Part shown: positions 1 through 64,000 of the stretch, piece by piece
Numbering within the stretch: position 1 is the first letter of the stretch
Layout: the number at the start of each line of letters is the position of its first letter
Assembly: GCA_947462875.1 (NCBI GenBank)
Contig: CANHQJ010000004.1
Span: 1 to 64,000, forward strand
Source: Verrucomicrobiia bacterium
GTDB taxonomy: Bacteria; Verrucomicrobiota; Verrucomicrobiia; Verrucomicrobiales; Akkermansiaceae
DNA length: 64,000 nucleotides
Direction: 5' to 3'
The notes under the pieces: model-generated
Seen by the model: the letters and a program-made list of their open reading frames with translations, nothing else
Databases searched by the model: none
What the model was told of the DNA's origin: nothing
Made by a program: the position numbers and the translations under genes

Positions 1-142
1 CTGCTCACTGCTCACTGCTCACTGCTCACTGCTCACTGCTCACTGCTCACTGCTCACTGCTCACTGCTCACTGCTCACTGCTCACTGCTCACTGCTCACT
101 GCTCACTGCTCACTGCTCACTGCTCACTGCTCACTGCTCACT
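1..142. repeat. Heptanucleotide tandem array (ACTGCTC)n
   Basis: About 20 perfect copies of a 7-bp unit (CTGCTCA and its rotations) run from the window edge to 10 bases before the ugd start codon, so the array is cut by the window and its full length is unknown. The unit differs by one base from the ACTGGTC heptamers at 44701-44721 and 60937-60943, and its reverse complement appears at 31314-31320. The perfect copies suggest recent expansion or slippage. There are no spacers, so it is not a CRISPR array. Confidence 0.97.
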
Positions 143-152
143 TTTCTCCTCC

Positions 153-1538
153 ATGCAAATCAAAAAAATCTGCTGCATCGGTGCCGGTTACGTCGGCGGT
201 CCTACCATGGCGATGATCGCGGCCAAGTGCTCTGACATCACCGTGACGGTAGTGGACCTGAACGAAGCCCGCATCGCCGCATGGAATTCGCAAGAGTTGC
301 CGGTCTATGAGCCGGGCTTGTTAGAGCTCGTCAACGGCTGCCGTGACCGGAATTTGTTTTTCCGCACGGATGTTCGCGCTGCCATCCGCGAGGCGGACAT
401 GATCTTCGTGGCCGTGGGCACGCCTACAAAGACCTACGGTGCCGGCGCCGGTCGTGCGGCCGACCTCTGCTACGTCGAGTCTGCCGCGCGCATGATCGCG
501 GAGGAAGCCAAAGGCACTACCATCGTGGTCGAAAAGTCCACGATCCCCGTCCGCACGGCGGAGGCGATGCGCACGATCCTCGAATCGAACTCCCAATCCG
601 GACAATTTCAGGTTCTCTCCAATCCGGAATTCCTCGCGGAAGGCACCGCCGTGTCGGACATGGAAAATCCCGATCGCATCCTCATCGGCGGCGAGCAAAC
701 ACCCGAAGGCCTCGCCGCGATCGAGAGCCTCGTGCAGGTCTATGCCCGCTGGATTCCGCGCGACCGCATCATCACCACCAATACGTGGTCGTCCGAGCTC
801 TCGAAGCTGGTCGCCAATGCCTTTCTCGCCCAGCGCATCTCCTCCATCAATTCCATCTCCGCCCTCTGCGAAAAAACGGGCGCCAACGTCGAGGAGGTCA
901 GTCGCGCCATTGGTTACGATTCCCGCATCGGCCCGAAGTTTCTCAAATCGTCCGTCGGTTTCGGTGGCTCGTGTTTCCAGAAGGACATTCTCAATCTCGT
1001 CTACCTCTGCGAACACTTCGGTCTACCGGAAGTGGCGCGTTATTGGAACGAGGTGATCCGCATGAACGATTGGCAAAAATCGCGTTTCTCGCAAAGGATC
1101 GTGCAAACCTTGTTCAATACGGTATCGAGCAAAAAAATCGGAGTGCTCGGATTCGCTTTCAAGAAAGACACCAACGACACGCGCGAGTCCGCCGCCATAT
1201 ACGTCGTGCGCGATCTGCTCATGGAAAACGCGCACGTAAGCCTCTACGATCCGAAGGTGCCGCAAAAAACCATCCTCGCCGACCTCGCCTATGTGGGCGT
1301 ACCGGAGCACATTCTCGTCAGTCACCTGCATTTCGCCGGAGATGCGGTCACGGCATTGGACCAGGCCCACGCCATGGTGGTGCTCACCGAGTGGGATGAA
1401 TTCCGCCACCTCGATTTTTCCGCCATCCACCAGCGCATGTTCAAACCCGCCTTCGCCTTCGATGGCCGCAACATCCTGCCTGCGGAGAAAATGCGGGAGA
1501 TTGGATTTGAATTATACTGCATCGGTCAGGGTGGATAA
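153..1538 (+). CDS. ugd: UDP-glucose 6-dehydrogenase
   Basis: Oxidises UDP-glucose to UDP-glucuronate with two NAD+ in the cytoplasm, supplying acidic sugar for the polysaccharide locus that follows. A Rossmann GAGYVG motif is at residues 10-15. The catalytic Cys274 lies in a [11 protein letters not shown] motif, and a C-terminal UDP-binding domain has the [11 protein letters not shown] signature. The 461 residues and the wording of the Cys motif and following helix ([17 protein letters not shown]) resemble the animal/plant-type UGDH branch more than the shorter E. coli Ugd; this is a family-level judgement from memory. The first ATG gives the expected [15 protein letters not shown] start. 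A pyrimidine-rich spacer and a heptamer array lie directly upstream, and the glycosyltransferase gene follows after 64 bases. Confidence 0.95.
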
Positions 1539-1602
1539 GACCAATGCCTGAGCCTCCAAGCCCGGCAATCGCTCAAAGCATCGCACTCACTGTCCGCCGC
1601 GT

Positions 1603-2703
1603 ATGCCACCGCAATCCATCTTGCTCATCGCTCAGACGGATCCACCGATTCATGGACAAGCAATCATGTCGGAACAGCTTGCCACTGTGATGCGGCACTG
1701 GCCTGATGCGCAGGTGCATCTGATCAACGCGAGTTACGCAACAGATCGCAGGCAGTTGGGAAATTTTTCGTGGCGCAAAGTTCTCCTGTGGTTGTCGTAT
1801 CTCTGGCGCGCTCTGTGGATTTGTTGTTCGCGGCGGGTTGATAGCATTGTGATGACGCACTCGTTTTTCCCGGGGCCATTTGTCAAAGACAGCGCCTTTC
1901 TCTGGCTCGCCCGCTTGCTAGGAAAACGAATGCTGGTCTGGGTCCACATGGATCCACGGCGTTTTCCCTGGGACTCATCCCGATCATGGTTGGCTTCCTA
2001 TGCGCGCAGAGTTCTGCGACTGCCTGATCAATGGATAGCCTGCGCGCCTTCATTGATGAAGCAGTGGCCATCCGAATTTGATCGCAGCAAGATTAGAGCG
2101 ATTTGCAATGGAATACCTGATCCGCAACCTGTCATTCCTGAGCAAAAACACGGGCCGATCCGTGTGGTCTATCTCTCCTCCATGACAGAGGAAAAAGGAT
2201 GGCAGGACTTGTTTGCTGTTGCTGAACTGATCTGTGCGGAAAACGAAAATGTCACCTTTGATTTTTATGGTGGTCCTGGTGCGAACGAGACGCAGGAACA
2301 TTTGCATCAAGTCTTTGCGAATCATCATCATGGCAAACGTCTGCAATGGCATGGCGAGGTGTGGGGTGCCCGCAAGCTCGAGGTGCTATCGCAAGCGGAT
2401 CTCTTTTGCATGCCTTCCTGGACGGAAGCTTTCCCTCTGGCGGTACTCGAAGCCATGGCCTGCGCTTTGCCGGTAATCGCCACGCGCGTGGGTGGCATCC
2501 CTGACGCGATTGCCGATGATTCCCATGGCTGGTTGATCAAGCCACAGGATCGAAAATCACTGGCCGATACAGTGCGCATGGCCGTATTGGATCGCAACAA
2601 ATTAGGCGAAATGGGATGGAACAACCGCCAGCGTTTTCTCAAGAATTTTTCACTAGATGCCTTCGATGCCCAGTGGAAAGAGCTTTTGCACGTGGGATCA
2701 TGA
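1603..2703 (+). CDS. GT4-family glycosyltransferase
   Basis: Predicted retaining GT-B glycosyltransferase of the group 1 (GT4) family, acting at the cytoplasmic face on a lipid-linked glycan. The N-terminal half carries a PPIHGQ acceptor-domain loop. The C-terminal half has the donor-binding EX7E signature (Glu276 and Glu284) in EAFPLAVLEAMACALPVIAT, followed by GGIPD. The 366-residue length is typical. Donor and acceptor cannot be told from sequence. It lies between ugd and the GDP-mannose epimerase gene on the same strand, consistent with one polysaccharide operon. Confidence 0.87.
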   Translation: MPPQSILLIAQTDPPIHGQAIMSEQLATVMRHWPDAQVHLINASYATDRRQLGNFSWRKVLLWLSYLWRALWICCSRRVDSIVMTHSFFPGPFVKDSAFLWLARLLGKRMLVWVHMDPRRFPWDSSRSWLASYARRVLRLPDQWIACAPSLMKQWPSEFDRSKIRAICNGIPDPQPVIPEQKHGPIRVVYLSSMTEEKGWQDLFAVAELICAENENVTFDFYGGPGANETQEHLHQVFANHHHGKRLQWHGEVWGARKLEVLSQADLFCMPSWTEAFPLAVLEAMACALPVIATRVGGIPDAIADDSHGWLIKPQDRKSLADTVRMAVLDRNKLGEMGWNNRQRFLKNFSLDAFDAQWKELLHVGS

Positions 2704-2786
2704 ATGTCCTTTGACAGCTTTTCCAACCCAGATCACTCGGTCTTATAATTTTTTTACGTAACTCACCATTCTACCATCCTAAACAC

Positions 2787-3779
2787 ATGAGCAAAAAAAT
2801 ACTGGTCGCCGGAGGCGGCGGATTCATCGGGGGAGAACTCGCACGCGTTCTCATCAGTCGTGGTCACCAAGTCGTGGTGGCTGATATCAAACCACTCGAC
2901 AAGTGGTATCAACTCCATCCTCAAGCAGAGAATCACATGCTTGATTTGGAAGATAAAGCCAATTGCTACAAGGTGGCTGAGGGCTGTGACGAAGTGTATA
3001 ACCTCGCCTGCAACATGGGTGGCATGGGCTTCATCACGAAAAACAAAGCATTGTGCATGCTGAGTGTTTTGCTGAGCACGCACCTGCTGATGGCGGCGAA
3101 GGATTGTGGCGCCAAGGCATACTTCTATTCCTCATCCGCTTGCGCCTATCCTGACTACCGTCAAGAGGAAGCCGCTGTGATCGCATTGAAAGAATCGGAC
3201 GCTTATCCCGCGATGCCCGAAGACGGCTACGGTTGGGAAAAACTCTTCTCCGAGCGCCTGTGCAAGCACTTCGAGCAGGACTTCGGCATGAACATCCGCG
3301 TTTTCCGTTTCCACAACGTCTATGGACCGAAAGGCACCTGGGACGGTGGCCGCGAGAAAGCTCCCGCCGCCCTCTGCCGCAAGGTCATTCAGGCCATCGA
3401 TGAGGGCACGATGGAAGTGGAAATCTGGGGTGATGGCGAGCAGACCCGCTCGTTCATGTACATTGATGACTGTATCACAGGCATCGACAAACTCATGGCT
3501 TCTAGCTATTCCGATCCTCTCAACCTCGGCCGTAGCGAGTTGGTCTCCATCAACGAAACACTCAGCATCATCGAGCGCATCGCCGGCGTGGAAATGAAGC
3601 GCAAGTACAAACTCGATGCTCCTCAGGGTGTTCGCGGACGCAACTCCGATAACACGCTCATCAAACAAGTGCTCGGTTGGGAGCCGGGGATCGATCTGAA
3701 AACCGGTCTGGAAACCACCTATTGGTGGATCAAGGAGCAATACGAAAAACGCAAACGCGGCGAGACCGTCATCCAATAA
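2787..3779 (+). CDS. GDP-mannose 3,5-epimerase-like SDR protein
   Basis: Extended short-chain dehydrogenase/reductase closely resembling plant GDP-mannose 3,5-epimerase (GME), which converts GDP-mannose to GDP-L-galactose and GDP-L-gulose. The NAD-binding motif GGGGFIG is at residues 9-15. The GME-typical NMGGMGFI segment is followed by SSSACAYPD with acid/base Cys119. Tyr148 and Lys152 form the YxxxK pair, and RFHNVYGP and GGREKAPAA blocks match the plant enzyme. The length of 330 residues is slightly shorter than plant GME (about 377). It would add a rare L-hexose to the polymer. A related NDP-sugar epimerase is possible, but the shared blocks make GME the best call. Confidence 0.85.
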   Translation: MSKKILVAGGGGFIGGELARVLISRGHQVVVADIKPLDKWYQLHPQAENHMLDLEDKANCYKVAEGCDEVYNLACNMGGMGFITKNKALCMLSVLLSTHLLMAAKDCGAKAYFYSSSACAYPDYRQEEAAVIALKESDAYPAMPEDGYGWEKLFSERLCKHFEQDFGMNIRVFRFHNVYGPKGTWDGGREKAPAALCRKVIQAIDEGTMEVEIWGDGEQTRSFMYIDDCITGIDKLMASSYSDPLNLGRSELVSINETLSIIERIAGVEMKRKYKLDAPQGVRGRNSDNTLIKQVLGWEPGIDLKTGLETTYWWIKEQYEKRKRGETVIQ

Positions 3780-3806
3780 TCGGGACGTCTGATCAGGGAA
3801 TCCATC

Positions 3807-4622
3807 ATGCTTGCGAATTCTTCCATTCCTCGTGCCAATGTTCTCGGTGTCGGCATCCACACTGTGAACATGGAATCCGCGCTGCGGGAAGTGAATGCCG
3901 CTTTGGACCGTCCGGGCACCGTGGGATATGTCACGGTCACGGGTGTGCACGGCGTGATGGAATCCCTCGACGACCCGGCTTTGCAGATCATTCATAACCG
4001 CAGTTTCCTCAGCATTCCCGATGGAATACCGATGGTCTGGATGGGGCGTTGGCAAGGCTATGATCACATGCGGCAGGTCTGTGGTCCGGAATTCATGCCC
4101 ACATTCATGGCGCAGGGCATCGCCGAAAAGCGCCGTCACTTTTTGTGGGGCGGCGGCGATGGAGTTGTCGAGGTGCTCGCGCAAAAACTGCGCGAACGAC
4201 ACGAAGGCATTGCGATCGTCGGGACAATCACTCCTCCTTTCCGTCCGCTCACAGACGCGGAAGAAGAGGAGTTGTTGGCACAAATTTTAGAAACGCGTCC
4301 GCACTGCTTTTGGGTTGGCCTCAGCACACCCAAACAAGAACGCTTCATGGCAGGCTTCCTCGCCAAGTATGGCGATCGATTGACATCACTCGATCACGGC
4401 ATTTTGTTCTTCGGTGTCGGTGCTGCCTTTGATTTCCAAGCAGGACTGGTTTCCGAAGCCCCACGCTGGTTGCGAGGTTCTGGTCTTGAATGGTTCTATC
4501 GCCTTCTCACCAATCCCAAACGCCTCGCGAAACGGTATTTGAAAAACAACCCCCGCTTTCTCTGGTCAGCGATCTGTCAACAGAGCGACCTCCAAACGTT
4601 TCCGATGCGGTTTGAGCCGTGA
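3807..4622 (+). CDS. WecG/TagA/CpsF-family glycosyltransferase (GT26)
   Basis: Predicted GT26 glycosyltransferase, a family that adds ManNAc(A) or a hexose to undecaprenyl-PP-linked sugars early in repeat-unit assembly (WecG, TagA, CpsF). Family hallmarks are visible: a VTVTGVHGVMES segment, the DGIPMVW block at about residues 72-78, and VGLSTPKQERFM in the C-terminal half followed by FFGVGAAFDFQAG. The 271-residue length is usual. It is monotopic rather than membrane-spanning. The ATG at 3807 has a GGGAA purine stretch upstream. The sugar transferred is unknown. Confidence 0.88.
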   Translation: MLANSSIPRANVLGVGIHTVNMESALREVNAALDRPGTVGYVTVTGVHGVMESLDDPALQIIHNRSFLSIPDGIPMVWMGRWQGYDHMRQVCGPEFMPTFMAQGIAEKRRHFLWGGGDGVVEVLAQKLRERHEGIAIVGTITPPFRPLTDAEEEELLAQILETRPHCFWVGLSTPKQERFMAGFLAKYGDRLTSLDHGILFFGVGAAFDFQAGLVSEAPRWLRGSGLEWFYRLLTNPKRLAKRYLKNNPRFLWSAICQQSDLQTFPMRFEP

Positions 4623-4649
4623 TAAGCTGCACGCTCCGTTCACTCAGGC

Positions 4650-4689
4650 ATTCGCGCCATTTCGCCCCTTTTCGCCCCTTTTCGCGATT
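4650..4689. repeat. Solo copy of the 31-bp GxxExxY-linked repeat (expanded)
   Basis: Read on the minus strand, this block starts AATCGCGAAAAG and shows the periodic CGC/GCG-AAA pattern of the repeat family seen around 8062-8553. A GGGGCGAAAA segment is duplicated, so it is about 40 rather than 31 bases. It lies in the 113-base gap between the WecG-like gene and the aminotransferase gene, ending 46 bases before the latter's ATG. No convincing opposing copy is seen beside it. It is more degenerate than the others. Confidence 0.55.
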
Positions 4690-4735
4690 CTTCTGCTTCA
4701 CATTTCAGCGTTTCATAATCTCAGTTTTTCCCAAC

Positions 4736-5944
4736 ATGCCTGTTACCTTACTCGACGTAAACGCCCAGAACCACCCGCTCACTGACAAACTCCGCGAGGC
4801 ATTCGATCGTGTCCTCGCTTCCGGTCAGTTCATCATGGGGCCCGATGTGCTGGCATTTGAGCAGGAATGTTCCTCCATGTTGGGAGTCAAGCACGCCATC
4901 ACGTGCAGCTCCGGCACGGATGCGCTTGTCATGGCGCTGATGGCGCTCGGCATCGGTCCCGGCGACGAAGTCATTCTCCCCACTTTCACCTTCTTCGCCA
5001 CCGCCGGCTCTGTCGCTCGCACCGGAGCCACGCCGGTCTTCGTCGATGTCTGCCCCATCTGCTTCAACATCGATGCGGAAAAAGCGGCCGCCAAAATCAC
5101 TCCGCGCACCAAGGCCATCATGCCCGTGCATTTGTTCGGGCAAAGCGCCGACATGGATGCCATCCAGGTGCTCGCGGACAAACATCAACTCTTTGTCATC
5201 GAGGATTGCGCCCAGGCCATCGGCTCGCTTTACAAAGGAAAACCCTGTGGCACCATCGGCCACTATGGCGCTTACAGTTTTTTCCCCTCGAAAAATCTCG
5301 GCGGTTTCGGTGATGGCGGATTGCTCGTCACCAACGACGACGCCCTTGCCGAGAAAGCCCGCATGATGCGCAACCACGGCATGCAGCCGAAGTACTTCCA
5401 CTCGGTCGTCGGTGGAAATTTCCGCATGGATACCCTCCAGGCCGCGCTGCTGCGGGTGAAACTGGCCGAGTATGATTCCTACACCGCAGGCCGTCAACGA
5501 AACGCCGCCTACTACACGGAAAAACTCTCGCTACTTCCCGGCATTGTCGTCGCTGATCCCGCGCATTGCCAATGTGCCGCGCGACAAAGCGATTGGATCG
5601 CCGAGACAGCGGCAAAGATCATCCTACCCGTTCCCTATGCGCACAACCACCACATCTGGAACCAATACACCCTCCGCGTTATCGGCGAGGGTCGGCGCGA
5701 TTCGCTCAAAGCCCATCTGCAGACAAAAGGCATCGGCTGCGAAGTCTATTACCCGCTCACCATGGACCAGCAGGAGTGCTTTGCGCCTTTGCCGGAGTCC
5801 AGTCGCAGCAACTGTCAAATTGCCCACCGCCTCGCCACCGAAGTCCTCAGCATCCCCATCTACGCGGAGTTGACCAAACAGCAACTCGACGAGGTCATCA
5901 CAGCCATCGCGGATTTTATGGAGAAGGGATTTGCAATCCCTTAA
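4736..5944 (+). CDS. DegT/DnrJ/EryC1/StrS-family sugar aminotransferase
   Basis: PLP-dependent aminotransferase that converts an NDP-keto-sugar to an amino sugar. SGTDALVMAL binds the cofactor phosphate, IEDCAQAIGS carries the aspartate that contacts the PLP nitrogen, and Lys186 in FFPSKNLGGFGDGG is the Schiff-base lysine. The 402 residues match the family (370-410). I start at ATG 4736 (MPVTLLDVNAQN), the normal family N-terminus. The frame stays open upstream to 4619, but that stretch is a repeat and reads as unrelated sequence. The last residues (MEKGFAIP) and the stop codon are encoded by a palindromic repeat that recurs after purH. The NDP-keto-sugar substrate is not identified. Confidence 0.9.
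   Translation: MPVTLLDVNAQNHPLTDKLREAFDRVLASGQFIMGPDVLAFEQECSSMLGVKHAITCSSGTDALVMALMALGIGPGDEVILPTFTFFATAGSVARTGATPVFVDVCPICFNIDAEKAAAKITPRTKAIMPVHLFGQSADMDAIQVLADKHQLFVIEDCAQAIGSLYKGKPCGTIGHYGAYSFFPSKNLGGFGDGGLLVTNDDALAEKARMMRNHGMQPKYFHSVVGGNFRMDTLQAALLRVKLAEYDSYTAGRQRNAAYYTEKLSLLPGIVVADPAHCQCAARQSDWIAETAAKIILPVPYAHNHHIWNQYTLRVIGEGRRDSLKAHLQTKGIGCEVYYPLTMDQQECFAPLPESSRSNCQIAHRLATEVLSIPIYAELTKQQLDEVITAIADFMEKGFAIP
5917..5942. repeat. Palindromic repeat TATGGAGAAGGG-type, copy 1
   Basis: An 8-bp perfect stem (AAGGGATT / AATCCCTT, 5924-5931 with 5935-5942) with a TGC loop overlaps the 3' end and stop codon of the aminotransferase gene. The same TATGGAGAAGGG(G)ATT block recurs at 39942-39969 after purH. 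No T-run follows on the plus strand, so it is not a standard intrinsic terminator here. It is better seen as a dispersed hairpin repeat, perhaps protecting mRNA 3' ends. Confidence 0.7.
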
Positions 5945-6037
5945 AAATCAAATGCCGCCCCAAGCTGAAAAACTTCCTTATTGCAGCGTTCCAGTCTTCT
6001 TCATCCTCCCAGCTTTTCCAATTACACCCACCCTATC

Positions 6038-6805
6038 ATGAAAGCAGTCATACTAGCCGGCGGTCTTGGCACTCGCCTCTCAGAAGAAACAGCCCTCCGC
6101 CCCAAGCCCATGGTGGAAATCGGCGGTCGTCCCATTCTCTGGCACATTTTGAAAATTTACAGCGCCCATGGCATCAATGACTTCGTTATCTGCGCGGGAT
6201 ACAAGGGATACATCATTAAGGAATATTTCGCGAACTACTTTCTCCACATGTCGGACGTCACTTTTGACATGGCCCACAACACGATGGAAGTACATCACAA
6301 AAAAGCCGAACCTTGGAAAGTGACCATCGTTGACACAGGGGACGAAACGATGACCGGAGGACGCATCAAGCGCGTGCAACCGTATGTGGGTGATGAAGCG
6401 TTCTGCTGCACATACGGCGATGGGGTGGGGGATGTGAACATCACGGAATTGATCCAAGCTCACAAATCCTCCGGTGTCGAAGCCACCCTCACCGGAGTGC
6501 AACCTCCGGGGAGATTCGGCGCACTCAATCTCGAAGACGACCGTGTGATCTCCTTCCAAGAAAAACCGGAAGGGGACGGATCCTGGATCAATGGCGGTTT
6601 TTTTGTTCTCGAGCCATCCGTTTTTTCTCGCATCGAAAAAGACAGTACGATCTGGGAACGCGAACCTCTCGAGTCGCTCGCTCGCGACAATCAACTCGGC
6701 ATCTACAAACACAATGGCTTCTGGCGCCCCATGGACACCCTGCGCGATAAAATCGAGTTGGAAAATCTCTGGGATTCAGGAAAAGCACCGTGGAAGAAAT
6801 GGTGA
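6038..6805 (+). CDS. rfbF: Glucose-1-phosphate cytidylyltransferase
   Basis: Makes CDP-glucose from CTP and glucose-1-phosphate, the first step of CDP-3,6-dideoxyhexose synthesis. The nucleotidyltransferase signature GGLGTRL with [15 protein letters not shown] at the N-terminus is diagnostic for this subgroup. [10 protein letters not shown], the [18 protein letters not shown] block and [10 protein letters not shown] also match. The 255 residues equal the Salmonella RfbF/Yersinia DdhA size (about 257). ATG 6038 gives the canonical [14 protein letters not shown] start; an in-frame upstream ATG at 5981 would add an unrelated leader. It is followed by a MITE-like repeat and then rfbG. Confidence 0.95.
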
Positions 6806-6813
6806 GAAATTTT

Positions 6814-6921
6814 AACTGCTACATTCGCGAATTCTCGCCAAACTTCTGTTACTGGATCACACAAAGTCATTCATGTTTCTGTATTTGTTTTCCTTAGCGA
6901 AATTTCGCGTTTTTCCCAGTT
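6814..6921. mobile_element. Non-coding MITE-like inverted pair of the 31-bp repeat
   Basis: Two 31-base units face each other: 6814-6844 in forward orientation (begins AACTGCTA) and 6891-6921 in reverse (reads AACTGGGAAAAACGC on the minus strand), with 46 bases between. Against the unit at 8062-8092 they match at 23 and 20 of 31 positions by my hand alignment, keeping the spaced CGC, AAAT and CGC blocks. The pair fills the gap between the rfbF stop and the rfbG start and carries no gene. I read it as a non-autonomous derivative of the GxxExxY cassette 1.1 kb downstream. Confidence 0.65.
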
Positions 6922-6961
6922 TACCAATGTTTATCCCTTAGTTGCTCAGCTTTTCAAACCA

Positions 6962-8050
6962 ATGTTCAGCGGATTTTACCAAAACAAACGTGTTTTTCTC
7001 ACGGGCCATACGGGCTTCAAGGGCTCATGGATGTCCGAGTGGTTGCTCGCCTTGGGCGCTGAGGTGCATGGTTATGCCCTCGATCCCCAGCCGCACGAAA
7101 TTCTTTATGGACAACTCGGACTGACTTCCCGTCTGGCTTCCGATACCCGGGCGGACCTTTCTGATCGCGCCGCATTGGAAAACGCATTCCGGGAAGCGCA
7201 GCCGGATCTTGTCTTTCATTTGGCCGCGCAACCACTGGTGCGTCTGTCGTATGATATCCCTGTCGAAACATTTGCCACCAATGTGATGGGCACGGCGCAC
7301 ATGCTCGATGTCGTGAGACTCTCCGATCATGCATGTTCCGTCGTCTGCATCACCACCGACAAATGCTACGAAAATCGCGAATGGCTGCACGCTTATCGCG
7401 AGGAAGATGCCATGGGCGGCTACGATCCCTACAGCGCCAGCAAAGGCGCTGCTGAACTGGTGATCTCCTCCTACCGCCGCTCTTTCTTCCCAACCGGTGG
7501 CCGTGTGCGGCTCGCTAGTGCCCGTGCTGGTAATGTCATCGGCGGCGGCGACTGGGCGCTCGATCGCATTGTGCCCGATTGCATTCGAGCGTTGCGAAAC
7601 AACCAAGTCATACCCGTTCGCAATAAAATCGCCACACGTCCCTGGCAACATGTACTCGAGCCTTTGGGGGGATATCTGACCTTGGGCGCGGCCCTGGCTT
7701 CTTCCCCTGCCTCCTCTCTTAACTCCGCCTTCAATTTCGGCCCCGAGCTCACCAGCAACCGCACCGTGGCACAACTCGTTCAGGAGCTGCTGCAACATAT
7801 CCCCGGCGAATGGACCGATGCCTCTGATCCGAATGCCGTGCACGAAGCCTCCAAGCTCAACCTCGCCATCGACAAAGCGTTCCACCTGCTCCAATGGCAA
7901 CCCGTCTGGGACTTCCAGCAAACCATTGCCCACACCGCCGCATGGTATCTCGGCGAAGCCGAAGGGAAATCCCCCCACGACCTGACTCTGCAACAAATCG
8001 AGCACTACCAAACCAGCGCCCAACAAGCAGGCCTGCCCTGGGCAAGATAA
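6962..8050 (+). CDS. rfbG: CDP-glucose 4,6-dehydratase
   Basis: NAD-dependent SDR enzyme converting CDP-glucose to CDP-4-keto-6-deoxyglucose, step two of the CDP-dideoxyhexose pathway. The N-terminal GHTGFKGSW cofactor motif is the RfbG-specific form of GxxGxxG. TTDKCYENREW carries the catalytic region, and Tyr157/Lys161 form YSASK. GGDWALDRIVPD and RPWQHVLEPL blocks are also typical. The 362 residues match the family (about 357). Its position after rfbF and before rfbH supports the assignment. Confidence 0.95.
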   Translation: MFSGFYQNKRVFLTGHTGFKGSWMSEWLLALGAEVHGYALDPQPHEILYGQLGLTSRLASDTRADLSDRAALENAFREAQPDLVFHLAAQPLVRLSYDIPVETFATNVMGTAHMLDVVRLSDHACSVVCITTDKCYENREWLHAYREEDAMGGYDPYSASKGAAELVISSYRRSFFPTGGRVRLASARAGNVIGGGDWALDRIVPDCIRALRNNQVIPVRNKIATRPWQHVLEPLGGYLTLGAALASSPASSLNSAFNFGPELTSNRTVAQLVQELLQHIPGEWTDASDPNAVHEASKLNLAIDKAFHLLQWQPVWDFQQTIAHTAAWYLGEAEGKSPHDLTLQQIEHYQTSAQQAGLPWAR

Positions 8051-8061
8051 GAAAAGTGGGA

Positions 8062-8092
8062 AACCGCTAAATTCGCCAAATCACGCTAAAAG
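8062..8092 (+). repeat. Left inverted repeat (IRL) of the GxxExxY cassette
   Basis: A 31-base unit beginning AACCGCTAAATTCGCC and ending CACGCTAAAAG lies 11 bases after the rfbG stop and 8 bases before the GxxExxY ATG. It aligns without gaps to the reverse complement of 8523-8553 at 24 of 31 positions. The flanking GTGGGA also resembles the inverted flank of the right copy, so the true repeat may be a few bases longer. Confidence 0.8.
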
Positions 8093-8100
8093 AAAAAATC

Positions 8101-8481
8101 ATGGAACTTCTCTACAAAGAGGAAACATACAAGATTGTAGGTGCTTGTTTTGCTGTTTACAAAGACAAGGGCCATGGATTTGTGGAACCCGTCTACCAAG
8201 ATTGCTTGGAAATCGAACTTTCGATGCAAAGCATACCTTTTGAGTCACAATTGCTGCTGCCACTTGAATACAAAGGAGTCCCACTCAAACACAAATTCGT
8301 AGCTGATCTAACGTGCTACGAAGATATTATTGTGGAACTCAAAGCTGTAAAAAATCTTACCGATGAGCACCGCGCCCAATTAATCAACTACCTCAAGGCA
8401 ACAGGCAAACGACTCGGATTGCTGGTCAATTTCGGGCATTATCCCGATCTGGAATGGGAAAGAATCGTGCTGACTCGTTGA
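8101..8481 (+). CDS. GxxExxY protein, PD-(D/E)xK nuclease-like
   Basis: A 126-residue protein of the GxxExxY family (TIGR04256/PF13366). The name motif is present as Gly26-Phe-Val-Glu29-Pro-Val-Tyr32. The nuclease-like core reads Asp69 followed by Glu79-Leu-Lys81 (VADL...IIVELKAV), matching a PD-(D/E)xK active site, so the catalytic residues look intact. The function of this family is, as far as I know, not established. Here it sits alone between the CDP-sugar genes rfbG and rfbH, enclosed by inverted 31-bp repeats whose copies are scattered nearby. That context suggests a role in mobility or repair at those repeats; this is inference. It is not obviously part of sugar metabolism. Confidence 0.9.
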   Translation: MELLYKEETYKIVGACFAVYKDKGHGFVEPVYQDCLEIELSMQSIPFESQLLLPLEYKGVPLKHKFVADLTCYEDIIVELKAVKNLTDEHRAQLINYLKATGKRLGLLVNFGHYPDLEWERIVLTR

Positions 8482-8522
8482 TCCCCCTTAGCATTCCTAC
8501 CTTATTGCCCCATCACATTTTT

Positions 8523-8553
8523 CATTTCGCGTAATTTCGCGCCTTTAGCGGTC
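8523..8553 (-). repeat. Right inverted repeat (IRR) of the GxxExxY cassette
   Basis: On the minus strand this reads GACCGCTAAAGGCGCG... ending ACGCGAAATG. It matches IRL at 24 of 31 positions with no gaps, including the ACCGCTAAA, CGC, AAAT and ACGC blocks. It lies 41 bases after the GxxExxY stop codon. Confidence 0.8.
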
Positions 8554-8642
8554 CTTCCCATTGCCTTTAAAAAGCTTAACGCCGTGATCTCAGATTCATC
8601 TTCTGTCCCTTTCACATAACAGTAACAAACAGTTCATTCTTT

Positions 8643-8673
8643 TATTTCACGTAATTTAGCGCTTTTCGCGGTT
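8643..8673 (-). repeat. Solo 31-bp repeat unit upstream of rfbH
   Basis: On the minus strand this reads AACCGCGAAAAGCGC... and matches IRL at 22 of 31 positions. It has the same orientation as IRR, begins 89 bases beyond it and ends 19 bases before the rfbH ATG, so it forms part of the rfbH 5' leader. The rest of the 211-base gap 8482-8692 holds AT-rich sequence with no gene that I can see. Confidence 0.75.
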
Positions 8674-8692
8674 TCTCAATTCCTTCTTTCCC

Positions 8693-10381
8693 ATGTCACC
8701 TTCCGAACTCAAATCCGAAATCCTTCGCCTCACCCGCGAGTACTCCCGCCTCACCCACGCTGCCAATCGTCCTGGTGATGACCCTCAGCGTCCTCTCTAT
8801 CAACCCGGTCAAACCATTCCCTACGCCGGCCGTGTCTTCACGGAGGACGAAGTGGAAGCCTGTGTCTCCGCCACGCTGGATTTCTGGCTCACTCTCGGCC
8901 CTGAGGGCGAGGCCATGGAGCGCGAGCTCGCCGAGTTCATGGGCGTGAAACATTGCCTCTTGGTGAACTCCGGTTCCTCCGCGAATCTGGTAGCCTTCAG
9001 CGCCCTCACCACCCACAAGCTTCCTCCCCACAAACGCATCTGCCCGGGCGATGAAGTCATCACCGTGGCCGCTGGTTTTCCCACCACCGTCGCTCCGATC
9101 GTACAGTGCGGAGCCATTCCCGTCTTTATCGATGCAAAAGTCTCCACAGGCAATGCCAACTGCGCGCTACTGGAGTCAGCCTATTCTCCCGGAAAAACAA
9201 AAGCCGTCATGATGGCTCACGCTCTGGGCAATCCCTTCGAACTCGTCACGGTGCTGGAATTTTGCCAGAAACACGACCTCTGGCTCATCGAGGACAACTG
9301 CGACGCCCTCGGCTGCACCTACACGCTACCGCTGGAAAAAGCCAAAGAACTCGGCCTCGACCACCTCATCAAAATCGCCGAAAAGGGGAATCATCCGATC
9401 ATCCGCATCCACGATGCCGAAGGCTCAAGCACAGATCAGCAATCAACAATCAACAATCAGCAATCGTCAATTCCCCTCTTTCTCACCGCCCCCACCGGCT
9501 CTTTCGGCGATATCTCCACGCAGTCCTTCTACCCTCCGCACCATCTGACCATGGGCGAGGGCGGCTCCGTCAACATCGTGCGCAAGCCCCCCTTGAAAAC
9601 CTATGCCGAAAGCTTCCGCGACTGGGGCCGCGATTGTTGGTGCGCCTCGGGCAAGGATGACACTTGTGGCAAGCGCTTCCAATGGCAACTCGGCGAACTG
9701 CCTGAGGGCTACGATCACAAATACATCTACAGTCACTTGGGATTCAACCTCAAGCCGCTCGATACCCAGGCCGCGATCGGTCGCGTTCAGCTGAAGAGAC
9801 TCCCCGATTTTATCGAAGCGAGAAAACGCAATTGGGAAAGACTGCGCCGCGGTCTTCATGGTTTGGAGGAATACTTCGAGTTTGCCCTCCCCACCCACGC
9901 CACCGCCTGGATCCCGCCGGCGGAAAGCGAGATGCAAATGGAAACAGAGCAACCGTCAAATTCGCAAAATGACGCTAATCAAAATTCTGATTCTTCAAAA
10001 ATTTCGCGTGATTCGCGTTTTTCGCGGTTCACTTCTTCTTTCTCCTGGGACGATACCGGATGCCGCACCGACTGTTCCTGGTTCGGATTCAAAATCACGC
10101 TAAAAGAATCCGCTCCTTTCACCCGCACGGATCTGGTCAGGCATCTCGACGAGCATAAAATCGGCAATCGCATGCTCTTCGGCGGAAATTTGGTTCGCCA
10201 ACCAGCCTTCGTACAATTGAAAAAAGACCGTCCTGACGGTGTGAGATGCGCCGGCGAGTTGCCGCAAGCCGATCGCATCATGAACCAAACCTTCTTCCTT
10301 GGCACCTACCCCGGTCTCACAGCAGAACAAATCGACCACATGGCGAAGGTGATTCGCGATTTTGTGGCATCGAATAAGTAA
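8693..10381 (+). CDS. rfbH: CDP-4-keto-6-deoxy-D-glucose 3-dehydrase (E1), with repeat insertions
   Basis: PMP- and [2Fe-2S]-dependent dehydrase of CDP-3,6-dideoxyhexose synthesis (RfbH/DdhC/AscC). His283-His284 in SFYPPHHLTMGEGG stands where aminotransferases have the PLP lysine, the hallmark of E1. The cluster cysteines are visible as Cys203 (DNCDALG) and Cys315-x-Cys317-x7-Cys325. At 562 residues it is much longer than the usual 430-440. Two low-complexity stretches explain part of the excess: about residues 248-260, from a heptamer array at 9435-9469, and about residues 420-446, from a palindromic repeat pair at 9951-10029. Both are read in frame, and conserved blocks (SFSWDDTGCRTDCSWFGFKI) resume after the second. 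The partner reductase E3 is not in the window. The gene is probably functional, but this needs testing. Confidence 0.92.
   Translation: MSPSELKSEILRLTREYSRLTHAANRPGDDPQRPLYQPGQTIPYAGRVFTEDEVEACVSATLDFWLTLGPEGEAMERELAEFMGVKHCLLVNSGSSANLVAFSALTTHKLPPHKRICPGDEVITVAAGFPTTVAPIVQCGAIPVFIDAKVSTGNANCALLESAYSPGKTKAVMMAHALGNPFELVTVLEFCQKHDLWLIEDNCDALGCTYTLPLEKAKELGLDHLIKIAEKGNHPIIRIHDAEGSSTDQQSTINNQQSSIPLFLTAPTGSFGDISTQSFYPPHHLTMGEGGSVNIVRKPPLKTYAESFRDWGRDCWCASGKDDTCGKRFQWQLGELPEGYDHKYIYSHLGFNLKPLDTQAAIGRVQLKRLPDFIEARKRNWERLRRGLHGLEEYFEFALPTHATAWIPPAESEMQMETEQPSNSQNDANQNSDSSKISRDSRFSRFTSSFSWDDTGCRTDCSWFGFKITLKESAPFTRTDLVRHLDEHKIGNRMLFGGNLVRQPAFVQLKKDRPDGVRCAGELPQADRIMNQTFFLGTYPGLTAEQIDHMAKVIRDFVASNK
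9435..9469. repeat. Heptanucleotide array inside rfbH
   Basis: Five 7-bp units in a row (ATCAGCA, ATCAACA, ATCAACA, ATCAGCA, ATCGTCA) lie within the rfbH reading frame and encode the low-complexity DQQSTINNQQSS segment. The 35-base array is not a multiple of three, so neighbouring bases must compensate for the frame. It lies in a loop before the conserved TGSFGDISTQSFYPPHH block. Confidence 0.85.
9951..10029. mobile_element. Repeat-pair (MITE-like) insertion inside the rfbH coding sequence
   Basis: The left arm 9951-9978 (AACCGTCAAATTCGC... ACGCTAA) and right arm 10002-10029 (minus strand AACCGCGAAAAACGC... ACGCGAAA) are inverted copies of the family repeat with a 23-base loop. With one single-base gap they agree at roughly two thirds of positions. 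The block is translated in frame as a Ser/Asn/Arg-rich linker (SNSQNDANQNSDSSK then SRDSRFSRF), absent from the conserved architecture of E1 enzymes. Confidence 0.75.
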
Positions 10382-10388
10382 CAAAAAT

Positions 10389-10452
10389 GGAGCGCGGACT
10401 TTTCTTGGCCTTCATAGTCCCCCTGAGCGGGACGAAGTAGGCAGTCCGCTTC
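10389..10452. repeat. GGAGCGCGGACT-type inverted repeat, degenerate copy
   Basis: Within the 158-base gap after rfbH, GCGGACT (10394-10400) pairs with AGTCCGC (10443-10449), and an inner GTCCC/GGGAC hairpin sits between. GGAGCGCGGACT and AGTCCGCTTC are the same words as in the perfect hairpin at 24037-24097. As there, it begins just after a stop codon (8 bases). The rest of the gap shows nothing further. Confidence 0.6.
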
Positions 10453-10539
10453 AAAAGCAATTCCCTATTGCCCCCCGCTCAGCGTTTCCAACAACCCTCC
10501 CTTTACACCGCCCCAAACACACGCTAACGTAATCACACG

Positions 10540-11136
10540 ATGAAAAACCACGTCACCACCCTATGCCGGATTGCCATCGCCACCGCCATGGTCATTACTA
10601 GTTATTCCCAGGAGGAGTCTGCGGAACCCATCGAGCTAACCCGTCTGCGTGAACAATTCAGCAACCGCATCGAGCAGGAAATGAAGCCCTGGCGCGATCG
10701 ATATGCTCAGGAGCTGCAAAAACTCGAGGATAGGCTCATCAAGGAGCGCAAGTTAACGGAGGCTTTGGCAGTCAAAAAAGAAAAAGAGAATTACCTCACG
10801 GCGGATCTGACAAAAAAACCGGAAAAAGCCGTGGTTCCCGCCACTCTCGAAAAAGCCCGGGAAGCCATGATTGGCAGTGTGTGGCTGGTCTATGCTGCGG
10901 AGGACAAAAAGAGAGAGAATCTGCTTGATACTTATCATTTTGTCGATGGAAAGAACGTTTATGTGCTAACTTCCAAACGTGTTTTCCCGTGGAGCGCTAA
11001 GTCAAAAGAACAGATCGCGATTGAGTTTCTGGCAGGTAATATCATGATGGATGTCTACTTTGATGATCAATCTGCAGATTCCAATTATCAAGATAAGCTC
11101 TATAAGCTTTATCTGGTCGGCAAATCATCGCCTTGA
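10540..11136 (+). CDS. Secreted coiled-coil protein of unknown function
   Basis: A 198-residue protein not recognised as an enzyme. Residues 1-24 form a signal peptide (basic start, hydrophobic core, cleavage near SYSQ). Residues 35-90 are a charged predicted coiled coil with the pattern LEDRLIKERKLTEALAVKKEKE, a motif common in secreted proteins of Verrucomicrobia and Planctomycetes. The C-terminal 90 residues (GSVWLVYAAEDKK... YHFVDGKNVYV) look like a small beta-rich domain. It interrupts the CDP-sugar genes, between rfbH and the epimerase gene. It may be a passenger gene. Confidence 0.75.
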   Translation: MKNHVTTLCRIAIATAMVITSYSQEESAEPIELTRLREQFSNRIEQEMKPWRDRYAQELQKLEDRLIKERKLTEALAVKKEKENYLTADLTKKPEKAVVPATLEKAREAMIGSVWLVYAAEDKKRENLLDTYHFVDGKNVYVLTSKRVFPWSAKSKEQIAIEFLAGNIMMDVYFDDQSADSNYQDKLYKLYLVGKSSP

Positions 11137-11177
11137 TTTAGCCTGAGTGACTCGTTCAGTAACTTGCTTCCTGATTT

Positions 11178-11714
11178 ATGCAACTCATCGATGAACCAAT
11201 TCAGGGTGTGAAAATTCTTAAACCGTTTGTGTTTGAAGATGTACGGGGCAATTTCGTAAAGCCTTTTCACGAAGGACTACTCGCTGAACATGGGATCGCG
11301 ATGACGGTGAGGGAGGAATTCTTCTCGACCTCCTCGAAGAACGTCCTGCGCGGTATGCATTTCCAGATCCCGCCTCACGCCCACCAGAAGCTGATCTACT
11401 GCATCTCGGGCAGGGTCCTCGATGTTCTCCTTGACTTACGCAGGTCCTCCCCGACCTTCGGCCACTCCGTCGGCATCGAACTCTCCGCCGCGAACCATCA
11501 CGTCCTGCATCTACCGGTAGGAATCGCCCATGGATTCCTCAGTCTTCAGGACCAGAGCTGCCTCGTTTATAAGACCGATGCCGTTCATGCCCCGCAACAT
11601 GATCAGGGAATCCGCTGGGATTCGTTCGGCTTCGACTGGCCCGCCGATGCCCCGCTGATCTCCGGGCGGGATCTGACCCATCCGCTTTTCCCGGAGTTCA
11701 GTTCGCCGTTCTGA
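11178..11714 (+). CDS. RmlC-like NDP-4-keto-sugar epimerase
   Basis: Cupin of the dTDP-4-dehydrorhamnose 3,5-epimerase family (178 residues). The catalytic His region is VLRGMHFQIPPHAHQKLIYC. GRVLDVLLDLRRSSPTFG and LPVGIAHGFLSL complete the signature, followed by YKTDAVHAPQHDQGIRWD. In the setting of rfbF-rfbG-rfbH it may serve as the CDP-3,6-dideoxy-hexulose 5-epimerase (AscE-like) of an ascarylose-type route rather than a rhamnose pathway, because no rmlA, rmlB or rmlD is present. That substrate assignment is inferred from context. Confidence 0.85.
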   Translation: MQLIDEPIQGVKILKPFVFEDVRGNFVKPFHEGLLAEHGIAMTVREEFFSTSSKNVLRGMHFQIPPHAHQKLIYCISGRVLDVLLDLRRSSPTFGHSVGIELSAANHHVLHLPVGIAHGFLSLQDQSCLVYKTDAVHAPQHDQGIRWDSFGFDWPADAPLISGRDLTHPLFPEFSSPF

Positions 11715-11736
11715 GCCCTCTCAGTATGGACGCGTG

Positions 11737-12744
11737 ATGAAAATACTCGACCTCACCACCGACTCGCTGCTTCTGCCAGTCCGCTCTGCAGAAATCGAAG
11801 TGGTCCATTGCCAGAGCGGACGGGCAGTCATGCACAGCGGTTGTCCGAAGACCCCGCCGCGCAGCGCGTTTCCCCGTCTGATGCTGGAATTGCTCCGCGC
11901 TCGGCGCTACGACTGGATCATCGTCCCTCCCTCTCACATTGGATGGACAACGGGAAACGGATTTTTCCGCCGATTGATCAAGCGGAGCCTTCGCTGGTTC
12001 CAGGGCCATCCCGCAGTCGCCCGTCATATCCGGCGCCTCGTGTTTGGCGGATCCGCGCGCTTCGTGGTGACCGACTACTCCGACCAGTTGCATCCGAGCG
12101 AGTTCGCCCTCACCTGCATTGAGCCCGTCCACTACTTTCAGCTCAATGTCCCGCGCGTCCTTGTGGGGAAGAGGCTCGGACCCGCAAACACACTTATCCA
12201 CTACCTGCCGACCGTCATACAGGATGACCTCATTGACTCCCTGCATGCCGGCAGGACTGGCGCGGCGGAGCATGACGTCTTCGTCGCTGGAACCTACCAC
12301 AACGATCAGAGGCTCAAGCAGCTCGACGCCACCCGCCTCCTCACTGCGAGGGGGTGGAAGGTATTCGAACTCGGTGAGAAGTCCTTCGGGAAATTCACTG
12401 CAGGACTTCTGGCCAGCACCCTGTGCATGTCGGGACGAGGTCTCGCCTACCACTGTTTTCGCCCCCTCGAGGCGGCAGCAGCTGGTGCTGCTCCCGTCTC
12501 CCATGAGCCGGAAGAGGGAACCTATCACGAATACGTCCATGGCGAGAATTGCTTCCTTTACGCACCTTACCTCTCCCCGGCCGAAATCGCCGATTTCGTC
12601 GAATCGATCCTGAAAGACCCTATACTCGTCCCTAAAGTAGTTGAGGGTGCGCGTGCTCTTCTCAACCAGAAGCACCGCGCATCAGTACTCGCGGAAAATA
12701 TCTTGAATACCATCCGAACTCCAACAAACCAGACATATGCCTGA
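11737..12744 (+). CDS. Glycosyltransferase, GT-B type (CgeB-like C-terminal half)
   Basis: A protein of about 335 residues resembling group 1 transferases in its C-terminal half: VFVAGTYHNDQRLKQLDA, then a FRPLEAAAAGAAPVSHEPEEG stretch matching the donor-site loop in which a conserved glutamate binds the nucleotide sugar. A preceding in-frame GTG at 11734 could also serve as start. Its last 8 bases overlap the following epimerase/reductase gene, indicating translational coupling. Donor and acceptor are unknown; it may transfer the dideoxyhexose made by the flanking genes. Confidence 0.7.
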   Translation: MKILDLTTDSLLLPVRSAEIEVVHCQSGRAVMHSGCPKTPPRSAFPRLMLELLRARRYDWIIVPPSHIGWTTGNGFFRRLIKRSLRWFQGHPAVARHIRRLVFGGSARFVVTDYSDQLHPSEFALTCIEPVHYFQLNVPRVLVGKRLGPANTLIHYLPTVIQDDLIDSLHAGRTGAAEHDVFVAGTYHNDQRLKQLDATRLLTARGWKVFELGEKSFGKFTAGLLASTLCMSGRGLAYHCFRPLEAAAAGAAPVSHEPEEGTYHEYVHGENCFLYAPYLSPAEIADFVESILKDPILVPKVVEGARALLNQKHRASVLAENILNTIRTPTNQTYA

Positions 12745-13636
12745 GATGAAACGTGTTTTATTGACCGGGGTCAGCGGATTCATCGGCCATCACCTCGCAG
12801 GAGAATTGATGCGAACAGGTCACGAGGTTTCGGTGGTTGTGCGCAGCGGCTCCAGCCAGGAGCGGATTCCACCAGGTACCGTGACTTATCAGCACGATGG
12901 AAGCACGCCGGGAATGTTATCAATCATTTCTTCTGCCAAGCCTGAAATGGTCTTCCACCTCGCTTCCTGCTTTCTGGCGCGGCACAAGGCTGAGGACATC
13001 GATAGACTGGTTGACTCAAATCTACGATTTGGTCTGCAACTGCTGGAAGCGATGGCGCAATCGGAATGCCGGCGTTTGATCAATACCGGAACCGGGTGGC
13101 AGCACTTTGAGGGACGAGCCGATGATCCAGTTTGTCTTTATGCTGCAACAAAATCGGCTTTTGAATGTTTGATTGACTATTATGTGAGTGTGGAGAAGTT
13201 CTCTGTTACAACTCTCAAACTTCATGATACTTATGGTCCACAAGATCCTCGTGGAAAGCTCATATCATTGCTACTTGCTGCGGCAAAATCAGGCACCCCA
13301 TTAGACCTTTCGCCCGGAGAACAGAAAATTGATCTCACTCACATTGACGATATTGTCCGCGCATTTATTTGCTGTAAAAAGGAATTTGAGGTAAGCGAGC
13401 TTTCAGGAAAACGCTCTTACATGGCAAGTTCCGGAAACCCTATATCAATTCGCGAATTAGTTGAACTAATCGAATCAGTCACAAGCCGTCGAATTGTAGC
13501 AAACTGGGCGGCGCGTCCTTATCGCGAACGTGAGGTGATGATACCTTGGAATCAGGCAGCTCTTCCCCCTGAATGGAATCCAAAAATTTCTCTAGAGAGT
13601 GGCATATTGTCACTATGTTCACAATTAGGTATGTAA
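12737..13636 (+). CDS. NAD-dependent epimerase/reductase, probable CDP-dideoxy-4-hexulose reductase
   Basis: Extended SDR protein of 299 residues. The cofactor motif GVSGFIG is at residues 11-17 and Tyr135/Lys139 form the YAATK catalytic pair. The stretch NTGTGWQHFEGRADDPVCLYAATK resembles CDP-abequose/paratose synthases (RfbJ, RfbS), which reduce the 4-keto group in the last step of dideoxyhexose synthesis. That role fits the neighbouring rfbFGH and epimerase genes. Another NDP-sugar epimerase is possible. Base composition shifts toward A+T in the last third of the gene, at the border of the AT-rich island. Confidence 0.8.
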   Translation: MPEMKRVLLTGVSGFIGHHLAGELMRTGHEVSVVVRSGSSQERIPPGTVTYQHDGSTPGMLSIISSAKPEMVFHLASCFLARHKAEDIDRLVDSNLRFGLQLLEAMAQSECRRLINTGTGWQHFEGRADDPVCLYAATKSAFECLIDYYVSVEKFSVTTLKLHDTYGPQDPRGKLISLLLAAAKSGTPLDLSPGEQKIDLTHIDDIVRAFICCKKEFEVSELSGKRSYMASSGNPISIRELVELIESVTSRRIVANWAARPYREREVMIPWNQAALPPEWNPKISLESGILSLCSQLGM

Positions 13637-13681
13637 CTTGCGAAAATTAGCTGTTTCTATCAAGCAATAAAATTAAATACA

Positions 13682-14995
13682 GTGACTAAATTTATTGCTA
13701 ACATATTGTTAAAATTCGGTATAGATGGTAAAGTTGGTTCCGGATTATGTGTGAAGATTCTCAGCATGATTGCCGGGCCGATCGGTTCCTTCATCGTTGT
13801 TTTCAATCTTTCAACGGAGAAGCAGGGTTTGTTTTATTTATTCAACAGCATACTTGCACTTAGGATTCTTTTCGATCTTGGAGTAGGGACGTCGGTAGTC
13901 CAAATAACATCACACTTAAGAGCTAAAAATCAAGACTCTGGCGAAAAAATAAATCTCGATTTTGTCGCAATGGTTAATCGGTGGATGTTAAATACTTCAT
14001 TGATCTACTGTGTTTTGGCAGGACTAGGCGGGTATTTATTTATAAGTTCTAAAATAAATGATTTAAGTGGGGTAACTGGAGCTTGGGTGGTTTTTGTCAT
14101 CGTAAGCACATTGCAGTTTGCATCTCAGGGAAAATGGTCAATATTAGAAGGTCTAGACAAGATTCAAGAATCTAATTCATTGAGAATCAAAAACAGCCTA
14201 ATTCAATACATTGTTCAATGGTCGCTACTGTTTTTAGGTCTAGAACTGTATTCATTTTGTTTAGCCGCTGTGGTTGCTTATTTGAGTCAAGAATATTATT
14301 TCCACACAAAATATGCATGGCTTAATCAATATAAATACAAAAACAATAGAGAATTAATTGTTGATTATAAAAATGATCTAGTGGGATTATTGAAAAAAGC
14401 CAGCCAGACATATTTGGCTGGTTATTTCGTGTTCCAAATACAACAACCAATTTGCTATCATTTTCTCGGTCCAGAATCGCTTGCTAAATTAGGATTCACC
14501 CAAACCATTGCAAACATGATGCTGGGTATTCCGGTTGTTTGGATATCGATGAATTTCCCGAATTTTTCATATTTGATTGCCAATAACAGAATAGAAGAAG
14601 CAAGAAAAGAATTTGTCACCAAATGGCGACAATCGTTGTTGATGACTGGCTTGGCTTTTGTCTTTACAATCTTAAGTCTTGAAGTTCTGAGAAAATTTGA
14701 AAAGTTTGGCGAAAGAATACTTGATGTAGATCAAGTGATCATATTAGTAACTTCGCTAACGCTGCATGCAATATCAATGGGAATAATCTATTGGCCAAGA
14801 TCTTTTAAGGTTGAGCCATTCACCAGAATTGCATACATACAAATGTTTTTAACGCCAATAGCTTTTTACACCTTGGTTAAGTATGCGGGATTAGTAGGTG
14901 CTGTTTGGGCCAATATGCTAACCTGGATTGTAGGATTTGTAGGCATTAGCCTGATCACTAGAAATTATTGGAAAATGCAACAAGCACATGCCTAG
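13682..14995 (+). CDS. Wzx-like polysaccharide flippase
   Basis: An integral membrane protein of 437 residues with about a dozen hydrophobic segments and few conserved polar motifs, as in the MATE/MOP superfamily of O-antigen flippases (Wzx). It would move undecaprenyl-PP-linked repeat units across the inner membrane for polymerisation. The start is GTG at 13682. The sequence is clearly AT-rich compared with genes on either side of the 13-18 kb block, suggesting transfer. The next gene overlaps its end by 8 bases. Confidence 0.82.
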   Translation: MTKFIANILLKFGIDGKVGSGLCVKILSMIAGPIGSFIVVFNLSTEKQGLFYLFNSILALRILFDLGVGTSVVQITSHLRAKNQDSGEKINLDFVAMVNRWMLNTSLIYCVLAGLGGYLFISSKINDLSGVTGAWVVFVIVSTLQFASQGKWSILEGLDKIQESNSLRIKNSLIQYIVQWSLLFLGLELYSFCLAAVVAYLSQEYYFHTKYAWLNQYKYKNNRELIVDYKNDLVGLLKKASQTYLAGYFVFQIQQPICYHFLGPESLAKLGFTQTIANMMLGIPVVWISMNFPNFSYLIANNRIEEARKEFVTKWRQSLLMTGLAFVFTILSLEVLRKFEKFGERILDVDQVIILVTSLTLHAISMGIIYWPRSFKVEPFTRIAYIQMFLTPIAFYTLVKYAGLVGAVWANMLTWIVGFVGISLITRNYWKMQQAHA

Positions 14996-16031
14996 TAAAA
15001 TCAAGATGAAAAATCTTCCAATATTGACGATAGCAATACCAACATTTGATCGGCCGAAGGAAATATTAAAGCGCTTCGATGAAATTCTTCCTCAAATTAG
15101 AGACAACCATAAAGTTCAGTTGCTTGTCATAGATAACGACTCTACAGTATCTGTCGAAAAAATTTACACGGAGAATTATGGAGAAAATGCTCTAGAGAAT
15201 GTTAAAATTATTACAAATTCTTCAAATGTTGGCTTATCAGCAAATGTATGTAGATGTTTCGAGAACGCGTCCGGACGGTGGGTCTGGATTTTGGGTGATG
15301 ATGACGCAGTTAGAGAAAATGCCGTGGCGTTGCTTTTAGAAACAATATCTGACACTTCGGAAGATATTGGTTGCTTTAATTTTTCAACTGATTTTAATTT
15401 GTATCAATCTGATGCTGTTATTGCAACAACATCAGAGCTTGAGCATTATTTAAATAATAATAAACAAAAATTTAATTACCCAGTTTCAAATTTCGTTTAC
15501 ATATCTGTAACTTGTTATAAACTAGAAGTTTTCAAAAAGTTAGTTAGATATGGATACTTATATGCTTCAACTCACTGCCCTCATTTTGGAATGATTTTAA
15601 TCATGCTCTTAAAAAGGCAAGGGTCTCTCTGTATAAAGAAATCTCAATTGGTAAAGTGGGATCCAAATCATTCAGGTAGAGACTGGAGCAAGATTCGACT
15701 AATTACCGGAACTTCTTTTTTTTCTGAATTAGAATCATTGGATGATAGTTGTGTGACAATTATCAAGTCGCTAGTTAACGAATTTTGTCCTAGAGGATTT
15801 GTAAAGTGGATGTTTAAAATTGTCATAGGTGATACAGATGTGCCTATAGGTTACTGGTATTGTTTTTTTGGCAGGCTAATTTATTTTGGAAGATGGAATG
15901 TTAAAATTTCATCAATATGTTTTCTCTTATTATTGCCAGCGCTGGCTATACCAGCTGTAAGAAAATTATTTTTCGCAATTCTGAATCCAAGATACAGATC
16001 AAAATTAAATCAAGGCGAAAACAGAATATAA
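14988..16031 (+). CDS. GT2-family glycosyltransferase
   Basis: GT-A glycosyltransferase family 2 (347 residues). The N-terminus reads LPILTIAIPTFDRPKEI, followed by LLVIDNDS. The metal-binding motif occurs as WVLGDDDAV near residue 103. Hydrophobic stretches near the C-terminus (ISSICFLLLLPALAIPAV) suggest membrane association. It begins inside the flippase gene; an in-frame ATG at 15006 is an alternative start. The AT-rich codon use matches the neighbouring imported genes. Donor and acceptor are unknown. Confidence 0.85.
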   Translation: MPSKIKMKNLPILTIAIPTFDRPKEILKRFDEILPQIRDNHKVQLLVIDNDSTVSVEKIYTENYGENALENVKIITNSSNVGLSANVCRCFENASGRWVWILGDDDAVRENAVALLLETISDTSEDIGCFNFSTDFNLYQSDAVIATTSELEHYLNNNKQKFNYPVSNFVYISVTCYKLEVFKKLVRYGYLYASTHCPHFGMILIMLLKRQGSLCIKKSQLVKWDPNHSGRDWSKIRLITGTSFFSELESLDDSCVTIIKSLVNEFCPRGFVKWMFKIVIGDTDVPIGYWYCFFGRLIYFGRWNVKISSICFLLLLPALAIPAVRKLFFAILNPRYRSKLNQGENRI

Positions 16032-16036
16032 GATCC

Positions 16037-16777
16037 GTGATACCGAAAATAATACATTACTGTTGGTTTGGTACAAAGAGTATTCCACAATCCGTATCTG
16101 ATTGTATAGATTCTTGGCGTAAGCATCATCCCGATTACGAGTTGATGCTCTGGAACGAAAGCAATATAGACATTGAGGGTTGTGCATATGCGATTGAAGC
16201 CAAAGAAGCCCAAAAATGGGCTTTTTTGAGTGATTATGTTAGGATTGATAAGTTAAACGAGTATGGCGGCATTTACTTTGATACTGATGTGGAAGTCGTG
16301 AAATCGCTTGATCCATTAAGATCTAACTCAGCGTTTATCGGATTTGAGTCTCCTCAATATCTAGGCACCTGCGTAATTGGCGCTACAGCAAATCATCCTA
16401 TGCTAAAACTCATACTGCAAGGCTACAAAGCTAAACATTTTAAACTTGAAGATGGTAAATTTGATTACACTACAAATGTAAATTTTATAACTAATATGCT
16501 TATCAAGCATTACAAATTAGTCCCAAACGGTCTTTATCAAAATCTTGCGGACGGGTTACATGTACTCCCCTCCGTTTACTTTAGTCCAATAAGTTTTCAA
16601 ACTGGATTGTGTAATGAAACATGTGATACATATTCAATACATCATTTTTCCGGGTCTTGGTTAGATCCGGAAACTAAAAGATTATTCGCTGTAAAGCAAT
16701 TAATAAATCGAATTTTCGGTATCAAACTTGGTAAATTAGTGTATAAGATTTACCGCATGATTGCGATGCCTTCCTAA
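16037..16777 (+). CDS. OCH1/GT32-like sugar transferase with DXD motif
   Basis: Glycosyltransferase of the 'sugar-binding region containing DXD motif' family (PF04488, related to GT32 capsular polysaccharide synthases). The family N-terminus IPKIIHYCWFG is clear, WAFLSDYVRIDKLNEYGG follows, and the metal-binding DXD is the Asp-Thr-Asp in YFDTDVEVV. I start at GTG 16037, 5 bases after the preceding stop, giving MIPKIIHYCWFG (246 residues). The frame is open further upstream to 15917, but that part overlaps the previous gene and lacks similarity. It belongs to the AT-rich island. Confidence 0.82.
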   Translation: MIPKIIHYCWFGTKSIPQSVSDCIDSWRKHHPDYELMLWNESNIDIEGCAYAIEAKEAQKWAFLSDYVRIDKLNEYGGIYFDTDVEVVKSLDPLRSNSAFIGFESPQYLGTCVIGATANHPMLKLILQGYKAKHFKLEDGKFDYTTNVNFITNMLIKHYKLVPNGLYQNLADGLHVLPSVYFSPISFQTGLCNETCDTYSIHHFSGSWLDPETKRLFAVKQLINRIFGIKLGKLVYKIYRMIAMPS

Positions 16778-16791
16778 CATTCATTTTTCCT

Positions 16792-17856
16792 ATGAGTCAA
16801 CTGGTATCAGTAATTATTCCTTTATACAATCAAGGTCATTTTCTTGTTGACTCAATCTCAAGTCTCACCAAACAGAAACATCAGGAGTGGGAAGGTATAA
16901 TTGTAAATGATGGTTCAACGGATCATTCCGGAGACATCGCTGAGTCCATAGCTAAACAGGATTCAAGAATCAAAGTTGTCCATCGAGTCAATGGTGGCCT
17001 TGCCGCCGCGCGCAATACTGGCATTAATCATGCATCCGGTGATTATGTGGCATTACTGGATAGCGATGATTATTTGTTACCCTCGTTTCTGGGGACTATG
17101 TTAAAGCCCTTTCAAGAACGTACTGATTTATCTCTCTCATGGTGCAAACCTCAAGAGACCGATGCTTGTTTATTTCCGATCCGTCCTTTTGTTTCGGGTA
17201 ATAAGTTATATTCAACCAAATTGACTTCACAGTTGCTTTCGACCAAGCCTGCAATGAGGCTGGTTTGGGATAATCCATTTTTAACTTGTGGCCAGATGTG
17301 GAAAGCCAAGACAATCAAGAGCCTAAAATACGATGATTCATTTCGCAGTAACGAGGATTGGGATATTGCTTGCAGGCTTGAAAGAGCTGGTGGTATCTTT
17401 CAGTTTGTCGAGGGGGTTCACTCACTCTACAGACGACATGGTTCATCGCTTAACAACAATCAGTATAGGATGATCGAGACAAGAATCCGCTGTGGGGTAA
17501 AAAATTATGCCCACATAGCCGATCCTTGGATTTCTGGATTAGCCCGGCTATCATTGGTGTTAGGTAGCTCGATGCTTGAAGATAACGACTATCTCATGGC
17601 ACTTATTCCAGGGGATTCTACTGATGACCATTCCATTATTGACAAGGTTTTTTCTGATGTAGAGCTTTCTGCTTTTGCCGCACTATGGTGTGGAGGCATT
17701 ATCCGGAGAGTCCGCAGTTGTCCCTCATCCAGATGCGCAATCGCATTGCGTGCGATCAGAAAAATCATTCCATTCAAAAGCGTCACATGGAAGGCTGTCA
17801 TGCATCGGATTTATGAAAATTTCCAAGATGTAATCCATACCAAGAGTTTAGGTTAG
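16792..17856 (+). CDS. GT2-family glycosyltransferase
   Basis: GT-A family 2 transferase of 354 residues. Its N-terminus VSVIIPLYNQGHFLVDSI leads to the nucleotide-binding IIVNDGSTDHS, and GGLAAARNTGI and LLDSDDY carry the DXD metal site. A downstream NEDWDIACRLERAGG segment matches the acceptor-side ED motif. The stop codon shares one base with the GTG start of the next gene, so the two are translationally coupled. Sugar specificity is unknown. Confidence 0.88.
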   Translation: MSQLVSVIIPLYNQGHFLVDSISSLTKQKHQEWEGIIVNDGSTDHSGDIAESIAKQDSRIKVVHRVNGGLAAARNTGINHASGDYVALLDSDDYLLPSFLGTMLKPFQERTDLSLSWCKPQETDACLFPIRPFVSGNKLYSTKLTSQLLSTKPAMRLVWDNPFLTCGQMWKAKTIKSLKYDDSFRSNEDWDIACRLERAGGIFQFVEGVHSLYRRHGSSLNNNQYRMIETRIRCGVKNYAHIADPWISGLARLSLVLGSSMLEDNDYLMALIPGDSTDDHSIIDKVFSDVELSAFAALWCGGIIRRVRSCPSSRCAIALRAIRKIIPFKSVTWKAVMHRIYENFQDVIHTKSLG

Positions 17857-19016
17857 TGAAAATACTCTACATATCAGGTCCCTCGTTCCTCGACATGGAT
17901 TTGTCGTTTGTGCGTGCCATGAACGAGCATGCTGAATGCTATTATCTGTGTGATATTTATCCCAAGCTCTACCGTGCCACCGCATTGGACCTGCGTGATG
18001 CCCCACGGACTGCCAAAATCTATCCCATGACGGAGATCGAAGGCATGCGTTCGTTCTCCGAAATGGTTCCCATCAACCGCTGTCATGTGATCAACCGGAC
18101 ATCAAATCATCCTCTCCATCCCAGTAACCTGTTTCTCCAAACTTCGCTGCTTCGCTTTATTCTGGATTTGAATCCCGACGTAATCCATTTCAACAATCTG
18201 GTGTATTTCAATCACTTCTACCTTTTTTTGTTTCGTCAAAAACTGATCATCAGCATACACGATCCCTTCCCGCACAGCGGTGAGGAACAGGATGCCCTGA
18301 GCCTTAGCGCGAGACTCTACCGTTTCTTGAATCGATTGCTTGTTCGCCGTCATTTGCTATACAATGAAAAAATGACCGATGCGTATGCTCTGAGCCGTCG
18401 TATTTCGCCAGCTCGCGTCATAACGTCCCGTCTTGGTCCTTATGATTATTTGAAGTCGATCCGCACTTTCTCGGACGTGGCAAGCTGTGATTTTTTGTTT
18501 TTCGGAAGAATCCAACGGTATAAAGGAATTGATCTGCTGCTTGAAGCATTTCAACTGGTATTGAAGCAGGCACCTCTGGCCCGTCTGGTCATTGCCGGTT
18601 CGGGCGCTTTTTGGTTTGATCCTGCATCATACGGCATACCTGAAAAGAACCTTTGTATCATCAACCGATTCATACCAGGGCCAGAGTTGGCAGATTTGAT
18701 CGAGTCCACTCGCGTTGTCGTTTGCCCCTATCGTGATGCGACGCAGAGCGGTGTCGTGATGAGTGCCTTCGCTTTCTGCAAGCCGGTTATTGTCACGGAT
18801 GTGGGTGCGTTGCGTGAAGTGGTAGAGCACGAAGTCACAGGAGTGGTGGTACCTCCTGATGATGCCGCTGCTCTCGCAAAGGCCATGCTTGGTTTCCTCG
18901 GTGATGAATTTACCCAAAAAGATTGGGAAACCACTATCAATCGTGTATTTTTTGTGGAAGAAGGATCTTGGCGGGCCATTGCTGCTGAATTATTGCAAAA
19001 GTATCAAACTCAATGA
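17856..19016 (+). CDS. GT4-family glycosyltransferase
   Basis: GT-B group 1 transferase of 386 residues. The acceptor half has DVIHFNNLVYFNHF, and the donor half has FFGRIQRYKGIDLLLEAF and a C-terminal segment VVCPYRDATQSGVVMSAFAFCKPVIVTDVGALREVV. In that segment the first glutamate of the usual EX7E is replaced, as in one GT4 subgroup. The start is GTG 17856, overlapping the previous stop by one base. Base composition returns toward that of the left part of the locus. Substrate unknown. Confidence 0.85.
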   Translation: MKILYISGPSFLDMDLSFVRAMNEHAECYYLCDIYPKLYRATALDLRDAPRTAKIYPMTEIEGMRSFSEMVPINRCHVINRTSNHPLHPSNLFLQTSLLRFILDLNPDVIHFNNLVYFNHFYLFLFRQKLIISIHDPFPHSGEEQDALSLSARLYRFLNRLLVRRHLLYNEKMTDAYALSRRISPARVITSRLGPYDYLKSIRTFSDVASCDFLFFGRIQRYKGIDLLLEAFQLVLKQAPLARLVIAGSGAFWFDPASYGIPEKNLCIINRFIPGPELADLIESTRVVVCPYRDATQSGVVMSAFAFCKPVIVTDVGALREVVEHEVTGVVVPPDDAAALAKAMLGFLGDEFTQKDWETTINRVFFVEEGSWRAIAAELLQKYQTQ

Positions 19017-19095
19017 TGTGATTCTGTCTCATCAGCGTCAATCTCGATAAAGAACCTTTGTGAATCACGCAACATCCCTTAACTTTAAGTAATCC

Positions 19096-20631
19096 ATGCA
19101 AAGTATTTCCATATCCAGGTTCATCATATTGCTGCTAGGCATATTTTATGCCATCTACATTTTGATCGAAGCGATCACGAGCAGGACGTCAGTTTTGGGA
19201 AAATTGTATTTGTATATAGCCATTGCCGCGTTCCTCACGGGCTTGCTCAAGCCTCGCGTCGCGATATTTGTCTTGATTTTTTGCACGGCCTACATTGACT
19301 TCTTCAAACGTTTGATGGTTATAGCGGGTGAACCTACCAATGTTGATCTTATTTACTCACTTGCCACTCCTCCATTATTGTGTGCAGGGGCAATGATCAA
19401 TTTGATGCTCAGTGCTGTAATGGGAAAAATCGAAGTCACGCGCAGCTTAATATCGACTTTTGTGTTTGCATGTGGAGTGATGTTCACTGCCGTAGTCACA
19501 TCTACAGGGGAGGGAGCGCGGAGTTTTGGTGGACTGGTCAATTTTGCTGCCTATCCTTTCCTTTTGGTATTGATTCCAGTTTTTTTCAAGAAAACAGCGG
19601 ACAAAGTCAGATTGATGAAGTTCATTTATATCCTGTTCATCGGCGTGGCACTTTATATGATCAAGCATGGATTGTATGGGCTGGCTGATTTTGAGTATGC
19701 ATACCTGTTAACAAATCTGAGTCAGGAAGTCCGGATTCTCGTGGAAGGAGAAAATATGCGCTGCTTTTCGACAATGAATGGCGCGGGGATCGTGTCAGTC
19801 ATGTGCGCGCTCATGTTCTTCTGGTCATTCGCCAGTGTTTGGAAACCGTCATATTTGATGGCCTTTATCAGATGGTGCTTGGCCGCAATCTTCGCAACAG
19901 CCTGTTATTTGACTCTCTCCAGAACAGGCTGGCTTTGCGGAATTGTATCATGTGTTGCCTATTTGCTTTTCCGTAACTGGAAAACCACGGTTACAGCTTA
20001 TTCTGTTGGAATTTTCGCCGTGGTAACGCTGGTCGTATGCTCACCTCTGATAAAAGACATGAAGTTGCTCGATAAAGCTGAGATGCAAATGAAGTATTTG
20101 CTTAAAGGAAATGATTCGCGCTTGGAGCAGGCAACCACCATCGGCTCATTTAATGGCAGACTCGACGGATGGGTCAACTTGATGACCAAGGATCATATGC
20201 TAACGCCTTTTGGCTGGAAATTCGATGGCCAAGATTTCAAGGACTTTGACCTAACTGACCTTGGAGATGATATCATTTTCTGGTCTGTGGTCAAATACGG
20301 TTATATTCCGGTTTCACTGGGATTCCTTCTGTTCATCATGTTTTTGTATAAGCTACATCGTTTTGTATGTTCACTTCCTTTTGGCAGCAACGAGCGGAAA
20401 ATTTCCAATATCTGTCTCGCCACATCGATCGGAATCATTGTAGGCGGAATCGGCAATGCCGCACAATTGAGTGTGTTTCCGGTCAATATCTACTTTTACC
20501 TTTGCCTTGCATTCGTCTATTCCATTTATTTGGAAAACAAACTGGCATCGAAGAACCTCGTCACGGAAGATGACACCCAATGGGGAGGTAATCTTTTGCC
20601 GGAAGCGCAGAACAACCCTCTGCGGGCCTGA
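19096..20631 (+). CDS. O-antigen polymerase/ligase-like membrane protein
   Basis: An integral membrane protein of 511 residues with at least ten hydrophobic segments and a large periplasmic loop near residues 310-390 (LLKGNDSRLEQATTIGSFNGRLDGW). SRTGWLCGIVSC precedes that loop, typical of Wzy_C (PF04932) O-antigen ligases and polymerases. It is a candidate Wzy for this locus; a second such protein lies at 32198-34087. Which is polymerase and which is ligase cannot be decided from sequence alone. Confidence 0.8.
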   Translation: MQSISISRFIILLLGIFYAIYILIEAITSRTSVLGKLYLYIAIAAFLTGLLKPRVAIFVLIFCTAYIDFFKRLMVIAGEPTNVDLIYSLATPPLLCAGAMINLMLSAVMGKIEVTRSLISTFVFACGVMFTAVVTSTGEGARSFGGLVNFAAYPFLLVLIPVFFKKTADKVRLMKFIYILFIGVALYMIKHGLYGLADFEYAYLLTNLSQEVRILVEGENMRCFSTMNGAGIVSVMCALMFFWSFASVWKPSYLMAFIRWCLAAIFATACYLTLSRTGWLCGIVSCVAYLLFRNWKTTVTAYSVGIFAVVTLVVCSPLIKDMKLLDKAEMQMKYLLKGNDSRLEQATTIGSFNGRLDGWVNLMTKDHMLTPFGWKFDGQDFKDFDLTDLGDDIIFWSVVKYGYIPVSLGFLLFIMFLYKLHRFVCSLPFGSNERKISNICLATSIGIIVGGIGNAAQLSVFPVNIYFYLCLAFVYSIYLENKLASKNLVTEDDTQWGGNLLPEAQNNPLRA

Positions 20632-20689
20632 TGGTGAAACGAGCATTCGCTTTACGATACTGATACACACAATTTTTCATATACAGTCT

Positions 20690-21799
20690 ATGAGTCATTC
20701 AGAAACCATCAGTGAAGACTGTGATCTCACTGCGTTAAATTCAAGCGTTCAATCGAATTTGCATGCCGAAGCCCCCCCAAAACATCCCGATTCGCATTTT
20801 GACGGTTTTGATTATCTGCGATTCTTTTTCATGATCATGGTGTTGTTCGCGCACACTGACTTCTTCGCCTATTTTGGAAACCAGTATGAAAAAAATCACG
20901 AGTCCGGGGCCAATATATGGGATGTGTTGTATTTGCAGATACAATCTTGTGCGGTCCCCACCTTTGTTCTCATGTCAATGGTTTTGTTTTGTGTGAAAAA
21001 ACCAACCTGGAGCCGCGCGTGGAACCGCATTGTCAAACTGGCATACCTTTATGGATTCTGGGTGGGAGCATGGGTGGTTTATAGCGGACTTCGTCCGGAG
21101 CCTACTTTCTATGGCGTTTTTGAGTTTATCATTCGCGGCGGCGGATGGGTGCTTTATACATTCACCGTGTTGATGCTCATGACGCCGATGTGCTGCGTTG
21201 CCGAACGCATGGCAAAAATCAACTCCTGGATCGGACCGTTGCTTGCCGTGCTTATTGTGTTAGGAACCTTCGCATATTTGATCGAAGACCTGAAGTGGAC
21301 TAGAAAAATGTATTATTGGGTTCCAACATGCTTCGTCATGGCGCCATTTTTTGGAATTTGGTTATCGCCAAAAATTCACGCTCTTCGATCCTCGGCCAAG
21401 TTGCGTTGGAAAGTGGCAGGTGTTTTTCTACTGCTCGCCTTCATAAGTGCCTGGTTTGAGTGGCGTTATTCCGCTGCGGAACATCTGCATTTGTACTGGC
21501 GGTCGTTTTTGCCGAAACACGCCCGGCCTTCGGTACATTTGACAGCAGTCGCAGTGATCGTTCTCAGTCTTGCGGTTCAAACCAAAGCTCCCCGCTGGGT
21601 GCTTTTCTTTGCCAGAAATTCATTGGGGGTTTACTGTTTGCATCCGTTTATTTTACGCGGTGTAGCACAGCCTGTGATAGATTTTGTGAATCCTTTTGCT
21701 CCTGATTTCGCCATTCTTGTGGCCGTATTGGTATTGGCGGTGTTGTGCTCACTGATTACGGAATTCCTACGCAAGGCATTCAAGGAACGCTTGATTTGA
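20690..21799 (+). CDS. Acyltransferase-3 family membrane O-acyltransferase
   Basis: A 369-residue multi-spanning protein of the acyltransferase-3 family (PF01757), which O-acylates sugars of LPS and exopolysaccharides. The family start FDYLRFFFMIMVLFAHTDFF carries the catalytic-type His-Thr-Asp after Arg. About ten hydrophobic segments follow, ending with NSLGVYCLHPFIL. I start at ATG 20690 (MSHSETISED); the open frame upstream to 20471 overlaps the polymerase gene and is rejected. It is the first of several acylation genes ending at 26473. Confidence 0.88.
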   Translation: MSHSETISEDCDLTALNSSVQSNLHAEAPPKHPDSHFDGFDYLRFFFMIMVLFAHTDFFAYFGNQYEKNHESGANIWDVLYLQIQSCAVPTFVLMSMVLFCVKKPTWSRAWNRIVKLAYLYGFWVGAWVVYSGLRPEPTFYGVFEFIIRGGGWVLYTFTVLMLMTPMCCVAERMAKINSWIGPLLAVLIVLGTFAYLIEDLKWTRKMYYWVPTCFVMAPFFGIWLSPKIHALRSSAKLRWKVAGVFLLLAFISAWFEWRYSAAEHLHLYWRSFLPKHARPSVHLTAVAVIVLSLAVQTKAPRWVLFFARNSLGVYCLHPFILRGVAQPVIDFVNPFAPDFAILVAVLVLAVLCSLITEFLRKAFKERLI

Positions 21800-21851
21800 C
21801 GTTTTACTGAGTTATTTTGCTGGTCTGACAAGCCCCTTGCCAAATCCTCAT

Positions 21852-24029
21852 ATGCAAAAAAGCGAAGTAACGCACTTTTTTGAAAATTTCGTTTCCGCGG
21901 TTCTTGTGTCTTGCGGCTGCTTATTCGCACAGACAACCTGCCTTATTGATTTCGGCAATGACGCTGCCAAAACCATGGGCGTGGATAGTTATGGGAGGGC
22001 TTGGAATAATGTTCATCAATACAATTCCGCTGGCATCGGAAATCTGATAAGTATTGATAGCCGCAAGACCGGGGTAAGGCTCGACATGTTTGCGCCAAAA
22101 GGCCGGATCATTTTCAATGCTTCGGGGGAGCCGACTCCCTCATTGACAGGGCCTTCGGATTTAAATGTGATCTCTGCCGCTAGGGATTGGTTGTTGTTGA
22201 ACGACCAAAATGATGCGCAACTTTCGTTAGGAAACTTGCCTGCACAGGCGGTACTACGGTTGACTTTCTATGGTGGATTTCCCAGCGATCAGATCAGGAT
22301 CACAAGATTCGATGTTACGGGAGGCACTTCATCGACGGTCTACTTGCAGACCAGCGGAACGGGAATCGATCCGCGCGAGCCATTCAATGCCAATCAGTCC
22401 CAAGTGGCAATCGTTGACAACATTACTCCCACGGCTGAGGGCAAAGTGAACATTCTTGTTCGCAAACATTTGGGGGATGCGGGGCATTTGGGCATCCTGA
22501 AGGTCGAAATAAAAAATCAGGTGGATTTCAAACCCGCGGCGGATGATGTGGCTGTAGCAGGGAGTCGCAAATCTGGTAATGCATTGGTGGGCCGCTATAC
22601 GTATTTTGATCGTGAGGGCGATGCCGAGGCTGCCACTGAGTTGATCTGGGAGAAATGTTTCCAACCGGCTTCGGCTGCGTCTCCCATCACGGTGGTCTCT
22701 CATGGGACCACCATTCTGACACCCACCGATCAGGACATCGGAGCTCACTTCCGATTTTCCGTCCGCCCTCGCGCCAAGTCCGGAAGTGTTGTGGGTGATA
22801 CCCGGATGTCAGCTTGGATCGGTCCGGTTGTTTCATCCACGATCATTTCGTCATTTCATGTGGGTAGCAGTTTCACGCAGTGGCCCAACATACCCAGGCA
22901 ATTTCAAAACCTTTGTATTGCGGCTAGCATGCCTGCCTCTTCCCAATGGCAAGTGACTAGCGGCAGGAATTTGCTCTATCACTGGGAAAACGGTCTCGAT
23001 GGTATCATTGGTGCCGGGAGTTATTCCCGGCATGAAATCGCCACAGGATCATACGACGTAGTTGTCATTCAGCCATTCAACGATGAGTGGCAGTCAGCCA
23101 ACATCAACCGCGCGATTGATTATTGCGGAAGATTCTACCAACTTGCTAATGATGCTAACTCTCAGGTTTATTTGTTTCAAGGTTGGCCCTGGCTAAGTCA
23201 GACAATCTCCACCCAGAACAGCATCAACGCTGCCTTTGAACAAATTCGATCAGCCATATCGCTGAATTCTGCGAAACCCGCGCTCGTGGTTCCGGCAGGA
23301 GAGGTCGTCAGAGCAATCATAGAAGATGCACAGACCGGGGTTCTCAAGGATTACAACACCAATAATGCGCTTTCGCGTTCGAATTTTTATATCGACAATC
23401 TCCATTTGGGCAATTTGGGAGCTTATGCCGTGGCATTGACTCACTATGCCACTATTACCAAAAGATCACCCGTGGGTCTGCCCAACACGGCTTTTGACGC
23501 AAATTTTTACAACGATAATGTTGTCAGTTTCAACCCTGCGGTAGTTGCCAGAATTCAGCAAATCGTCTGGGATGTGGTAAGTTCTTATCCGAACGCGCTG
23601 GCGGTGAATAGCTCCCAAGCGATACCGCCGTGGGAACCAGTGATTGTTGTGCCGCCTGTCACGCCACCACCGCCAGTGGAACCAGATCCTCCATTTGTGA
23701 CGGAGTCAGCGACACCGTCCGATGCGGTTTTATTGACCTTCGCATTTGGCTCAGGTTCACAGGGTTCACCTGCGGTGCTGAGCAATCTTCCCAAGCCCGT
23801 TGCAGCCGGAGCACCTGAACAGTTTGCGATGGAGTATACAATAAATCCCGTAGCCGAAACCGAGGGTGTGGTATACACGCCCCACTGGTCATACGACTTG
23901 AAGAACTGGACCATAACGCAGCCAGCGAATACGGTGATCTCTCGAACGGACAATACGGTTAGAATCGCATGGCCCAACACCAGCCGCTGGCGCTTTCTGC
24001 GCATCCATCTGGCGAAACCGGCACAGTGA
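21852..24029 (+). CDS. Secreted multidomain protein with SGNH-like domain
   Basis: About 725 residues. A signal peptide (residues 1-27, AVLVSCGCLFAQ) is followed by a beta-rich domain (TCLIDFGNDAAKTMG..., malectin/lectin-like in style). An Ig-like block (KSGNALVGRYTYFDREGDAEAATELIWEKC) follows, then an SGNH/GDSL-like hydrolase domain with HVGSSFTQW as block I and DNLHLGNLGAYA as the Asp-x-x-His block. A proline-rich linker (VVPPVTPPPPVEPDPP) and a C-terminal beta domain end the protein. I start at ATG 21852; a TTG at 21837 is also in frame. Likely a periplasmic or surface esterase or acetyl-handling protein linked to the adjoining MBOAT gene. The domain calls are by eye. Confidence 0.7.
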   Translation: MQKSEVTHFFENFVSAVLVSCGCLFAQTTCLIDFGNDAAKTMGVDSYGRAWNNVHQYNSAGIGNLISIDSRKTGVRLDMFAPKGRIIFNASGEPTPSLTGPSDLNVISAARDWLLLNDQNDAQLSLGNLPAQAVLRLTFYGGFPSDQIRITRFDVTGGTSSTVYLQTSGTGIDPREPFNANQSQVAIVDNITPTAEGKVNILVRKHLGDAGHLGILKVEIKNQVDFKPAADDVAVAGSRKSGNALVGRYTYFDREGDAEAATELIWEKCFQPASAASPITVVSHGTTILTPTDQDIGAHFRFSVRPRAKSGSVVGDTRMSAWIGPVVSSTIISSFHVGSSFTQWPNIPRQFQNLCIAASMPASSQWQVTSGRNLLYHWENGLDGIIGAGSYSRHEIATGSYDVVVIQPFNDEWQSANINRAIDYCGRFYQLANDANSQVYLFQGWPWLSQTISTQNSINAAFEQIRSAISLNSAKPALVVPAGEVVRAIIEDAQTGVLKDYNTNNALSRSNFYIDNLHLGNLGAYAVALTHYATITKRSPVGLPNTAFDANFYNDNVVSFNPAVVARIQQIVWDVVSSYPNALAVNSSQAIPPWEPVIVVPPVTPPPPVEPDPPFVTESATPSDAVLLTFAFGSGSQGSPAVLSNLPKPVAAGAPEQFAMEYTINPVAETEGVVYTPHWSYDLKNWTITQPANTVISRTDNTVRIAWPNTSRWRFLRIHLAKPAQ

Positions 24030-24036
24030 ATAGCCG

Positions 24037-24097
24037 GGAGCGCCGACTTCAGTCCGCTTCCAAGAAATTCAATCATGCGGACTGAAGTCCGCGCTCC
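24037..24097. repeat. Large hairpin of the GGAGCGCGGACT family
   Basis: Two 21-base arms (24037-24057 and 24077-24097) are inverted copies with one mismatch; the words are GGAGCGC, then GACTTCAGTCCGC. Each arm is itself nearly palindromic (GCGGACT-GA-AGTCCGC), so alternative cruciform folds are possible. It starts 7 bases after a stop codon and fills the 113-base gap before the MBOAT gene. A degenerate relative lies at 10389-10452. Confidence 0.9.
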
Positions 24098-24142
24098 GCG
24101 CACGGAGCATATTGTTTTTTTAAGCCTCGCCATTTCCTTCTG

Positions 24143-25600
24143 ATGCTCTTCAATTCCTGGGAATTTCTTTGCCTCCTTCTGGTGACATTGGTGCTGTATT
24201 ATGCGCCGTGGTCGGCTGGCAGGCACGGCAAGGCTTGGCAAGTGATGGTGGCCTTGATCGCCAGCGTGGTCTTTTACGGCTGGGAGGATCCGAAGCTGTT
24301 GGGCCTGCTCGCTGTATCCTGTGTGGGCAACAGCGTTGCTACAGCGCGCATCATTCTGTATAAAGTGCGGGGTGATGAGACACGGGTACGCCACTGGGTG
24401 AAGCTGGCTGTCATTCTCAATCTGTTGCTTCTGGGGGTATTCAAGTATGCGCCGTTTTTTGCTGGCATGATGCCGTTTTTGCCAGCGGAGTGGGTGAAAG
24501 CGATTCAGGAAACCGCGCCGCCGATCGGAATTTCGTTTTATACCTTTCACGGCATCAGCATGATCGTGGATGTGGCGCGTGGAGAGGTCACGCGGGAGAG
24601 CGATGCCATGCTATCCCGCGGCACACGTTTTGCCAAGGGGGTGCGCGATATCGGCTTTTATCTTTTGTTCTTTCCCCAACTGGTGGCTGGCCCGATTGTC
24701 AAAGCTAAGCAATTCTGGCCACAGATTGCGGCCAAACGATGGTCTGATATTCCGTGGATACATGTCATCAGGTCATTGATTCTCGGGTTTTTCCTCAAGA
24801 TGGTTGTGGCGGACAACTTGGCGGAACAGACCCTCGGCTTGACCAAACCTTGGCTCAACGTTCTGGGCCCCCTCGATCTCATACTTTTGCTGTATGGTTA
24901 TTCCATGCAGATCTTCGCGGATTTTGCCGGTTATTCACTCATTGCGATCGGTCTTGCCGCGTTGTTCGGCTACGAGTTTCCGATCAACTTCAATTTCCCG
25001 TATCTTTCCACCAGCATCACGGAATTCTGGCGGCGCTGGCACATGTCGCTTTCCGCTTGGTTGCGCGATTATCTATACATTCCCCTGGGAGGAAATCGAA
25101 AGGGGGAGATGCGAACTTACCTCAATTTGTTTTTGGTGATGTTTCTCGGTGGTTTGTGGCACGGGGCCGAGTGGAAATTTGCCCTATGGGGTTCGCTCCA
25201 TGGAGTCTTTTTGGGGATTGAGCGTTTCTGCTTTCGCAATCAAAAGAAAAATGATCAAGCTCGTCCGGCATGGCGCTCGGTTCTGGGCTGGATCTACACC
25301 TTTCATGCTGTCACAATATTGTGGCTGACTTTCCTGATGCCAGACTTAAATCAAATCGCCTACTACTTCCGCGAATTGCTAGTACCGGGGCGCTTTTTGG
25401 GTCCTACGGTGTTCACTACTATCGTTTTCGGCTCCGCGGTGGTAGTCTATCATGCTCTAGGATGGATTAGGGAGAACCGCAAAGAGACCTTTGCGCGTTT
25501 CCGTGGCTCCTTTTCGGAAGCTGTCATTTACGGAGTGTTACTATTTCTGATTCTCACCAATTCGGGCCCCCCGCAGGGATTTATTTATTTCCAATTTTAG
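24143..25600 (+). CDS. MBOAT-family O-acyltransferase (AlgI-like)
   Basis: Membrane-bound O-acyltransferase of 485 residues, close in layout to alginate AlgI. It would pass acyl groups across the inner membrane for polysaccharide O-acetylation. The N-terminus MLFNSWEFLCLLLVTLVLYYAP is typical. PIGISFYTFHGISMIVDV and FPQLVAGPIVKAKQF are family blocks, and the invariant catalytic His340 lies in LGGLWHGAEWKF. About 11 hydrophobic segments are visible. The next gene, an SGNH protein, starts 4 bases after its stop, as in AlgI-AlgJ pairs. Confidence 0.93.
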   Translation: MLFNSWEFLCLLLVTLVLYYAPWSAGRHGKAWQVMVALIASVVFYGWEDPKLLGLLAVSCVGNSVATARIILYKVRGDETRVRHWVKLAVILNLLLLGVFKYAPFFAGMMPFLPAEWVKAIQETAPPIGISFYTFHGISMIVDVARGEVTRESDAMLSRGTRFAKGVRDIGFYLLFFPQLVAGPIVKAKQFWPQIAAKRWSDIPWIHVIRSLILGFFLKMVVADNLAEQTLGLTKPWLNVLGPLDLILLLYGYSMQIFADFAGYSLIAIGLAALFGYEFPINFNFPYLSTSITEFWRRWHMSLSAWLRDYLYIPLGGNRKGEMRTYLNLFLVMFLGGLWHGAEWKFALWGSLHGVFLGIERFCFRNQKKNDQARPAWRSVLGWIYTFHAVTILWLTFLMPDLNQIAYYFRELLVPGRFLGPTVFTTIVFGSAVVVYHALGWIRENRKETFARFRGSFSEAVIYGVLLFLILTNSGPPQGFIYFQF

Positions 25601-25603
25601 CCC

Positions 25604-26473
25604 ATGTCATCTGCCAATTCAATAGCGCGTTTCATGATCGGAATCGGTATAGGTTTTGCTGTCTGCATCGGCTTGCAATCCCTGGCGTATTTCGGTTTCA
25701 ATTGGAAAACCGGCAAGGGAGAGTCCAATTACTTCAGCACCCTGGGCCGGTTTCAAGTGGCGGCGCACCCGGCCGCACGAGTCGCTTTGGCTGGCTCATC
25801 CATTTCAGGCAGAATTCCGGGTAGGGAGGCGGGATTTCATGATATCGCAAATCTGGGAGCAGATGGTGGAGCGGCCATCGATGCCATCACCTTGATCACT
25901 CGCGGAAAAATTGAAACGCCCGAGTGGTTGATCATCGAAGCCAACACGATGCATGGTGGTGTGACCGAGGGCGAATCCACATTGGTAAAAGCCGCCCAGG
26001 GGGCATGGTTTTCCGTCGGGGGCAAACTTCCGCTATTAGGGCACACAGCCCGTCCCAGCGCCATGCTGTATGCCGCGCTGTTGCGCAGACCCGTCGCTTT
26101 GACCGGAGAGGATTTTCCTGTGACTCCGGATCGAGTCGGAATCCCCCAGAACAAAAATGCTTTCCGATTTACCGATGACGAAAAGAAGCGGTTGCGACAA
26201 TACGAGAGGGAGCTCGGAGTGTTGCAAGGCAAAGGCTGCAAATTGATCATCGCGACATTTCCGGCTGGTGACATGACAGAGAGAGAGGATTGGCTGATGA
26301 GGAAATCGATTGCCGAGTTGGTCCACCGGTATCCAATGACTTATCTGGACCTGAAGCAACAAATCCCTCGTGACCGTCTCCTTTTCACTGATTCGGTCCA
26401 TCTGGCGCCGAAATCAGCCACCGATGTTCTCGCAACTATAAAAGCGGCGATACGGCGTATTGAGTCAAAGTAG
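25604..26473 (+). CDS. AlgJ/SGNH-like periplasmic acetyltransferase partner
   Basis: A 289-residue protein with an N-terminal membrane anchor (MIGIGIGFAVCIGLQSLAYF) and an SGNH-type fold. The nucleophile is probably Ser65 or Ser66 in LAGSSISGRI, the glycine block is NLGADGG, and the Asp-x-x-His dyad is Asp263/His266 in TDSVHLAPKS. It directly follows the MBOAT gene and so is predicted to take acyl groups from it and modify the polymer in the periplasm (AlgJ/AlgX or PatB logic). Exact substrate unknown. Confidence 0.75.
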   Translation: MSSANSIARFMIGIGIGFAVCIGLQSLAYFGFNWKTGKGESNYFSTLGRFQVAAHPAARVALAGSSISGRIPGREAGFHDIANLGADGGAAIDAITLITRGKIETPEWLIIEANTMHGGVTEGESTLVKAAQGAWFSVGGKLPLLGHTARPSAMLYAALLRRPVALTGEDFPVTPDRVGIPQNKNAFRFTDDEKKRLRQYERELGVLQGKGCKLIIATFPAGDMTEREDWLMRKSIAELVHRYPMTYLDLKQQIPRDRLLFTDSVHLAPKSATDVLATIKAAIRRIESK

Positions 26474-26483
26474 TTTAAATCTT

Positions 26484-27215
26484 ATGAAATACCCCCTCAC
26501 TAAAATCTGGAATAAAGTAAAAAATCTGCGCGTCATGGACAGACGCCATATTTATAAATACTGGGAAAAAGACCATTTGAGGCGTCTGCTTCACCATTAC
26601 GAGATTGATTGTGTATTCGATGTCGGTGCGAATAACGGACAGTACGCCACCATGCTTCGTAAGGAGGCGCGATATACCGGTCTCATTCTCTCGTTCGAAC
26701 CCAATCCGATCGCAGCTGAGAAAGCGAAACGGCTCGCCGCAAACGATCCTCTGTGGAATGTGGAGCAAATCGCCTTGTCAGCATCGGACGGCATGCAAAC
26801 CTTTCATGTGATGGCGGATTCCCAGTTCAGCTCGCTCAGCTCTCCGCGTCATGATGAGTGCGACATGTTCAGAGAATGGAACAAGGTCAATCGAATCATC
26901 GAAGTGAAAACGGAAACGATCAGCACGGCACTTTATCGGCTGCAGAAGCAGTACGGTTTCAAAAGACCGTTTCTTAAGATGGACACGCAAGGCTATGACG
27001 TGGAGATTGTCATGCATGCGGGTCCGGCCCTTGGAGAATTCCTTGGACTTCAAAGCGAATTAGCAGTCAAAAAACTCTACTCGGATTCCGTCGACTTTAA
27101 AGAAGCCATAAGAATTTATGAGTCACATGGATTTGAATTGAGTGCTTTCGTGCCCAACAATGGTGGTCATTTCCCCCATCTGGTTGAGATCGATTGCATC
27201 ATGATCCGCAAATAA
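26484..27215 (+). CDS. FkbM-family methyltransferase
   Basis: SAM-dependent methyltransferase of 243 residues. CVFDVGANNGQYATMLR is the SAM-binding motif I of the FkbM family, SFEPNP follows as motif II, and FLKMDTQGYDVEIVMHAG matches the family acidic block. FkbM proteins commonly O-methylate sugars in polysaccharide loci. I start at ATG 26484; a TTG at 26460, overlapping the previous gene, is an alternative. The methylated residue is unknown. Confidence 0.85.
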   Translation: MKYPLTKIWNKVKNLRVMDRRHIYKYWEKDHLRRLLHHYEIDCVFDVGANNGQYATMLRKEARYTGLILSFEPNPIAAEKAKRLAANDPLWNVEQIALSASDGMQTFHVMADSQFSSLSSPRHDECDMFREWNKVNRIIEVKTETISTALYRLQKQYGFKRPFLKMDTQGYDVEIVMHAGPALGEFLGLQSELAVKKLYSDSVDFKEAIRIYESHGFELSAFVPNNGGHFPHLVEIDCIMIRK

Positions 27216-27271
27216 GAATTGAATCAATCGTCCTCAGCTACCTAAACCACTTTCAACCCATCATAAGAATC

Positions 27272-28363
27272 ATGCTCAAAGTCCTGTTGCCGATCAATAT
27301 AGACCGATGGCGAAGTCCGATCGCAACATTGTTACGAGCTTGCGCAGAATTCAATCCTGAGATCGAGTTTGTCTCATACTCCAGTCCGGAGACTGATGAA
27401 GATGTGGCGCATGGCAATCAGTTCTGGCAACTGCCCAATGTCACCAAGGGGGATAGATATTCCATTTTCAGAGAGAAATTTGATATTGTACACATTGCTT
27501 CACATACTCCCAAGAATCTCACTGCGGGAACGTTCGCAAAAATCAGAAGCAGAGGAGACACCCGGTTTTTATACACCATCAATCTTGAGTTGCCACATGG
27601 TGATCGCGAGCGCTTGATTTACAAGTGGTTCAATTGCGTGGTGGATGATTACGTATCGGTGAGCCGGGCCGCATCCACTCTCGTTCGTTTGGATGCGCCG
27701 GGGAGCTACCATGGAGTGATTCCGAACGGGTATGATCCGGATTTTTTCGATTGTAAGTTGGATTTGCGATCCGAACTGCCCGAAGTTGTATCAAAACTGA
27801 CTGACAGGCCTTACGTGCTGAATATGGCAGCGTTGGAATATCGCAAACATCCGGAATGGATTATCAAGTTGGCGAGAAGTAATCCGGATTTGACCTTTGT
27901 GATGGTTGGCTGGGTCATACCCGGAGTAGGTGAGCCGTTCTTGCATGAGATTGAGAATTGCAAACTGCCGAATCTGATCTGGCTTGGTCATCTGGAGCGT
28001 AAGACGATTCGCGCACTTTTGCGTTACGCATCGGCATTTGCCTTTCCCTCGGAGCGGGAGGGCTTGCCATTGTCCGTGATCGAGGCGATGGGCATGGGTG
28101 TTCCCGTCGTTGCTCAACCGAAGTCGTCCTTGCCGGAGCTGATCACATCGGATAGCTGCGGACGATTGATCGACATTGATCATCCTGATGCGCTGCAGCA
28201 GTGGAGTGACGCGCTTCGACATTACGTGTTCATGAATCCATCGGAGCGCGAACAATTCAAGAATGTATTGTCGGAACATGCCCGCGCGCGTTATTCTTGG
28301 GAATCTATAGGACTATCCTATTCCAAGCTGTATCAAAAAATTCTAACAAAAAATCACGACTGA
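27272..28363 (+). CDS. GT4-family glycosyltransferase
   Basis: GT-B group 1 transferase of 363 residues. The acceptor-domain N-terminus is MLKVLLPINIDRWRSPIATLL. SVSRAAS and VIPNGYDP form the inter-domain region, and the EX7E signature is SEREGLPLSVIEAMGMGVPVVAQP. I start at ATG 27272; the frame is open to 27194 but that would overlap the FkbM gene. The gene lies in the plus-strand polysaccharide series. Substrate unknown. Confidence 0.87.
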   Translation: MLKVLLPINIDRWRSPIATLLRACAEFNPEIEFVSYSSPETDEDVAHGNQFWQLPNVTKGDRYSIFREKFDIVHIASHTPKNLTAGTFAKIRSRGDTRFLYTINLELPHGDRERLIYKWFNCVVDDYVSVSRAASTLVRLDAPGSYHGVIPNGYDPDFFDCKLDLRSELPEVVSKLTDRPYVLNMAALEYRKHPEWIIKLARSNPDLTFVMVGWVIPGVGEPFLHEIENCKLPNLIWLGHLERKTIRALLRYASAFAFPSEREGLPLSVIEAMGMGVPVVAQPKSSLPELITSDSCGRLIDIDHPDALQQWSDALRHYVFMNPSEREQFKNVLSEHARARYSWESIGLSYSKLYQKILTKNHD

Positions 28364-28412
28364 ATGCCGTAAGGTTGTTCGTGCCGTCATCCAAGTATCC
28401 CGCCCAAATCTC

Positions 28413-29582
28413 ATGATCAAGGCAACAATGGTCTCGAACATGCTGGCCCCGTACCGGGTCAGCTTCTATAACGCACTGGCGCGGAAGGCGGGATTCCATG
28501 TGGTTTTGGATACCATTTCCGAATTCAATCGCAGTTGGAATCTGAAAGGCGACGACAGGATTTTTCCTGTCATCGTGCAGAACTGCCGGTCCTTTGTCTA
28601 TCGAAGGACGAGAAATGATGTGGGGTATGAGGAAAAGCGGCAATTTCACTTCTCCGAACAAACATACGGCAAATTGCGGGAGTTGCGGCCGGATGTGGTG
28701 GTAACCATCGAATACGGCTTCAAGACCCTCTGGTCGCTGCTCTATGGGACATTGCACGATGTGCCGGTCATCCTTGCCTCGGAGGGAACGATGCACACCG
28801 AAGGCCATGTGGGGTGGTTCAAAAGGCTGGTGCGAAAAATCATTGTCTCCCAGTGTACGCGCTTTTGGTCGAATGGTCCCGATTCCACGGAGCTGCTTTT
28901 GTCGTACGGGGTCGCTCGTTCTGCTGTGGACGAGGGCATGACGGGGATTGACACCACCGACTGGCGCCATGCTGTGGAAGATAATATGCGGTCCCGTGAC
29001 CGCATCCGAGAGCAATGGGGAATGAAGGGAAGGGTGCTGTTGTTTTCCGGATCACTCAGCCCTCGCAAGGGGGTGATCCTGCTGGCGGAAGCGGTGGAGC
29101 AGTGGTTTCGTGAGGGTGCCAAGGAAGAATTCACACTGTTGTTGCTCGGGGATGGAGAGCATCGGGCATGGCTGGATTCCTGGGCTCAAAGAAATCCGGG
29201 GATACGATTGATCATGCCGGGTTTTGTCCAACCGCAGGATCTGCCGCCCTTTTTTGCCGCTGCCGACTGGGCGGTATTGCCCACGGTGGATGACAACTGG
29301 CCACTGGCAACATTAGAAACATTGGTGGCCGGGCTGCCGCAACTTTTTTCCCGCTACAATGGGGCGACCAGTGACTTGTGCACTGCCGATACGGGGGTGG
29401 CCTTTGATCCCCTCGATCGCGAGGACTTTGTCAAGGCCCTGCGTCGCATGGCTGCGGTTCCGGATGGGCGTATTCCTGAGGCGATCGTGCAACAATTCTC
29501 TTCCTATTACAGCGCCGAATCCCAGGCCCGGCGGGCGATGGAATCCTTCCGGAAGGCGATTGTTTCTAACGAGAGTGAATGA
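28413..29582 (+). CDS. GT4-family glycosyltransferase
   Basis: GT-B group 1 transferase of 389 residues. MVSNMLAPYRVSFYNALARKAG is an N-terminal motif typical of this subfamily. VLLFSGSLSPRKGVILLAEAV opens the donor domain, and PTVDDNWPLATLETLVAGLPQLFS contains the donor-binding glutamate. The initiating phosphoglycosyltransferase gene follows within 50 bases. Substrate unknown. Confidence 0.87.
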   Translation: MIKATMVSNMLAPYRVSFYNALARKAGFHVVLDTISEFNRSWNLKGDDRIFPVIVQNCRSFVYRRTRNDVGYEEKRQFHFSEQTYGKLRELRPDVVVTIEYGFKTLWSLLYGTLHDVPVILASEGTMHTEGHVGWFKRLVRKIIVSQCTRFWSNGPDSTELLLSYGVARSAVDEGMTGIDTTDWRHAVEDNMRSRDRIREQWGMKGRVLLFSGSLSPRKGVILLAEAVEQWFREGAKEEFTLLLLGDGEHRAWLDSWAQRNPGIRLIMPGFVQPQDLPPFFAAADWAVLPTVDDNWPLATLETLVAGLPQLFSRYNGATSDLCTADTGVAFDPLDREDFVKALRRMAAVPDGRIPEAIVQQFSSYYSAESQARRAMESFRKAIVSNESE

Positions 29583-29630
29583 TCGTTGCAATTTTCACAA
29601 ATCATTGGCAATCAATGGCTACGCGAAATC

Positions 29631-31061
29631 ATGTCGAACTTCAAAAAACAGGCGATCAAGGTTCAGGGCTTGCAAATCATTGACGCCTTTCTGGTGTGGT
29701 GCGGCTTCGCCCTGGCGTATGTGGTGCGCGATCCGGTGATGCTGGGGGTGAATGCCGTGCTGAAGCTTTTGGGTTTCCCGCTGGTGCTCGATGCCTTGGG
29801 CACGATGGGTGACATTTCCGCCCTGTTGGTGGTGATCGTGCCCTTCACTCCGTTGGTGCTTGAATTGACCGGCTTTTATCGCGATCCGTTACATACCTCG
29901 GTGGTCCGTTCCGTGGCGCGGGTGCTGACGGCGGTCGCCCTGATGGTCTGCGCGGTTGGGTTGTTGTCCTTGTTTTTCAAGATCAACGCTTCGAGCCGAT
30001 CCATCCTGATCATCGCCGCCGGGCTCATTGCCCTGTTGTTGCTTTGCCGCTTTGTCCTGATGCGCAGTTATTGGCGCGGTAAAAGCAAGCGCGAGAAAAT
30101 CAAGGAGTCGATCGTGTTGGCGGGGGAGCCGATGGAGGTGGAGCGCTTGTTTGCCAGCATGCAGCAGGACGAAACCATGCGCTGGAGAGTGGTGGGGCGC
30201 TATGATCTGGCGAGCGAAAAATGGGAGGATTTCCAGCGGTTGCTCCACGATGAGGCGGTGGAGAGGGTGATATTTGCGGCGAAGCATTCGGAGTTCGACA
30301 AAATCGCGACTGCTGTGGAAATGTGCGAGGTGCGCGGGATCGAGGCATGGATCTCGGCGAACTTCATGCAGACGCAGGTGGCCCGTCCTTCCTTTGATTC
30401 GATCCAGGGAAATCCGATGCTGGTGCTGCGCTCGACCCCTGATCTTTCGTGGGAATTGCTATGCAAAGGCCTGATGGATCGTGTGGGGGCAGCTTTGGCG
30501 ATTCTGATTTCCCTGCCGTTTTGGTTTGTGGTGGCTTTGGTCATCAAGATCCAAAGCCCCGGTCCGGTATTCTATCGGCAAGAGCGGGCGGGCCGCTACG
30601 GCAAGCCGTTTTGGATGTGGAAATTCCGAACGATGATCGTGGATGCCGATAAAAAGCTGGAAGAGCTGAAACAGCAGGCGGGCAATCAGATGAGCGGGCC
30701 GGTGTTCAAACTGGAGAACGACCCTCGCATTTTTCCTTTCGGTCATTTTTTACGGAAGTTTTCCATTGATGAATTCCCGCAGTTCATGAATGTGCTGATG
30801 GGTGAGATGAGCCTGGTGGGACCGCGTCCGATGGCCATGTATGAACTGCCGAACATCGAGAGGTCTGAGCACAGGCGGAAACTCAGTGTGAAGCCCGGCT
30901 TGACTTGCATCTGGCAGGTGAGCGGGCGCAATCAGATCACGAGCTTCGAGGAATGGGTCGATCTTGATTTGAAATACATCGACAACTGGTCGCTTTGGCT
31001 TGACATAAAATTGTTAGTGCAGACTATACCCGCGGTGCTTTTTGCCAGAGGCGCCAAATAA
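29631..31061 (+). CDS. Polyprenyl glycosylphosphotransferase (WcaJ/WbaP type)
   Basis: Initiates repeat-unit synthesis by moving a hexose-1-phosphate onto undecaprenyl phosphate at the inner membrane. The N-terminal half has four hydrophobic segments and a CoA-binding-like domain. The C-terminal 190 residues form the bacterial sugar transferase catalytic domain (PF02397), with a re-entrant helix, PGPVFYRQERAGRYGKPFWM, KFRTM and DEFPQFMNVLMGEMSLVGPRP. The length of 476 residues is normal. I start at ATG 29631 (MSNFKKQAIKVQ); a TTG at 29586 is in frame. Glucose-1-P or galactose-1-P are the usual substrates; this cannot be decided here. Confidence 0.92.
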   Translation: MSNFKKQAIKVQGLQIIDAFLVWCGFALAYVVRDPVMLGVNAVLKLLGFPLVLDALGTMGDISALLVVIVPFTPLVLELTGFYRDPLHTSVVRSVARVLTAVALMVCAVGLLSLFFKINASSRSILIIAAGLIALLLLCRFVLMRSYWRGKSKREKIKESIVLAGEPMEVERLFASMQQDETMRWRVVGRYDLASEKWEDFQRLLHDEAVERVIFAAKHSEFDKIATAVEMCEVRGIEAWISANFMQTQVARPSFDSIQGNPMLVLRSTPDLSWELLCKGLMDRVGAALAILISLPFWFVVALVIKIQSPGPVFYRQERAGRYGKPFWMWKFRTMIVDADKKLEELKQQAGNQMSGPVFKLENDPRIFPFGHFLRKFSIDEFPQFMNVLMGEMSLVGPRPMAMYELPNIERSEHRRKLSVKPGLTCIWQVSGRNQITSFEEWVDLDLKYIDNWSLWLDIKLLVQTIPAVLFARGAK

Positions 31062-31064
31062 GGT

Positions 31065-31325
31065 ATGATGAAAAAATGCGTTCGTAAGATCGGGATGTGC
31101 CTCATTCGGGTGATCGGCAGCGACATCCGTGATGCCGCGGAAGGCTCTCTTCTTGGTCGCGCATTGCTGCTCAGTTGGCGTGGTCGTGTCTATTTGATCG
31201 GCTATGAAGGGCCGCCCTTGCGTCCGGTCTGTGTGCCACAGTCAGAGATCAAGTACTGGCGCATCACCCTGGGTTTTCAGAAGGCGAGCGTCCCGGATTA
31301 TGGGAGAGTGGCGAGTGAGCAGTGA
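31065..31325 (+). CDS. Small conserved-context protein, unknown function
   Basis: An 86-residue protein starting 3 bases after the phosphoglycosyltransferase stop. It has no recognised domain. MMKKCVRKIGMCLIRVIGSD is basic and amphipathic, and LLLSWRGRVYLIGYEGPP suggests a small beta-rich core. Its last five residues (VASEQ) and stop codon lie within a heptamer array (31307-31327), so its 3' end appears to be set by a repeat. It could be a small regulator of the neighbouring enzyme or a decaying gene; I cannot tell. Confidence 0.5.
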   Translation: MMKKCVRKIGMCLIRVIGSDIRDAAEGSLLGRALLLSWRGRVYLIGYEGPPLRPVCVPQSEIKYWRITLGFQKASVPDYGRVASEQ

Positions 31326-31327
31326 AA
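31307..31327. repeat. Short heptanucleotide array at a gene 3' end
   Basis: Three 7-bp units, AGTGGCG, AGTGAGC and AGTGAAA. The middle one is the reverse complement of a rotation of the ACTGCTC unit at position 1-142. The array contains the TGA stop of the preceding 86-codon gene. Confidence 0.6.
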
Positions 31328-31337
31328 AGCAGGTGGA

Positions 31338-32084
31338 ATGAGTCGGGTGGTTACGGTTCTTTTGACGCATCAGTCGCAGCAGGCGGTGGATGCGATGCGT
31401 GGCTACTGGCGCGAGCTGGATCCGGATCAGGATTTCATCATTGCCTACGGTGGTGTAGCGGCGGATTGGCAGGGAAGCGTGGATGACTTGGTGAGGATTG
31501 AAGACCCGCAGTTGCGCACACGCGATCATCCGCGTGAGCGGCAAAGTTATCACGGGGTTTTTCAGGCGGTGGCACCACGCGTGCGAGAACTGGGTGCGAC
31601 TCATGTGCATCTTGCGGAGTTTGATGAAATACCAGTGGTTTCAGATCTCAATGATCGATTGCTGTCACTGATGGCGAAAGAAGGTTGCGATGTGTTAGGT
31701 CACCGATTGTTCCGTGTGGACGATACCACGCAACCTCACTGCATGGATCATTTGCGCGATCCGGCGTTTTTAGCGTATTGGCAGAAGATTTCCCGGCGCA
31801 AGGAAAAAGGCGTGGTGCTCTCGATGTTAGGCTGCGGATCATTCTGGACCAGCGAGTGTTTTGATGCGGTGGCGTGCTTGCAACCGTCGATGCGCATGTA
31901 TCTGGAGCTGTTCTTGCCGACGGCGGCGCATCACCTCGGCTATCGTGTGAGGCCGATTGCGGATCAGGATGTGTTCATGGCGCCGGAAATCATCAAGTCG
32001 AAATCCGATTTGACGATGTTGAAAGAACAAGGAGCCTGGCGTGTGCATCCGGTGAAAGAGATGTGGCTGGGGAACGTGAAATAA
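31338..32084 (+). CDS. Putative GT-A-like glycosyltransferase
   Basis: A 248-residue soluble protein whose family I do not firmly recognise. The N-terminus (SRVVTVLLTHQSQQAVDAMRG) and the acidic stretch HVHLAEFDEIPVVSDLNDRLL look like a GT-A nucleotide-sugar fold with a diverged metal motif. DQDVFMAPEI near the C-terminus could be the acceptor-side acidic motif. Its position among polysaccharide genes supports a transferase role. It could instead be an unrelated enzyme. Confidence 0.5.
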   Translation: MSRVVTVLLTHQSQQAVDAMRGYWRELDPDQDFIIAYGGVAADWQGSVDDLVRIEDPQLRTRDHPRERQSYHGVFQAVAPRVRELGATHVHLAEFDEIPVVSDLNDRLLSLMAKEGCDVLGHRLFRVDDTTQPHCMDHLRDPAFLAYWQKISRRKEKGVVLSMLGCGSFWTSECFDAVACLQPSMRMYLELFLPTAAHHLGYRVRPIADQDVFMAPEIIKSKSDLTMLKEQGAWRVHPVKEMWLGNVK

Positions 32085-32197
32085 GAAAAGCTGAAAGACT
32101 GGTCAGCCTTCGCCGAGGCTATGGCTGACAAGAAACGAAAAGGCTGACAGACGAAAATGTTGGGCTTGGATTGGTGGATAAAACAGGGTAATTAGAG

Positions 32198-34087
32198 ATG
32201 ATGAATCGAATTTCGATGGTGTTGGTTTTCCTGGGAATGGCGACAGCAGGTGTGGTTGCCGTGGGTATGGAGCCATATCCCTGTGGAATTCCGTTGTTAC
32301 TGATGGCTGTTGCCGTGTTGTTAGGATCATGGCATCGTGATAATCAGTCTCGGCCACGTTATGTGTTGGCGTTGATTGGCATCACGGTGGGTTATTTGGC
32401 ATGGCGTATGGTGCAGTCGGCGATTGTCGATTTTGCCCGCAGTGACGCGCTGTTGCTGGTGGGGGTGACACTGGCGTTCTGGTGGGTGGCGTTTTGTCGG
32501 AAGGCGGCCGTTTTCACTTATTGGCTGATCGGATTGTGGGGCATCATGATCGCCAATGTGGTGGTGGCCTCTTTGCAGGCGTATCACGATGCGGATGTTT
32601 ATCAGCTTTTGGGGGAGAGATCGACAAAGGACTTTCCCAGTGGCTTGTATTTCCATTACAATCATTTTGCCAATTTCCTGTTAGGAGGCGGGTTGTTGTC
32701 CTTTGGCTACGGTATGGCCGGTAGGATGAGGAAACCGATGCGTGCGGCATCGTTGGCCATGTATGCGATGAGTGTCTATGGCGTTTATCTCTCGCATTCG
32801 CGCGGTGCGTGGCTGGGACTGGGCTGTGGCTCCGCGCTGGTGTTGGTGGGATGGCTGGCGAACTTGTGGAGGACGAAGACATCGTGGGCGGGAGTGGCCT
32901 TGGTGGCTGCCACGGTTTTGGCCCCGCTGTTGGTCACAGGTGCATGGCAAGTTGGCTCTCAAGCGGTTTCCAATCGCAACAACGGTGACAGCGGGCGATT
33001 GGAATTCGCGAGTATCGCTGTCGATCTGATCCAGGAAAAGCCCTTGTGGGGCGGGGGGAGTCGATCGTTTTTCTATGATTCGTATGCCAAGTGGAATGCG
33101 AAAGAGTTGTGGGTAGGAGGGGGCGACATCCAATATGCGCATAACGAGTACTTGCAGGCGGCGGTGGATTATGGACTGGTGGGATTGTTTCTTTTGCTTG
33201 GCGTTTTTGTGATCGTGATGTTCCGTGGCGTTGCTTTGCTAACGGTGAGCGATGCGGGATCGACGGGAAATGCGGGGATCGCACTCGGTGCGATGGCGGC
33301 CCTGTGTGCGATGGGAGTGCAAGCGTTTTTCAGTTTTGTGTATCATGTGCTTCCGGATGTGATGCTGATGGGGTGTTGCATCGGATGGCTGGTGAGAGAG
33401 CCATGGGCGTTGCAGTCGCCGGAAAAAAACGGGGAGAAGGTCCATTCGTTTGCCTGGAAACAGGGAGTGGTGGGAGGTATTGTGGCGCTGGTGGCGGTGT
33501 TTGTGGCGATGCGTGATGCGGCAGCGTGGCTGGCGATGTATCCGGGAATGGATTTTTCCCGTGTTACGGATTCCGTGAAGGCCGAGCGACATCGCAAAGC
33601 GCTGGCATTGCGCCCGGATTTTCGCATCATGAGTGATTTCGCCAAGATTCTCCTCGACATGAACCAGGATCCGGAGGGGGACGTAGAGGCGAAGAAAGCG
33701 CGGATGCAGGAAGCGGTGGCATGGCAAGAGACAGTGATCCGGCGGGCCCCTAACAGCTACCCGGATCTGGTGAATCTGGCGCTGATGTATGATGCCATGG
33801 GGCGCTTTGAGGAGGCGCAGCCATTGTATGAAAAAGTTTTACCGATACTGGACCCGCGGGAGATGTACTATGGCACGCGCTACTTTTACGCCAGACATTT
33901 GGCCGCACATGCGAATGCTGTCTGGCGGCAGCGGCAGCCGGAAAAAGCCTTGGTGCTTTTCATGAGAGCCAAAGAGCAGCTGGGCATGGCTACGGGTAGT
34001 TTTCGCTCTGCCGATCCAGCGGTGAAGCTGATGATTGAAAAGAGCATCGCGTTTCTGCAAGGCGCGAATATTCAACCGGAAGAGTAA
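32198..34087 (+). CDS. O-antigen ligase/polymerase with C-terminal TPR region
   Basis: A 629-residue membrane protein. Residues 1-435 contain about 11 hydrophobic segments with the Wzy_C signature around YGVYLSHSRGAWLGLGCG and a periplasmic loop, EKPLWGGGSRSFFYDSY with GDIQYAHNEYLQAAVDYGLVG, typical of WaaL/Wzy_C enzymes. Residues 470-629 form a TPR-like soluble tail (LALMYDAMGRFEEAQPLYEKVLP). Such tailed ligases are often linked to exosortase loci, and the exosortase genes follow on the opposite strand. With 19096-20631 it makes two candidate polymerase/ligases in one locus. Confidence 0.85.
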   Translation: MMNRISMVLVFLGMATAGVVAVGMEPYPCGIPLLLMAVAVLLGSWHRDNQSRPRYVLALIGITVGYLAWRMVQSAIVDFARSDALLLVGVTLAFWWVAFCRKAAVFTYWLIGLWGIMIANVVVASLQAYHDADVYQLLGERSTKDFPSGLYFHYNHFANFLLGGGLLSFGYGMAGRMRKPMRAASLAMYAMSVYGVYLSHSRGAWLGLGCGSALVLVGWLANLWRTKTSWAGVALVAATVLAPLLVTGAWQVGSQAVSNRNNGDSGRLEFASIAVDLIQEKPLWGGGSRSFFYDSYAKWNAKELWVGGGDIQYAHNEYLQAAVDYGLVGLFLLLGVFVIVMFRGVALLTVSDAGSTGNAGIALGAMAALCAMGVQAFFSFVYHVLPDVMLMGCCIGWLVREPWALQSPEKNGEKVHSFAWKQGVVGGIVALVAVFVAMRDAAAWLAMYPGMDFSRVTDSVKAERHRKALALRPDFRIMSDFAKILLDMNQDPEGDVEAKKARMQEAVAWQETVIRRAPNSYPDLVNLALMYDAMGRFEEAQPLYEKVLPILDPREMYYGTRYFYARHLAAHANAVWRQRQPEKALVLFMRAKEQLGMATGSFRSADPAVKLMIEKSIAFLQGANIQPEE

Positions 34088-34096
34088 GCCGTTTTT

Positions 34097-34852
34097 TTAT
34101 TTGGGGATTTCCTCCCAGTTCACAATCTGATCCGTCAGTTCTCCCAAGAGCTGGCGGATTTTTTTGTCCGCTTGTTGCTGCCGTTGCGCGGTTTCGGCAG
34201 GGTTTTTGCCGAGGTTGTAGGGCATGGACAGCATGACAAAAGACCATTGCTGGTCGGCACCGTAGAGCAGCCGATCTTTCATGTCGATCAACGTGCGGCT
34301 CCAGTGGTCGTGCGTGAGATGCTTGTGACCGACGAAGTAGTAGTAGCTGATGAAGCCGATGGGAAACGGATCATCGCCCTCGTTTTCCGGAGCGAGAGGA
34401 AAGATGCTGGTGAGACGCTGCACCTTCATGGAGCGGCCCGCGTGAGTGGTGAAAGTTTCCGGAAGGCTCAGCATGTTCAGGTGTCCCTGGGCGCGCAGGC
34501 AACGCTCGGGGCGGTGAATGGAGTTGTTGATATCGAAGCCGGAGATGACGATGGAGAGATTGATGTGTGAGTGAAACGGCTGGCCTGATGCACCCAGCAA
34601 CGGGGGAATGTCGTAGGCGGAGTAAACGCCTTTGATGAAATTTGTGTCTTTGTGGAGAGTATCCACTTCTTTTTTCGATGGGGGAACGGCCTGCGCCATC
34701 CAGTCTCCGATGTGAAGCGGCGGGATTTTATTCTCCATATCAATCGCCCGATGGGACAGGGAGGTCAGTGCGACCTCACCACGGCGCGGCAGCACGAAGA
34801 TCATGCCCAGTACCAGTGCGAGAACGAAAGGAGTGAGGTAAAAGCGTTTCAT
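34097..34852 (-). CDS. epsI: Exosortase-associated EpsI-family protein (DUF3485)
   Basis: A 251-residue secreted or membrane-anchored protein of the EpsI family (PF11984), the usual partner of exosortases. The N-terminal anchor is MKRFYLTPFVLALVLGMIFV. The family core includes IPPLHIGDW, SIHRPERCLRAQGH with its conserved Cys, and ISYYYFVGH. I start at ATG 34852, which overlaps the exosortase stop by 4 bases, indicating coupled translation. The frame is open upstream but lies inside the exosortase gene. Its biochemical role is not established; in many genomes it is fused to the exosortase. Confidence 0.9.
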   Translation of the reverse strand: MKRFYLTPFVLALVLGMIFVLPRRGEVALTSLSHRAIDMENKIPPLHIGDWMAQAVPPSKKEVDTLHKDTNFIKGVYSAYDIPPLLGASGQPFHSHINLSIVISGFDINNSIHRPERCLRAQGHLNMLSLPETFTTHAGRSMKVQRLTSIFPLAPENEGDDPFPIGFISYYYFVGHKHLTHDHWSRTLIDMKDRLLYGADQQWSFVMLSMPYNLGKNPAETAQRQQQADKKIRQLLGELTDQIVNWEEIPK

Positions 34853-35796
34853 GGAACCGTGGTGGGGAGGCTGTGATCGGCGTGTACGATGGTGCGCTTG
34901 ATCGTGCGTTTTTTCCATGGTCTCCAGCCTTCGAGCAAGGCGTGAAGGACCATCATGAGAATTAGGGAAATGGGGTAGAAAAGAAACAGTCCCGAGTGGT
35001 CGTGCCAGGTCTTGCGCGCGAATTCCTGGTTGCCGTACTCCGCCATGACGAAGATGGATGCCACTCGCAAGCCGTTGCCGATGATGGACAGGGGAATGGC
35101 CGAGATGAGAAGAAGCCCGCGTTTCCACAAGCTCATCCGAGCCGAGTAAGCCCAGGCAGAGGAAATCATCAGCAGAGCCATCAATGAACGGATGCCGCTG
35201 CACAGTTCATCGACTTCCAGCGGCTTCCAGTTTTTATTTGTGGAAAAAATCGTGGCGCCCGATGAGTAGGTGCCCACGCCACACAGGTCGCAGAGGAATT
35301 TTGCGATCGAGATCGAGATGTTTTGCAGCGGGACGGTTGCCTGTTGGATATCAGGGATGGGAATGCTGAGCCAGATGTAAAATACGGGAAACGCCGTGAG
35401 CAGAAATGTTTTGCGACCGCACAGATACCAGATCAAGCCGGAGATGATGAAGGGAAGCGAGCCGATACCGACACGCCATTGGATGACGCGGTAGGCGAGA
35501 ATGTAAAACAGACAGCCAATGCCCAGTAGGGCGATGCCTTGCCATTCGCCTTTGCCGAGGGAAGAACGGATGTTTTTCCACTGGTACGCAAAGAGCCCGA
35601 TGATAATCAACGGGAAGAACCTGCCGTGCTCGTAGCGGGTTTCCCAGTTCCAACTATCGTATAAAACTCCTAACAGAGATTGCGCACGATCTGGTCCGTA
35701 ACCGGGAATAAGCAGGAAAAAAAGCAGCAGCACCACGGCGCAGCCGAAAAGGGCAAACCAACGACTGGCTGGGTGGATGGTGGTGGTAGATTCCAT
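34849..35796 (-). CDS. xrt: Exosortase
   Basis: A 315-residue integral membrane cysteine protease/transpeptidase of the exosortase/archaeosortase family, which removes C-terminal sorting tails (such as PEP-CTERM) from exported proteins. About eight hydrophobic helices are visible. The catalytic set is clear: Cys199 in VDELCSGIRSL, Arg244 in GNGLRV, and a His in WHDHSG (265 or 267). No protein with a convincing PEP-CTERM-like tail is encoded in the window, so its substrates lie elsewhere. The link with a large exopolysaccharide locus is the classic context for this family. Confidence 0.95.
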   Translation of the reverse strand: MESTTTIHPASRWFALFGCAVVLLLFFLLIPGYGPDRAQSLLGVLYDSWNWETRYEHGRFFPLIIIGLFAYQWKNIRSSLGKGEWQGIALLGIGCLFYILAYRVIQWRVGIGSLPFIISGLIWYLCGRKTFLLTAFPVFYIWLSIPIPDIQQATVPLQNISISIAKFLCDLCGVGTYSSGATIFSTNKNWKPLEVDELCSGIRSLMALLMISSAWAYSARMSLWKRGLLLISAIPLSIIGNGLRVASIFVMAEYGNQEFARKTWHDHSGLFLFYPISLILMMVLHALLEGWRPWKKRTIKRTIVHADHSLPTTVP

Positions 35797-35882
35797 GGCA
35801 GTGGCGTGGTGACGTTGTAGCAGAGCGATGAGTCACCTGCAATCATGAATGCGTGACAAGGGAGTCCGGTATTTCCGAACGA

Positions 35883-36044
35883 TCAGCTTTTGTTTTTGTC
35901 GATGTGCGTGGGCTTTTTCTGATGGCAGTCACAGCCCCCACCGCAGCCTTTGGAGGAAGAGGATTTTTTGGCCAACCACACCAGATAGGCCACGGCGAGA
36001 ATCACCAGAAGCATGGCCAACAAGAACTGGTAGGAGGAGTTCAT
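35883..36044 (-). CDS. FeoB-associated Cys-rich membrane protein
   Basis: A 53-residue protein with one membrane helix (residues 7-25) and a cytoplasmic KGCGGGCDCH cluster followed by HQKKPTH, matching the small FeoB-associated family (PF12669). It overlaps the feoB stop by 4 bases, so it is the third gene of a feoA-feoB-small protein operon. It may bind Fe2+ or act as a FeoC-like accessory; no direct evidence is available. Confidence 0.85.
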   Translation of the reverse strand: MNSSYQFLLAMLLVILAVAYLVWLAKKSSSSKGCGGGCDCHQKKPTHIDKNKS

Positions 36045-37933
36045 GAGAAATGGGAGCCGATTTGATAGGCAACGACGGAGGCGACCCAGGCGAAGACCGT
36101 CATAAACAAAAACTGCCCTACGGCCCATTTCCATGAGCCAGTTTCTCTCGCAACGACGGCGCTGGTGGGCAGGCATTGCAGAGCGTAAATGTAGAACAGC
36201 AGCAGGCTGATGAGCGAGGCCGTGGTGAACATCGGGCGTCCGTCCGGCCACGTGGAGCGCTGCAAATTTTCGCGCAGGGAGGATCGGGTCTGGGATTCCT
36301 CTTCCGCCTCCTCGACGTGATGAACGATCGCCATGGAGGAAACGAACACCTCACGCGCGGCGAATGAAGTGAGAATGGCGGCTCCCGTTTTGCCATCGTG
36401 ACCGAGCGGGCGGAAGAGGGGCTCGATGGACTGGCTGATGCGTCCCATGGCGCTGTGGGCGAGTTGTTCCGCAGGATCGGAGCTGGTGCTTTTCGGATAG
36501 GTCTGCAGCGCCCACAGGATGATCGAGATGGCCAAAATAATCGTGCCGGCATTTTTCACAAACGCCCAGGCACGGTCCGTGATGTGGCGGAAAATGTACG
36601 ACCACTGCGGCTTGTGATAGGGCGGCAGCTCGATCATGAAATGATGCTTCTGCGGGTCCGGGCCGAGTTTTTTGCGCAATACTTTTGCCACCAGAAATGC
36701 CGTGAGCGTGCCGACCGCATACAGCGCCGTCATCACCAGCGCCTGCCTCGTGCTGCCGCCCTCCGGTTCATGCAACAACAGGGGCACTAACAACAAATAT
36801 ACCGGAAGGCGCGCCGAGCACGACATCCAGGGTGCCACGAAAATCGTGACCAAGCGCTCCTTCGCGGAGTCGATCGTGCGCGTGGCCATGATGCCTGGAA
36901 TAGCGCAGGCGTAGGAACTGAGGAGCGGCAGGAAGGCCTTGCCGGAGAGTCCCACGCGCGACATGAATCCGTCCATCAGAAACGCCGCCCGCGCCATGTA
37001 GCCGGAGCTTTCCAGCAGCCCGATCAGGAAAAACAACATCACGATCTGCGGCAGGAAAACGAGCACGCTGCCCACGCCGCCGATGATCCCCTGCGTCAGC
37101 AAATCGTTCAGGTCACCTGCCGCCATCGATGTGGAAACCTTCGCTTGCAGCCATTCCTGCCCCGCCTCCAGCCAACCCATGGGCGTTTCGGAAAAACGGA
37201 AAATCGTCCAGAAAAGCACGAACATCGTTACCAATAAGATCAGCCATCCGAAAAAAGGATGCAGCAGCACCTGATCGATGCGGTCGGACATCGCCACCTG
37301 CGCGGCATCCGGCCGGCGCGCGGCGATGGCGCAGGTGTCCTGGATGTATTTCACGCGCGCGAGGTGTTTCTCTTCCTCGCTCATGCCCGCTTGCAGCCAG
37401 ACGGCGGAGGCGGCGTGCGGCAGTGGGCGGCGCAGCGATTGTTTCAGCTCGATCAGCCCCTTGCCACCGTTCGCTTGCAAGGGCACCACTGCGATGCCCA
37501 ATTGCTCGGCCAGCAAGGCCGGATCCAGGCGGATGCCATTGCGCTCGGCAATGTCGATCATGTTCAGCGCCAGCACCATCGGGTGACCGAGCTCGATCAA
37601 CTCCAGGGTCAACATCAGATGCCGCTCCAGCGCGGATGCATCCACGACATTGACGATCAATTCCGGCACCGGTTCCTCCGCATCGCGCCCCATCAAGATC
37701 CGCGTGGCGATTTGCTGATCGGGCGATTCTCCGCCGAGACCGTAGCAACCCGGCAGATCCAGCACCCGCACCTTGCGTCCGTGTGGGGTGAAAAATTGCC
37801 CCGACTTCTTCTCGATGGTGACGCCCGAGTAGTTGCCCACTTTTTGGTTTCCCCCCGTCAGCGCATTGAAAAGAGTGGTCTTTCCCACATTGGGATTACC
37901 GGCGAGTGCCACTGTATCCATCGTGTCTGACAT
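36041..37933 (-). CDS. feoB: Ferrous iron transport protein B
   Basis: Inner-membrane Fe2+ transporter with an N-terminal GTPase domain: G1 GNPNVGKT (residues 12-19), GVTIEKKSG, G3 DLPGCYGL and G4 NMID. Two Gate domains follow (VGSVLVFLPQIVMLFFLIGLLESSGYMAR region and the FAAREVFVSS block) with about ten membrane helices. At 630 residues it is on the short side of the family but has all core regions. It lies 13 bases after feoA and overlaps the downstream Cys-rich gene. Confidence 0.96.
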   Translation of the reverse strand: MSDTMDTVALAGNPNVGKTTLFNALTGGNQKVGNYSGVTIEKKSGQFFTPHGRKVRVLDLPGCYGLGGESPDQQIATRILMGRDAEEPVPELIVNVVDASALERHLMLTLELIELGHPMVLALNMIDIAERNGIRLDPALLAEQLGIAVVPLQANGGKGLIELKQSLRRPLPHAASAVWLQAGMSEEEKHLARVKYIQDTCAIAARRPDAAQVAMSDRIDQVLLHPFFGWLILLVTMFVLFWTIFRFSETPMGWLEAGQEWLQAKVSTSMAAGDLNDLLTQGIIGGVGSVLVFLPQIVMLFFLIGLLESSGYMARAAFLMDGFMSRVGLSGKAFLPLLSSYACAIPGIMATRTIDSAKERLVTIFVAPWMSCSARLPVYLLLVPLLLHEPEGGSTRQALVMTALYAVGTLTAFLVAKVLRKKLGPDPQKHHFMIELPPYHKPQWSYIFRHITDRAWAFVKNAGTIILAISIILWALQTYPKSTSSDPAEQLAHSAMGRISQSIEPLFRPLGHDGKTGAAILTSFAAREVFVSSMAIVHHVEEAEEESQTRSSLRENLQRSTWPDGRPMFTTASLISLLLFYIYALQCLPTSAVVARETGSWKWAVGQFLFMTVFAWVASVVAYQIGSHFS

Positions 37934-37946
37934 CGCTTATAATGTG

Positions 37947-38207
37947 TTAGGCGGTGGCTTGCCCGATGATTTGATGCGCCAGCTCGCGCGAGAGCGCCAT
38001 TTTCGTGCCGCATACCGTGCAGAGCATGTTGCGCCCGTCGGTGATTTTTTTCACCCGCATGCTTTCACAAAATCCCATCTGCCGCAGGCGCTCGCACGCA
38101 GGTCCATTGAGGAAACGAATGTGGAACTCACAACCAACCTTTGCCTGCTCCAGCGAGATCAGCGAATCCTGCTGCAAGGTCTGGGCGATGGTTTGTGGAG
38201 TCGGCAC
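37947..38207 (-). CDS. feoA: FeoA family protein
   Basis: A small SH3-like cytoplasmic partner of FeoB (PF04023): SLISLEQAKVGCEFHIRFLNG, then LRQMGFCESMRVKKITDG and CTVCGTKMALSRELAHQIIGQ. I use GTG 38207, giving 86 residues (MPTPQTIAQTL), close to the usual 75-90. A longer form from TTG 38273 is possible, and neither has a strong ribosome binding site. The gene is divergent from purH across a 186-base gap that contains the promoters of both; I cannot mark them with confidence. Confidence 0.9.
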   Translation of the reverse strand: MPTPQTIAQTLQQDSLISLEQAKVGCEFHIRFLNGPACERLRQMGFCESMRVKKITDGRNMLCTVCGTKMALSRELAHQIIGQATA

Positions 38208-38393
38208 AGCGGAAAGATAGCTTATTGAGATTGATTTGCAATAGCGGAAAAGAGAAATTTTCGAGCGTCGCAAAAGCCATGATCACTGGCTCGGCAGGCG
38301 GTGAACGAAAATAGGAGCTTGCCGATCGCGCCTCAGTGGGCTACTTCGCTCTCGCCGCAGCCATTCGGTTGCCGGCGGACAACCACCCATCTT

Positions 38394-39935
38394 ATGGCCA
38401 TCAAACGCGCGTTATTATCGGTATCGGACAAGTCGGGCTTGATCGAATTTGCTCAAGGTCTTCACGGCTTCGGCGTCGAACTCCTCTCCACCGGCGGCAC
38501 CGCCAAGTCCCTGCGCGAGGTCGGGCTCCCCGTCATCGATGTCGCCGACTACACCGGCGCACCCGAACTTTTCGAGGGCCGCGTGAAAACTCTCCACCCG
38601 AAAGTCCACGGTGGCCTCCTGCAAAAACGCGACGATGCCGAGCACCAGGCCCAGGCCGCCGAGCACGCCATCCCCACCATCGACCTCGTGGTCGTCAATC
38701 TCTATCCTTTTGAGCAAACCATCCAACGCGAAGGCGTGACATTGGAAGAAGCCATCGAAAACATCGACATCGGCGGCCCCTCGATGCTGCGCAGTGCTTC
38801 GAAAAACTACGCCAGCGTCACCGTCGTCACCGACCCGAAGGACTACCCGCGCGTGCTGGAGCAAATGGTGGAAAACGGTGGTGACACCACCTTGCCCCTG
38901 CGCGAGGAATTGGCCGTGAAAGTATTTCTCCGTACCTCGCAGTACGATGCCGCCATCACCAACTACCTCGGCAAGTGCAAAAACGGCACCCGCTGCCACC
39001 TCACCATCAGCCTGCCGCTCGATCAGGAACTCCGCTACGGCGACAACCCGCACCAAAAAGCCGCACTCTACGGCGATTTCGGCTCCTGCTTCACGCAAAT
39101 CCAGGGCAAGGAACTCAGCTACACCAACGTGCTCGACATCGAGGCCGCCGCCGATCTTATCCTCGATTTCCGCCGTCCCACCGTCGGCATCCTCAAGCAC
39201 ACCAATCCCTGCGGCGTCGGTCAGGACGATGAAGACCTGCGCGCCGCTTGGCAGAAAGCGTTCGAGACCGACCGCCAGGCACCCTTCGGCGGCGTCATCG
39301 TCGTCAACCGCCCGCTCACCGAGGCCCTCGCCCGCGTGATCTCGGAAATTTTCACCGATGTCATCATCGCGCCCGATTTCGAAGCCGGAGCCCGCGCCCT
39401 GTTGCAGAAGAAAAAAAATCTGCGCATCATGAAAATGAACGAGGCCTACCTCAAAGCGAAAACTGATCCTCTCATTCGCTCCTGCCCCGGCGGCATCATG
39501 GTCATGGACCGCGACCACACCGCGCTCGGTCTCGATAATCTGGAAGAAAAAGTCGTCACCAAACGCCCGCCGACGCAGGAAGAACTCCGTGCCATGCGCT
39601 TCGCCTGGCGCATCGTGAAACACGTCAAGTCCAACGCCATCGTCTATGCGACATCGGATCGCACGCTCGGCATCGGTGCCGGACAAATGAGCCGCATCGA
39701 CAGCTCGCGCATCGCCGTCTGGAAAGCCAAAGAAGCCGGTCTCGATCTCAAAGGCTCCGTCATCGCCTCCGATGCCATGTTCCCCTTCGCCGATGGCCTG
39801 CAAACCGCCATCGATGCCGGCGTCACCGCCTGCATCCAACCCGGCGGCTCCATGCGCGATGAAGAAGTCATCGCCGCCGCCGATGCCGCAGGAATCGCCA
39901 TGGTCTTCACCGGCCACCGCCATTTCAGGCATTGA
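38394..39935 (+). CDS. purH: Bifunctional AICAR transformylase/IMP cyclohydrolase
   Basis: Catalyses the last two steps of de novo purine synthesis, AICAR to FAICAR to IMP. The N-terminal MGS-like cyclohydrolase domain reads [25 protein letters not shown], and [13 protein letters not shown]. The C-terminal AICARFT domain has [24 protein letters not shown], and [10 protein letters not shown]. The 513 residues are standard. I start at ATG 38394 ([15 protein letters not shown]); upstream in-frame codons from 38301 have no similarity. The gene stands alone, with two hairpins after it. Confidence 0.97.
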
Positions 39936-39941
39936 CGGCAA

Positions 39942-39969
39942 TATGGAGAAGGGGATTGCATCCCCTTTT
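39942..39969 (+). terminator. Hairpin after purH; second copy of the TATGGAGAAGGG repeat
   Basis: The perfect 8-bp stem AAGGGGAT/ATCCCCTT (39949-39956 with 39960-39967) and TGC loop are followed by a short T-run, 7 bases after the purH stop. It could terminate purH weakly. The block is a near copy of 5917-5942, so it is also a dispersed repeat. Confidence 0.6.
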
Positions 39970-40001
39970 GCGGAGGACAAGGAACCCATTTCGCCGGGTT
40001 T

Positions 40002-40022
40002 GAAGGGAATCCAACTCCCTTC
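40002..40022. terminator. Hairpin between convergent purH and coaX
   Basis: The stem GAAGGGA / TCCCTTC (40002-40008 with 40016-40022) has a 7-base loop and sits 8 bases beyond the coaX stop (minus strand). It may end transcription from the minus strand or both strands. No strong T-run is present. Confidence 0.45.
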
Positions 40023-40030
40023 TCCTTATT

Positions 40031-40765
40031 TCACAAATTCTCCACTGCCAAAAAACGCAGACCTTCCATTGTGATGGAGGGATCCACGTGATGAATCTCG
40101 GTGACTCCCTTTGCGATTAAAGCGGCATCGCCTCCTGTAGCGATGATCGTCGCGTCCTCGCCGATTTCTCTGGTGAGCTGGGCGAGGATTTCTTTGACCA
40201 GGCCACGATAGCCGTAAATCGCTCCCGCGAGCATCGCTTCCTGCGTGGATTTTCCGATCGCGTGCTCTGGCTCGGCGAGTTCGATCAGGGGAAGAAGTGC
40301 CGTCTTGCGGTGGAGATATTCATTCATCGATCCCAGGCCCGGCGCGATCACGCCACCGCAGTAGGCGGGCGCTGCCGATATGACATCGAAGGTAACAGCG
40401 GTACCGAAATCGATGACGATGGCCGGCACGGGATAGCGCTGCACCACGCCCACGGCATTGGCGAGACGGTCGGCACCGATTTGTTTTGGCAGGGGATAGT
40501 CGATACCCAGCGGCATGTTGCTTTCACAGCTGACCTGGTGAAAGGGCAAGGCTGGCGCGAACGCATCGCGCAAGAAAAGAGCTTTTTCCGGCACCACGGA
40601 GCAGAGGAGAATGGCATCAAAGGAAACATCCCGCGTCAATTCCCGCACGGATTGCACAGAGACATCGCACGTCGGCAGCCACTGTTGCCAATCTAACAAA
40701 ACATCCTGTTGCGCCAGTCGGAACTTGGTGCGGGTGTTGGAATTATCGATGAGCAGGTAGGTCAT
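40031..40765 (-). CDS. coaX: Type III pantothenate kinase
   Basis: Phosphorylates pantothenate in the first step of coenzyme A synthesis. The ASKHA-fold motifs are visible: LLIDNSNTRTKF (phosphate 1), the GADRLANAVG block, VIDFGTAVTFDVI (phosphate 2) and GGVIAPGLGSM, with ATGGDA near the C-terminus. The 244 residues match the family. I start at ATG 40765, one base after the stop of the preceding small gene; the longer open frame lies within that gene. Confidence 0.94.
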   Translation of the reverse strand: MTYLLIDNSNTRTKFRLAQQDVLLDWQQWLPTCDVSVQSVRELTRDVSFDAILLCSVVPEKALFLRDAFAPALPFHQVSCESNMPLGIDYPLPKQIGADRLANAVGVVQRYPVPAIVIDFGTAVTFDVISAAPAYCGGVIAPGLGSMNEYLHRKTALLPLIELAEPEHAIGKSTQEAMLAGAIYGYRGLVKEILAQLTREIGEDATIIATGGDAALIAKGVTEIHHVDPSITMEGLRFLAVENL

Positions 40766-40766
40766 G

Positions 40767-41192
40767 TTACCAATGGGGTTGATGAAAGGTGCGGCTTTCG
40801 CCGTTATCGAGATTGATGGCACCGCCTTCCTTGATGAGCAGGGTTTCGGTCGGCAGCGAAAGGTTCCATGTGCTATCCAGTTCCGCCCACTCCAGCCAGT
40901 AGCGGAGTTGACAGGTTTTGCCATCGGCGCTGATGCGTGCATCGGCCAGTTCTTTCTGGGTCTGCGCGGCATTCACCAAACGGCTGAGCGGTGGCGAAGG
41001 AATGGTGTCGAGCGATCGGTTGCTGAGTTCAATGTCAATCCACGCAAAGTCTTGATCTCTCCGCACGCTGACCGCCTCTACTTGCCAGGGAGATTGATTG
41101 CCCAACTCATAGGGACGCCCCCACTGCCAAGCCGTCCACAGGCCGCTGACGAGCAGCAAAAGAATCAGCAAGCGGGTCAAGTGTCTGTGCAC
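40767..41192 (-). CDS. Membrane-anchored protein of unknown function
   Basis: About 141 residues from GTG 41192: a short basic start, one strong hydrophobic helix (LLILLLLVSGLWTAW), then a beta-rich exported domain (VSVRRDQDFAWIDIELSNRSLD, CQLRYWLEWAELDSTWNLSLP). I recognise no family. Its stop codon is one base from the coaX start, so the two are probably co-translated. The start codon is uncertain, as the frame is open to 41270. Confidence 0.6.
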   Translation of the reverse strand: MHRHLTRLLILLLLVSGLWTAWQWGRPYELGNQSPWQVEAVSVRRDQDFAWIDIELSNRSLDTIPSPPLSRLVNAAQTQKELADARISADGKTCQLRYWLEWAELDSTWNLSLPTETLLIKEGGAINLDNGESRTFHQPHW

Positions 41193-41294
41193 GTGCTCAT
41201 CTGATGCGCGATCGTGCTGCGATTGCAAACAAAAAAGCGCAACAGCATGAAGCCGAGTAGCCGTCCGCACCCTCTGGCCACTTGGGTATTGGCC

Positions 41295-42593
41295 TTACTC
41301 CGGAGATTGGAGGCGTTTCCAAGTCTGATCGATGGCGGCACGTAATATCCATGCCTGGTCACGGGTGGATTGGGTGGCTCTGGCTTCTGTAAGCGCCTTG
41401 ACCAGAATATTTTGTGATTCTTCTGGAACACTTTTCATGGTTCTCAGAGCTTCAATCGTGACCTCGTAGATGGCAGCGCAACCATCAAAATCACCCTCGT
41501 TAAACACGGGTACACCGCGATCAATCGCCAATTCGATCAATTGCGTGGCGCTGAGTTTTTTCATTTCCTTGCTCTGAGGCAGCAACACCTGATCGATGGC
41601 ATGAATGATTCCGTTAGAAGCCATGATGTCCGCGTTCAACAGTGTGGCCTTGCCGATCAGCACGCGTCCTTCGGCAAACTGAAAGGAAATTTTTGAACCC
41701 TGGAGGGAATCTGCTTCGCGAGCTTCGAGCGCTTTGGCAAGTGTCACTTTGCCCGCAATCACATGGTTTTTCAGAATGGCGATCAATTGATTGCGATTTT
41801 CTGGTTTCAGCAACGATTCCACTGTGCCAGCGGGTAGTTTGGCAAAAGCATCATCGGTGGGTGCGAGGACGGTGAAGGGTCCTTCTCCGGAGAGAACGCC
41901 GCCAAGATCGGCAGCGGTAGCAGCGGCGAGAAGTGTGGTAAAATTTCCTGCCGCCTTGGCGACATCGACAATCGTTTCTCCTTCGACTGCTTTGCTTGAT
42001 TCTTTAGCGGAAGTGGCACTCACCGATTTGATTTCCAGAGAAAACTCGCCCTCTTTTTTGTCGGCTATGGTAAAGCCAATCGAGTTGATCGAGTTCGGCT
42101 TGATCGGACCAGCAGGAAGTTCGCGACCGAAGGCTTGCAGCTTGAAATCTTTGAAGGGAATGGTCGTTTCTTGCCATTCACCCGCTTTGGTGGCGAGGTA
42201 GGCACGGTAAGAACTGGCCGCCATTTGATCGTCCGAGCGCAAGTCCACCCAGTAGGTCCGTCCATCGCCCCGGGCTTGGATGGTGATCGCGGAAGTGCCG
42301 TTCAATCCGAGCTCACTTGGTTTCATGCGAATCGAAGCAAAACCACCATTGTTAGCGAGCGAAAGTTCTCCACGGAAAAGCAGAGTATCTTCCTCTGATC
42401 TTGCAAATCCGCCCTTGGATACACCGCCCATCACACCATCGTTCACGGATGTCCAGAGTTTCAGAGATTCATCGCCCTTGAATGTGGCGATCGTTTTGTC
42501 TTCGCCGAAAACGGAGCCTTGCCCACAGAGCATCGCGATGACAAGCGGCGCGAGGGAAAAGCGATGAAATAACTGGTTGTGGTTCGATTTCAT
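41295..42593 (-). CDS. Secreted CIA30-fasciclin protein
   Basis: A 432-residue exported protein. The signal peptide covers residues 1-30 (APLVIAMLCGQGSVFG). Residues 32-185 form a CIA30/NADH-dehydrogenase-intermediate-associated-like beta domain (WTSVNDGVMGGVSKGGF, WVDLRSDDQMAASSYRAYLATK). Residues 205-340 form a fasciclin FAS1 domain with both hallmark boxes (GPFTVLAPTDDAFAKLPAGT and ADIMASNGIIHAIDQVLLP). The tail of about 85 residues is helical. FAS1 domains mediate adhesion, so a surface role is likely. I start at ATG 42593; upstream in-frame codons are rejected because the signal peptide would be displaced. Confidence 0.87.
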   Translation of the reverse strand: MKSNHNQLFHRFSLAPLVIAMLCGQGSVFGEDKTIATFKGDESLKLWTSVNDGVMGGVSKGGFARSEEDTLLFRGELSLANNGGFASIRMKPSELGLNGTSAITIQARGDGRTYWVDLRSDDQMAASSYRAYLATKAGEWQETTIPFKDFKLQAFGRELPAGPIKPNSINSIGFTIADKKEGEFSLEIKSVSATSAKESSKAVEGETIVDVAKAAGNFTTLLAAATAADLGGVLSGEGPFTVLAPTDDAFAKLPAGTVESLLKPENRNQLIAILKNHVIAGKVTLAKALEAREADSLQGSKISFQFAEGRVLIGKATLLNADIMASNGIIHAIDQVLLPQSKEMKKLSATQLIELAIDRGVPVFNEGDFDGCAAIYEVTIEALRTMKSVPEESQNILVKALTEARATQSTRDQAWILRAAIDQTWKRLQSPE

Positions 42594-42804
42594 GGAGTGA
42601 ATGATTTTTACTGTGATGGTGAATCGGTTTTTCCTCAGGCGAAAATTCCATCGCAAGGTGCATGCGAATCCTCAAAAATCAAAAAAAGAATCCATATGGG
42701 CCACGAATCATCGTCAGAAAGCAGTCAATGCCGCCAAATAAAAAGCCGATACGTAGCATTTCATTGTCTTTACGAATCAACTCGCGGGTGCTAAGAATCC
42801 GTTT

Positions 42805-43299
42805 ATGTCAGACAGCCTATTAGGACGCAGCCTGTTGTGGGAGACCATTCTGCAGAAGGAAACCTATCCCATTTTCCGACTCACCTACCTGAGTCAGCCC
42901 GCCAAGCCGTTCACGGATGAGGATTTTGATGACATCGAGAGCAAATCGATCGCCGCCAACAACGCGCGCGATGTGACGGGGCTTCTCATCGTTCACGATG
43001 ACCGCATCTTGCAGATCCTGGAAGGGCGTGAAGCTGCCGTGCGCGAGCTGTATGCGAAGATCGAGGCGGATCGCCGTCACACCATCACCAAGCTGGTCTC
43101 GACAGTGGAAGACGAGGAGCGCTTGCTTCTCACCTGGAGCATGGTTGTGCGGAAAATGACCGGCATCCCCGAGGAAATATCGGCGCAATACATCCAGCTC
43201 TACGACGAGTTACTGCAAGCCGAAGGGGAGAGTGAGATCACGATCGATCACATCGATCTATGCAAGGTCATTTCCCTGTTCGGATCTCTGCCGGTGTGA
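42805..43299 (+). CDS. BLUF-domain blue-light sensor
   Basis: A 164-residue FAD-binding photoreceptor domain with no attached output domain. Key residues are in place: Tyr28 in RLTYLSQP, Asn53 in the ANNARDVTGLL block, Gln70 in RILQILEG, and Trp111/Met113 in LTWSM. Tyr and Gln form the light-switched hydrogen-bond network. About 60 residues after the core could be the usual C-terminal helices. It is alone between divergent and convergent genes, so its partner is unknown. The 211-base gap upstream (42594-42804) shows nothing I can define. Confidence 0.92.
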   Translation: MSDSLLGRSLLWETILQKETYPIFRLTYLSQPAKPFTDEDFDDIESKSIAANNARDVTGLLIVHDDRILQILEGREAAVRELYAKIEADRRHTITKLVSTVEDEERLLLTWSMVVRKMTGIPEEISAQYIQLYDELLQAEGESEITIDHIDLCKVISLFGSLPV

Positions 43300-43320
43300 T
43301 TCCCGCGAACCGTCACCTCG

Positions 43321-43347
43321 GAATAAAAAAGGGAGCCCGGAGGCTCC
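43321..43347 (-). terminator. Rho-independent terminator of tRNA-Tyr
   Basis: On the minus strand the stem GGGAGCC/GGCTCCC closes a TCCG loop (a stable UNCG-type tetraloop) and is followed by TTTTTTATT. It lies 19 bases past the tRNA 3' end. On the plus strand it follows the BLUF gene and could also slow readthrough there. Confidence 0.93.
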
Positions 43348-43365
43348 CTAATTGTTGTCACTGAA

Positions 43366-43452
43366 ATGGTGGGCAGAGATGGATTCGAACCAACGTAGGC
43401 GCAAGCCAGCAGATTTACAGTCTGCCCCCTTTAGCCACTCGGGCATCTACCC
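43366..43452 (-). tRNA. tRNA-Tyr (GTA)
   Basis: An 87-nt class II tRNA with encoded CCA. The acceptor stem GGGTAGA pairs with TCTGCCC (one G-T pair). The anticodon loop CTGTAAA gives anticodon GTA, and a long variable arm (CTGGCTTGCGCC) identifies it as tyrosine-type. The T arm holds GGTTCGAATCC; one T-T mismatch is seen in the T stem. A clear terminator follows. Confidence 0.96.
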
Positions 43453-43545
43453 CTTATTTCGGTGGACGGCGAAAGTAATCTGAGCCAGCGAACTTTGGCA
43501 AGTGGAAAAATCGCTTTTCCTCAAAAAATCTCGCTTCGTCTTGAT

Positions 43546-44358
43546 TTACTTCACTTCCATCACCAGCCGGCCTTTGCCGTCCTTGTCTTTTTGGGCATCG
43601 CCGCGCCAGAGGATGCAAAAGCCATCTTTCGGCAGGGAAGCGAGGCCGCGTGGATTTTCCAGCAGCAATTGCCCGTCACCTTGCAGCAGGTATTCGAATT
43701 TCCGCTCATCGTAGCAGGAAAGTTCCACCGCCACGGCGGATAGACCTTTGCCACTGATGTCCGCCGAGGCGAGATCGATGGATTCCATCACCCCGATTTT
43801 GCCTTTTTTCTTGTCGAGCCGCAAGAAGTCGATGCGATCTTTTTTCGCCGATTCCTTGAGTTTTTCATCCGCAACATTGCGATAGAAATCACCGAAGCGC
43901 ACGCGGATCTGGAAATGCAGGGGATTGGTGAGCGTGCCGGGGCTGAGCACACGACCGCCCACTTTCACTTCATTGCCATCAAATTCGGCCACCATTTCGA
44001 ATTCGGCATCGCCCGTGACCTTGCCGCGAAAGGTGGTTTTTTCCGGTTTGTCCGTGGGCTTGTCGACCGACGTCAGGCTATCGGGGATGATTTGTTTCAC
44101 CACCGCCTTGCCGCCCACGGTTTCGACGATTTCCGGTGTGATCGTGATGGTCTTTTGGAATCCCATGAAGGAGCCCTTGGAATTTTTCGCTTCGATCACC
44201 ATCTTGCCGTCTTCTTTGATCCCGCAGGTGAAATCTCGGCGCTCGTAACCGACGAAGTGGCCGAGCCAGGGCTTTTCCTGCAAGGCGGGCAGTTGGGCAA
44301 AGGAGGGAAGCATCGACAGAATCGCGATACCACAGTGGAGAAATTTTGACAGGTTCAT
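43546..44358 (-). CDS. Secreted protein of unknown function
   Basis: A 270-residue protein with a signal peptide (MNLSKFLHCGIAILSMLPSFA). The mature part is beta-rich and charged (WLGHFVGYERRDFTCGIKEDG, AEFEMVAEFDGNEVKVGG). I recognise no domain. I start at ATG 44358; 12 in-frame codons upstream would spoil the signal peptide. It lies between tRNA-Tyr and a divergent small gene, and the 93-base gap to the tRNA shows nothing. Confidence 0.75.
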   Translation of the reverse strand: MNLSKFLHCGIAILSMLPSFAQLPALQEKPWLGHFVGYERRDFTCGIKEDGKMVIEAKNSKGSFMGFQKTITITPEIVETVGGKAVVKQIIPDSLTSVDKPTDKPEKTTFRGKVTGDAEFEMVAEFDGNEVKVGGRVLSPGTLTNPLHFQIRVRFGDFYRNVADEKLKESAKKDRIDFLRLDKKKGKIGVMESIDLASADISGKGLSAVAVELSCYDERKFEYLLQGDGQLLLENPRGLASLPKDGFCILWRGDAQKDKDGKGRLVMEVK

Positions 44359-44411
44359 CGTGCATACGCTAACATAACGCCGACGACCTTCCAAGGATTT
44401 CCTTTGCCATT

Positions 44412-44708
44412 ATGACTGCCGACGCACTCGCACAATCCGCTCATTCCGATTCCCATCCGCCGGCGCATCTGAATGCCGCGCTGAAAGCCCTATGGTTGAA
44501 CAAGGCGGGACAATGGGAGGCCGCACACGATGCCTGCCAACTCATCGCCGATCCCGTAGGCGCATGGATTCACGCGCATCTTCACCGCGAGGAGGGCGAT
44601 CACGGAAATGCCGCTTACTGGTATCATCGCGCGCAGAAACCCGTGCCACCAAGGTCGCTGAGCATCGAGGACGAGTGGGCGCAGTTGGTCGCCGCGCTCA
44701 GTCACTAG
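44412..44708 (+). CDS. Small conserved tetratricopeptide-like protein
   Basis: A 98-residue soluble helical protein of a widespread uncharacterised family: LNAALKALWLNKAGQWEAAHD, then GAWIHAHLHREEGDHGNAAYWYHRA, one TPR-like helical pair. No enzyme function is known to me. The last residues (Ser-His) and the TAG stop fall within the heptamer array 44701-44721. It is convergent with hisF. Confidence 0.8.
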   Translation: MTADALAQSAHSDSHPPAHLNAALKALWLNKAGQWEAAHDACQLIADPVGAWIHAHLHREEGDHGNAAYWYHRAQKPVPPRSLSIEDEWAQLVAALSH

Positions 44709-44721
44709 TCACTGGTCACTG
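44701..44721. repeat. Heptanucleotide array over a stop codon
   Basis: Three units GTCACTA, GTCACTG, GTCACTG; in another rotation the unit is ACTGGTC, one base different from the array at 1-142. The TAG stop of the preceding gene is inside the first unit. The array fills most of the 22-base gap before the hisF stop. Confidence 0.85.
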
Positions 44722-44730
44722 GATTTTTTC

Positions 44731-45492
44731 CTACGATGGCCGCACCGGAATGCCGCGTTCGGCGAAGTAGTGTTTCGCCTCGCCCACGGTGTGTTTGCCG
44801 AAGTGGAAAATCGAGGCCGCGAGCACGGCATCGGCATGGCCTTTTTCCAGCACTTCCACCATGTGTTCCAGATTGCCCGCGCCGCCGCTGGCGATCACCG
44901 GGATACCCACGGCCTGGGAGATGGCGGCGGTGAGCTCAATGTCGTAGCCGTTTTGCGTGCCATCGGCATCCATGCTGGTGAGAAGAATTTCTCCCGCACC
45001 CCGTTCATAAATTTCCTTCGCCCAGGCCACGGCATCGAGGCCCACGGGCGTGCGGCCGCCGTGGGTATAGACACCCCATTTGCCCGGACCCTCGCGTTTC
45101 GCATCGATGGCGACGACGATGCACTGGCTGCCAAAGGCCTTCGCTCCGGCATCGACCAACGAAGGTTCTTTGACCGCAGCGGTATTGATGCCGACTTTGT
45201 CCGCGCCTGCTAAGAGCATGGTGCGCATGTCCTCGACCGTGCGGATGCCGCCGCCGACGGTGAGCGGGATGAAACAATGCTCGGCGGTACGACGCACCAC
45301 ATCAGCCATGGTGGCGCGGTTGTCGGAGGAAGCCGTGATGTCGAGAAACACCAGCTCATCGGCTTTTTGCGCGTTGTAGGCCATGGCGCATTCCACCGGA
45401 TCACCCGCATCGATGAGATCGACGAAATTGACGCCCTTGACCACACGGCCACCGGTGACGTCGAGACAGGGAATGATGCGTTTTGCCAGCAC
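44731..45492 (-). CDS. hisF: Imidazole glycerol phosphate synthase cyclase subunit
   Basis: TIM-barrel cyclase that forms IGP and AICAR with HisH in histidine synthesis. The N-terminus [22 protein letters not shown] contains the catalytic aspartate (CLDV). The second catalytic aspartate is in [14 protein letters not shown], with phosphate sites VGGGIRT and ASGGAG. I use GTG 45492, which gives the canonical [15 protein letters not shown] codons at 45510 and 45522 are in frame and possible. The gene is isolated from other his genes; no hisH is in the window. Confidence 0.94.
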
Positions 45493-45601
45493 GAGCACAC
45501 TGCAAAGCATCCCGGCGGACATGGCAAGACTTCAGTGCGCTTCCGTGGGAAAAAATTCGTTGCCGTGTCGTGCGGGAGATATTTCGTTAGGGCGGTGTTG
45601 T

Positions 45602-47617
45602 TCAGCGACCGCGCTCCTTTTTTTCCTGTTCGAGCGAGCGGTCGATCGCCGCGTTGAATTCGCGTTGGTATTCCTCCGGGCGGAGTGTGGAGCCTGCGGG
45701 TGGCGTGGCGCTGTATTGTCCGCCCTCCCAGCGCAGGTTGCGGATTTCGCGGGGACCTTGCCAGGCTTTACTCCGCGGTGGAATGCGCCCGTCGGGATGT
45801 CCCTGGTAGGTGGGAGTCAGTTTCAGGCCCGTGACGGTTTTCCAATCGGTGAGGGGCTGCTCGATTTTGCGATCATGCGCCACCAGATCGTTCACAGCCA
45901 CCGTCACAGTCTGCCAATCGGGTGAGGCCTTGAGCTCGCGCTCCACGACATAGTCCGCGGTGGGAACAGCTTTGCCAAAGACGCCCCAGGCATTCGTCTG
46001 GACCACGATCACGAGGGTGTTGTCGCTGGTTGAGCGGATGTCGAACACCAGCTTCGCGCCATCGGGACCACGCCATTTGAGGTCTTTGAGTTTCGCGGTG
46101 GAGGCATTCCACAGCGGCGGGTGATCCCAGTTCGAGAGTTGCCAATCCTGCCATCCGCGGTCTCCGGCATCGATCATCCGCTCGGGACGATCGGTGGCAC
46201 GGATACCGGCGGCTTTTGCCGCGCCGGGAGAAATGCTGATCATGCGCGAGCTGATGGCGTAGACATCCGAATTCCCCGCCCCGCGCGGATGGGCGATCGT
46301 GCGGAATTTTTCGGGCGTTTCGTAGGTGACATCGGCGTAGGCGAAAAGTGCTTGATCGCCTGACATCAGCGCGGCCGTGCCGATCCACTCATCGCCCTGC
46401 CGCAGCGTGCGAGCCTCGCGCCAAAAGCGGGTTAGCGGGTGTGGGTCCAGCGAGTAGTAGATTTTCACCGCCTTGACGGGTTGCGAGGCATCGGGCTTCA
46501 CGCGCAGTATCGGCTCGCCGGTTGACTGATTCGTTTCCCAAACCAACGCGGGCGTGGCAGGGAAGACGAAGGCCTTCTTGAGATGTTGTTCGAAGAACAA
46601 ATGCCGCGTCAGCCCATGGGCATTGTCGTGGGTGTGATTGCGATGCGGCGTGATGCTGAGGCGCAGTTGCGGATCCGGCATGTCCCGCCAGTTCCATGCC
46701 ATGTGCTCGATGATCGCATGAAAATCATTCGTTGGCGAAAGCCACAGGACGGGACACTTGACGCGCGGGATATAGGCATTGTCGGAAACGCATCGCGCCA
46801 ACAACGGGCTGATGTCGGTCTTCATGCCTCCGGGCAATTCCGTCAGGCTAACGGAAATTTCACCGCACCCACCGCAGGAAGGCACGGCCGCTTTCACCCG
46901 TGCATCGATCCCCGCCAGGTTGGTGGTGAGCTTTCCGCCCATCGAATGGCCATGGACGCCCAGGCGCGCGGGATCGACCTCCGCTTGTTGTTCGAGAAAT
47001 GTCAGAGCCCGGCGCGCGGCCATCAGCACCACAAACCAGTTGCTGTTGCGCGGCGATTCGACCGCATCCAGCGTGAAGTCATCCGGCGCGAGCGAGCCGA
47101 CAAAATGATTCACCGGATTGCGTTGCGGCGGGTGCGTCGCATCCAGCTTGCCCCAGTCCGTCTGCGGCCCGTCCCAGTGGCCGCCGGGGTGGATCGATGG
47201 CGGCACGGGAATCTTGTTGCCGCCCCAGTTCAGGGAAAACGAAGCATAGCCGTTTTTCGCATCGGCCACGGGTCCGTCGAGGCTGGCGGATTGCCCTCCA
47301 CCGTGCAAATGCAGCAACGCGGGCAGCGCTTTCGCGCCTTTCGGGAATGAAAAAATGCCCGCGACCTTCGCGACGCTACCCTTGAAGGTGCCCACATCAT
47401 AGCGCACCAATCGCACGACCACGCCGTCCTGCTCCCACTCGCGCAGCACCTCGACGCGCAGAGGTTCTTTGGCAGGATCAAATCCCGCCCATAGCTCATC
47501 GAGCTGTTGCGGGACTTTTCCCTGCGGCAGCGGAGGCAATGTTTCCGCGATGCCGAGGGGTGCGATCGCGTGGGTGAGCAGCACGAGAAGTGGCGCGGCG
47601 ATGATATGGGGTTTCAC
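45602..47617 (-). CDS. Secreted alpha/beta hydrolase, acetylxylan-esterase-like
   Basis: A 671-residue exported enzyme. A signal peptide (residues 1-24) is followed by an alpha/beta hydrolase domain with the LLHLHGGGQSAS oxyanion loop and nucleophile Ser225 in GVHGHSMGGKL. CPVLWLSPTNDFH and ITPHRNHTHDNAH are candidate acid and His regions. The C-terminal 250 residues form beta domains that may bind glycan (FDIRSTSDNTLVIVVQTNAWG). It resembles acetylxylan-esterase/dienelactone-hydrolase-like proteins of polysaccharide-degrading Verrucomicrobia. The substrate is unknown. Confidence 0.8.
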   Translation of the reverse strand: MKPHIIAAPLLVLLTHAIAPLGIAETLPPLPQGKVPQQLDELWAGFDPAKEPLRVEVLREWEQDGVVVRLVRYDVGTFKGSVAKVAGIFSFPKGAKALPALLHLHGGGQSASLDGPVADAKNGYASFSLNWGGNKIPVPPSIHPGGHWDGPQTDWGKLDATHPPQRNPVNHFVGSLAPDDFTLDAVESPRNSNWFVVLMAARRALTFLEQQAEVDPARLGVHGHSMGGKLTTNLAGIDARVKAAVPSCGGCGEISVSLTELPGGMKTDISPLLARCVSDNAYIPRVKCPVLWLSPTNDFHAIIEHMAWNWRDMPDPQLRLSITPHRNHTHDNAHGLTRHLFFEQHLKKAFVFPATPALVWETNQSTGEPILRVKPDASQPVKAVKIYYSLDPHPLTRFWREARTLRQGDEWIGTAALMSGDQALFAYADVTYETPEKFRTIAHPRGAGNSDVYAISSRMISISPGAAKAAGIRATDRPERMIDAGDRGWQDWQLSNWDHPPLWNASTAKLKDLKWRGPDGAKLVFDIRSTSDNTLVIVVQTNAWGVFGKAVPTADYVVERELKASPDWQTVTVAVNDLVAHDRKIEQPLTDWKTVTGLKLTPTYQGHPDGRIPPRSKAWQGPREIRNLRWEGGQYSATPPAGSTLRPEEYQREFNAAIDRSLEQEKKERGR

Positions 47618-47676
47618 ACAGTCGCATACGCTTTCCGCTTTTCAGAAATATCATTCTCCGATAGATTCCGTGCACC

Positions 47677-48270
47677 ATGAATTTTCCATTATCTCTTCGG
47701 TTCAAGCTGTTGGCACTGTCGCCGCAAATTTATGTCACCGATTCCGCGCAACAACCCGTTCTCTACGTCAAGCAAAAGCTCTTCAAATTGCGGGAAAAAA
47801 TCGAGGTCTTTCATGATGACACCCGAACCCGGTTGTTCTGCACGATCCAGGCGAACAAGGTGATTGATTGGTCCGCGCGCTATCACTTCACCGCTGCTGA
47901 TGGCACGGATCTCGGCTCGGTAGGACGCAAGGGCATGCGCTCGCTCTGGCGCGCGCATTACGAAATTTTCGCACCGGGCGACAATGTGGCGGACTTCGAA
48001 ATTCATGAGGAAAATCCTTGGGCGAAGGTGGGCGACAGCTTTTTCGGCGAGTTGCCCATCATCGGCATGTTCGCCGGGTTCCTTTTTCATCCGCGCTATC
48101 TTATCACCCGCAAGGCCACCGGGCAGCCCGTTTTCCGACTCACGAAACAAAGCGCGTTCTGGGAAGGGAAATTCATCATCGAAAAATTCGGCGACGCCAC
48201 GGAGCAGGAGGAGGTCGCGCTGACCTTGTCCTTGTTCATGTTGATTCTGTTAGAAAAAAATCGCGGCTAA
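47677..48270 (+). CDS. LURP-one-related (tubby/scramblase-like) protein
   Basis: A 197-residue cytoplasmic protein of the LURP-one family (PF04525): RFKLLALSPQIYVTDSAQQPVLYVKQKLFKLREKIEVF is the family's opening, followed by a 12-strand-type beta barrel (WRAHYEIF, ITRKATGQPVFRLTKQ). The bacterial role is not established. It is divergent from the hydrolase gene, with a 59-base gap between them. Confidence 0.82.
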   Translation: MNFPLSLRFKLLALSPQIYVTDSAQQPVLYVKQKLFKLREKIEVFHDDTRTRLFCTIQANKVIDWSARYHFTAADGTDLGSVGRKGMRSLWRAHYEIFAPGDNVADFEIHEENPWAKVGDSFFGELPIIGMFAGFLFHPRYLITRKATGQPVFRLTKQSAFWEGKFIIEKFGDATEQEEVALTLSLFMLILLEKNRG

Positions 48271-48345
48271 GCGGGGTGAGAGTCATCGTGTTGCTGTCAT
48301 CATTGCCGCTTGTCATCAAGCGGCGATGCGATATCATCCGCACCG

Positions 48346-48987
48346 ATGAAACTCAAAACCTTGGCAATCGCCGCCTGCGCATTCATTTCCTCCGCCATTG
48401 CTCAAGAGAACAATGGCTTCACTCCTTTGTTCGACGGGAAAACCACCAGCGGCTGGACCAATCCCTACAAGTGGGGCGAGGTGAAGGTGGTGGAGGGGGA
48501 AATCCATCTCACGGGCAATCAGAAGTTTTTCCTGGTTACGGAGAAAACGTATGGCGACTTCATTTTCGAAGGTGAAATCCTGCTGCCCGAGGGCAAGGCG
48601 AACAGCGGCTTCATGTTCCGCGCGCATGCCGGGCCGAATAAGGTTTTCGGCTACCAGGCCGAGGTCGATGGCGATGCCAATCGCAAGTGGTCCGGCGGCC
48701 TTTATGATGAGGGGCGTCGCACCTGGTTCATCAGCCCCATCAAGGGCAACAAAGAAAGCGAAGAGGCATTCCGCAAGCGCGCGGGTGATTCTTTCAAACG
48801 CAATGACTGGAACAAGTACCGCATCACCTGCAAGGGCAAGAGCATCAAGATCGAAGTCAATGGCGTGGTCACCACGGATGTACAGGACGACAAGGACGCC
48901 TCGGGTGTGATCGGCATCCAACACCACGGCGAAAAAGGCCAAACCTACAAGTTCCGCAATCTCCTGATCAAGGAGCTGAAGGACTGA
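48346..48987 (+). CDS. Secreted 3-keto-disaccharide hydrolase (DUF1080) domain protein
   Basis: A 213-residue exported protein: signal peptide (residues 1-19, cleavage near SSAIAQ), then a single DUF1080/PF06439 jelly-roll domain. Visible blocks are FTPLFDGKTTSGWT, DFIFEGEILLPEGKANSGFMFRA, YQAEVDGDANRKWSGGLYDEG, WNKYRITCKGKSIKIEVNGV, and GVIGIQHHG. Members of this family are abundant in Verrucomicrobia and Planctomycetes; some hydrolyse 3-keto-glycosides. I start at ATG 48346, which places the signal peptide at the N-terminus. Confidence 0.92.
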   Translation: MKLKTLAIAACAFISSAIAQENNGFTPLFDGKTTSGWTNPYKWGEVKVVEGEIHLTGNQKFFLVTEKTYGDFIFEGEILLPEGKANSGFMFRAHAGPNKVFGYQAEVDGDANRKWSGGLYDEGRRTWFISPIKGNKESEEAFRKRAGDSFKRNDWNKYRITCKGKSIKIEVNGVVTTDVQDDKDASGVIGIQHHGEKGQTYKFRNLLIKELKD

Positions 48988-48998
48988 AGCGCTGGGGA

Positions 48999-49379
48999 TC
49001 AACGCGTGAAGTCATAGACCTGGATTTTTTTGGTGAGCGGCAGCAGCACCTCCTTGACCTCCTTGGTGTGGCGGGGATCGGTTTCGTAGGCGTGCAGGGC
49101 TTTCGCATCCTTGAAGCGCACCAGCAGGGCGACATCAAAGGAATCATCCACGACGGGGCGATTGCTGGGAACAGCCGTGCCGTAGTCCAGTGCCGTGATG
49201 CCCTCGATGACGCGGAGCCGGTCCATCGCATCCGTGATTTTTTTGCGGTCCGCCGCATTGCCCGGGTTTTTCTGCCAGAACATCACCACATGATCCACCG
49301 ATCCCGAAGGAGCGGGCGGTGCGATGGTGGCACAGGAACTCAGCAAACCGGCAAGGACAAGAGCGATCAAGGATTTCAT
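48999..49379 (-). CDS. Dabb-family lipoprotein
   Basis: A 126-residue protein with a lipoprotein signal (LVLAGLLSSC, lipidated Cys18) followed by a stress-responsive alpha/beta-barrel Dabb domain (VDHVVMFWQKNPGNAADRKK, DYGTAV, FDVALLVRFKDAKALHAYETDPRH). Function in the envelope is unknown. It is convergent with the DUF1080 gene, with an 11-base gap. Confidence 0.88.
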   Translation of the reverse strand: MKSLIALVLAGLLSSCATIAPPAPSGSVDHVVMFWQKNPGNAADRKKITDAMDRLRVIEGITALDYGTAVPSNRPVVDDSFDVALLVRFKDAKALHAYETDPRHTKEVKEVLLPLTKKIQVYDFTR

Positions 49380-49432
49380 AACGCAACAACATACTGCCTA
49401 ACGCGCCAGAACATTTCAGCGTGCTGTGTCAT

Positions 49433-49921
49433 TCACCAAAAACCGCGACGGCGTTTGCGCTTGTAGGAGCCATCGCCTACGGACATCACTTCCACCCGCA
49501 CCTGTGCGAGGCCCTTGTGCTTCATGTCGATCTTCGCCGCGGCGCGTGGAGAGAGATCAATGATGCGCCCGGCGATGAAAGGACCGCGATCATTCACACG
49601 CACCTTGGCGGATTTTCCGTTGCTGAGATTTGTCACCTTCACCAGACAGGGGAGAGGTAGCGTTTTGTGGGCGGCGATCAAATGCCAGGGCATCACCTTT
49701 TCTCCCAGAGAGGTATTGCCGCGCACCAAGCCGAAGAATTTCGACTCATTGAACCACGAGGCCTGGCCGGTTTCCTGGTGGTGCAGCGCTTCATCGACTG
49801 ACATTGGCTGATAATGCTGCCCGCGAACCGTGTAGGATCGCGTCATCACGCCCTCGTAGCCGCCAGGCCGAGCGCACGATGCCAGCATGAGCAAACAGAG
49901 CGACAGTAGGGTGAATTTCAT
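49433..49921 (-). CDS. rlpA: RlpA-like septal lytic transglycosylase lipoprotein
   Basis: A 162-residue outer-membrane lipoprotein (lipobox LASC, Cys16) with a double-psi beta-barrel. ASWFNESKFFGLVRGN opens the domain. VKVTNLSNGKSAKVRVNDRGPF contains the family's catalytic Asp, and GRIIDLSPRAAAKI ends the domain. RlpA cleaves denuded peptidoglycan at the septum. No SPOR domain is present, so it is a short form of the family. Confidence 0.9.
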   Translation of the reverse strand: MKFTLLSLCLLMLASCARPGGYEGVMTRSYTVRGQHYQPMSVDEALHHQETGQASWFNESKFFGLVRGNTSLGEKVMPWHLIAAHKTLPLPCLVKVTNLSNGKSAKVRVNDRGPFIAGRIIDLSPRAAAKIDMKHKGLAQVRVEVMSVGDGSYKRKRRRGFW

Positions 49922-49978
49922 GCGCGGATACTAGACTATTCGCGGTCGGAATCACAGCATGATTTGGTGGCTGCGCAC

Positions 49979-51235
49979 TTACTTTTGGTGGCGGTAAATG
50001 CCCGCGCGACCACTCACAAGAAATGCGATCAGACAGGCGAGTGCGAAAAGGGCGGTGTAATGCGTGCCAAACAACTCCATGCCGAGAATCGTGCAGGCCA
50101 GCGGGGTGTTCGCGGCCGCCGCAAACACCGCCAACATGCCCATGCCCGCAAACACCTCCACGGGTTGTCCGGTCATGATCGCCACGGTATTGCCGAGAGC
50201 GGCGCCGATGAAAAACAGCGGCGTCACTTCGCCGCCCTTGAAGCCGCTCGAAAGGGTCACGATCGTAAAAATCATTTTCCACCACCAGCTCCAAGGATCG
50301 GCGCCACCCCTCGTGAAACTCGATAGAATCGAAATACCACCCTCACGTGGGGAGACCACACCCAGTCCCAGATAATCCGCCGTGCCCAGAACAGATACCA
50401 GAACGATGACCAAGGTGCCGCCCACCACCGGGCGCAGCAGTGGCCGTGGACTCAGGCGGGCGAACCAATCCGGTGCCGCATGCGCCAGTCTCACAAACAA
50501 TCGCCCGCACAATCCGAAAGCGATCGCGGCGAGTGCGGCGTAGCCAATCAGTGTCAGATTCATTTCCCGGAAGCCTTCCTGCGTGAGGCCCAGAGCGTGA
50601 TAGTCCGTATGATGCACGCCCCACCACAGACAGGTGCAGTGCCCGATCCCCGATGCGAGCAAGGCGGGTAGCAAGTAGCGCACGTGCCAGCGTCCGCGCA
50701 CGGGAAGTTCAACCGCAAAAACGGCACCCGCCCAGGGAGTGCCGAACACCGCGCCGAAACCGGCGGCGATGCCCGCGATCAGCAATGTTCGCTTCTGAAA
50801 AGGGGAACGCAGAAAAACACGCGATATCCCTCCTGCGACCGCGCCACCCATTTGCACAGCAGTGCCTTCTCTGCCGGCGGAGCCGCCGAAAAGATGCGTC
50901 ACCAGTGTTGTGATCAACACCATCGGTGCCATGCGAAACGGCACCTTGTCTTGCAATTCATGGATTTCCTCGACTAACAGATGGTTGCCCTGATGGGCCA
51001 AGTCGCCATACTTTTGATAAAACCACACGATGGCCACTCCCGCCAGAGGCAAGAGCAACAGCAGCCATGAGTTTTGCGCGTGCCATGCCGAAACCATATC
51101 CAGCGTTACCAAAAACAACGCGCTCAGTGAGCCGCTGACGGTTCCTGTGAGCACGAGCGCGGGTAGCATGCGCCACCATTCCAAAAACGTGGCCCCGGAA
51201 ATGCTCGCTTCTTTATGCATGGCAGCCCGGCTCAC
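49979..51235 (-). CDS. CLC-type anion transporter, CLC-F-like
   Basis: A 418-residue CLC membrane protein with about 14 hydrophobic helices and the gating glutamate in GSAGREGTAVQMGG. At the first anion-binding site, where Cl- transporters have GSGIP, it has GNHLLVEEIHE, and GFKGGEVTPLFFIGA replaces the GIFAP-type site. These features resemble the fluoride/proton CLC-F branch, so fluoride export is a reasonable guess. It overlaps the kdsD stop by 4 bases and therefore shares that transcript. No fluoride riboswitch is visible. Confidence 0.85.
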   Translation of the reverse strand: MSRAAMHKEASISGATFLEWWRMLPALVLTGTVSGSLSALFLVTLDMVSAWHAQNSWLLLLLPLAGVAIVWFYQKYGDLAHQGNHLLVEEIHELQDKVPFRMAPMVLITTLVTHLFGGSAGREGTAVQMGGAVAGGISRVFLRSPFQKRTLLIAGIAAGFGAVFGTPWAGAVFAVELPVRGRWHVRYLLPALLASGIGHCTCLWWGVHHTDYHALGLTQEGFREMNLTLIGYAALAAIAFGLCGRLFVRLAHAAPDWFARLSPRPLLRPVVGGTLVIVLVSVLGTADYLGLGVVSPREGGISILSSFTRGGADPWSWWWKMIFTIVTLSSGFKGGEVTPLFFIGAALGNTVAIMTGQPVEVFAGMGMLAVFAAAANTPLACTILGMELFGTHYTALFALACLIAFLVSGRAGIYRHQK

Positions 51236-52206
51236 ACAATCCGCATTCGCGCCAGGTCCTGGGTGTCCACCAGTCCCACAGGCGTGCCCTGATCATCGAG
51301 CACCACCACATCGTCGATGCGATGCGAGCCGATGGTGTTCACCGCCTGCACCGCCAGCGACGAGGCAAGCACGGTGACGGGCTTGCGGGTCATAAAGTGT
51401 TCCACCGCCTGCGAACCGAGTTGCGGATCGCGTTGGAAAGCGCGCACAAAATCGCCATGCGTGAACACACCCGCGAGGAAGTCGTTTTTGTCCAACACCA
51501 CGCAGGCGCCGGAGCGCGCGCGGGTCATCGCCACCAGCGCATCGTTTACCGTGGAATCCAGAGGGACTTTCGCCAGCGCATCGCCCGAGCGCATGATGTC
51601 CGCCACCTTCGTCAAAAGAGCCCTGCCGAGAGCGCCGCCGGGGTGATAGCGCGCGAAGTCCTCTTCCGTGAAACCCCGCGCCTCCAGCAGCGCCATCGCC
51701 ACGGCATCGCCCATGACCAACATCGCCGTCGAGGAAGATGTGGGAGCCAGGTTCAGCGGGCAGGCTTCCCGCTCCACCGAGGTATCCAGTACCCAGTCCG
51801 CATGCTCCCCCAGGGACGAGGCTGGTTTGCCCGTCATGGCGATGATCACCGCCGCGGAGCGTTTCAGGAACGGCAGCAAATGAAGCAGCTCCGCCGTCTC
51901 GCCCGAGTAGGACAAGGCGATGACGGCATCGCCATCGCTGAGCAAGCCGAGATCGCCGTGCAGGGCGTTTTGTGAATTCAGTACCACCGCCGTCGCTCCC
52001 GTCGAGTTCAGCGTCGCCGCGATCTTATGGCCGATGTTGCCGGATTTCCCCACGCCCACGACGACGATTTTGCGCTGGTTTTCCAGGACCTTCTGCAGGG
52101 CCTCGACGGTATTCGTGAAGGAGCGGTCGAGGCGACGGGCCATCACTTGCAGTGCCTCCGCTTCCTGCAAAATCACTTGTTGTGCAAATCCAATGACATC
52201 CATCAT
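51232..52206 (-). CDS. kdsD: D-arabinose 5-phosphate isomerase (KpsF/GutQ family)
   Basis: Makes arabinose-5-phosphate for Kdo, hence for LPS or capsule. The N-terminal SIS domain has VVVGVGKSGNIGHKIAATLNS, ALHGDLG and LSYSGETAEL. YHPGGALGR marks its end, and two CBS domains follow (VADIMRSGD..., VEHFMTRKPVTV...). The 324 residues match E. coli KdsD (328). A UNCG-loop hairpin lies 12 bases upstream in its leader. The start is ATG 52206. Confidence 0.94.
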   Translation of the reverse strand: MMDVIGFAQQVILQEAEALQVMARRLDRSFTNTVEALQKVLENQRKIVVVGVGKSGNIGHKIAATLNSTGATAVVLNSQNALHGDLGLLSDGDAVIALSYSGETAELLHLLPFLKRSAAVIIAMTGKPASSLGEHADWVLDTSVEREACPLNLAPTSSSTAMLVMGDAVAMALLEARGFTEEDFARYHPGGALGRALLTKVADIMRSGDALAKVPLDSTVNDALVAMTRARSGACVVLDKNDFLAGVFTHGDFVRAFQRDPQLGSQAVEHFMTRKPVTVLASSLAVQAVNTIGSHRIDDVVVLDDQGTPVGLVDTQDLARMRIV

Positions 52207-52217
52207 AACTCAAGAAG

Positions 52218-52239
52218 AATGCCGCCCGGAGGCGGCATT
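52218..52239 (-). terminator. UNCG-loop hairpin between a TPR gene and kdsD
   Basis: The perfect 9-bp stem AATGCCGCC/GGCGGCATT has, on the minus strand, a TCCG loop. It is followed by TTCTTCTTG, a poor T-run, and ends 11 bases before the kdsD ATG. It may be a weak terminator or attenuator for kdsD, or may structure its ribosome-binding region. Confidence 0.6.
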
Positions 52240-52252
52240 GGGTCGTTCGCCA

Positions 52253-53290
52253 TTACTTGTCCTTCGGGGCGTCTTCCTTCGGCTTATCGTCCGATGGTTT
52301 TTGCGGTTCCGGCTTGGTGATTTCCGGCTTGTATTTCAGCAGAGGAACAAATTCGTTCGGAAGCTTTTTGCCACCGCCCAAAGTGAGTTCATACAGCCCT
52401 GCGACGGAAGCGGCTTCTTGCAGATGAAGGTAACCGGTCGAGTTCTTGTTTTCATCTTCTGTTTTCCACAACTTCATCGCCAATTGCACCTCGGGGCTGG
52501 CCATGTGAATGCGCATCACGGAGATCGCCGACTTGTCCGCGATCTCCTCCGTGGCGCCGATGTCGGCGACCATGGCGGTATTGTAGGCATTGAGAGCTTT
52601 GGATGATTGTTTCAACGCCTCATAGGCCTGGGCGACACAATAGGCGATCTGTGCCCGTTGGTAGGAAGGAAGTTTTTCCTGCAAACGCGCTTCGCCCAGT
52701 GCCACGAGACGATCCCATGACTTGGTGCGCACGGCGTCCCAGAACACATACACTTCCAGCTGGCGCAGGTGATGTTCGCGGGTGAGGCCGTCCTTGCGGA
52801 ATCCTTCCAACGCTTTCGAGAGGCTCTCCAGATCACCGAGGCGGCGCAGGCATTCGAGTTCGTAAAACGCGCCGAGCGTCGAGTAGTTGTTGTCCAGAGC
52901 GGAGGTCGGTTTGTACATCAATTTGGATTGCACGAACAGATCCTTCGCTTCGGCATACTTGCGTGCCTGGTAAAGCTCCATTGCATCGCGATAGACTTTC
53001 GGCTCGAGCAAGTACAAGGCCTGCACCGAGGAAAGGTTGATATCCTCGGTATCGATCGCCTGAGGAGTGGACTTGAAACGCACCATCGTCTTGGTGGCAG
53101 CGACCACGTAGATGTTATCCGAGGTGCCATCATCATAAATCAACAGGGCCGGTGCCTGTTGCGGAGCGACCGCGCCAGCCGCTGCGGCAGGAGCGGGAGC
53201 CGGGGCCGGAGCCGGGGCCGGAGCCGGTTGTGCGATGGCAGGCACTGCCAGCAGGAGCGCCGATGCGGAGAGGAAAAAAATGGTTTTCAT
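52253..53290 (-). CDS. Secreted TPR-like protein with Ala-Pro linker
   Basis: A 345-residue exported protein. The signal peptide covers residues 1-20. An Ala-Pro repeat (PAPAPAPAPAPA, from a 12-bp GC-rich DNA repeat near 53190-53225) follows, then a short beta domain (LLIYDDGTSDNIYVVAATKTMVRFK). TPR-like helical repeats (residues 100-290) and a lysine/proline-rich tail complete it. It sits 28 bases after a much larger TPR gene on the same strand, close to an exbB/exbD set, suggesting a shared envelope complex. Molecular function is unknown. Confidence 0.75.
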   Translation of the reverse strand: MKTIFFLSASALLLAVPAIAQPAPAPAPAPAPAPAAAAGAVAPQQAPALLIYDDGTSDNIYVVAATKTMVRFKSTPQAIDTEDINLSSVQALYLLEPKVYRDAMELYQARKYAEAKDLFVQSKLMYKPTSALDNNYSTLGAFYELECLRRLGDLESLSKALEGFRKDGLTREHHLRQLEVYVFWDAVRTKSWDRLVALGEARLQEKLPSYQRAQIAYCVAQAYEALKQSSKALNAYNTAMVADIGATEEIADKSAISVMRIHMASPEVQLAMKLWKTEDENKNSTGYLHLQEAASVAGLYELTLGGGKKLPNEFVPLLKYKPEITKPEPQKPSDDKPKEDAPKDK

Positions 53291-53318
53291 GACAAATCAG
53301 TGGGATGGGTTCTTCGAA

Positions 53319-56315
53319 TTATTGTTGCGCTTCCGCTTCTTTCTTCTGCTGGGCAAAGGACTTGATGCCGGGGCGGGCTTCGTACTCTTTCACGAGCTCT
53401 TCGACCGCATTCCACATTTGCTTCTCTTCCTGTGTCATCTTCTCGTAGATGCGACGGGTCGAGTCGACGTAGTTGTAGCCGCCGTTGTAGGCACCCTGAC
53501 GGTCTCCGGGCTTGCCATCGACGCCAGCCGCATCGCGCTCCCAAAGCAATTCCATCCAGCGTTTGCAGGCGGGTGCGGAGTATTGGATGGCACCGCGCTG
53601 GTTGCCGAAGCAGATCGACGAGTAGCTGAAAATCGCGTCGTTGATCTTGTTGCTTTTCTCGTAGGATTGAGCCAGCAGCATGTTGACCGGACCGGTGAAA
53701 ACGCTGAAATTGTTGGTTTTGCGATCCAGATAGATTTTCGCCTGTTCGTTGACCTTGTCCCACTCGCCTTTGGCGGCGAGCAATTCGATTTTCCGATAGA
53801 GGGCTTTTTCCTTCTGTGGCTTCTTCTCGGAATTGGCATAAATCTCCTCGAGATCCTTGATGCCGGTGTCGAGATCGGCAGGCGACTTGCTGCGGCCGAG
53901 AATGTCGGCGCGGCCAAACATGGCTTCGAACTTGTAGCCTCCGTCCTTGCGGCTCAGTGCCTCGGTGTAGTAGTCGAGCGCTTCGCGCGGAGCGCCGGTT
54001 TTTTCACGGATGAAATCGCCCACGCGCACCAGAATGAACGAGGTCAGGTCTTTCGGTGAGAACTCGGCCTTGAGCTCATTGAACAGCACTTTCACCATCG
54101 CTTCGGCCTTGCTGCGGTCCTGGCCTTCTTTGGTACCCTTGAGTTGCTCCTCGAATACACCGATCACGGCCATGCGCAGCAGTGCGCGGGCAACGGTGTC
54201 CTTGGCCTGGATTTTCGGGAAGTTGTAGTAGTGCTCTTTGAGTTCATCCGCCGAATGCTTGCTGAGGTAAAATTCCGTGTAGGAACCGATCGCCTCTTCC
54301 AGACCGCGCGACATCGGGTCACTGGCCATCTCGGCGATCACATCGCGCAGGCGGTCCAGACCTTCGTCACCGCGACCTGCGGCATCCATCGAGTAAATGC
54401 CCGCCACAGCCGCCTGCGTGCGATAGGGAGAACCGTCAGCGTATTCCTTCCAGAACTTGTCGATCCAGGGCACTCCGTCTTTCAGGCGTGGATTGGGCTC
54501 TTTCGGGTTGCCTTTCTCACCGAGCATGGCGATGAGGAGATAGACCGATTCACCGGCGACCATTTTCGCGCCACGGCGCTCTGCCAGCTCGAACCCTTTT
54601 TTGTAGTATGTCTCGGCTTCATCCTTGCGCAGTTCGGCGAGGTGGACATTGCCTTTCAGGTTGAAGGCGAGGTCCAGCACTTCGGTCTGCGGGAATTCTT
54701 TTTCGAGACGATCGATTTTCTCCAACGCAGGCGCGTATTCGCTCTCCGCGTAGTGGCAGGTCGCGCGGTCAAACAAAGCGAAGGGAAGATACGGATTTTT
54801 GCCCGCCTCGGGGTATTCTTTCAAGAAGGCATCCAGCAATACCGCTGCTTTGGCGAAATCCTGCAGCTTCGCGAGGTTCGAGCCCTGGAAGAACAAAGCC
54901 GCCTGACGGAATTTCGATTTGGGATACTCCGTGACATGCTGGTCAAGGAATGCCTGTGCCTTTTCGTATTGTCCCTCGTAGTAATAGGAGCCGCCGAGCA
55001 CGTGGAGGCAGATGTCGTGTTGCTCGGAACCCTTTTCGAGTTTGTCGATGATCACGGTGGCCACTTCGATGCACTTCTTGTATTCGCCCTCGTAGAAAAG
55101 CGAGGTGAGCATCATGCGGCGCACGGCGGGCACGTGTTCCGAGGTCGGGAACACCTTGAGGAAGACTTGGCCGTATTTTTCCGTGGTCAGCACTTCACCC
55201 ACGAGCGAGCTGGTGCGGATCAGCTGGAACAAGTTGTTCTCGCGCTTCTCGTGCTTGGGGTAATACAGTTCCAGATTCTCGTATGCGGCAAAGGCACCGC
55301 GGGCGTTGCCATTGATTTCGTGAATGTAGGCTAGAGCCAGCAACTGGGTGATCTCGGGATTCTTGGTCTCGCGAGATGCCGCGCTCACGTTGTCCTCGGC
55401 AGCTTTCAGTTTGTCAGCGGAAATCGAGCGAGTGCCATCCATGACACCGCGGCGTTTGCCAATCATGGCCTTGCGGACCTTGACGTCATCGAGCGTGACT
55501 TCGGTAGGGGCCACCATCTGGTAAAGAACGATGGAGGCGCGCTCCATGTTTGCCGAGTAGGCATCGTGGGCGAGCTTGAGGAACAGGCGGTTGAACTCCT
55601 GCATCTCAAACGGCTCGATCATGATGTCCGAGCGGTTTTTGTTGATGAAATCGAGAATGGCCTGCTCGTTGCCCTTGTCGATGGCGGCGGTCACGAAAGC
55701 CTGGAAACCGGCGACGATACCGGCATCCGGAGTCGGGAAAATTTCCTTGTTTTTGATGGCGATCTCGAGATTTTCCATGCCTTCCGGCAGCTTGCCCAGC
55801 TTGAAGTAGCAGATGCAGAGATTGATGTGGAAGGCTCCTTTGGAATACTGGTCCTTGCCACGTTCCGTGCTGCGCTCTTCGAGGAATTTTTTGTACTGAC
55901 GGATGGCCAGATCGAACTGCTCGGCGCCGAGAGCGGCATCGCCCCACTTGAGCAAGGCCAGTTTGTGATAGATGTTGCCCGCGCCATCCTTATCGGGCGG
56001 ATAGTCGCGATAGCAGGTCTCGAAGGCCTTCATCGCTTCGTCGAACTGGTTCAACTTGCTGTGGCAAATGCCTTTGCGGTAGTGGAGCACGCCGATTTTG
56101 GAACCGTAGAGCGTTTTGAGATTGGGTTTGCCGACAGCGGCGGTGAGTTGTTGCAACGCCTCGGCCCATTTGTTGGCTTCCATGTTGGTGAGCGACTTGG
56201 AAACCAGTTCATCCAGGCTTTCACCTGCCTGGGCGTGAAGGAGAGGGGTGCCGACCACGGCAACCGAGGCGCCCAGCAGGCAGGCGCGGTAGAAGGAATG
56301 TGAGGAAGAGTTCAT
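53319..56315 (-). CDS. Large periplasmic TPR-repeat protein
   Basis: A 998-residue exported scaffold. After a signal peptide (LGASVAVVGTPLLHAQA) nearly the whole length is TPR-type helical repeats (EALQQLTAAVGKP, KALETCY-like, YEGQYEKAQAFLDQHVTEYPKSKFRQAALFFQGSN), in the style of YbgF/BamD-like or Tol-associated proteins. It lies 168 bases downstream of the exbB-exbD-exbD genes, behind a terminator, and is likely expressed separately. I start at ATG 56315; upstream in-frame codons to 56432 do not fit a signal peptide. Partners unknown. Confidence 0.82.
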   Translation of the reverse strand: MNSSSHSFYRACLLGASVAVVGTPLLHAQAGESLDELVSKSLTNMEANKWAEALQQLTAAVGKPNLKTLYGSKIGVLHYRKGICHSKLNQFDEAMKAFETCYRDYPPDKDGAGNIYHKLALLKWGDAALGAEQFDLAIRQYKKFLEERSTERGKDQYSKGAFHINLCICYFKLGKLPEGMENLEIAIKNKEIFPTPDAGIVAGFQAFVTAAIDKGNEQAILDFINKNRSDIMIEPFEMQEFNRLFLKLAHDAYSANMERASIVLYQMVAPTEVTLDDVKVRKAMIGKRRGVMDGTRSISADKLKAAEDNVSAASRETKNPEITQLLALAYIHEINGNARGAFAAYENLELYYPKHEKRENNLFQLIRTSSLVGEVLTTEKYGQVFLKVFPTSEHVPAVRRMMLTSLFYEGEYKKCIEVATVIIDKLEKGSEQHDICLHVLGGSYYYEGQYEKAQAFLDQHVTEYPKSKFRQAALFFQGSNLAKLQDFAKAAVLLDAFLKEYPEAGKNPYLPFALFDRATCHYAESEYAPALEKIDRLEKEFPQTEVLDLAFNLKGNVHLAELRKDEAETYYKKGFELAERRGAKMVAGESVYLLIAMLGEKGNPKEPNPRLKDGVPWIDKFWKEYADGSPYRTQAAVAGIYSMDAAGRGDEGLDRLRDVIAEMASDPMSRGLEEAIGSYTEFYLSKHSADELKEHYYNFPKIQAKDTVARALLRMAVIGVFEEQLKGTKEGQDRSKAEAMVKVLFNELKAEFSPKDLTSFILVRVGDFIREKTGAPREALDYYTEALSRKDGGYKFEAMFGRADILGRSKSPADLDTGIKDLEEIYANSEKKPQKEKALYRKIELLAAKGEWDKVNEQAKIYLDRKTNNFSVFTGPVNMLLAQSYEKSNKINDAIFSYSSICFGNQRGAIQYSAPACKRWMELLWERDAAGVDGKPGDRQGAYNGGYNYVDSTRRIYEKMTQEEKQMWNAVEELVKEYEARPGIKSFAQQKKEAEAQQ

Positions 56316-56410
56316 AGCGAGGAATTTTTGAGTTGTGAGAAAGATACTGGGATACGTGAAATCAGCAAGTAGGTTCGTAGGGAGTAACGCATCTGGTGAG
56401 GAAAATCTTG

Positions 56411-56464
56411 GAAGAAAAAAAAGCCGGGGCAATCGGTCCGCAGGGGCGGACGGGCGACCCCGGC
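56411..56464 (-). terminator. Rho-independent terminator of the exbB-exbD-exbD genes
   Basis: On the minus strand the long stem GCCGGGG.../...CCCCGGC with an inner GTCCGC/GCGGAC hairpin is followed by TTTTTTTTC. It lies 20 bases after the second exbD stop and separates that operon from the large TPR gene. Confidence 0.93.
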
Positions 56465-56483
56465 GATCAGGAAAAAACTAGGG

Positions 56484-56948
56484 TCAGTCCACCAGATCCG
56501 TGAAGGTCACCGAACTAATTCCTGCGCCGACAAGGGCATTGAGCACGTCAATCACGCGCTGCTGATTGGCGCCACCATCCACCCACATTTGCACAAGAGG
56601 TTTTTTGCCGCCGGAATTGGCGCCAGCGACATACAAGGTCAATTGTTGCGTGAGCATGGGCAGGACGCGCACAGTGGTATCGGTATCGAGCATCTGTTGG
56701 CTGCTGCCGGCTCCGGTGTAGATCGCACCGCTGGCATCCACCTTGATGAAAAGAGGGTCGATGTCGGGCATTTCCGCATCACTGGGTGCCGATGCTGGCA
56801 AGGCCAGAGGCACGTCCACTTCCTTCTTCTGAATGGTGGTGGCAACGAGGAAGTAAATGAGCAGCAGGAAGCAGACGTCAATCAGAGACGAGATATCGAG
56901 AGCGGGAAGCGCTTCATCGGCGGATTGGTATTTTCTATGGCGAGCCAT
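56484..56948 (-). CDS. exbD: ExbD/TolR-family biopolymer transport protein
   Basis: A 154-residue inner-membrane protein with one N-terminal helix bearing the proton-carrying aspartate (ISSLIDVCFLLLIYFLVATTI) and a periplasmic domain. It works with ExbB/TolQ to turn proton flow into mechanical work on an envelope partner. It is the second of two exbD-type genes (18 bases after the first), as often seen in Verrucomicrobia. Confidence 0.93.
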   Translation of the reverse strand: MARHRKYQSADEALPALDISSLIDVCFLLLIYFLVATTIQKKEVDVPLALPASAPSDAEMPDIDPLFIKVDASGAIYTGAGSSQQMLDTDTTVRVLPMLTQQLTLYVAGANSGGKKPLVQMWVDGGANQQRVIDVLNALVGAGISSVTFTDLVD

Positions 56949-56966
56949 GTTAGGGGATGGGTTGGG

Positions 56967-57413
56967 TTATTTGTCGGTGGAGTAAGTGGCGAACATGACC
57001 TGATCCACACCTGCTTTGGCGGAGGCGGCGATGACCTTGCGCGAAAATTTGAAAACGGCATCCTTGTCACCTCTCAGGTGAAGTTTGGATTTGTAGCTTT
57101 TGAGGTCGTTTTCCTCTTTCGCTTTTTTTACCATATCAAAAATGTCTTCGTCTGAGGCCAAGGGCTGTCCGCGTTCGGTTGCGTATGTGCCATCTTTGAA
57201 AACGTTCACCACGATCCGTCCGTTTTTGTCTTCTTGTTTTTTACCAAAGCTGGCCACGGGAGGTCTCACGTCCGAGTCTTGTTTCACAATCGCCTGGCTG
57301 GAATTAACCACGAAGAAAATGAGCAGGAGGAATACCATGTCAATCATGGGAGACATGTCCAGAGCGCACTCGTCGCTATCGCCCGCAGTTGCTTCACGAA
57401 GTTTGGATGACAT
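56967..57413 (-). CDS. exbD: ExbD/TolR-family biopolymer transport protein
   Basis: A 148-residue ExbD paralogue. The membrane helix DMSPMIDMVFLLLIFFVV holds the conserved aspartate, and VARPPV-like and periplasmic segments follow. I start at ATG 57413 (MSSKLREAT), leaving a 78-base gap to exbB that holds a strong hairpin. With the next gene it forms a two-ExbD stator. Confidence 0.93.
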   Translation of the reverse strand: MSSKLREATAGDSDECALDMSPMIDMVFLLLIFFVVNSSQAIVKQDSDVRPPVASFGKKQEDKNGRIVVNVFKDGTYATERGQPLASDEDIFDMVKKAKEENDLKSYKSKLHLRGDKDAVFKFSRKVIAASAKAGVDQVMFATYSTDK

Positions 57414-57447
57414 ATTTTTTTGGGTTGAAGGTGATGATTGTAAGGGT

Positions 57448-57480
57448 GGTGCCCCCTGCCTCACGGGAGTAGGGGGCGCG
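57448..57480 (-). promoter_or_regulatory. Intercistronic hairpin between exbB and exbD
   Basis: GCGCCCCCT pairs with AGGGGGCAC-type sequence (minus strand) around a loop containing CTCCCGTGAGG, just after the exbB stop. No T-run follows. This could set a higher ExbB:ExbD ratio by mRNA stabilisation or partial termination, which would suit the known excess of ExbB (5:2) in the complex. Confidence 0.55.
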
Positions 57481-57491
57481 TCACCCTAGGA

Positions 57492-58289
57492 TCAAACGGC
57501 GATGCCTTCGGGAATCTTAGCATAAATGGTATCCGCATTCACTGTGGCGGTGGCGGCGTTCATCATGTCTTCGGCAGCTTTGATCGAGTCCGCAGTGAGT
57601 GCCGTGAGCTGGTTTTTGAAGTAGAAGAACATCGAAATACAAGGAATGGCGTTCACCAGACCCCAGAGCGTTGTCAACAGAGCGACGGAGATGTCACCGG
57701 CAAGCTGCGAAGGGTCGGCGGAGCCGGATTCAGCGAGGGTGCCGAAGCAACCCACCATCCCGATAACAGTTCCGAGCAGACCCAACATCGGTGATGCCTG
57801 AGCGCAGAGGGAGATGTAGTTGATCCAGATCATCGACTTGCGGGTTTCGTTGGTGCTGAAATCGGCCATGGCATCTTCCACTTGATCGCGGCCGAGATCT
57901 TCCGGGCGTGTGGCATCGATGTTTGGGAACGAATAGGCCACCAAACGACCGAGGTAGCTCGGGTGGGATGCCGCCAACTCGATGGCGGAGCGCACGCGCA
58001 CGTTGGCCATGTGGTCCATCAGTGCCATTTTGAGGTCATCGGGGCAATACTTGGCTTTCGTCAAGTTCATGAAGCAAAACACGCTCAGGGCAATGAAGGC
58101 CACAATGGCGGCACCGATGAAAAGCATGGTCGGACCACCATCAATCACCCATTTCGTCAGGAGGGTTTTTTTCTCTACGGTTGCGGGTGCCGCAGCCGCT
58201 TGTGCAAACAATGCCGGCATCGTGACGAGACCAGTGGTGACAATTGCGGCAACCAACTTGGTGCGCGACGTAACGAATTTTTCAATCAT
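57492..58289 (-). CDS. exbB: MotA/TolQ/ExbB proton channel protein
   Basis: A 265-residue inner-membrane protein. A signal-like or first hydrophobic segment (residues 14-32) precedes three canonical helices. The first lies at about residues 50-75. The pair LGLLGTVIGMVGCFGTLA and ISVALLTTLWGLVNAIPCISMFFYF line the proton path with conserved threonines. It pairs with the two ExbD proteins downstream. It is divergent from uxaC across 204 bases (58290-58493), an AT-rich stretch that must hold both promoters, though I cannot place them confidently. Confidence 0.93.
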   Translation of the reverse strand: MIEKFVTSRTKLVAAIVTTGLVTMPALFAQAAAAPATVEKKTLLTKWVIDGGPTMLFIGAAIVAFIALSVFCFMNLTKAKYCPDDLKMALMDHMANVRVRSAIELAASHPSYLGRLVAYSFPNIDATRPEDLGRDQVEDAMADFSTNETRKSMIWINYISLCAQASPMLGLLGTVIGMVGCFGTLAESGSADPSQLAGDISVALLTTLWGLVNAIPCISMFFYFKNQLTALTADSIKAAEDMMNAATATVNADTIYAKIPEGIAV

Positions 58290-58493
58290 AGGATTTTGTA
58301 GTGGTTGATAGTGTGTGCAGGGCGTTTCTTCCCAATTTTGCGGGATTCGACAAGAAAGAATTTATAAATTTTCACAAACGCACTTCTTTGTTGACAATGA
58401 ATCAACGGATCTGCCGCCGGAATCCTTAGTCATATCGGTGACAAAAGCGCTGCTTTACATCCGTATCATACCGCCATTAATCTCCGCCCATCC

Positions 58494-59891
58494 ATGAATT
58501 ATCTGCACGACGACTTCTTCCTGCTCAGTGCCACGGCAAAAAAATTGTATCACGAGGTGGCGGCCCACGCGCCGATTTATGATTACCACTGCCATCTCTC
58601 TCCTGCGGAAATCGCCGGCAACCACCGCTGGCAGAATATCACCGAGCTATGGCTGGGCGGCGATCACTACAAGTGGCGGCTGATGCGCGCGAATGGCATC
58701 TCCGAGCGTCTCATCACCGGTGATGCCAGCCCACGGGAGAAATTCCAGGCATGGGCGGAAACGGTTCCCTACACCTTGCGCAATCCCATGCATCACTGGG
58801 TTCACATGGAGCTGCGCCGCTATTTCGGCATCGGGGAATTGCTCACGCCCGATTCCGCAGAGTCGATCTGGCAACGTTGCAATGCGGCTCTCGCCGAAGA
58901 AGATTTTTGCGTGCACGGCATTTTGCAAAAATTCCGCGTCGAGATGGTGGGCACCACCGATGACCCCGCCGATCCGCTCGATCACCATCACGCCATCCGC
59001 GCTGCGGGCTTGCCGACGAAAGTGCTGCCCACGTTCCGTCCCGACAAGGCCTTCGCTGTCGATCAAGGCCCGGCCTACCGCGCATGGGTCGGAAAACTCG
59101 CCGCAACCTGCGGCAAGGAGATTTCCACGTTGGACGGGCTCTGTGCCGCCCTGCGCCAGCGTCACGATGACTTCCACGCCGCCGGCGCGCGCATGTCCGA
59201 TCACGGTCTCGATCACTGCCCCGCCTGCGACTGCGATGAGGCCACCGCCGCCGCCATTTTCCAAAAAGCCCTCAGCGGTGCCGCCGTCAGTGCCGAGGAA
59301 AAAGAAAAATTCACCCACTACCTCATGGTCCTCTTCGGCGAGCTGGATGCCGAGAAAGGCTGGACCAAACAGCTTCACCTCGGCCCCTTCCGCAATGTGA
59401 ACTCCCGCATGGCAAGCAAGCTCGGGCCCGACAGCGGCTTCGACACCATCGGCGATAGCGGCCAAGGCCATGGCCTCGTTCATTACCTCGATGCCCTCGC
59501 TTCCCGCGACAAGCTCCCCGGTGTGATCCTTTACAACATCAACCCGCGTGACAATTATCTCTTCGCCGCCCTCACCGGCGCCTTCCAGGACGGCACCCGC
59601 GCCGGGAAAATCCAGTTCGGTTCCGGCTGGTGGTTCCTCGATCAAAAGGACGGCATGGAGCAGCAACTCAACGCCCTGTGCTCCACCGCGCTGCTCTCCC
59701 GCTTCGTCGGCATGCTCACGGACTCGCGCAGTTTCCTCTCCTTCCCGCGCCACGAGTATTTCCGCCGCATCCTCTGCAACATGATCGGCGGCGAGGCGGA
59801 CCGCGGCGAACTGCCGAACGATTTTCCCGTGCTGGCCAAACTCATCGGCGATGTCTGCTCGGAAAATGCCAAACAAATGATCGGCCTCTAA
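58494..59891 (+). CDS. uxaC: Glucuronate (uronate) isomerase
   Basis: Amidohydrolase-superfamily isomerase converting D-glucuronate to D-fructuronate and D-galacturonate to D-tagaturonate. The metal-site His32-x-His34 is in YDYHCHLSP. FRVEMVGTTDDPADPLDHH, TFRPDKAF, HLGPFRNVNSRM, and FPRHEYFRRILCNMIGG are family blocks. The 465 residues are standard. No uxaA, uxaB, uxuA or uxuB gene is nearby, so it stands alone. Confidence 0.96.
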   Translation: MNYLHDDFFLLSATAKKLYHEVAAHAPIYDYHCHLSPAEIAGNHRWQNITELWLGGDHYKWRLMRANGISERLITGDASPREKFQAWAETVPYTLRNPMHHWVHMELRRYFGIGELLTPDSAESIWQRCNAALAEEDFCVHGILQKFRVEMVGTTDDPADPLDHHHAIRAAGLPTKVLPTFRPDKAFAVDQGPAYRAWVGKLAATCGKEISTLDGLCAALRQRHDDFHAAGARMSDHGLDHCPACDCDEATAAAIFQKALSGAAVSAEEKEKFTHYLMVLFGELDAEKGWTKQLHLGPFRNVNSRMASKLGPDSGFDTIGDSGQGHGLVHYLDALASRDKLPGVILYNINPRDNYLFAALTGAFQDGTRAGKIQFGSGWWFLDQKDGMEQQLNALCSTALLSRFVGMLTDSRSFLSFPRHEYFRRILCNMIGGEADRGELPNDFPVLAKLIGDVCSENAKQMIGL

Positions 59892-59904
59892 GCGTTAAAG
59901 AGCT

Positions 59905-60915
59905 GTGAAGAAACCCCTTCTCCTACTCTTGTGCTCCGCCGCATTGCTGCGCGCCGCGCCCCCGGCATCGGACGAGCTGCTCGTGGGCCTGCAAACCTGC
60001 ATGGAGACGGGTAAGGACGTCGCGCCGCTGCTGGAGCATCTCGATGACCTGCCCGCCGCCGAGATGAAAAAACTCTCCGCGTCCGTGGAGAAAGTCTGGC
60101 CACAGATCCGCGCGCAGTACGTTTCCGAGCTGGAAAAAACCGCCAAGGTGATCAGCTCCGGTCCGGAAAAAAACAAGAACCAGGCGCGCATCCGCGAGCT
60201 CCGCACGCAGTTCCAGGAAGTCTATCGGCTGGAAGAAGGGCCGATGAAGCCCTTGCTCAAAACCAAAAGCATGCCCGCCGTTGAGGAATTGCGCGCGCTG
60301 ATGTTGCCGAATCCGGAAACCGTCATCAAGGCGGGCGGCTCGAAGCTCGGGCAACTGCGCAAGGGAGCGATCATTCTCGCGACCTTCCGCGATGCCGTGC
60401 TCAACACCGAGCTCTCGACCATCCCCGCGGATGCGATGGCCACCTTGCAGGCGGCGGAAAAAAGGGCGGCGGATGAAATTTCCGGGCTCGATAAGGACGC
60501 CCTGCGCATCCTCGATATGAACGCGAAAACCGCCGCCAAAGACGAGGTGCCGGCGGAGGAAGTGAAGGGGATCGAGGAATGCAATCTGTGGCGCTTGCTG
60601 GTGGGCTTGAACGCGTGCGTTCTCGATCCGAAGCTCTGCGAAGCCGCGCGTGATCATTCGAAGGACATGGCGGAAAAAGGATTCTTCGCCCACGAGAGCC
60701 CTGTGCCCGGCAAGAAGACACCGTGGGATCGCGCCGCAAATTTCGGCACCAGCGCCTCAGGAGAAAACATCTTCGCCGGTTCCGATTCCTCCCACGCGGC
60801 CAACAGCGGCTGGTTCTACTCGCCCGGGCATCACAAAAACATGTTCAGTCCCGGCCAAAACCGCATCGGGCTCGGTCAGCATGGCAATCACTGGACGCAG
60901 TTGTTCGGGCGTTGA
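59905..60915 (+). CDS. Secreted CAP (SCP/PR-1) domain protein
   Basis: A 336-residue exported protein starting at GTG 59905. The signal peptide is residues 1-18. Residues 20-215 are helical and charged. The C-terminal 120 residues form a CAP domain: ARDHSKDMAEKGFFAHESPVPGKKTPWDRAANFG, GENIFAG, and SPGHHKNMFSPGQNRIGLG, with the His and Glu pairs of the CAP cavity. Bacterial CAP proteins are of unclear function. It begins 13 bases after uxaC but is probably unrelated in role. Confidence 0.87.
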   Translation: MKKPLLLLLCSAALLRAAPPASDELLVGLQTCMETGKDVAPLLEHLDDLPAAEMKKLSASVEKVWPQIRAQYVSELEKTAKVISSGPEKNKNQARIRELRTQFQEVYRLEEGPMKPLLKTKSMPAVEELRALMLPNPETVIKAGGSKLGQLRKGAIILATFRDAVLNTELSTIPADAMATLQAAEKRAADEISGLDKDALRILDMNAKTAAKDEVPAEEVKGIEECNLWRLLVGLNACVLDPKLCEAARDHSKDMAEKGFFAHESPVPGKKTPWDRAANFGTSASGENIFAGSDSSHAANSGWFYSPGHHKNMFSPGQNRIGLGQHGNHWTQLFGR

Positions 60916-60921
60916 CACCGG

Positions 60922-60943
60922 ATTTCTGATTTCTGACTGGTCG
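60922..60943. repeat. Short heptanucleotide array after a stop codon
   Basis: ATTTCTG, ATTTCTG, ACTGGTC, beginning 6 bases after the CAP-gene stop. The third unit equals the unit at 44701-44721. It is a weak, mixed array, but its position matches the other arrays. Confidence 0.55.
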
Positions 60944-60984
60944 GGAATGATTGACGAGCCCGGCTTGCTGCGCTAGAAGCGCTC

Positions 60985-61665
60985 ATGCAGTTGGCCTTAT
61001 TGGAAGCGAGTGGCATTGTCGAGCAGGGTGGACCGATCGTGTGGATTCAGCTGGGTTTGGGCGTGTTTGGTGCCATTTTTATCGTGGAGCGGATGTTTTT
61101 TTTCCATCGCGCCCGTGTCAATGTGGCGGATTTGTTGATCGGCCTGGGGAATCACGTGAAAAAAAAGGCGTTTGCGGAAGCGCGGCATGAGGCGGCGCGG
61201 GCTCCGGGCCCTGTGGCGCGGGTGGCGCATGCGGTGCTGTTGCGCGCCGATCTGCCGCGCGCCGATTTGCGTGATATCGCGCAGGAGGCGGGGCAGCTGG
61301 AGGTGCCGCGGTTGGAGCGCAATGTGCGTGCTATTTTGGGCATTGCCTTGTTGGCCCCGCTGATGGGAATGCTGGGCACGATTTTGGGACTGATTGATGT
61401 GTTTCAAAAGATGAATGAGCGCGGTGGTTTTGCCGGGCCGGCGGAACTGTCCGGGGGTGTGTTTCAGTCTCTCATCACCACGGCTCTGGGCTTGGTGATC
61501 GCGATTGTGATGTATTTATTTTATCTGTATTTTCTCGGTCGTGCGCGTCGTCTGATCCATCGGCTGGAGCGTGCGGGGATTGAGACGGTGAATTTGATTT
61601 GTGATGCGCGCTGGGAGGACCAACGCGCGGCGCAGGAGGAGAAGGCGAAGGAGGGCAAGGGATGA
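60985..61665 (+). CDS. exbB: MotA/TolQ/ExbB proton channel protein
   Basis: A 226-residue inner-membrane protein with three helices: IVWIQLGLGVFGAIFIVERMFFF, LGIALLAPLMGMLGTILGLIDVF, and LITTALGLVIAIVMYLFYLYFLG. The pore threonines (GMLGT, LITTALG) are present. It overlaps the following ExbD-like gene by 4 bases and heads a three-gene ExbB-ExbD-TonB-like set, separate from the cluster at 56484-58289. Confidence 0.9.
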   Translation: MQLALLEASGIVEQGGPIVWIQLGLGVFGAIFIVERMFFFHRARVNVADLLIGLGNHVKKKAFAEARHEAARAPGPVARVAHAVLLRADLPRADLRDIAQEAGQLEVPRLERNVRAILGIALLAPLMGMLGTILGLIDVFQKMNERGGFAGPAELSGGVFQSLITTALGLVIAIVMYLFYLYFLGRARRLIHRLERAGIETVNLICDARWEDQRAAQEEKAKEGKG

Positions 61666-62099
61666 AGTTGCAGAGCACATTGCCCGAGGGGCTGGGCTTT
61701 CTGCACGCGGTGCCGCTGTTCAATTTGTTCGGCGTATTGCTGATGTGTTATACGCTGGGTCCGAAACTTGAGGAAAAAACCGGGGTATCGATCCAGATGC
61801 CCCAGTCCCTGTTTCAACTCGAGAGCTACGAAGAAGCGGCAGTCATCACGATGACGGCGGATGGCATGCAGGACCTTTACATCGGCATGCAGCGCATTGA
61901 CCTTTCCGAGCTCGATGCGCGGCTGGAAGAGCAGTTGCAGAATACCTCAGGGGCGAATCGTGCCATTGTGATCATGGCGGACCGCTTGGTCACCTCGGAA
62001 AATTTGCGGCAGGTGGCGGAAATTTGTTTGCGCAAGGGCCTCCGGGTGGTGATGGCGGGCGCGGGCCGTGGCAAGCCGGGTGACACAGGGAAGCCATGA
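61662..62099 (+). CDS. ExbD/TolR-like protein lacking the membrane aspartate
   Basis: A 145-residue protein in the ExbD position. The N-terminal helix reads HAVPLFNLFGVLLMCYTLGP. Aligned with the other two ExbD proteins here (PMIDMVFLLL, SLIDVCFLLL), Asn21 replaces the aspartate that carries protons. The periplasmic part (LYIGMQRIDLSELDARLEEQL, AIVIMADRLVTSENLRQVAEICLRKGL) is otherwise ExbD-like. It overlaps its neighbours by 4 bases on each side. It may be a non-energised or regulatory variant. Confidence 0.85.
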   Translation: MKLQSTLPEGLGFLHAVPLFNLFGVLLMCYTLGPKLEEKTGVSIQMPQSLFQLESYEEAAVITMTADGMQDLYIGMQRIDLSELDARLEEQLQNTSGANRAIVIMADRLVTSENLRQVAEICLRKGLRVVMAGAGRGKPGDTGKP

Positions 62100-62848
62100 A
62101 TGAGGAGCCTCAAGATCAGGGAAAACATGCCATGCGTGCGAGCGCGTGGATTTTTCCGTGGCGCAGGAGTTTCCGGCGCCGGTGGAGCTTGCTCCTGGCA
62201 GCGATGATGGTGCTGCCGGTTCTGGCCTTGTTGCTTTCGACGGTGCGGGTGAGGGTGTTCATCACGCCGCCCGCACTCAATCGCTCGGGGGAGCTGGTGC
62301 TGGTGCCGGGCACGGATGACAACCGGCAGTTGCTGGAGAAGATTGTGCAGGAAACGCCTTTTCCTAATGCCGGGCGCGATGAGTCGATCGAGATGTGGAG
62401 TGATGCCTCCATGCGTGCGGAGCTCCGCCTGGGGTTGCAATCCGGTCAACGCTTGCGGACGGTGGATCTGCCGGCAAACAAGCCGGTGTTCGAGCAAAAC
62501 TGGTGGTGGCCGCCAGGGCCGGTGTCCGCGGATGTGGCGGTCCCTCCGTCACTGCCGCAGGGGAAAGCGCTCCAACCTCGCCTGCGCTGGTTGTCCTCGC
62601 TGAGTCCGGAGCAAGTGCCGGCGGCATGGCCGTACTACGCGGGACCTGTGGCGAGTGCGGCGGGTGGCAAGTATTTGTTAGAAGTGAACCGCGAGGGGCG
62701 TGTGGTGTCGTGCGTCTCGGCGGGAAAGGAATCGGACACACGCGTGGTGGCCTTGGAAAACTGGCTGCGCAGGCTGCGTTTTCCGGAAAGCAAACAAGCT
62801 CCCGGCTGGCTGGCCTGTGAGATCATTTGGCAGTACGAACATGATTGA
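62096..62848 (+). CDS. TonB-like membrane-anchored protein
   Basis: A 250-residue protein with a basic N-terminus, one membrane helix (WSLLLAAMMVLPVLALLLSTV), a proline-containing periplasmic region, and a C-terminal segment YLLEVNREGRVVSCVSAGKES with ALENWLRRLRFP. That segment resembles the TonB C-terminal domain (G-x-V...S-G...L..W.F). It overlaps the ExbD-like gene by 4 bases. This order (ExbB, ExbD, TonB-like) supports an energy-transduction role, but the match is weak and made by eye. Confidence 0.6.
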   Translation: MNEEPQDQGKHAMRASAWIFPWRRSFRRRWSLLLAAMMVLPVLALLLSTVRVRVFITPPALNRSGELVLVPGTDDNRQLLEKIVQETPFPNAGRDESIEMWSDASMRAELRLGLQSGQRLRTVDLPANKPVFEQNWWWPPGPVSADVAVPPSLPQGKALQPRLRWLSSLSPEQVPAAWPYYAGPVASAAGGKYLLEVNREGRVVSCVSAGKESDTRVVALENWLRRLRFPESKQAPGWLACEIIWQYEHD

Positions 62849-63068
62849 GCTGAGTTTCATGGAATATTGCATGGGGATCGTCATCGGATCATTCCTGCTG
62901 GTCGCGCTCTTCGGTTGGATCTCGCGCTTCGCTCATTTCAATGATGAGAGGCGTGGCAGGCGTTCGCGTTTTGTCTGTGATCTGTGCCTGACGACATGGG
63001 AGGATCGCGGTAAGGAAAAAATCGTGGACTGCCCGCATTGTGGCCGATCCTGCCAACGCCCCCGCTGA
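62841..63068 (+). CDS. Small membrane protein with zinc ribbon
   Basis: A 75-residue protein: an N-terminal hydrophobic helix (CMGIVIGSFLLVALFGWI) followed by a CDLC-x14-CPHC zinc-ribbon-like motif. Its ATG lies 8 bases inside the preceding TonB-like gene, so translation is likely coupled. I start here because the same frame upstream only overlaps the other gene. Function unknown. Confidence 0.65.
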   Translation: MIELSFMEYCMGIVIGSFLLVALFGWISRFAHFNDERRGRRSRFVCDLCLTTWEDRGKEKIVDCPHCGRSCQRPR

Positions 63069-63151
63069 GAAAAAACCCGCAAGTTTGATGATGGTAAGGC
63101 TTGCGTGCCAGATGGGGACTGTATAGGAACGGTCGGGAACAAGCCCCAAAC

Positions 63152-64000
63152 ATGGTTATGAACGAGAGACGCGTTGTGATTACAGGGATCGGCTGCATCA
63201 GCCCGATGGGAAATGATTTGGCATCGACTTGGGATGCCATGAAGGCCGGGCGCAGCGGCATCGATCGCATCACGTCCATGGACACTAGCGCCTACACCAC
63301 CCACATTGCCGGTGAGGTGAAAAATTTCGATGCGTCGCCTTTTTTCAACAATGCCAAGGACTGCCGACGCGCGGATCGCTACGTGCAATTGGCCGTGGCG
63401 GCGGCGCGCATGGCTTTGCTGGATTCGGGGCTGGATGTCGAAAAGGTCGATAAAAATCAGGTGGGCGTCATGGTGAGCAGCGGCATCGGCGGACTGGGCA
63501 CGCTGGAGGAAGAGCATACGAAGCTCATCCAGCGCGGGCCGGGACGGGTCTCGCCGTTCCTGATCCCGATGATGATCGCCAACATCGCCAGTGGCATCAT
63601 TTCCATGGAGTATGGCTTCGGTGGGCCGAACATGGCCATCGTGACGGCTTGTGCCACCTCGAATCACTCGATCGGAGAGGCATGGCGCATCATCAAGTTT
63701 GGCGATGCCGATGCCTTTCTCTGCGGCGGTGGCGAGGCCAGCATCCTGCCTTGCGGACTCGCGGGTTTCGGCAACATGAAGGCGCTGAGCACGCGCAATG
63801 ATGAGCCGCAGCGGGCATCGCGCCCGTTCGATGTGGGCCGCGATGGTTTCGTGATGGGGGAAGGTGCCGGTGTGCTGATGATCGAGGAGCTCGAACACGC
63901 GAAAAAACGCGGTGCCACGATTTACGCCGAACTCATCGGCTACGGCCTGAGCGCGGATGCCTATCACATGACTTCGCCGCATCCTGAGGGAGAAGGCGCC
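63152..64000 (+). CDS. fabF: Beta-ketoacyl-ACP synthase II (5' part)
   Basis: Condensing enzyme of fatty acid elongation, cut by the window end after 283 codons of about 415. RRVVITGIGCISPMGND opens the protein. The nucleophile Cys167 is in IVTACATSNHSIGEAW, followed by GGGEASILPCGLAGF and PFDVGRDGFVMGEGAG. The two catalytic histidines lie beyond the window. ATG codons at 63152 and 63158 are both possible. It could be a related KAS-type enzyme, but FabF is most likely. Confidence 0.93.
   Translation, partial: MVMNERRVVITGIGCISPMGNDLASTWDAMKAGRSGIDRITSMDTSAYTTHIAGEVKNFDASPFFNNAKDCRRADRYVQLAVAAARMALLDSGLDVEKVDKNQVGVMVSSGIGGLGTLEEEHTKLIQRGPGRVSPFLIPMMIANIASGIISMEYGFGGPNMAIVTACATSNHSIGEAWRIIKFGDADAFLCGGGEASILPCGLAGFGNMKALSTRNDEPQRASRPFDVGRDGFVMGEGAGVLMIEELEHAKKRGATIYAELIGYGLSADAYHMTSPHPEGEGA

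Follow-up and report, generated by a model that had tools for sequence, protein, structure and literature searches.

The window, i.e., the entire 64,000-nucleotide stretch of DNA analyzed here, carries on its plus strand a cluster of sugar-pathway genes that includes a nucleotidyl transferase gene, a GDP-mannose-dehydratase/epimerase-type gene (6962-8050), a DegT/DnrJ aminotransferase gene (8693-10381), and a dTDP-sugar isomerase gene. Between the dehydratase/epimerase-type and aminotransferase genes, presumably rfbG and rfbH and hereafter called rfbG-like and rfbH-like, lies a small gene on the same strand (8101-8481) whose 126-aa product is assigned to the GxxExxY / PDDEXK_3 nuclease-like proteins by profile matches, alignment, and an AlphaFold2 model. 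The product scored above both family cut-offs, with 140.7 bits against GxxExxY (TIGR04256; curated cut-off 35) and 138.6 bits against PDDEXK_3 (PF13366; cut-off 22), the latter being its only Pfam content. In an alignment of 12 proteins, G24xG26xxE29xxY32, D69, E79xK81, and Q93xxxY97 were invariant, in keeping with a previous reading of the sequence alone (the sequence-only reading), which had described the GxxExxY, D, and ExK residues as intact.

The AlphaFold2 model of the protein (42 sequences; pLDDT 92.9, pTM 0.85) was nearest in fold to SSO0001 (4ic1; Foldseek E 4.8e-5; VIA Z 9.8, rmsd 3.8 over 100 residues), which we take to be Cas4, followed by lambda exonuclease, RecB-type, and restriction enzymes. 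With Z values as middling as these, the predicted structure would indicate kinship of fold and nothing beyond. The likeness to Cas4/RecB-type nucleases extends to the catalytic residues, including QxxxY; the window protein differs from Cas4 in its length of only 126 aa, in its score of 12.3 bits against the curated Cas4 model, i.e., below the cut-off of 65, and in having no CRISPR protein among the five neighbor genes scanned. Cas4 models of PADLOC-DB gave E values of 0.023 and 0.029, and a search of solved structures by sequence returned none at E up to 10. A role as an anti-phage defense protein was considered and rejected, since PADLOC-DB defense models gave weak and partial matches, none of them confident (best E 6.9e-4 over 37 residues, PDC-M36A). 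A phage-gene origin was also rejected, the best PHROGs match reaching only E 0.0067 over 36 residues; a viral scan found one relative of the window protein among 42 pattern matches.

The gene is enclosed by two inverted repeats, here called arms. The left (5') arm (8062-8092, plus strand) consists of three tandem units of ~9 bp, CCGCTAAAT TCGCCAAAT CACGCTAAA, that read towards the gene, and it ends 8 bases before the ATG, while the right (3') arm (8523-8553, minus strand) is an inverted copy of it and lies 42-72 bases past the stop. As the sequence-only reading had stated, the two match at 24 of 31 positions without gaps; under an alternative framing (8063-8097/8518-8552), 29 of 35 positions match. 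Among 3000 random anchors with the same geometry in the window, two reached the observed score, and those two may overlap the element. When the window was searched with an arm-class model (R1) built on 24 training rows, the window's left arm among them, the four top matches were 8525-8551 (19.7 bits, E 8.8e-5), 10002-10027 (E 9e-4), 8064-8090 (16.1 bits, E 0.0012), and 8645-8671 (E 0.006). The first and third of these are the arms just described, and the fourth belongs to a second right-hand arm (8643-8673, minus strand; 22/31 to the left arm) that was absent from the earlier description of the locus. Rfam found no known RNA over 6500-10500 at E up to 1.

The match at 10002-10027 lies in a gene-less stretch (9951-10029), where a clear right arm (10001-10029, minus strand) is preceded by a weak left arm (9951-9979, plus strand; one mismatch to the arm pattern; model 9958-9978, E 0.42). 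A possible single arm is located at 6893-6921 (minus strand; 6897-6921 with three mismatches to the pattern; model 6903-6915, E 0.64). The sequence-only reading had proposed that the same repeat pair occurs twice more without the gene. Single arms do resemble the class, but as pairs both are at the level of controls: 9951-9979/10001-10029 matches at 16 of 29 positions with a score of 15, and the one near 6826-6921 reaches 17, against a control median of 17. The 9951-10029 stretch runs in frame within the rfbH-like coding sequence and is without counterpart in the seven relatives aligned; at this position of the aminotransferase gene, one relative (L138) has a different, shorter insert. Genome-wide, the arm pattern with up to three mismatches occurs 10 times, five of them in the window, and the reversed pattern once; the genome holds about ten arms and no large population. 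A second in-frame repeat-like stretch within the rfbH-like gene, CAGCAATCAACAATCAACAATCAGCAATC at 9437-9465, is reminiscent of short repeats near four-helix genes. It is partly common to the closest relative (L133) and different or absent in the other aligned relatives.

Arms around GxxExxY genes of related genomes

TIGR04256 is present in 72 of 97 order-level relatives with a total of 201 matches, of which 90 were examined (30 initial loci, 20 from the same genus, and 40 by descending score). A second, named set comprised the best 80 of 577 loci holding relatives of the window protein, with proteins 58-68% identical; two of the 80 were dropped. Arms were scored as the best local inverted match between the 250 bases before and the 250 bases after the gene and were called at a score of at least 26; anchors of the same geometry within the same loci served as controls. 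Flanking arms were found at 67 of 89 order-level genes (L041 was dropped as too short) vs 13 of 1716 control anchors and at 65 of 78 named-record genes vs 28 of 1629. Many of these loci are orthologous. Counted as distinct loci, grouped inside each of the two sets and not across them, 81 of 107 had arms in the majority of members and 83 in any member, and 24 had no member with detectable arms. The GxxExxY genes of related genomes are therefore mostly flanked by inverted arms, far above controls, as the sequence-only reading would have it. There is good support for gene and arms forming a single unit.

In 132 arm pairs, arm length had a median of 31 bases, and the median distances were 16 bases before the start and 15.5 bases after the stop. 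Arms have a period of 9, with identities at shift 9 of 0.42 and 0.54 (shuffles: 0.27 and 0.31), and 50 of the 65 arm-bearing named loci fit one class of CC[AG]CGAAA type, a pattern drawn after the arms had been seen. The records of the window protein's relatives (best 80 of 577) are labeled as at least eight phyla, with Verrucomicrobia, Planctomycetes, Kiritimatiellae, Lentisphaerae, Acidobacteria, and Armatimonadetes among the labels in their titles and Calditrichota, Neomarinimicrobiota, Desulfobulbaceae, Bacteroidia, and Thiohalocapsa in further titles; since nearly all named records are metagenome bins, single taxon labels may be wrong. No arms were detected at the Bacteroidia (L223) and Thiohalocapsa (L182) loci. 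Two GxxExxY copies (L024, L081) have an in-frame stop near the start, so decayed copies exist.

Arm sequence follows protein subtype

Arm sequences fall into many classes, e.g., CCACGAAA, CGCAGAG, GACAGGATT, AACGACGGATT, and CCACTGA; GACAGGATT and CCACGGAA are among those of protein subtypes other than the window's. Considering that the arms are tandem ~9-mers that vary with protein subtype, the one shared skeleton that the sequence-only reading had assumed, AACCGC-AAA-CGC, would miss most of them, and this part of the reading had to be given up. Protein identity was correlated with arm similarity across 2140 pairs drawn from non-orthologous loci (rho 0.253; 0 of 2000 permutations; host kinship uncontrolled), and arms were alike in a fraction of 0.71 of the 21 pairs at 60-70% protein identity vs 0.01-0.02 below 40%. 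In a held-out test that took the arms of named genomes as the model and left out the window's own arm, window-class arms lay beside 10 of the 13 order-level proteins that share at least 50% identity with the window's and beside 2 of the 73 below 45% (p 5e-9). At the nrdB-nrdA site, three genomes have GACAGAATT-type and three AACGACGGATT-type arms; between the two groups the proteins are 35-40% identical and the arms unrelated. One nuo site gives a similar picture, with unrelated proteins and unrelated arms, and only 3 of 32 arm-bearing gene pairs from the same genome were alike in arm sequence. In these comparisons of sequence, the arms follow the protein subtype and not the site.

Whether the repeats are equally common without the gene was determined across genomes. 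Window-class arms were found in 12 of the 18 genomes that encode a protein of at least 51% identity vs 16 of the 79 others (Fisher p 2.4e-4, host kinship uncontrolled), and in 14 of 20 vs 14 of 77 when two fragment-holding genomes were counted in; where a close protein was lacking, arm numbers by the model still rose to 17 in G090, with 13 in G084. Window-class arms are thus enriched with a close protein and not exclusive to it.

Occupied sites and explanations of the element

Judged by eye from translations, the sites occupied include nrdB-nrdA, pheS-pheT, nuo genes, and two parts of metH. In L034 and other LG0 loci, metH was seen by eye as two separate open frames with a GxxExxY element between them, and on one contig (G007:C19, L253) a four-helix gene shares a nuo stretch with two GxxExxY genes. 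Of the loci whose two neighbors (taken as the longest open frames) agree in strand, 60 of 66 and 44 of 51 have the gene on that strand as well. An invertible switch was rejected, since no opposite-orientation pair occurred among the orthologous loci listed. The window's rfbG-rfbH gap is short and empty in five relatives (G002, G005, G007, G009, and G023) and is a longer spacer without the GxxExxY gene in G001. In G008 (L136) and G004 (L138) it holds other small genes, toxin-antitoxin-like by eye, and this gap may be prone to insertion in general.

Two congeners, G002 and G007, are about 90% identical over the compared stretches, yet differ by whole elements: a nuo spacer measures 469 bases (filled) in G007 vs 11 in G002, and a metH spacer 573 bases (filled) in G002 vs 35 in G007. 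Close genomes therefore differ in filled and empty sites, as would be expected from the mobility that had been proposed. A two-armed piece of about 150 bases adjoins the metH gene of G002 (L021) and has seven further matches in that genome (L243-L249), four of 152-154 bases and three partial (62-118); in nine congeners, the same piece gave one 39-base match (in five of them, 30 of 38-45 candidates were scored). Of the seven copies, six were searched for in G007, and alignments were made for the four whose flanks both lay on one contig; three (L243, L244, L245) are absent from G007, and the L246 site has other content. The GxxExxY gene at L021 has no clear arm pair (score 17), so these copies are tied to the nuclease by vicinity only. 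No target-site duplication was seen at the compared sites, where spacers are divergent and joints blurred. That the element moves is supported, as far as aligned genomes can indicate.

We consider it probable, on balance, that 8062-8553, or 8062-8673 if the second right arm is counted, represents one copy of a widespread minimal mobile element, in which a gene for a Cas4/RecB-like PD-(D/E)xK nuclease lies between inverted arms that each comprise about three tandem 9-bp units. Recognition of the arms by the nuclease would be the simplest reason for the matching of arm and protein subtype seen in the sequences. The nuclease would bind to arms of the matching type, with one protomer on each ~9-bp unit, i.e., about one helical turn, and would nick or cut there; host repair or replication would then copy the armed segment into another spacer, and gene-less armed copies would be moved in trans by the nuclease. 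That the nuclease drives movement by cutting is what we infer from these features. Since no common partner gene was found among the frequent flanking families of the 80 named loci, the joining of strands would be left to the host; the 15 best-connected flanking frames of these loci all came from a single orthologous ABC-transporter site. The proposal of a mobile system in which a PD-(D/E)xK protein replaces the transposase thus gains from the arms that accompany the gene and from filled and empty sites, and loses from the window's gene-less pairs, which are weak as pairs.

An explanation at the RNA level is unlikely, in our estimation, but has several points in its favor. It holds that the arms form a stem in the transcript from which RNase III excises the insertion, so that the inserted DNA costs the host little and its ORF persists as a selfish passenger, in the manner of the intervening sequences (IVS) of 23S rRNA with an S23/four-helix protein. 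According to PMC4990558, the Coxiella IVS has 428 nt and an S23 ORF, its terminal inverted repeats form a 28-bp stem, and RNase III excises it. Agreement of strand with surrounding genes would fit (61 of 73 distinct loci the same, 12 opposite), as would the finding that four-helix (TIGR02436, S23-like) genes of the order relatives (L104-L131) are likewise armed (16/30 vs 4/231 controls), counts that are rough since the wrong ORF was taken in some loci, e.g., L102, L103, L118, and L119. However, the four-helix arms have a period of 7, not 9 (types GTAGCAG, AGTGTTC, and AAGACAT), Rfam found nothing around the window's gene, and pairing by itself gives no reason for arm sequence to go with protein subtype. 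Moreover, arm mismatches on the sense transcript had no excess of G.U over A.C (146 vs 210, p 8e-4 raw; by locus group 27 vs 36, p 0.31), so the likeness of the arms is not visibly maintained by RNA pairing. The raw bias runs against selection for a stem and is no longer significant once loci are grouped; we take it as a lack of support only.

It is similarly improbable that the gene is a free-standing homing endonuclease, for which an allele without the insertion would be cut, repair would copy the element in, and the arms would be secondary. The occupied spacers of conserved operons listed above are what such a gene would favor, different protein lineages are found at the same sites, target duplication was not seen, and the catalytic domain of the homing endonuclease I-Bth0305I does occur in the fold list, far down (Foldseek rank 22, E 0.076). 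From homing one would expect neither a match of arms and protein at unrelated sites nor armed copies without the gene at several G002 sites.

We think it rather less likely still that an ordinary small gene was spread by horizontal exchange, with arms that serve as regulatory or protective hairpins and without self-movement. Copy numbers are low, and 18 of the 80 named loci represent the one orthologous ABC-transporter site with both arms kept, a pattern more suggestive of long residence than of hopping. Such a gene would account neither for the armed copies that lie scattered in G002 with no GxxExxY gene, where G007 is empty at three of the four sites compared, nor for sites occupied by unrelated lineages, each with its own arms. 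At the ABC-transporter site (e.g., L164, L166, L170), both arms vary together among the records, between CCCACGAAA and CCCGCGAAT types. Finally, REP-type sequences moved by RAYT tyrosine transposases with GxxExxY as a passenger would be a most improbable explanation, since, plentiful as Y1_Tnp genes are (51 of 57 genomes), the inverted repeats at RAYT-type genes (19/28 vs 5/119 controls after L270 and L289 were dropped from 30 loci; rough, with the wrong ORF in L282, L298, and others) are compact GC-rich palindromes, unlike the purine-rich 9-mer arms, and those arms are matched to the GxxExxY subtype.

Relation to known systems

Small nuclease genes in the spacers of conserved genes, e.g., nrd, are known as free-standing homing endonuclease genes of T4-type phages. 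The element described here shares this location with them and differs in having ends that are armed and matched to protein subtype and in its gene-less armed copies. MITEs and classical IS elements have terminal inverted repeats and miniature copies, features that are also found here; here, in contrast, no transposase lies between the arms, and no target duplication was seen at the compared sites, with their blurred joints. The phage genes are treated in PMC2988022. A further comparison is with REPIN/RAYT systems (PMC3116915; PMC3733652). In these, too, a single gene is flanked by inverted repeats, and miniature copies that lack the gene occur in spacers. In contrast to those systems, a PD-(D/E)xK nuclease and no Y1 tyrosine transposase (PF01797) lies between the repeats here, the arms are tandem ~9-mers whereas REP ends are palindromic, and copies are few, with arms following protein subtype over many sequence classes. 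Like the 23S rRNA IVS with an S23/four-helix ORF (PMC4990558), the element is about 0.4-0.6 kb long and has one small ORF and terminal inverted repeats of about 28-31 bp; it differs in lying in spacers of protein operons (rfbG-like/rfbH-like in the window), in its nuclease ORF (PF13366), and in showing no sign of selection for RNA pairing. The element works like REPIN/RAYT and IVS, and by the features tested it is a member of neither.

As a wider and more tentative proposal, which we hold to be less likely than not, GxxExxY genes may constitute an autonomous mobile class in which a lone PD-(D/E)xK nuclease of ~125 aa recognizes arms of about three 9-bp repeats and drives copying of the segments they bound without a transposase, recombinase, or reverse transcriptase. 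Each subtype would have its own 9-mer code, and a parallel four-helix (S23-type) class would use 7-bp repeats. In the open literature searched, two papers use the name GxxExxY and one names PF13366; the passages concerned make no statement on role, and text searches did not find the arm repeat strings. The association described here links the protein with a DNA site that is defined and specific to its subtype, which gives the GxxExxY family a testable function, and it provides a naturally occurring set of nucleases matched with their sites. It may also explain one class of scattered short repeats, and if one nuclease suffices for movement, these elements would be among the smallest self-spreading units of DNA.
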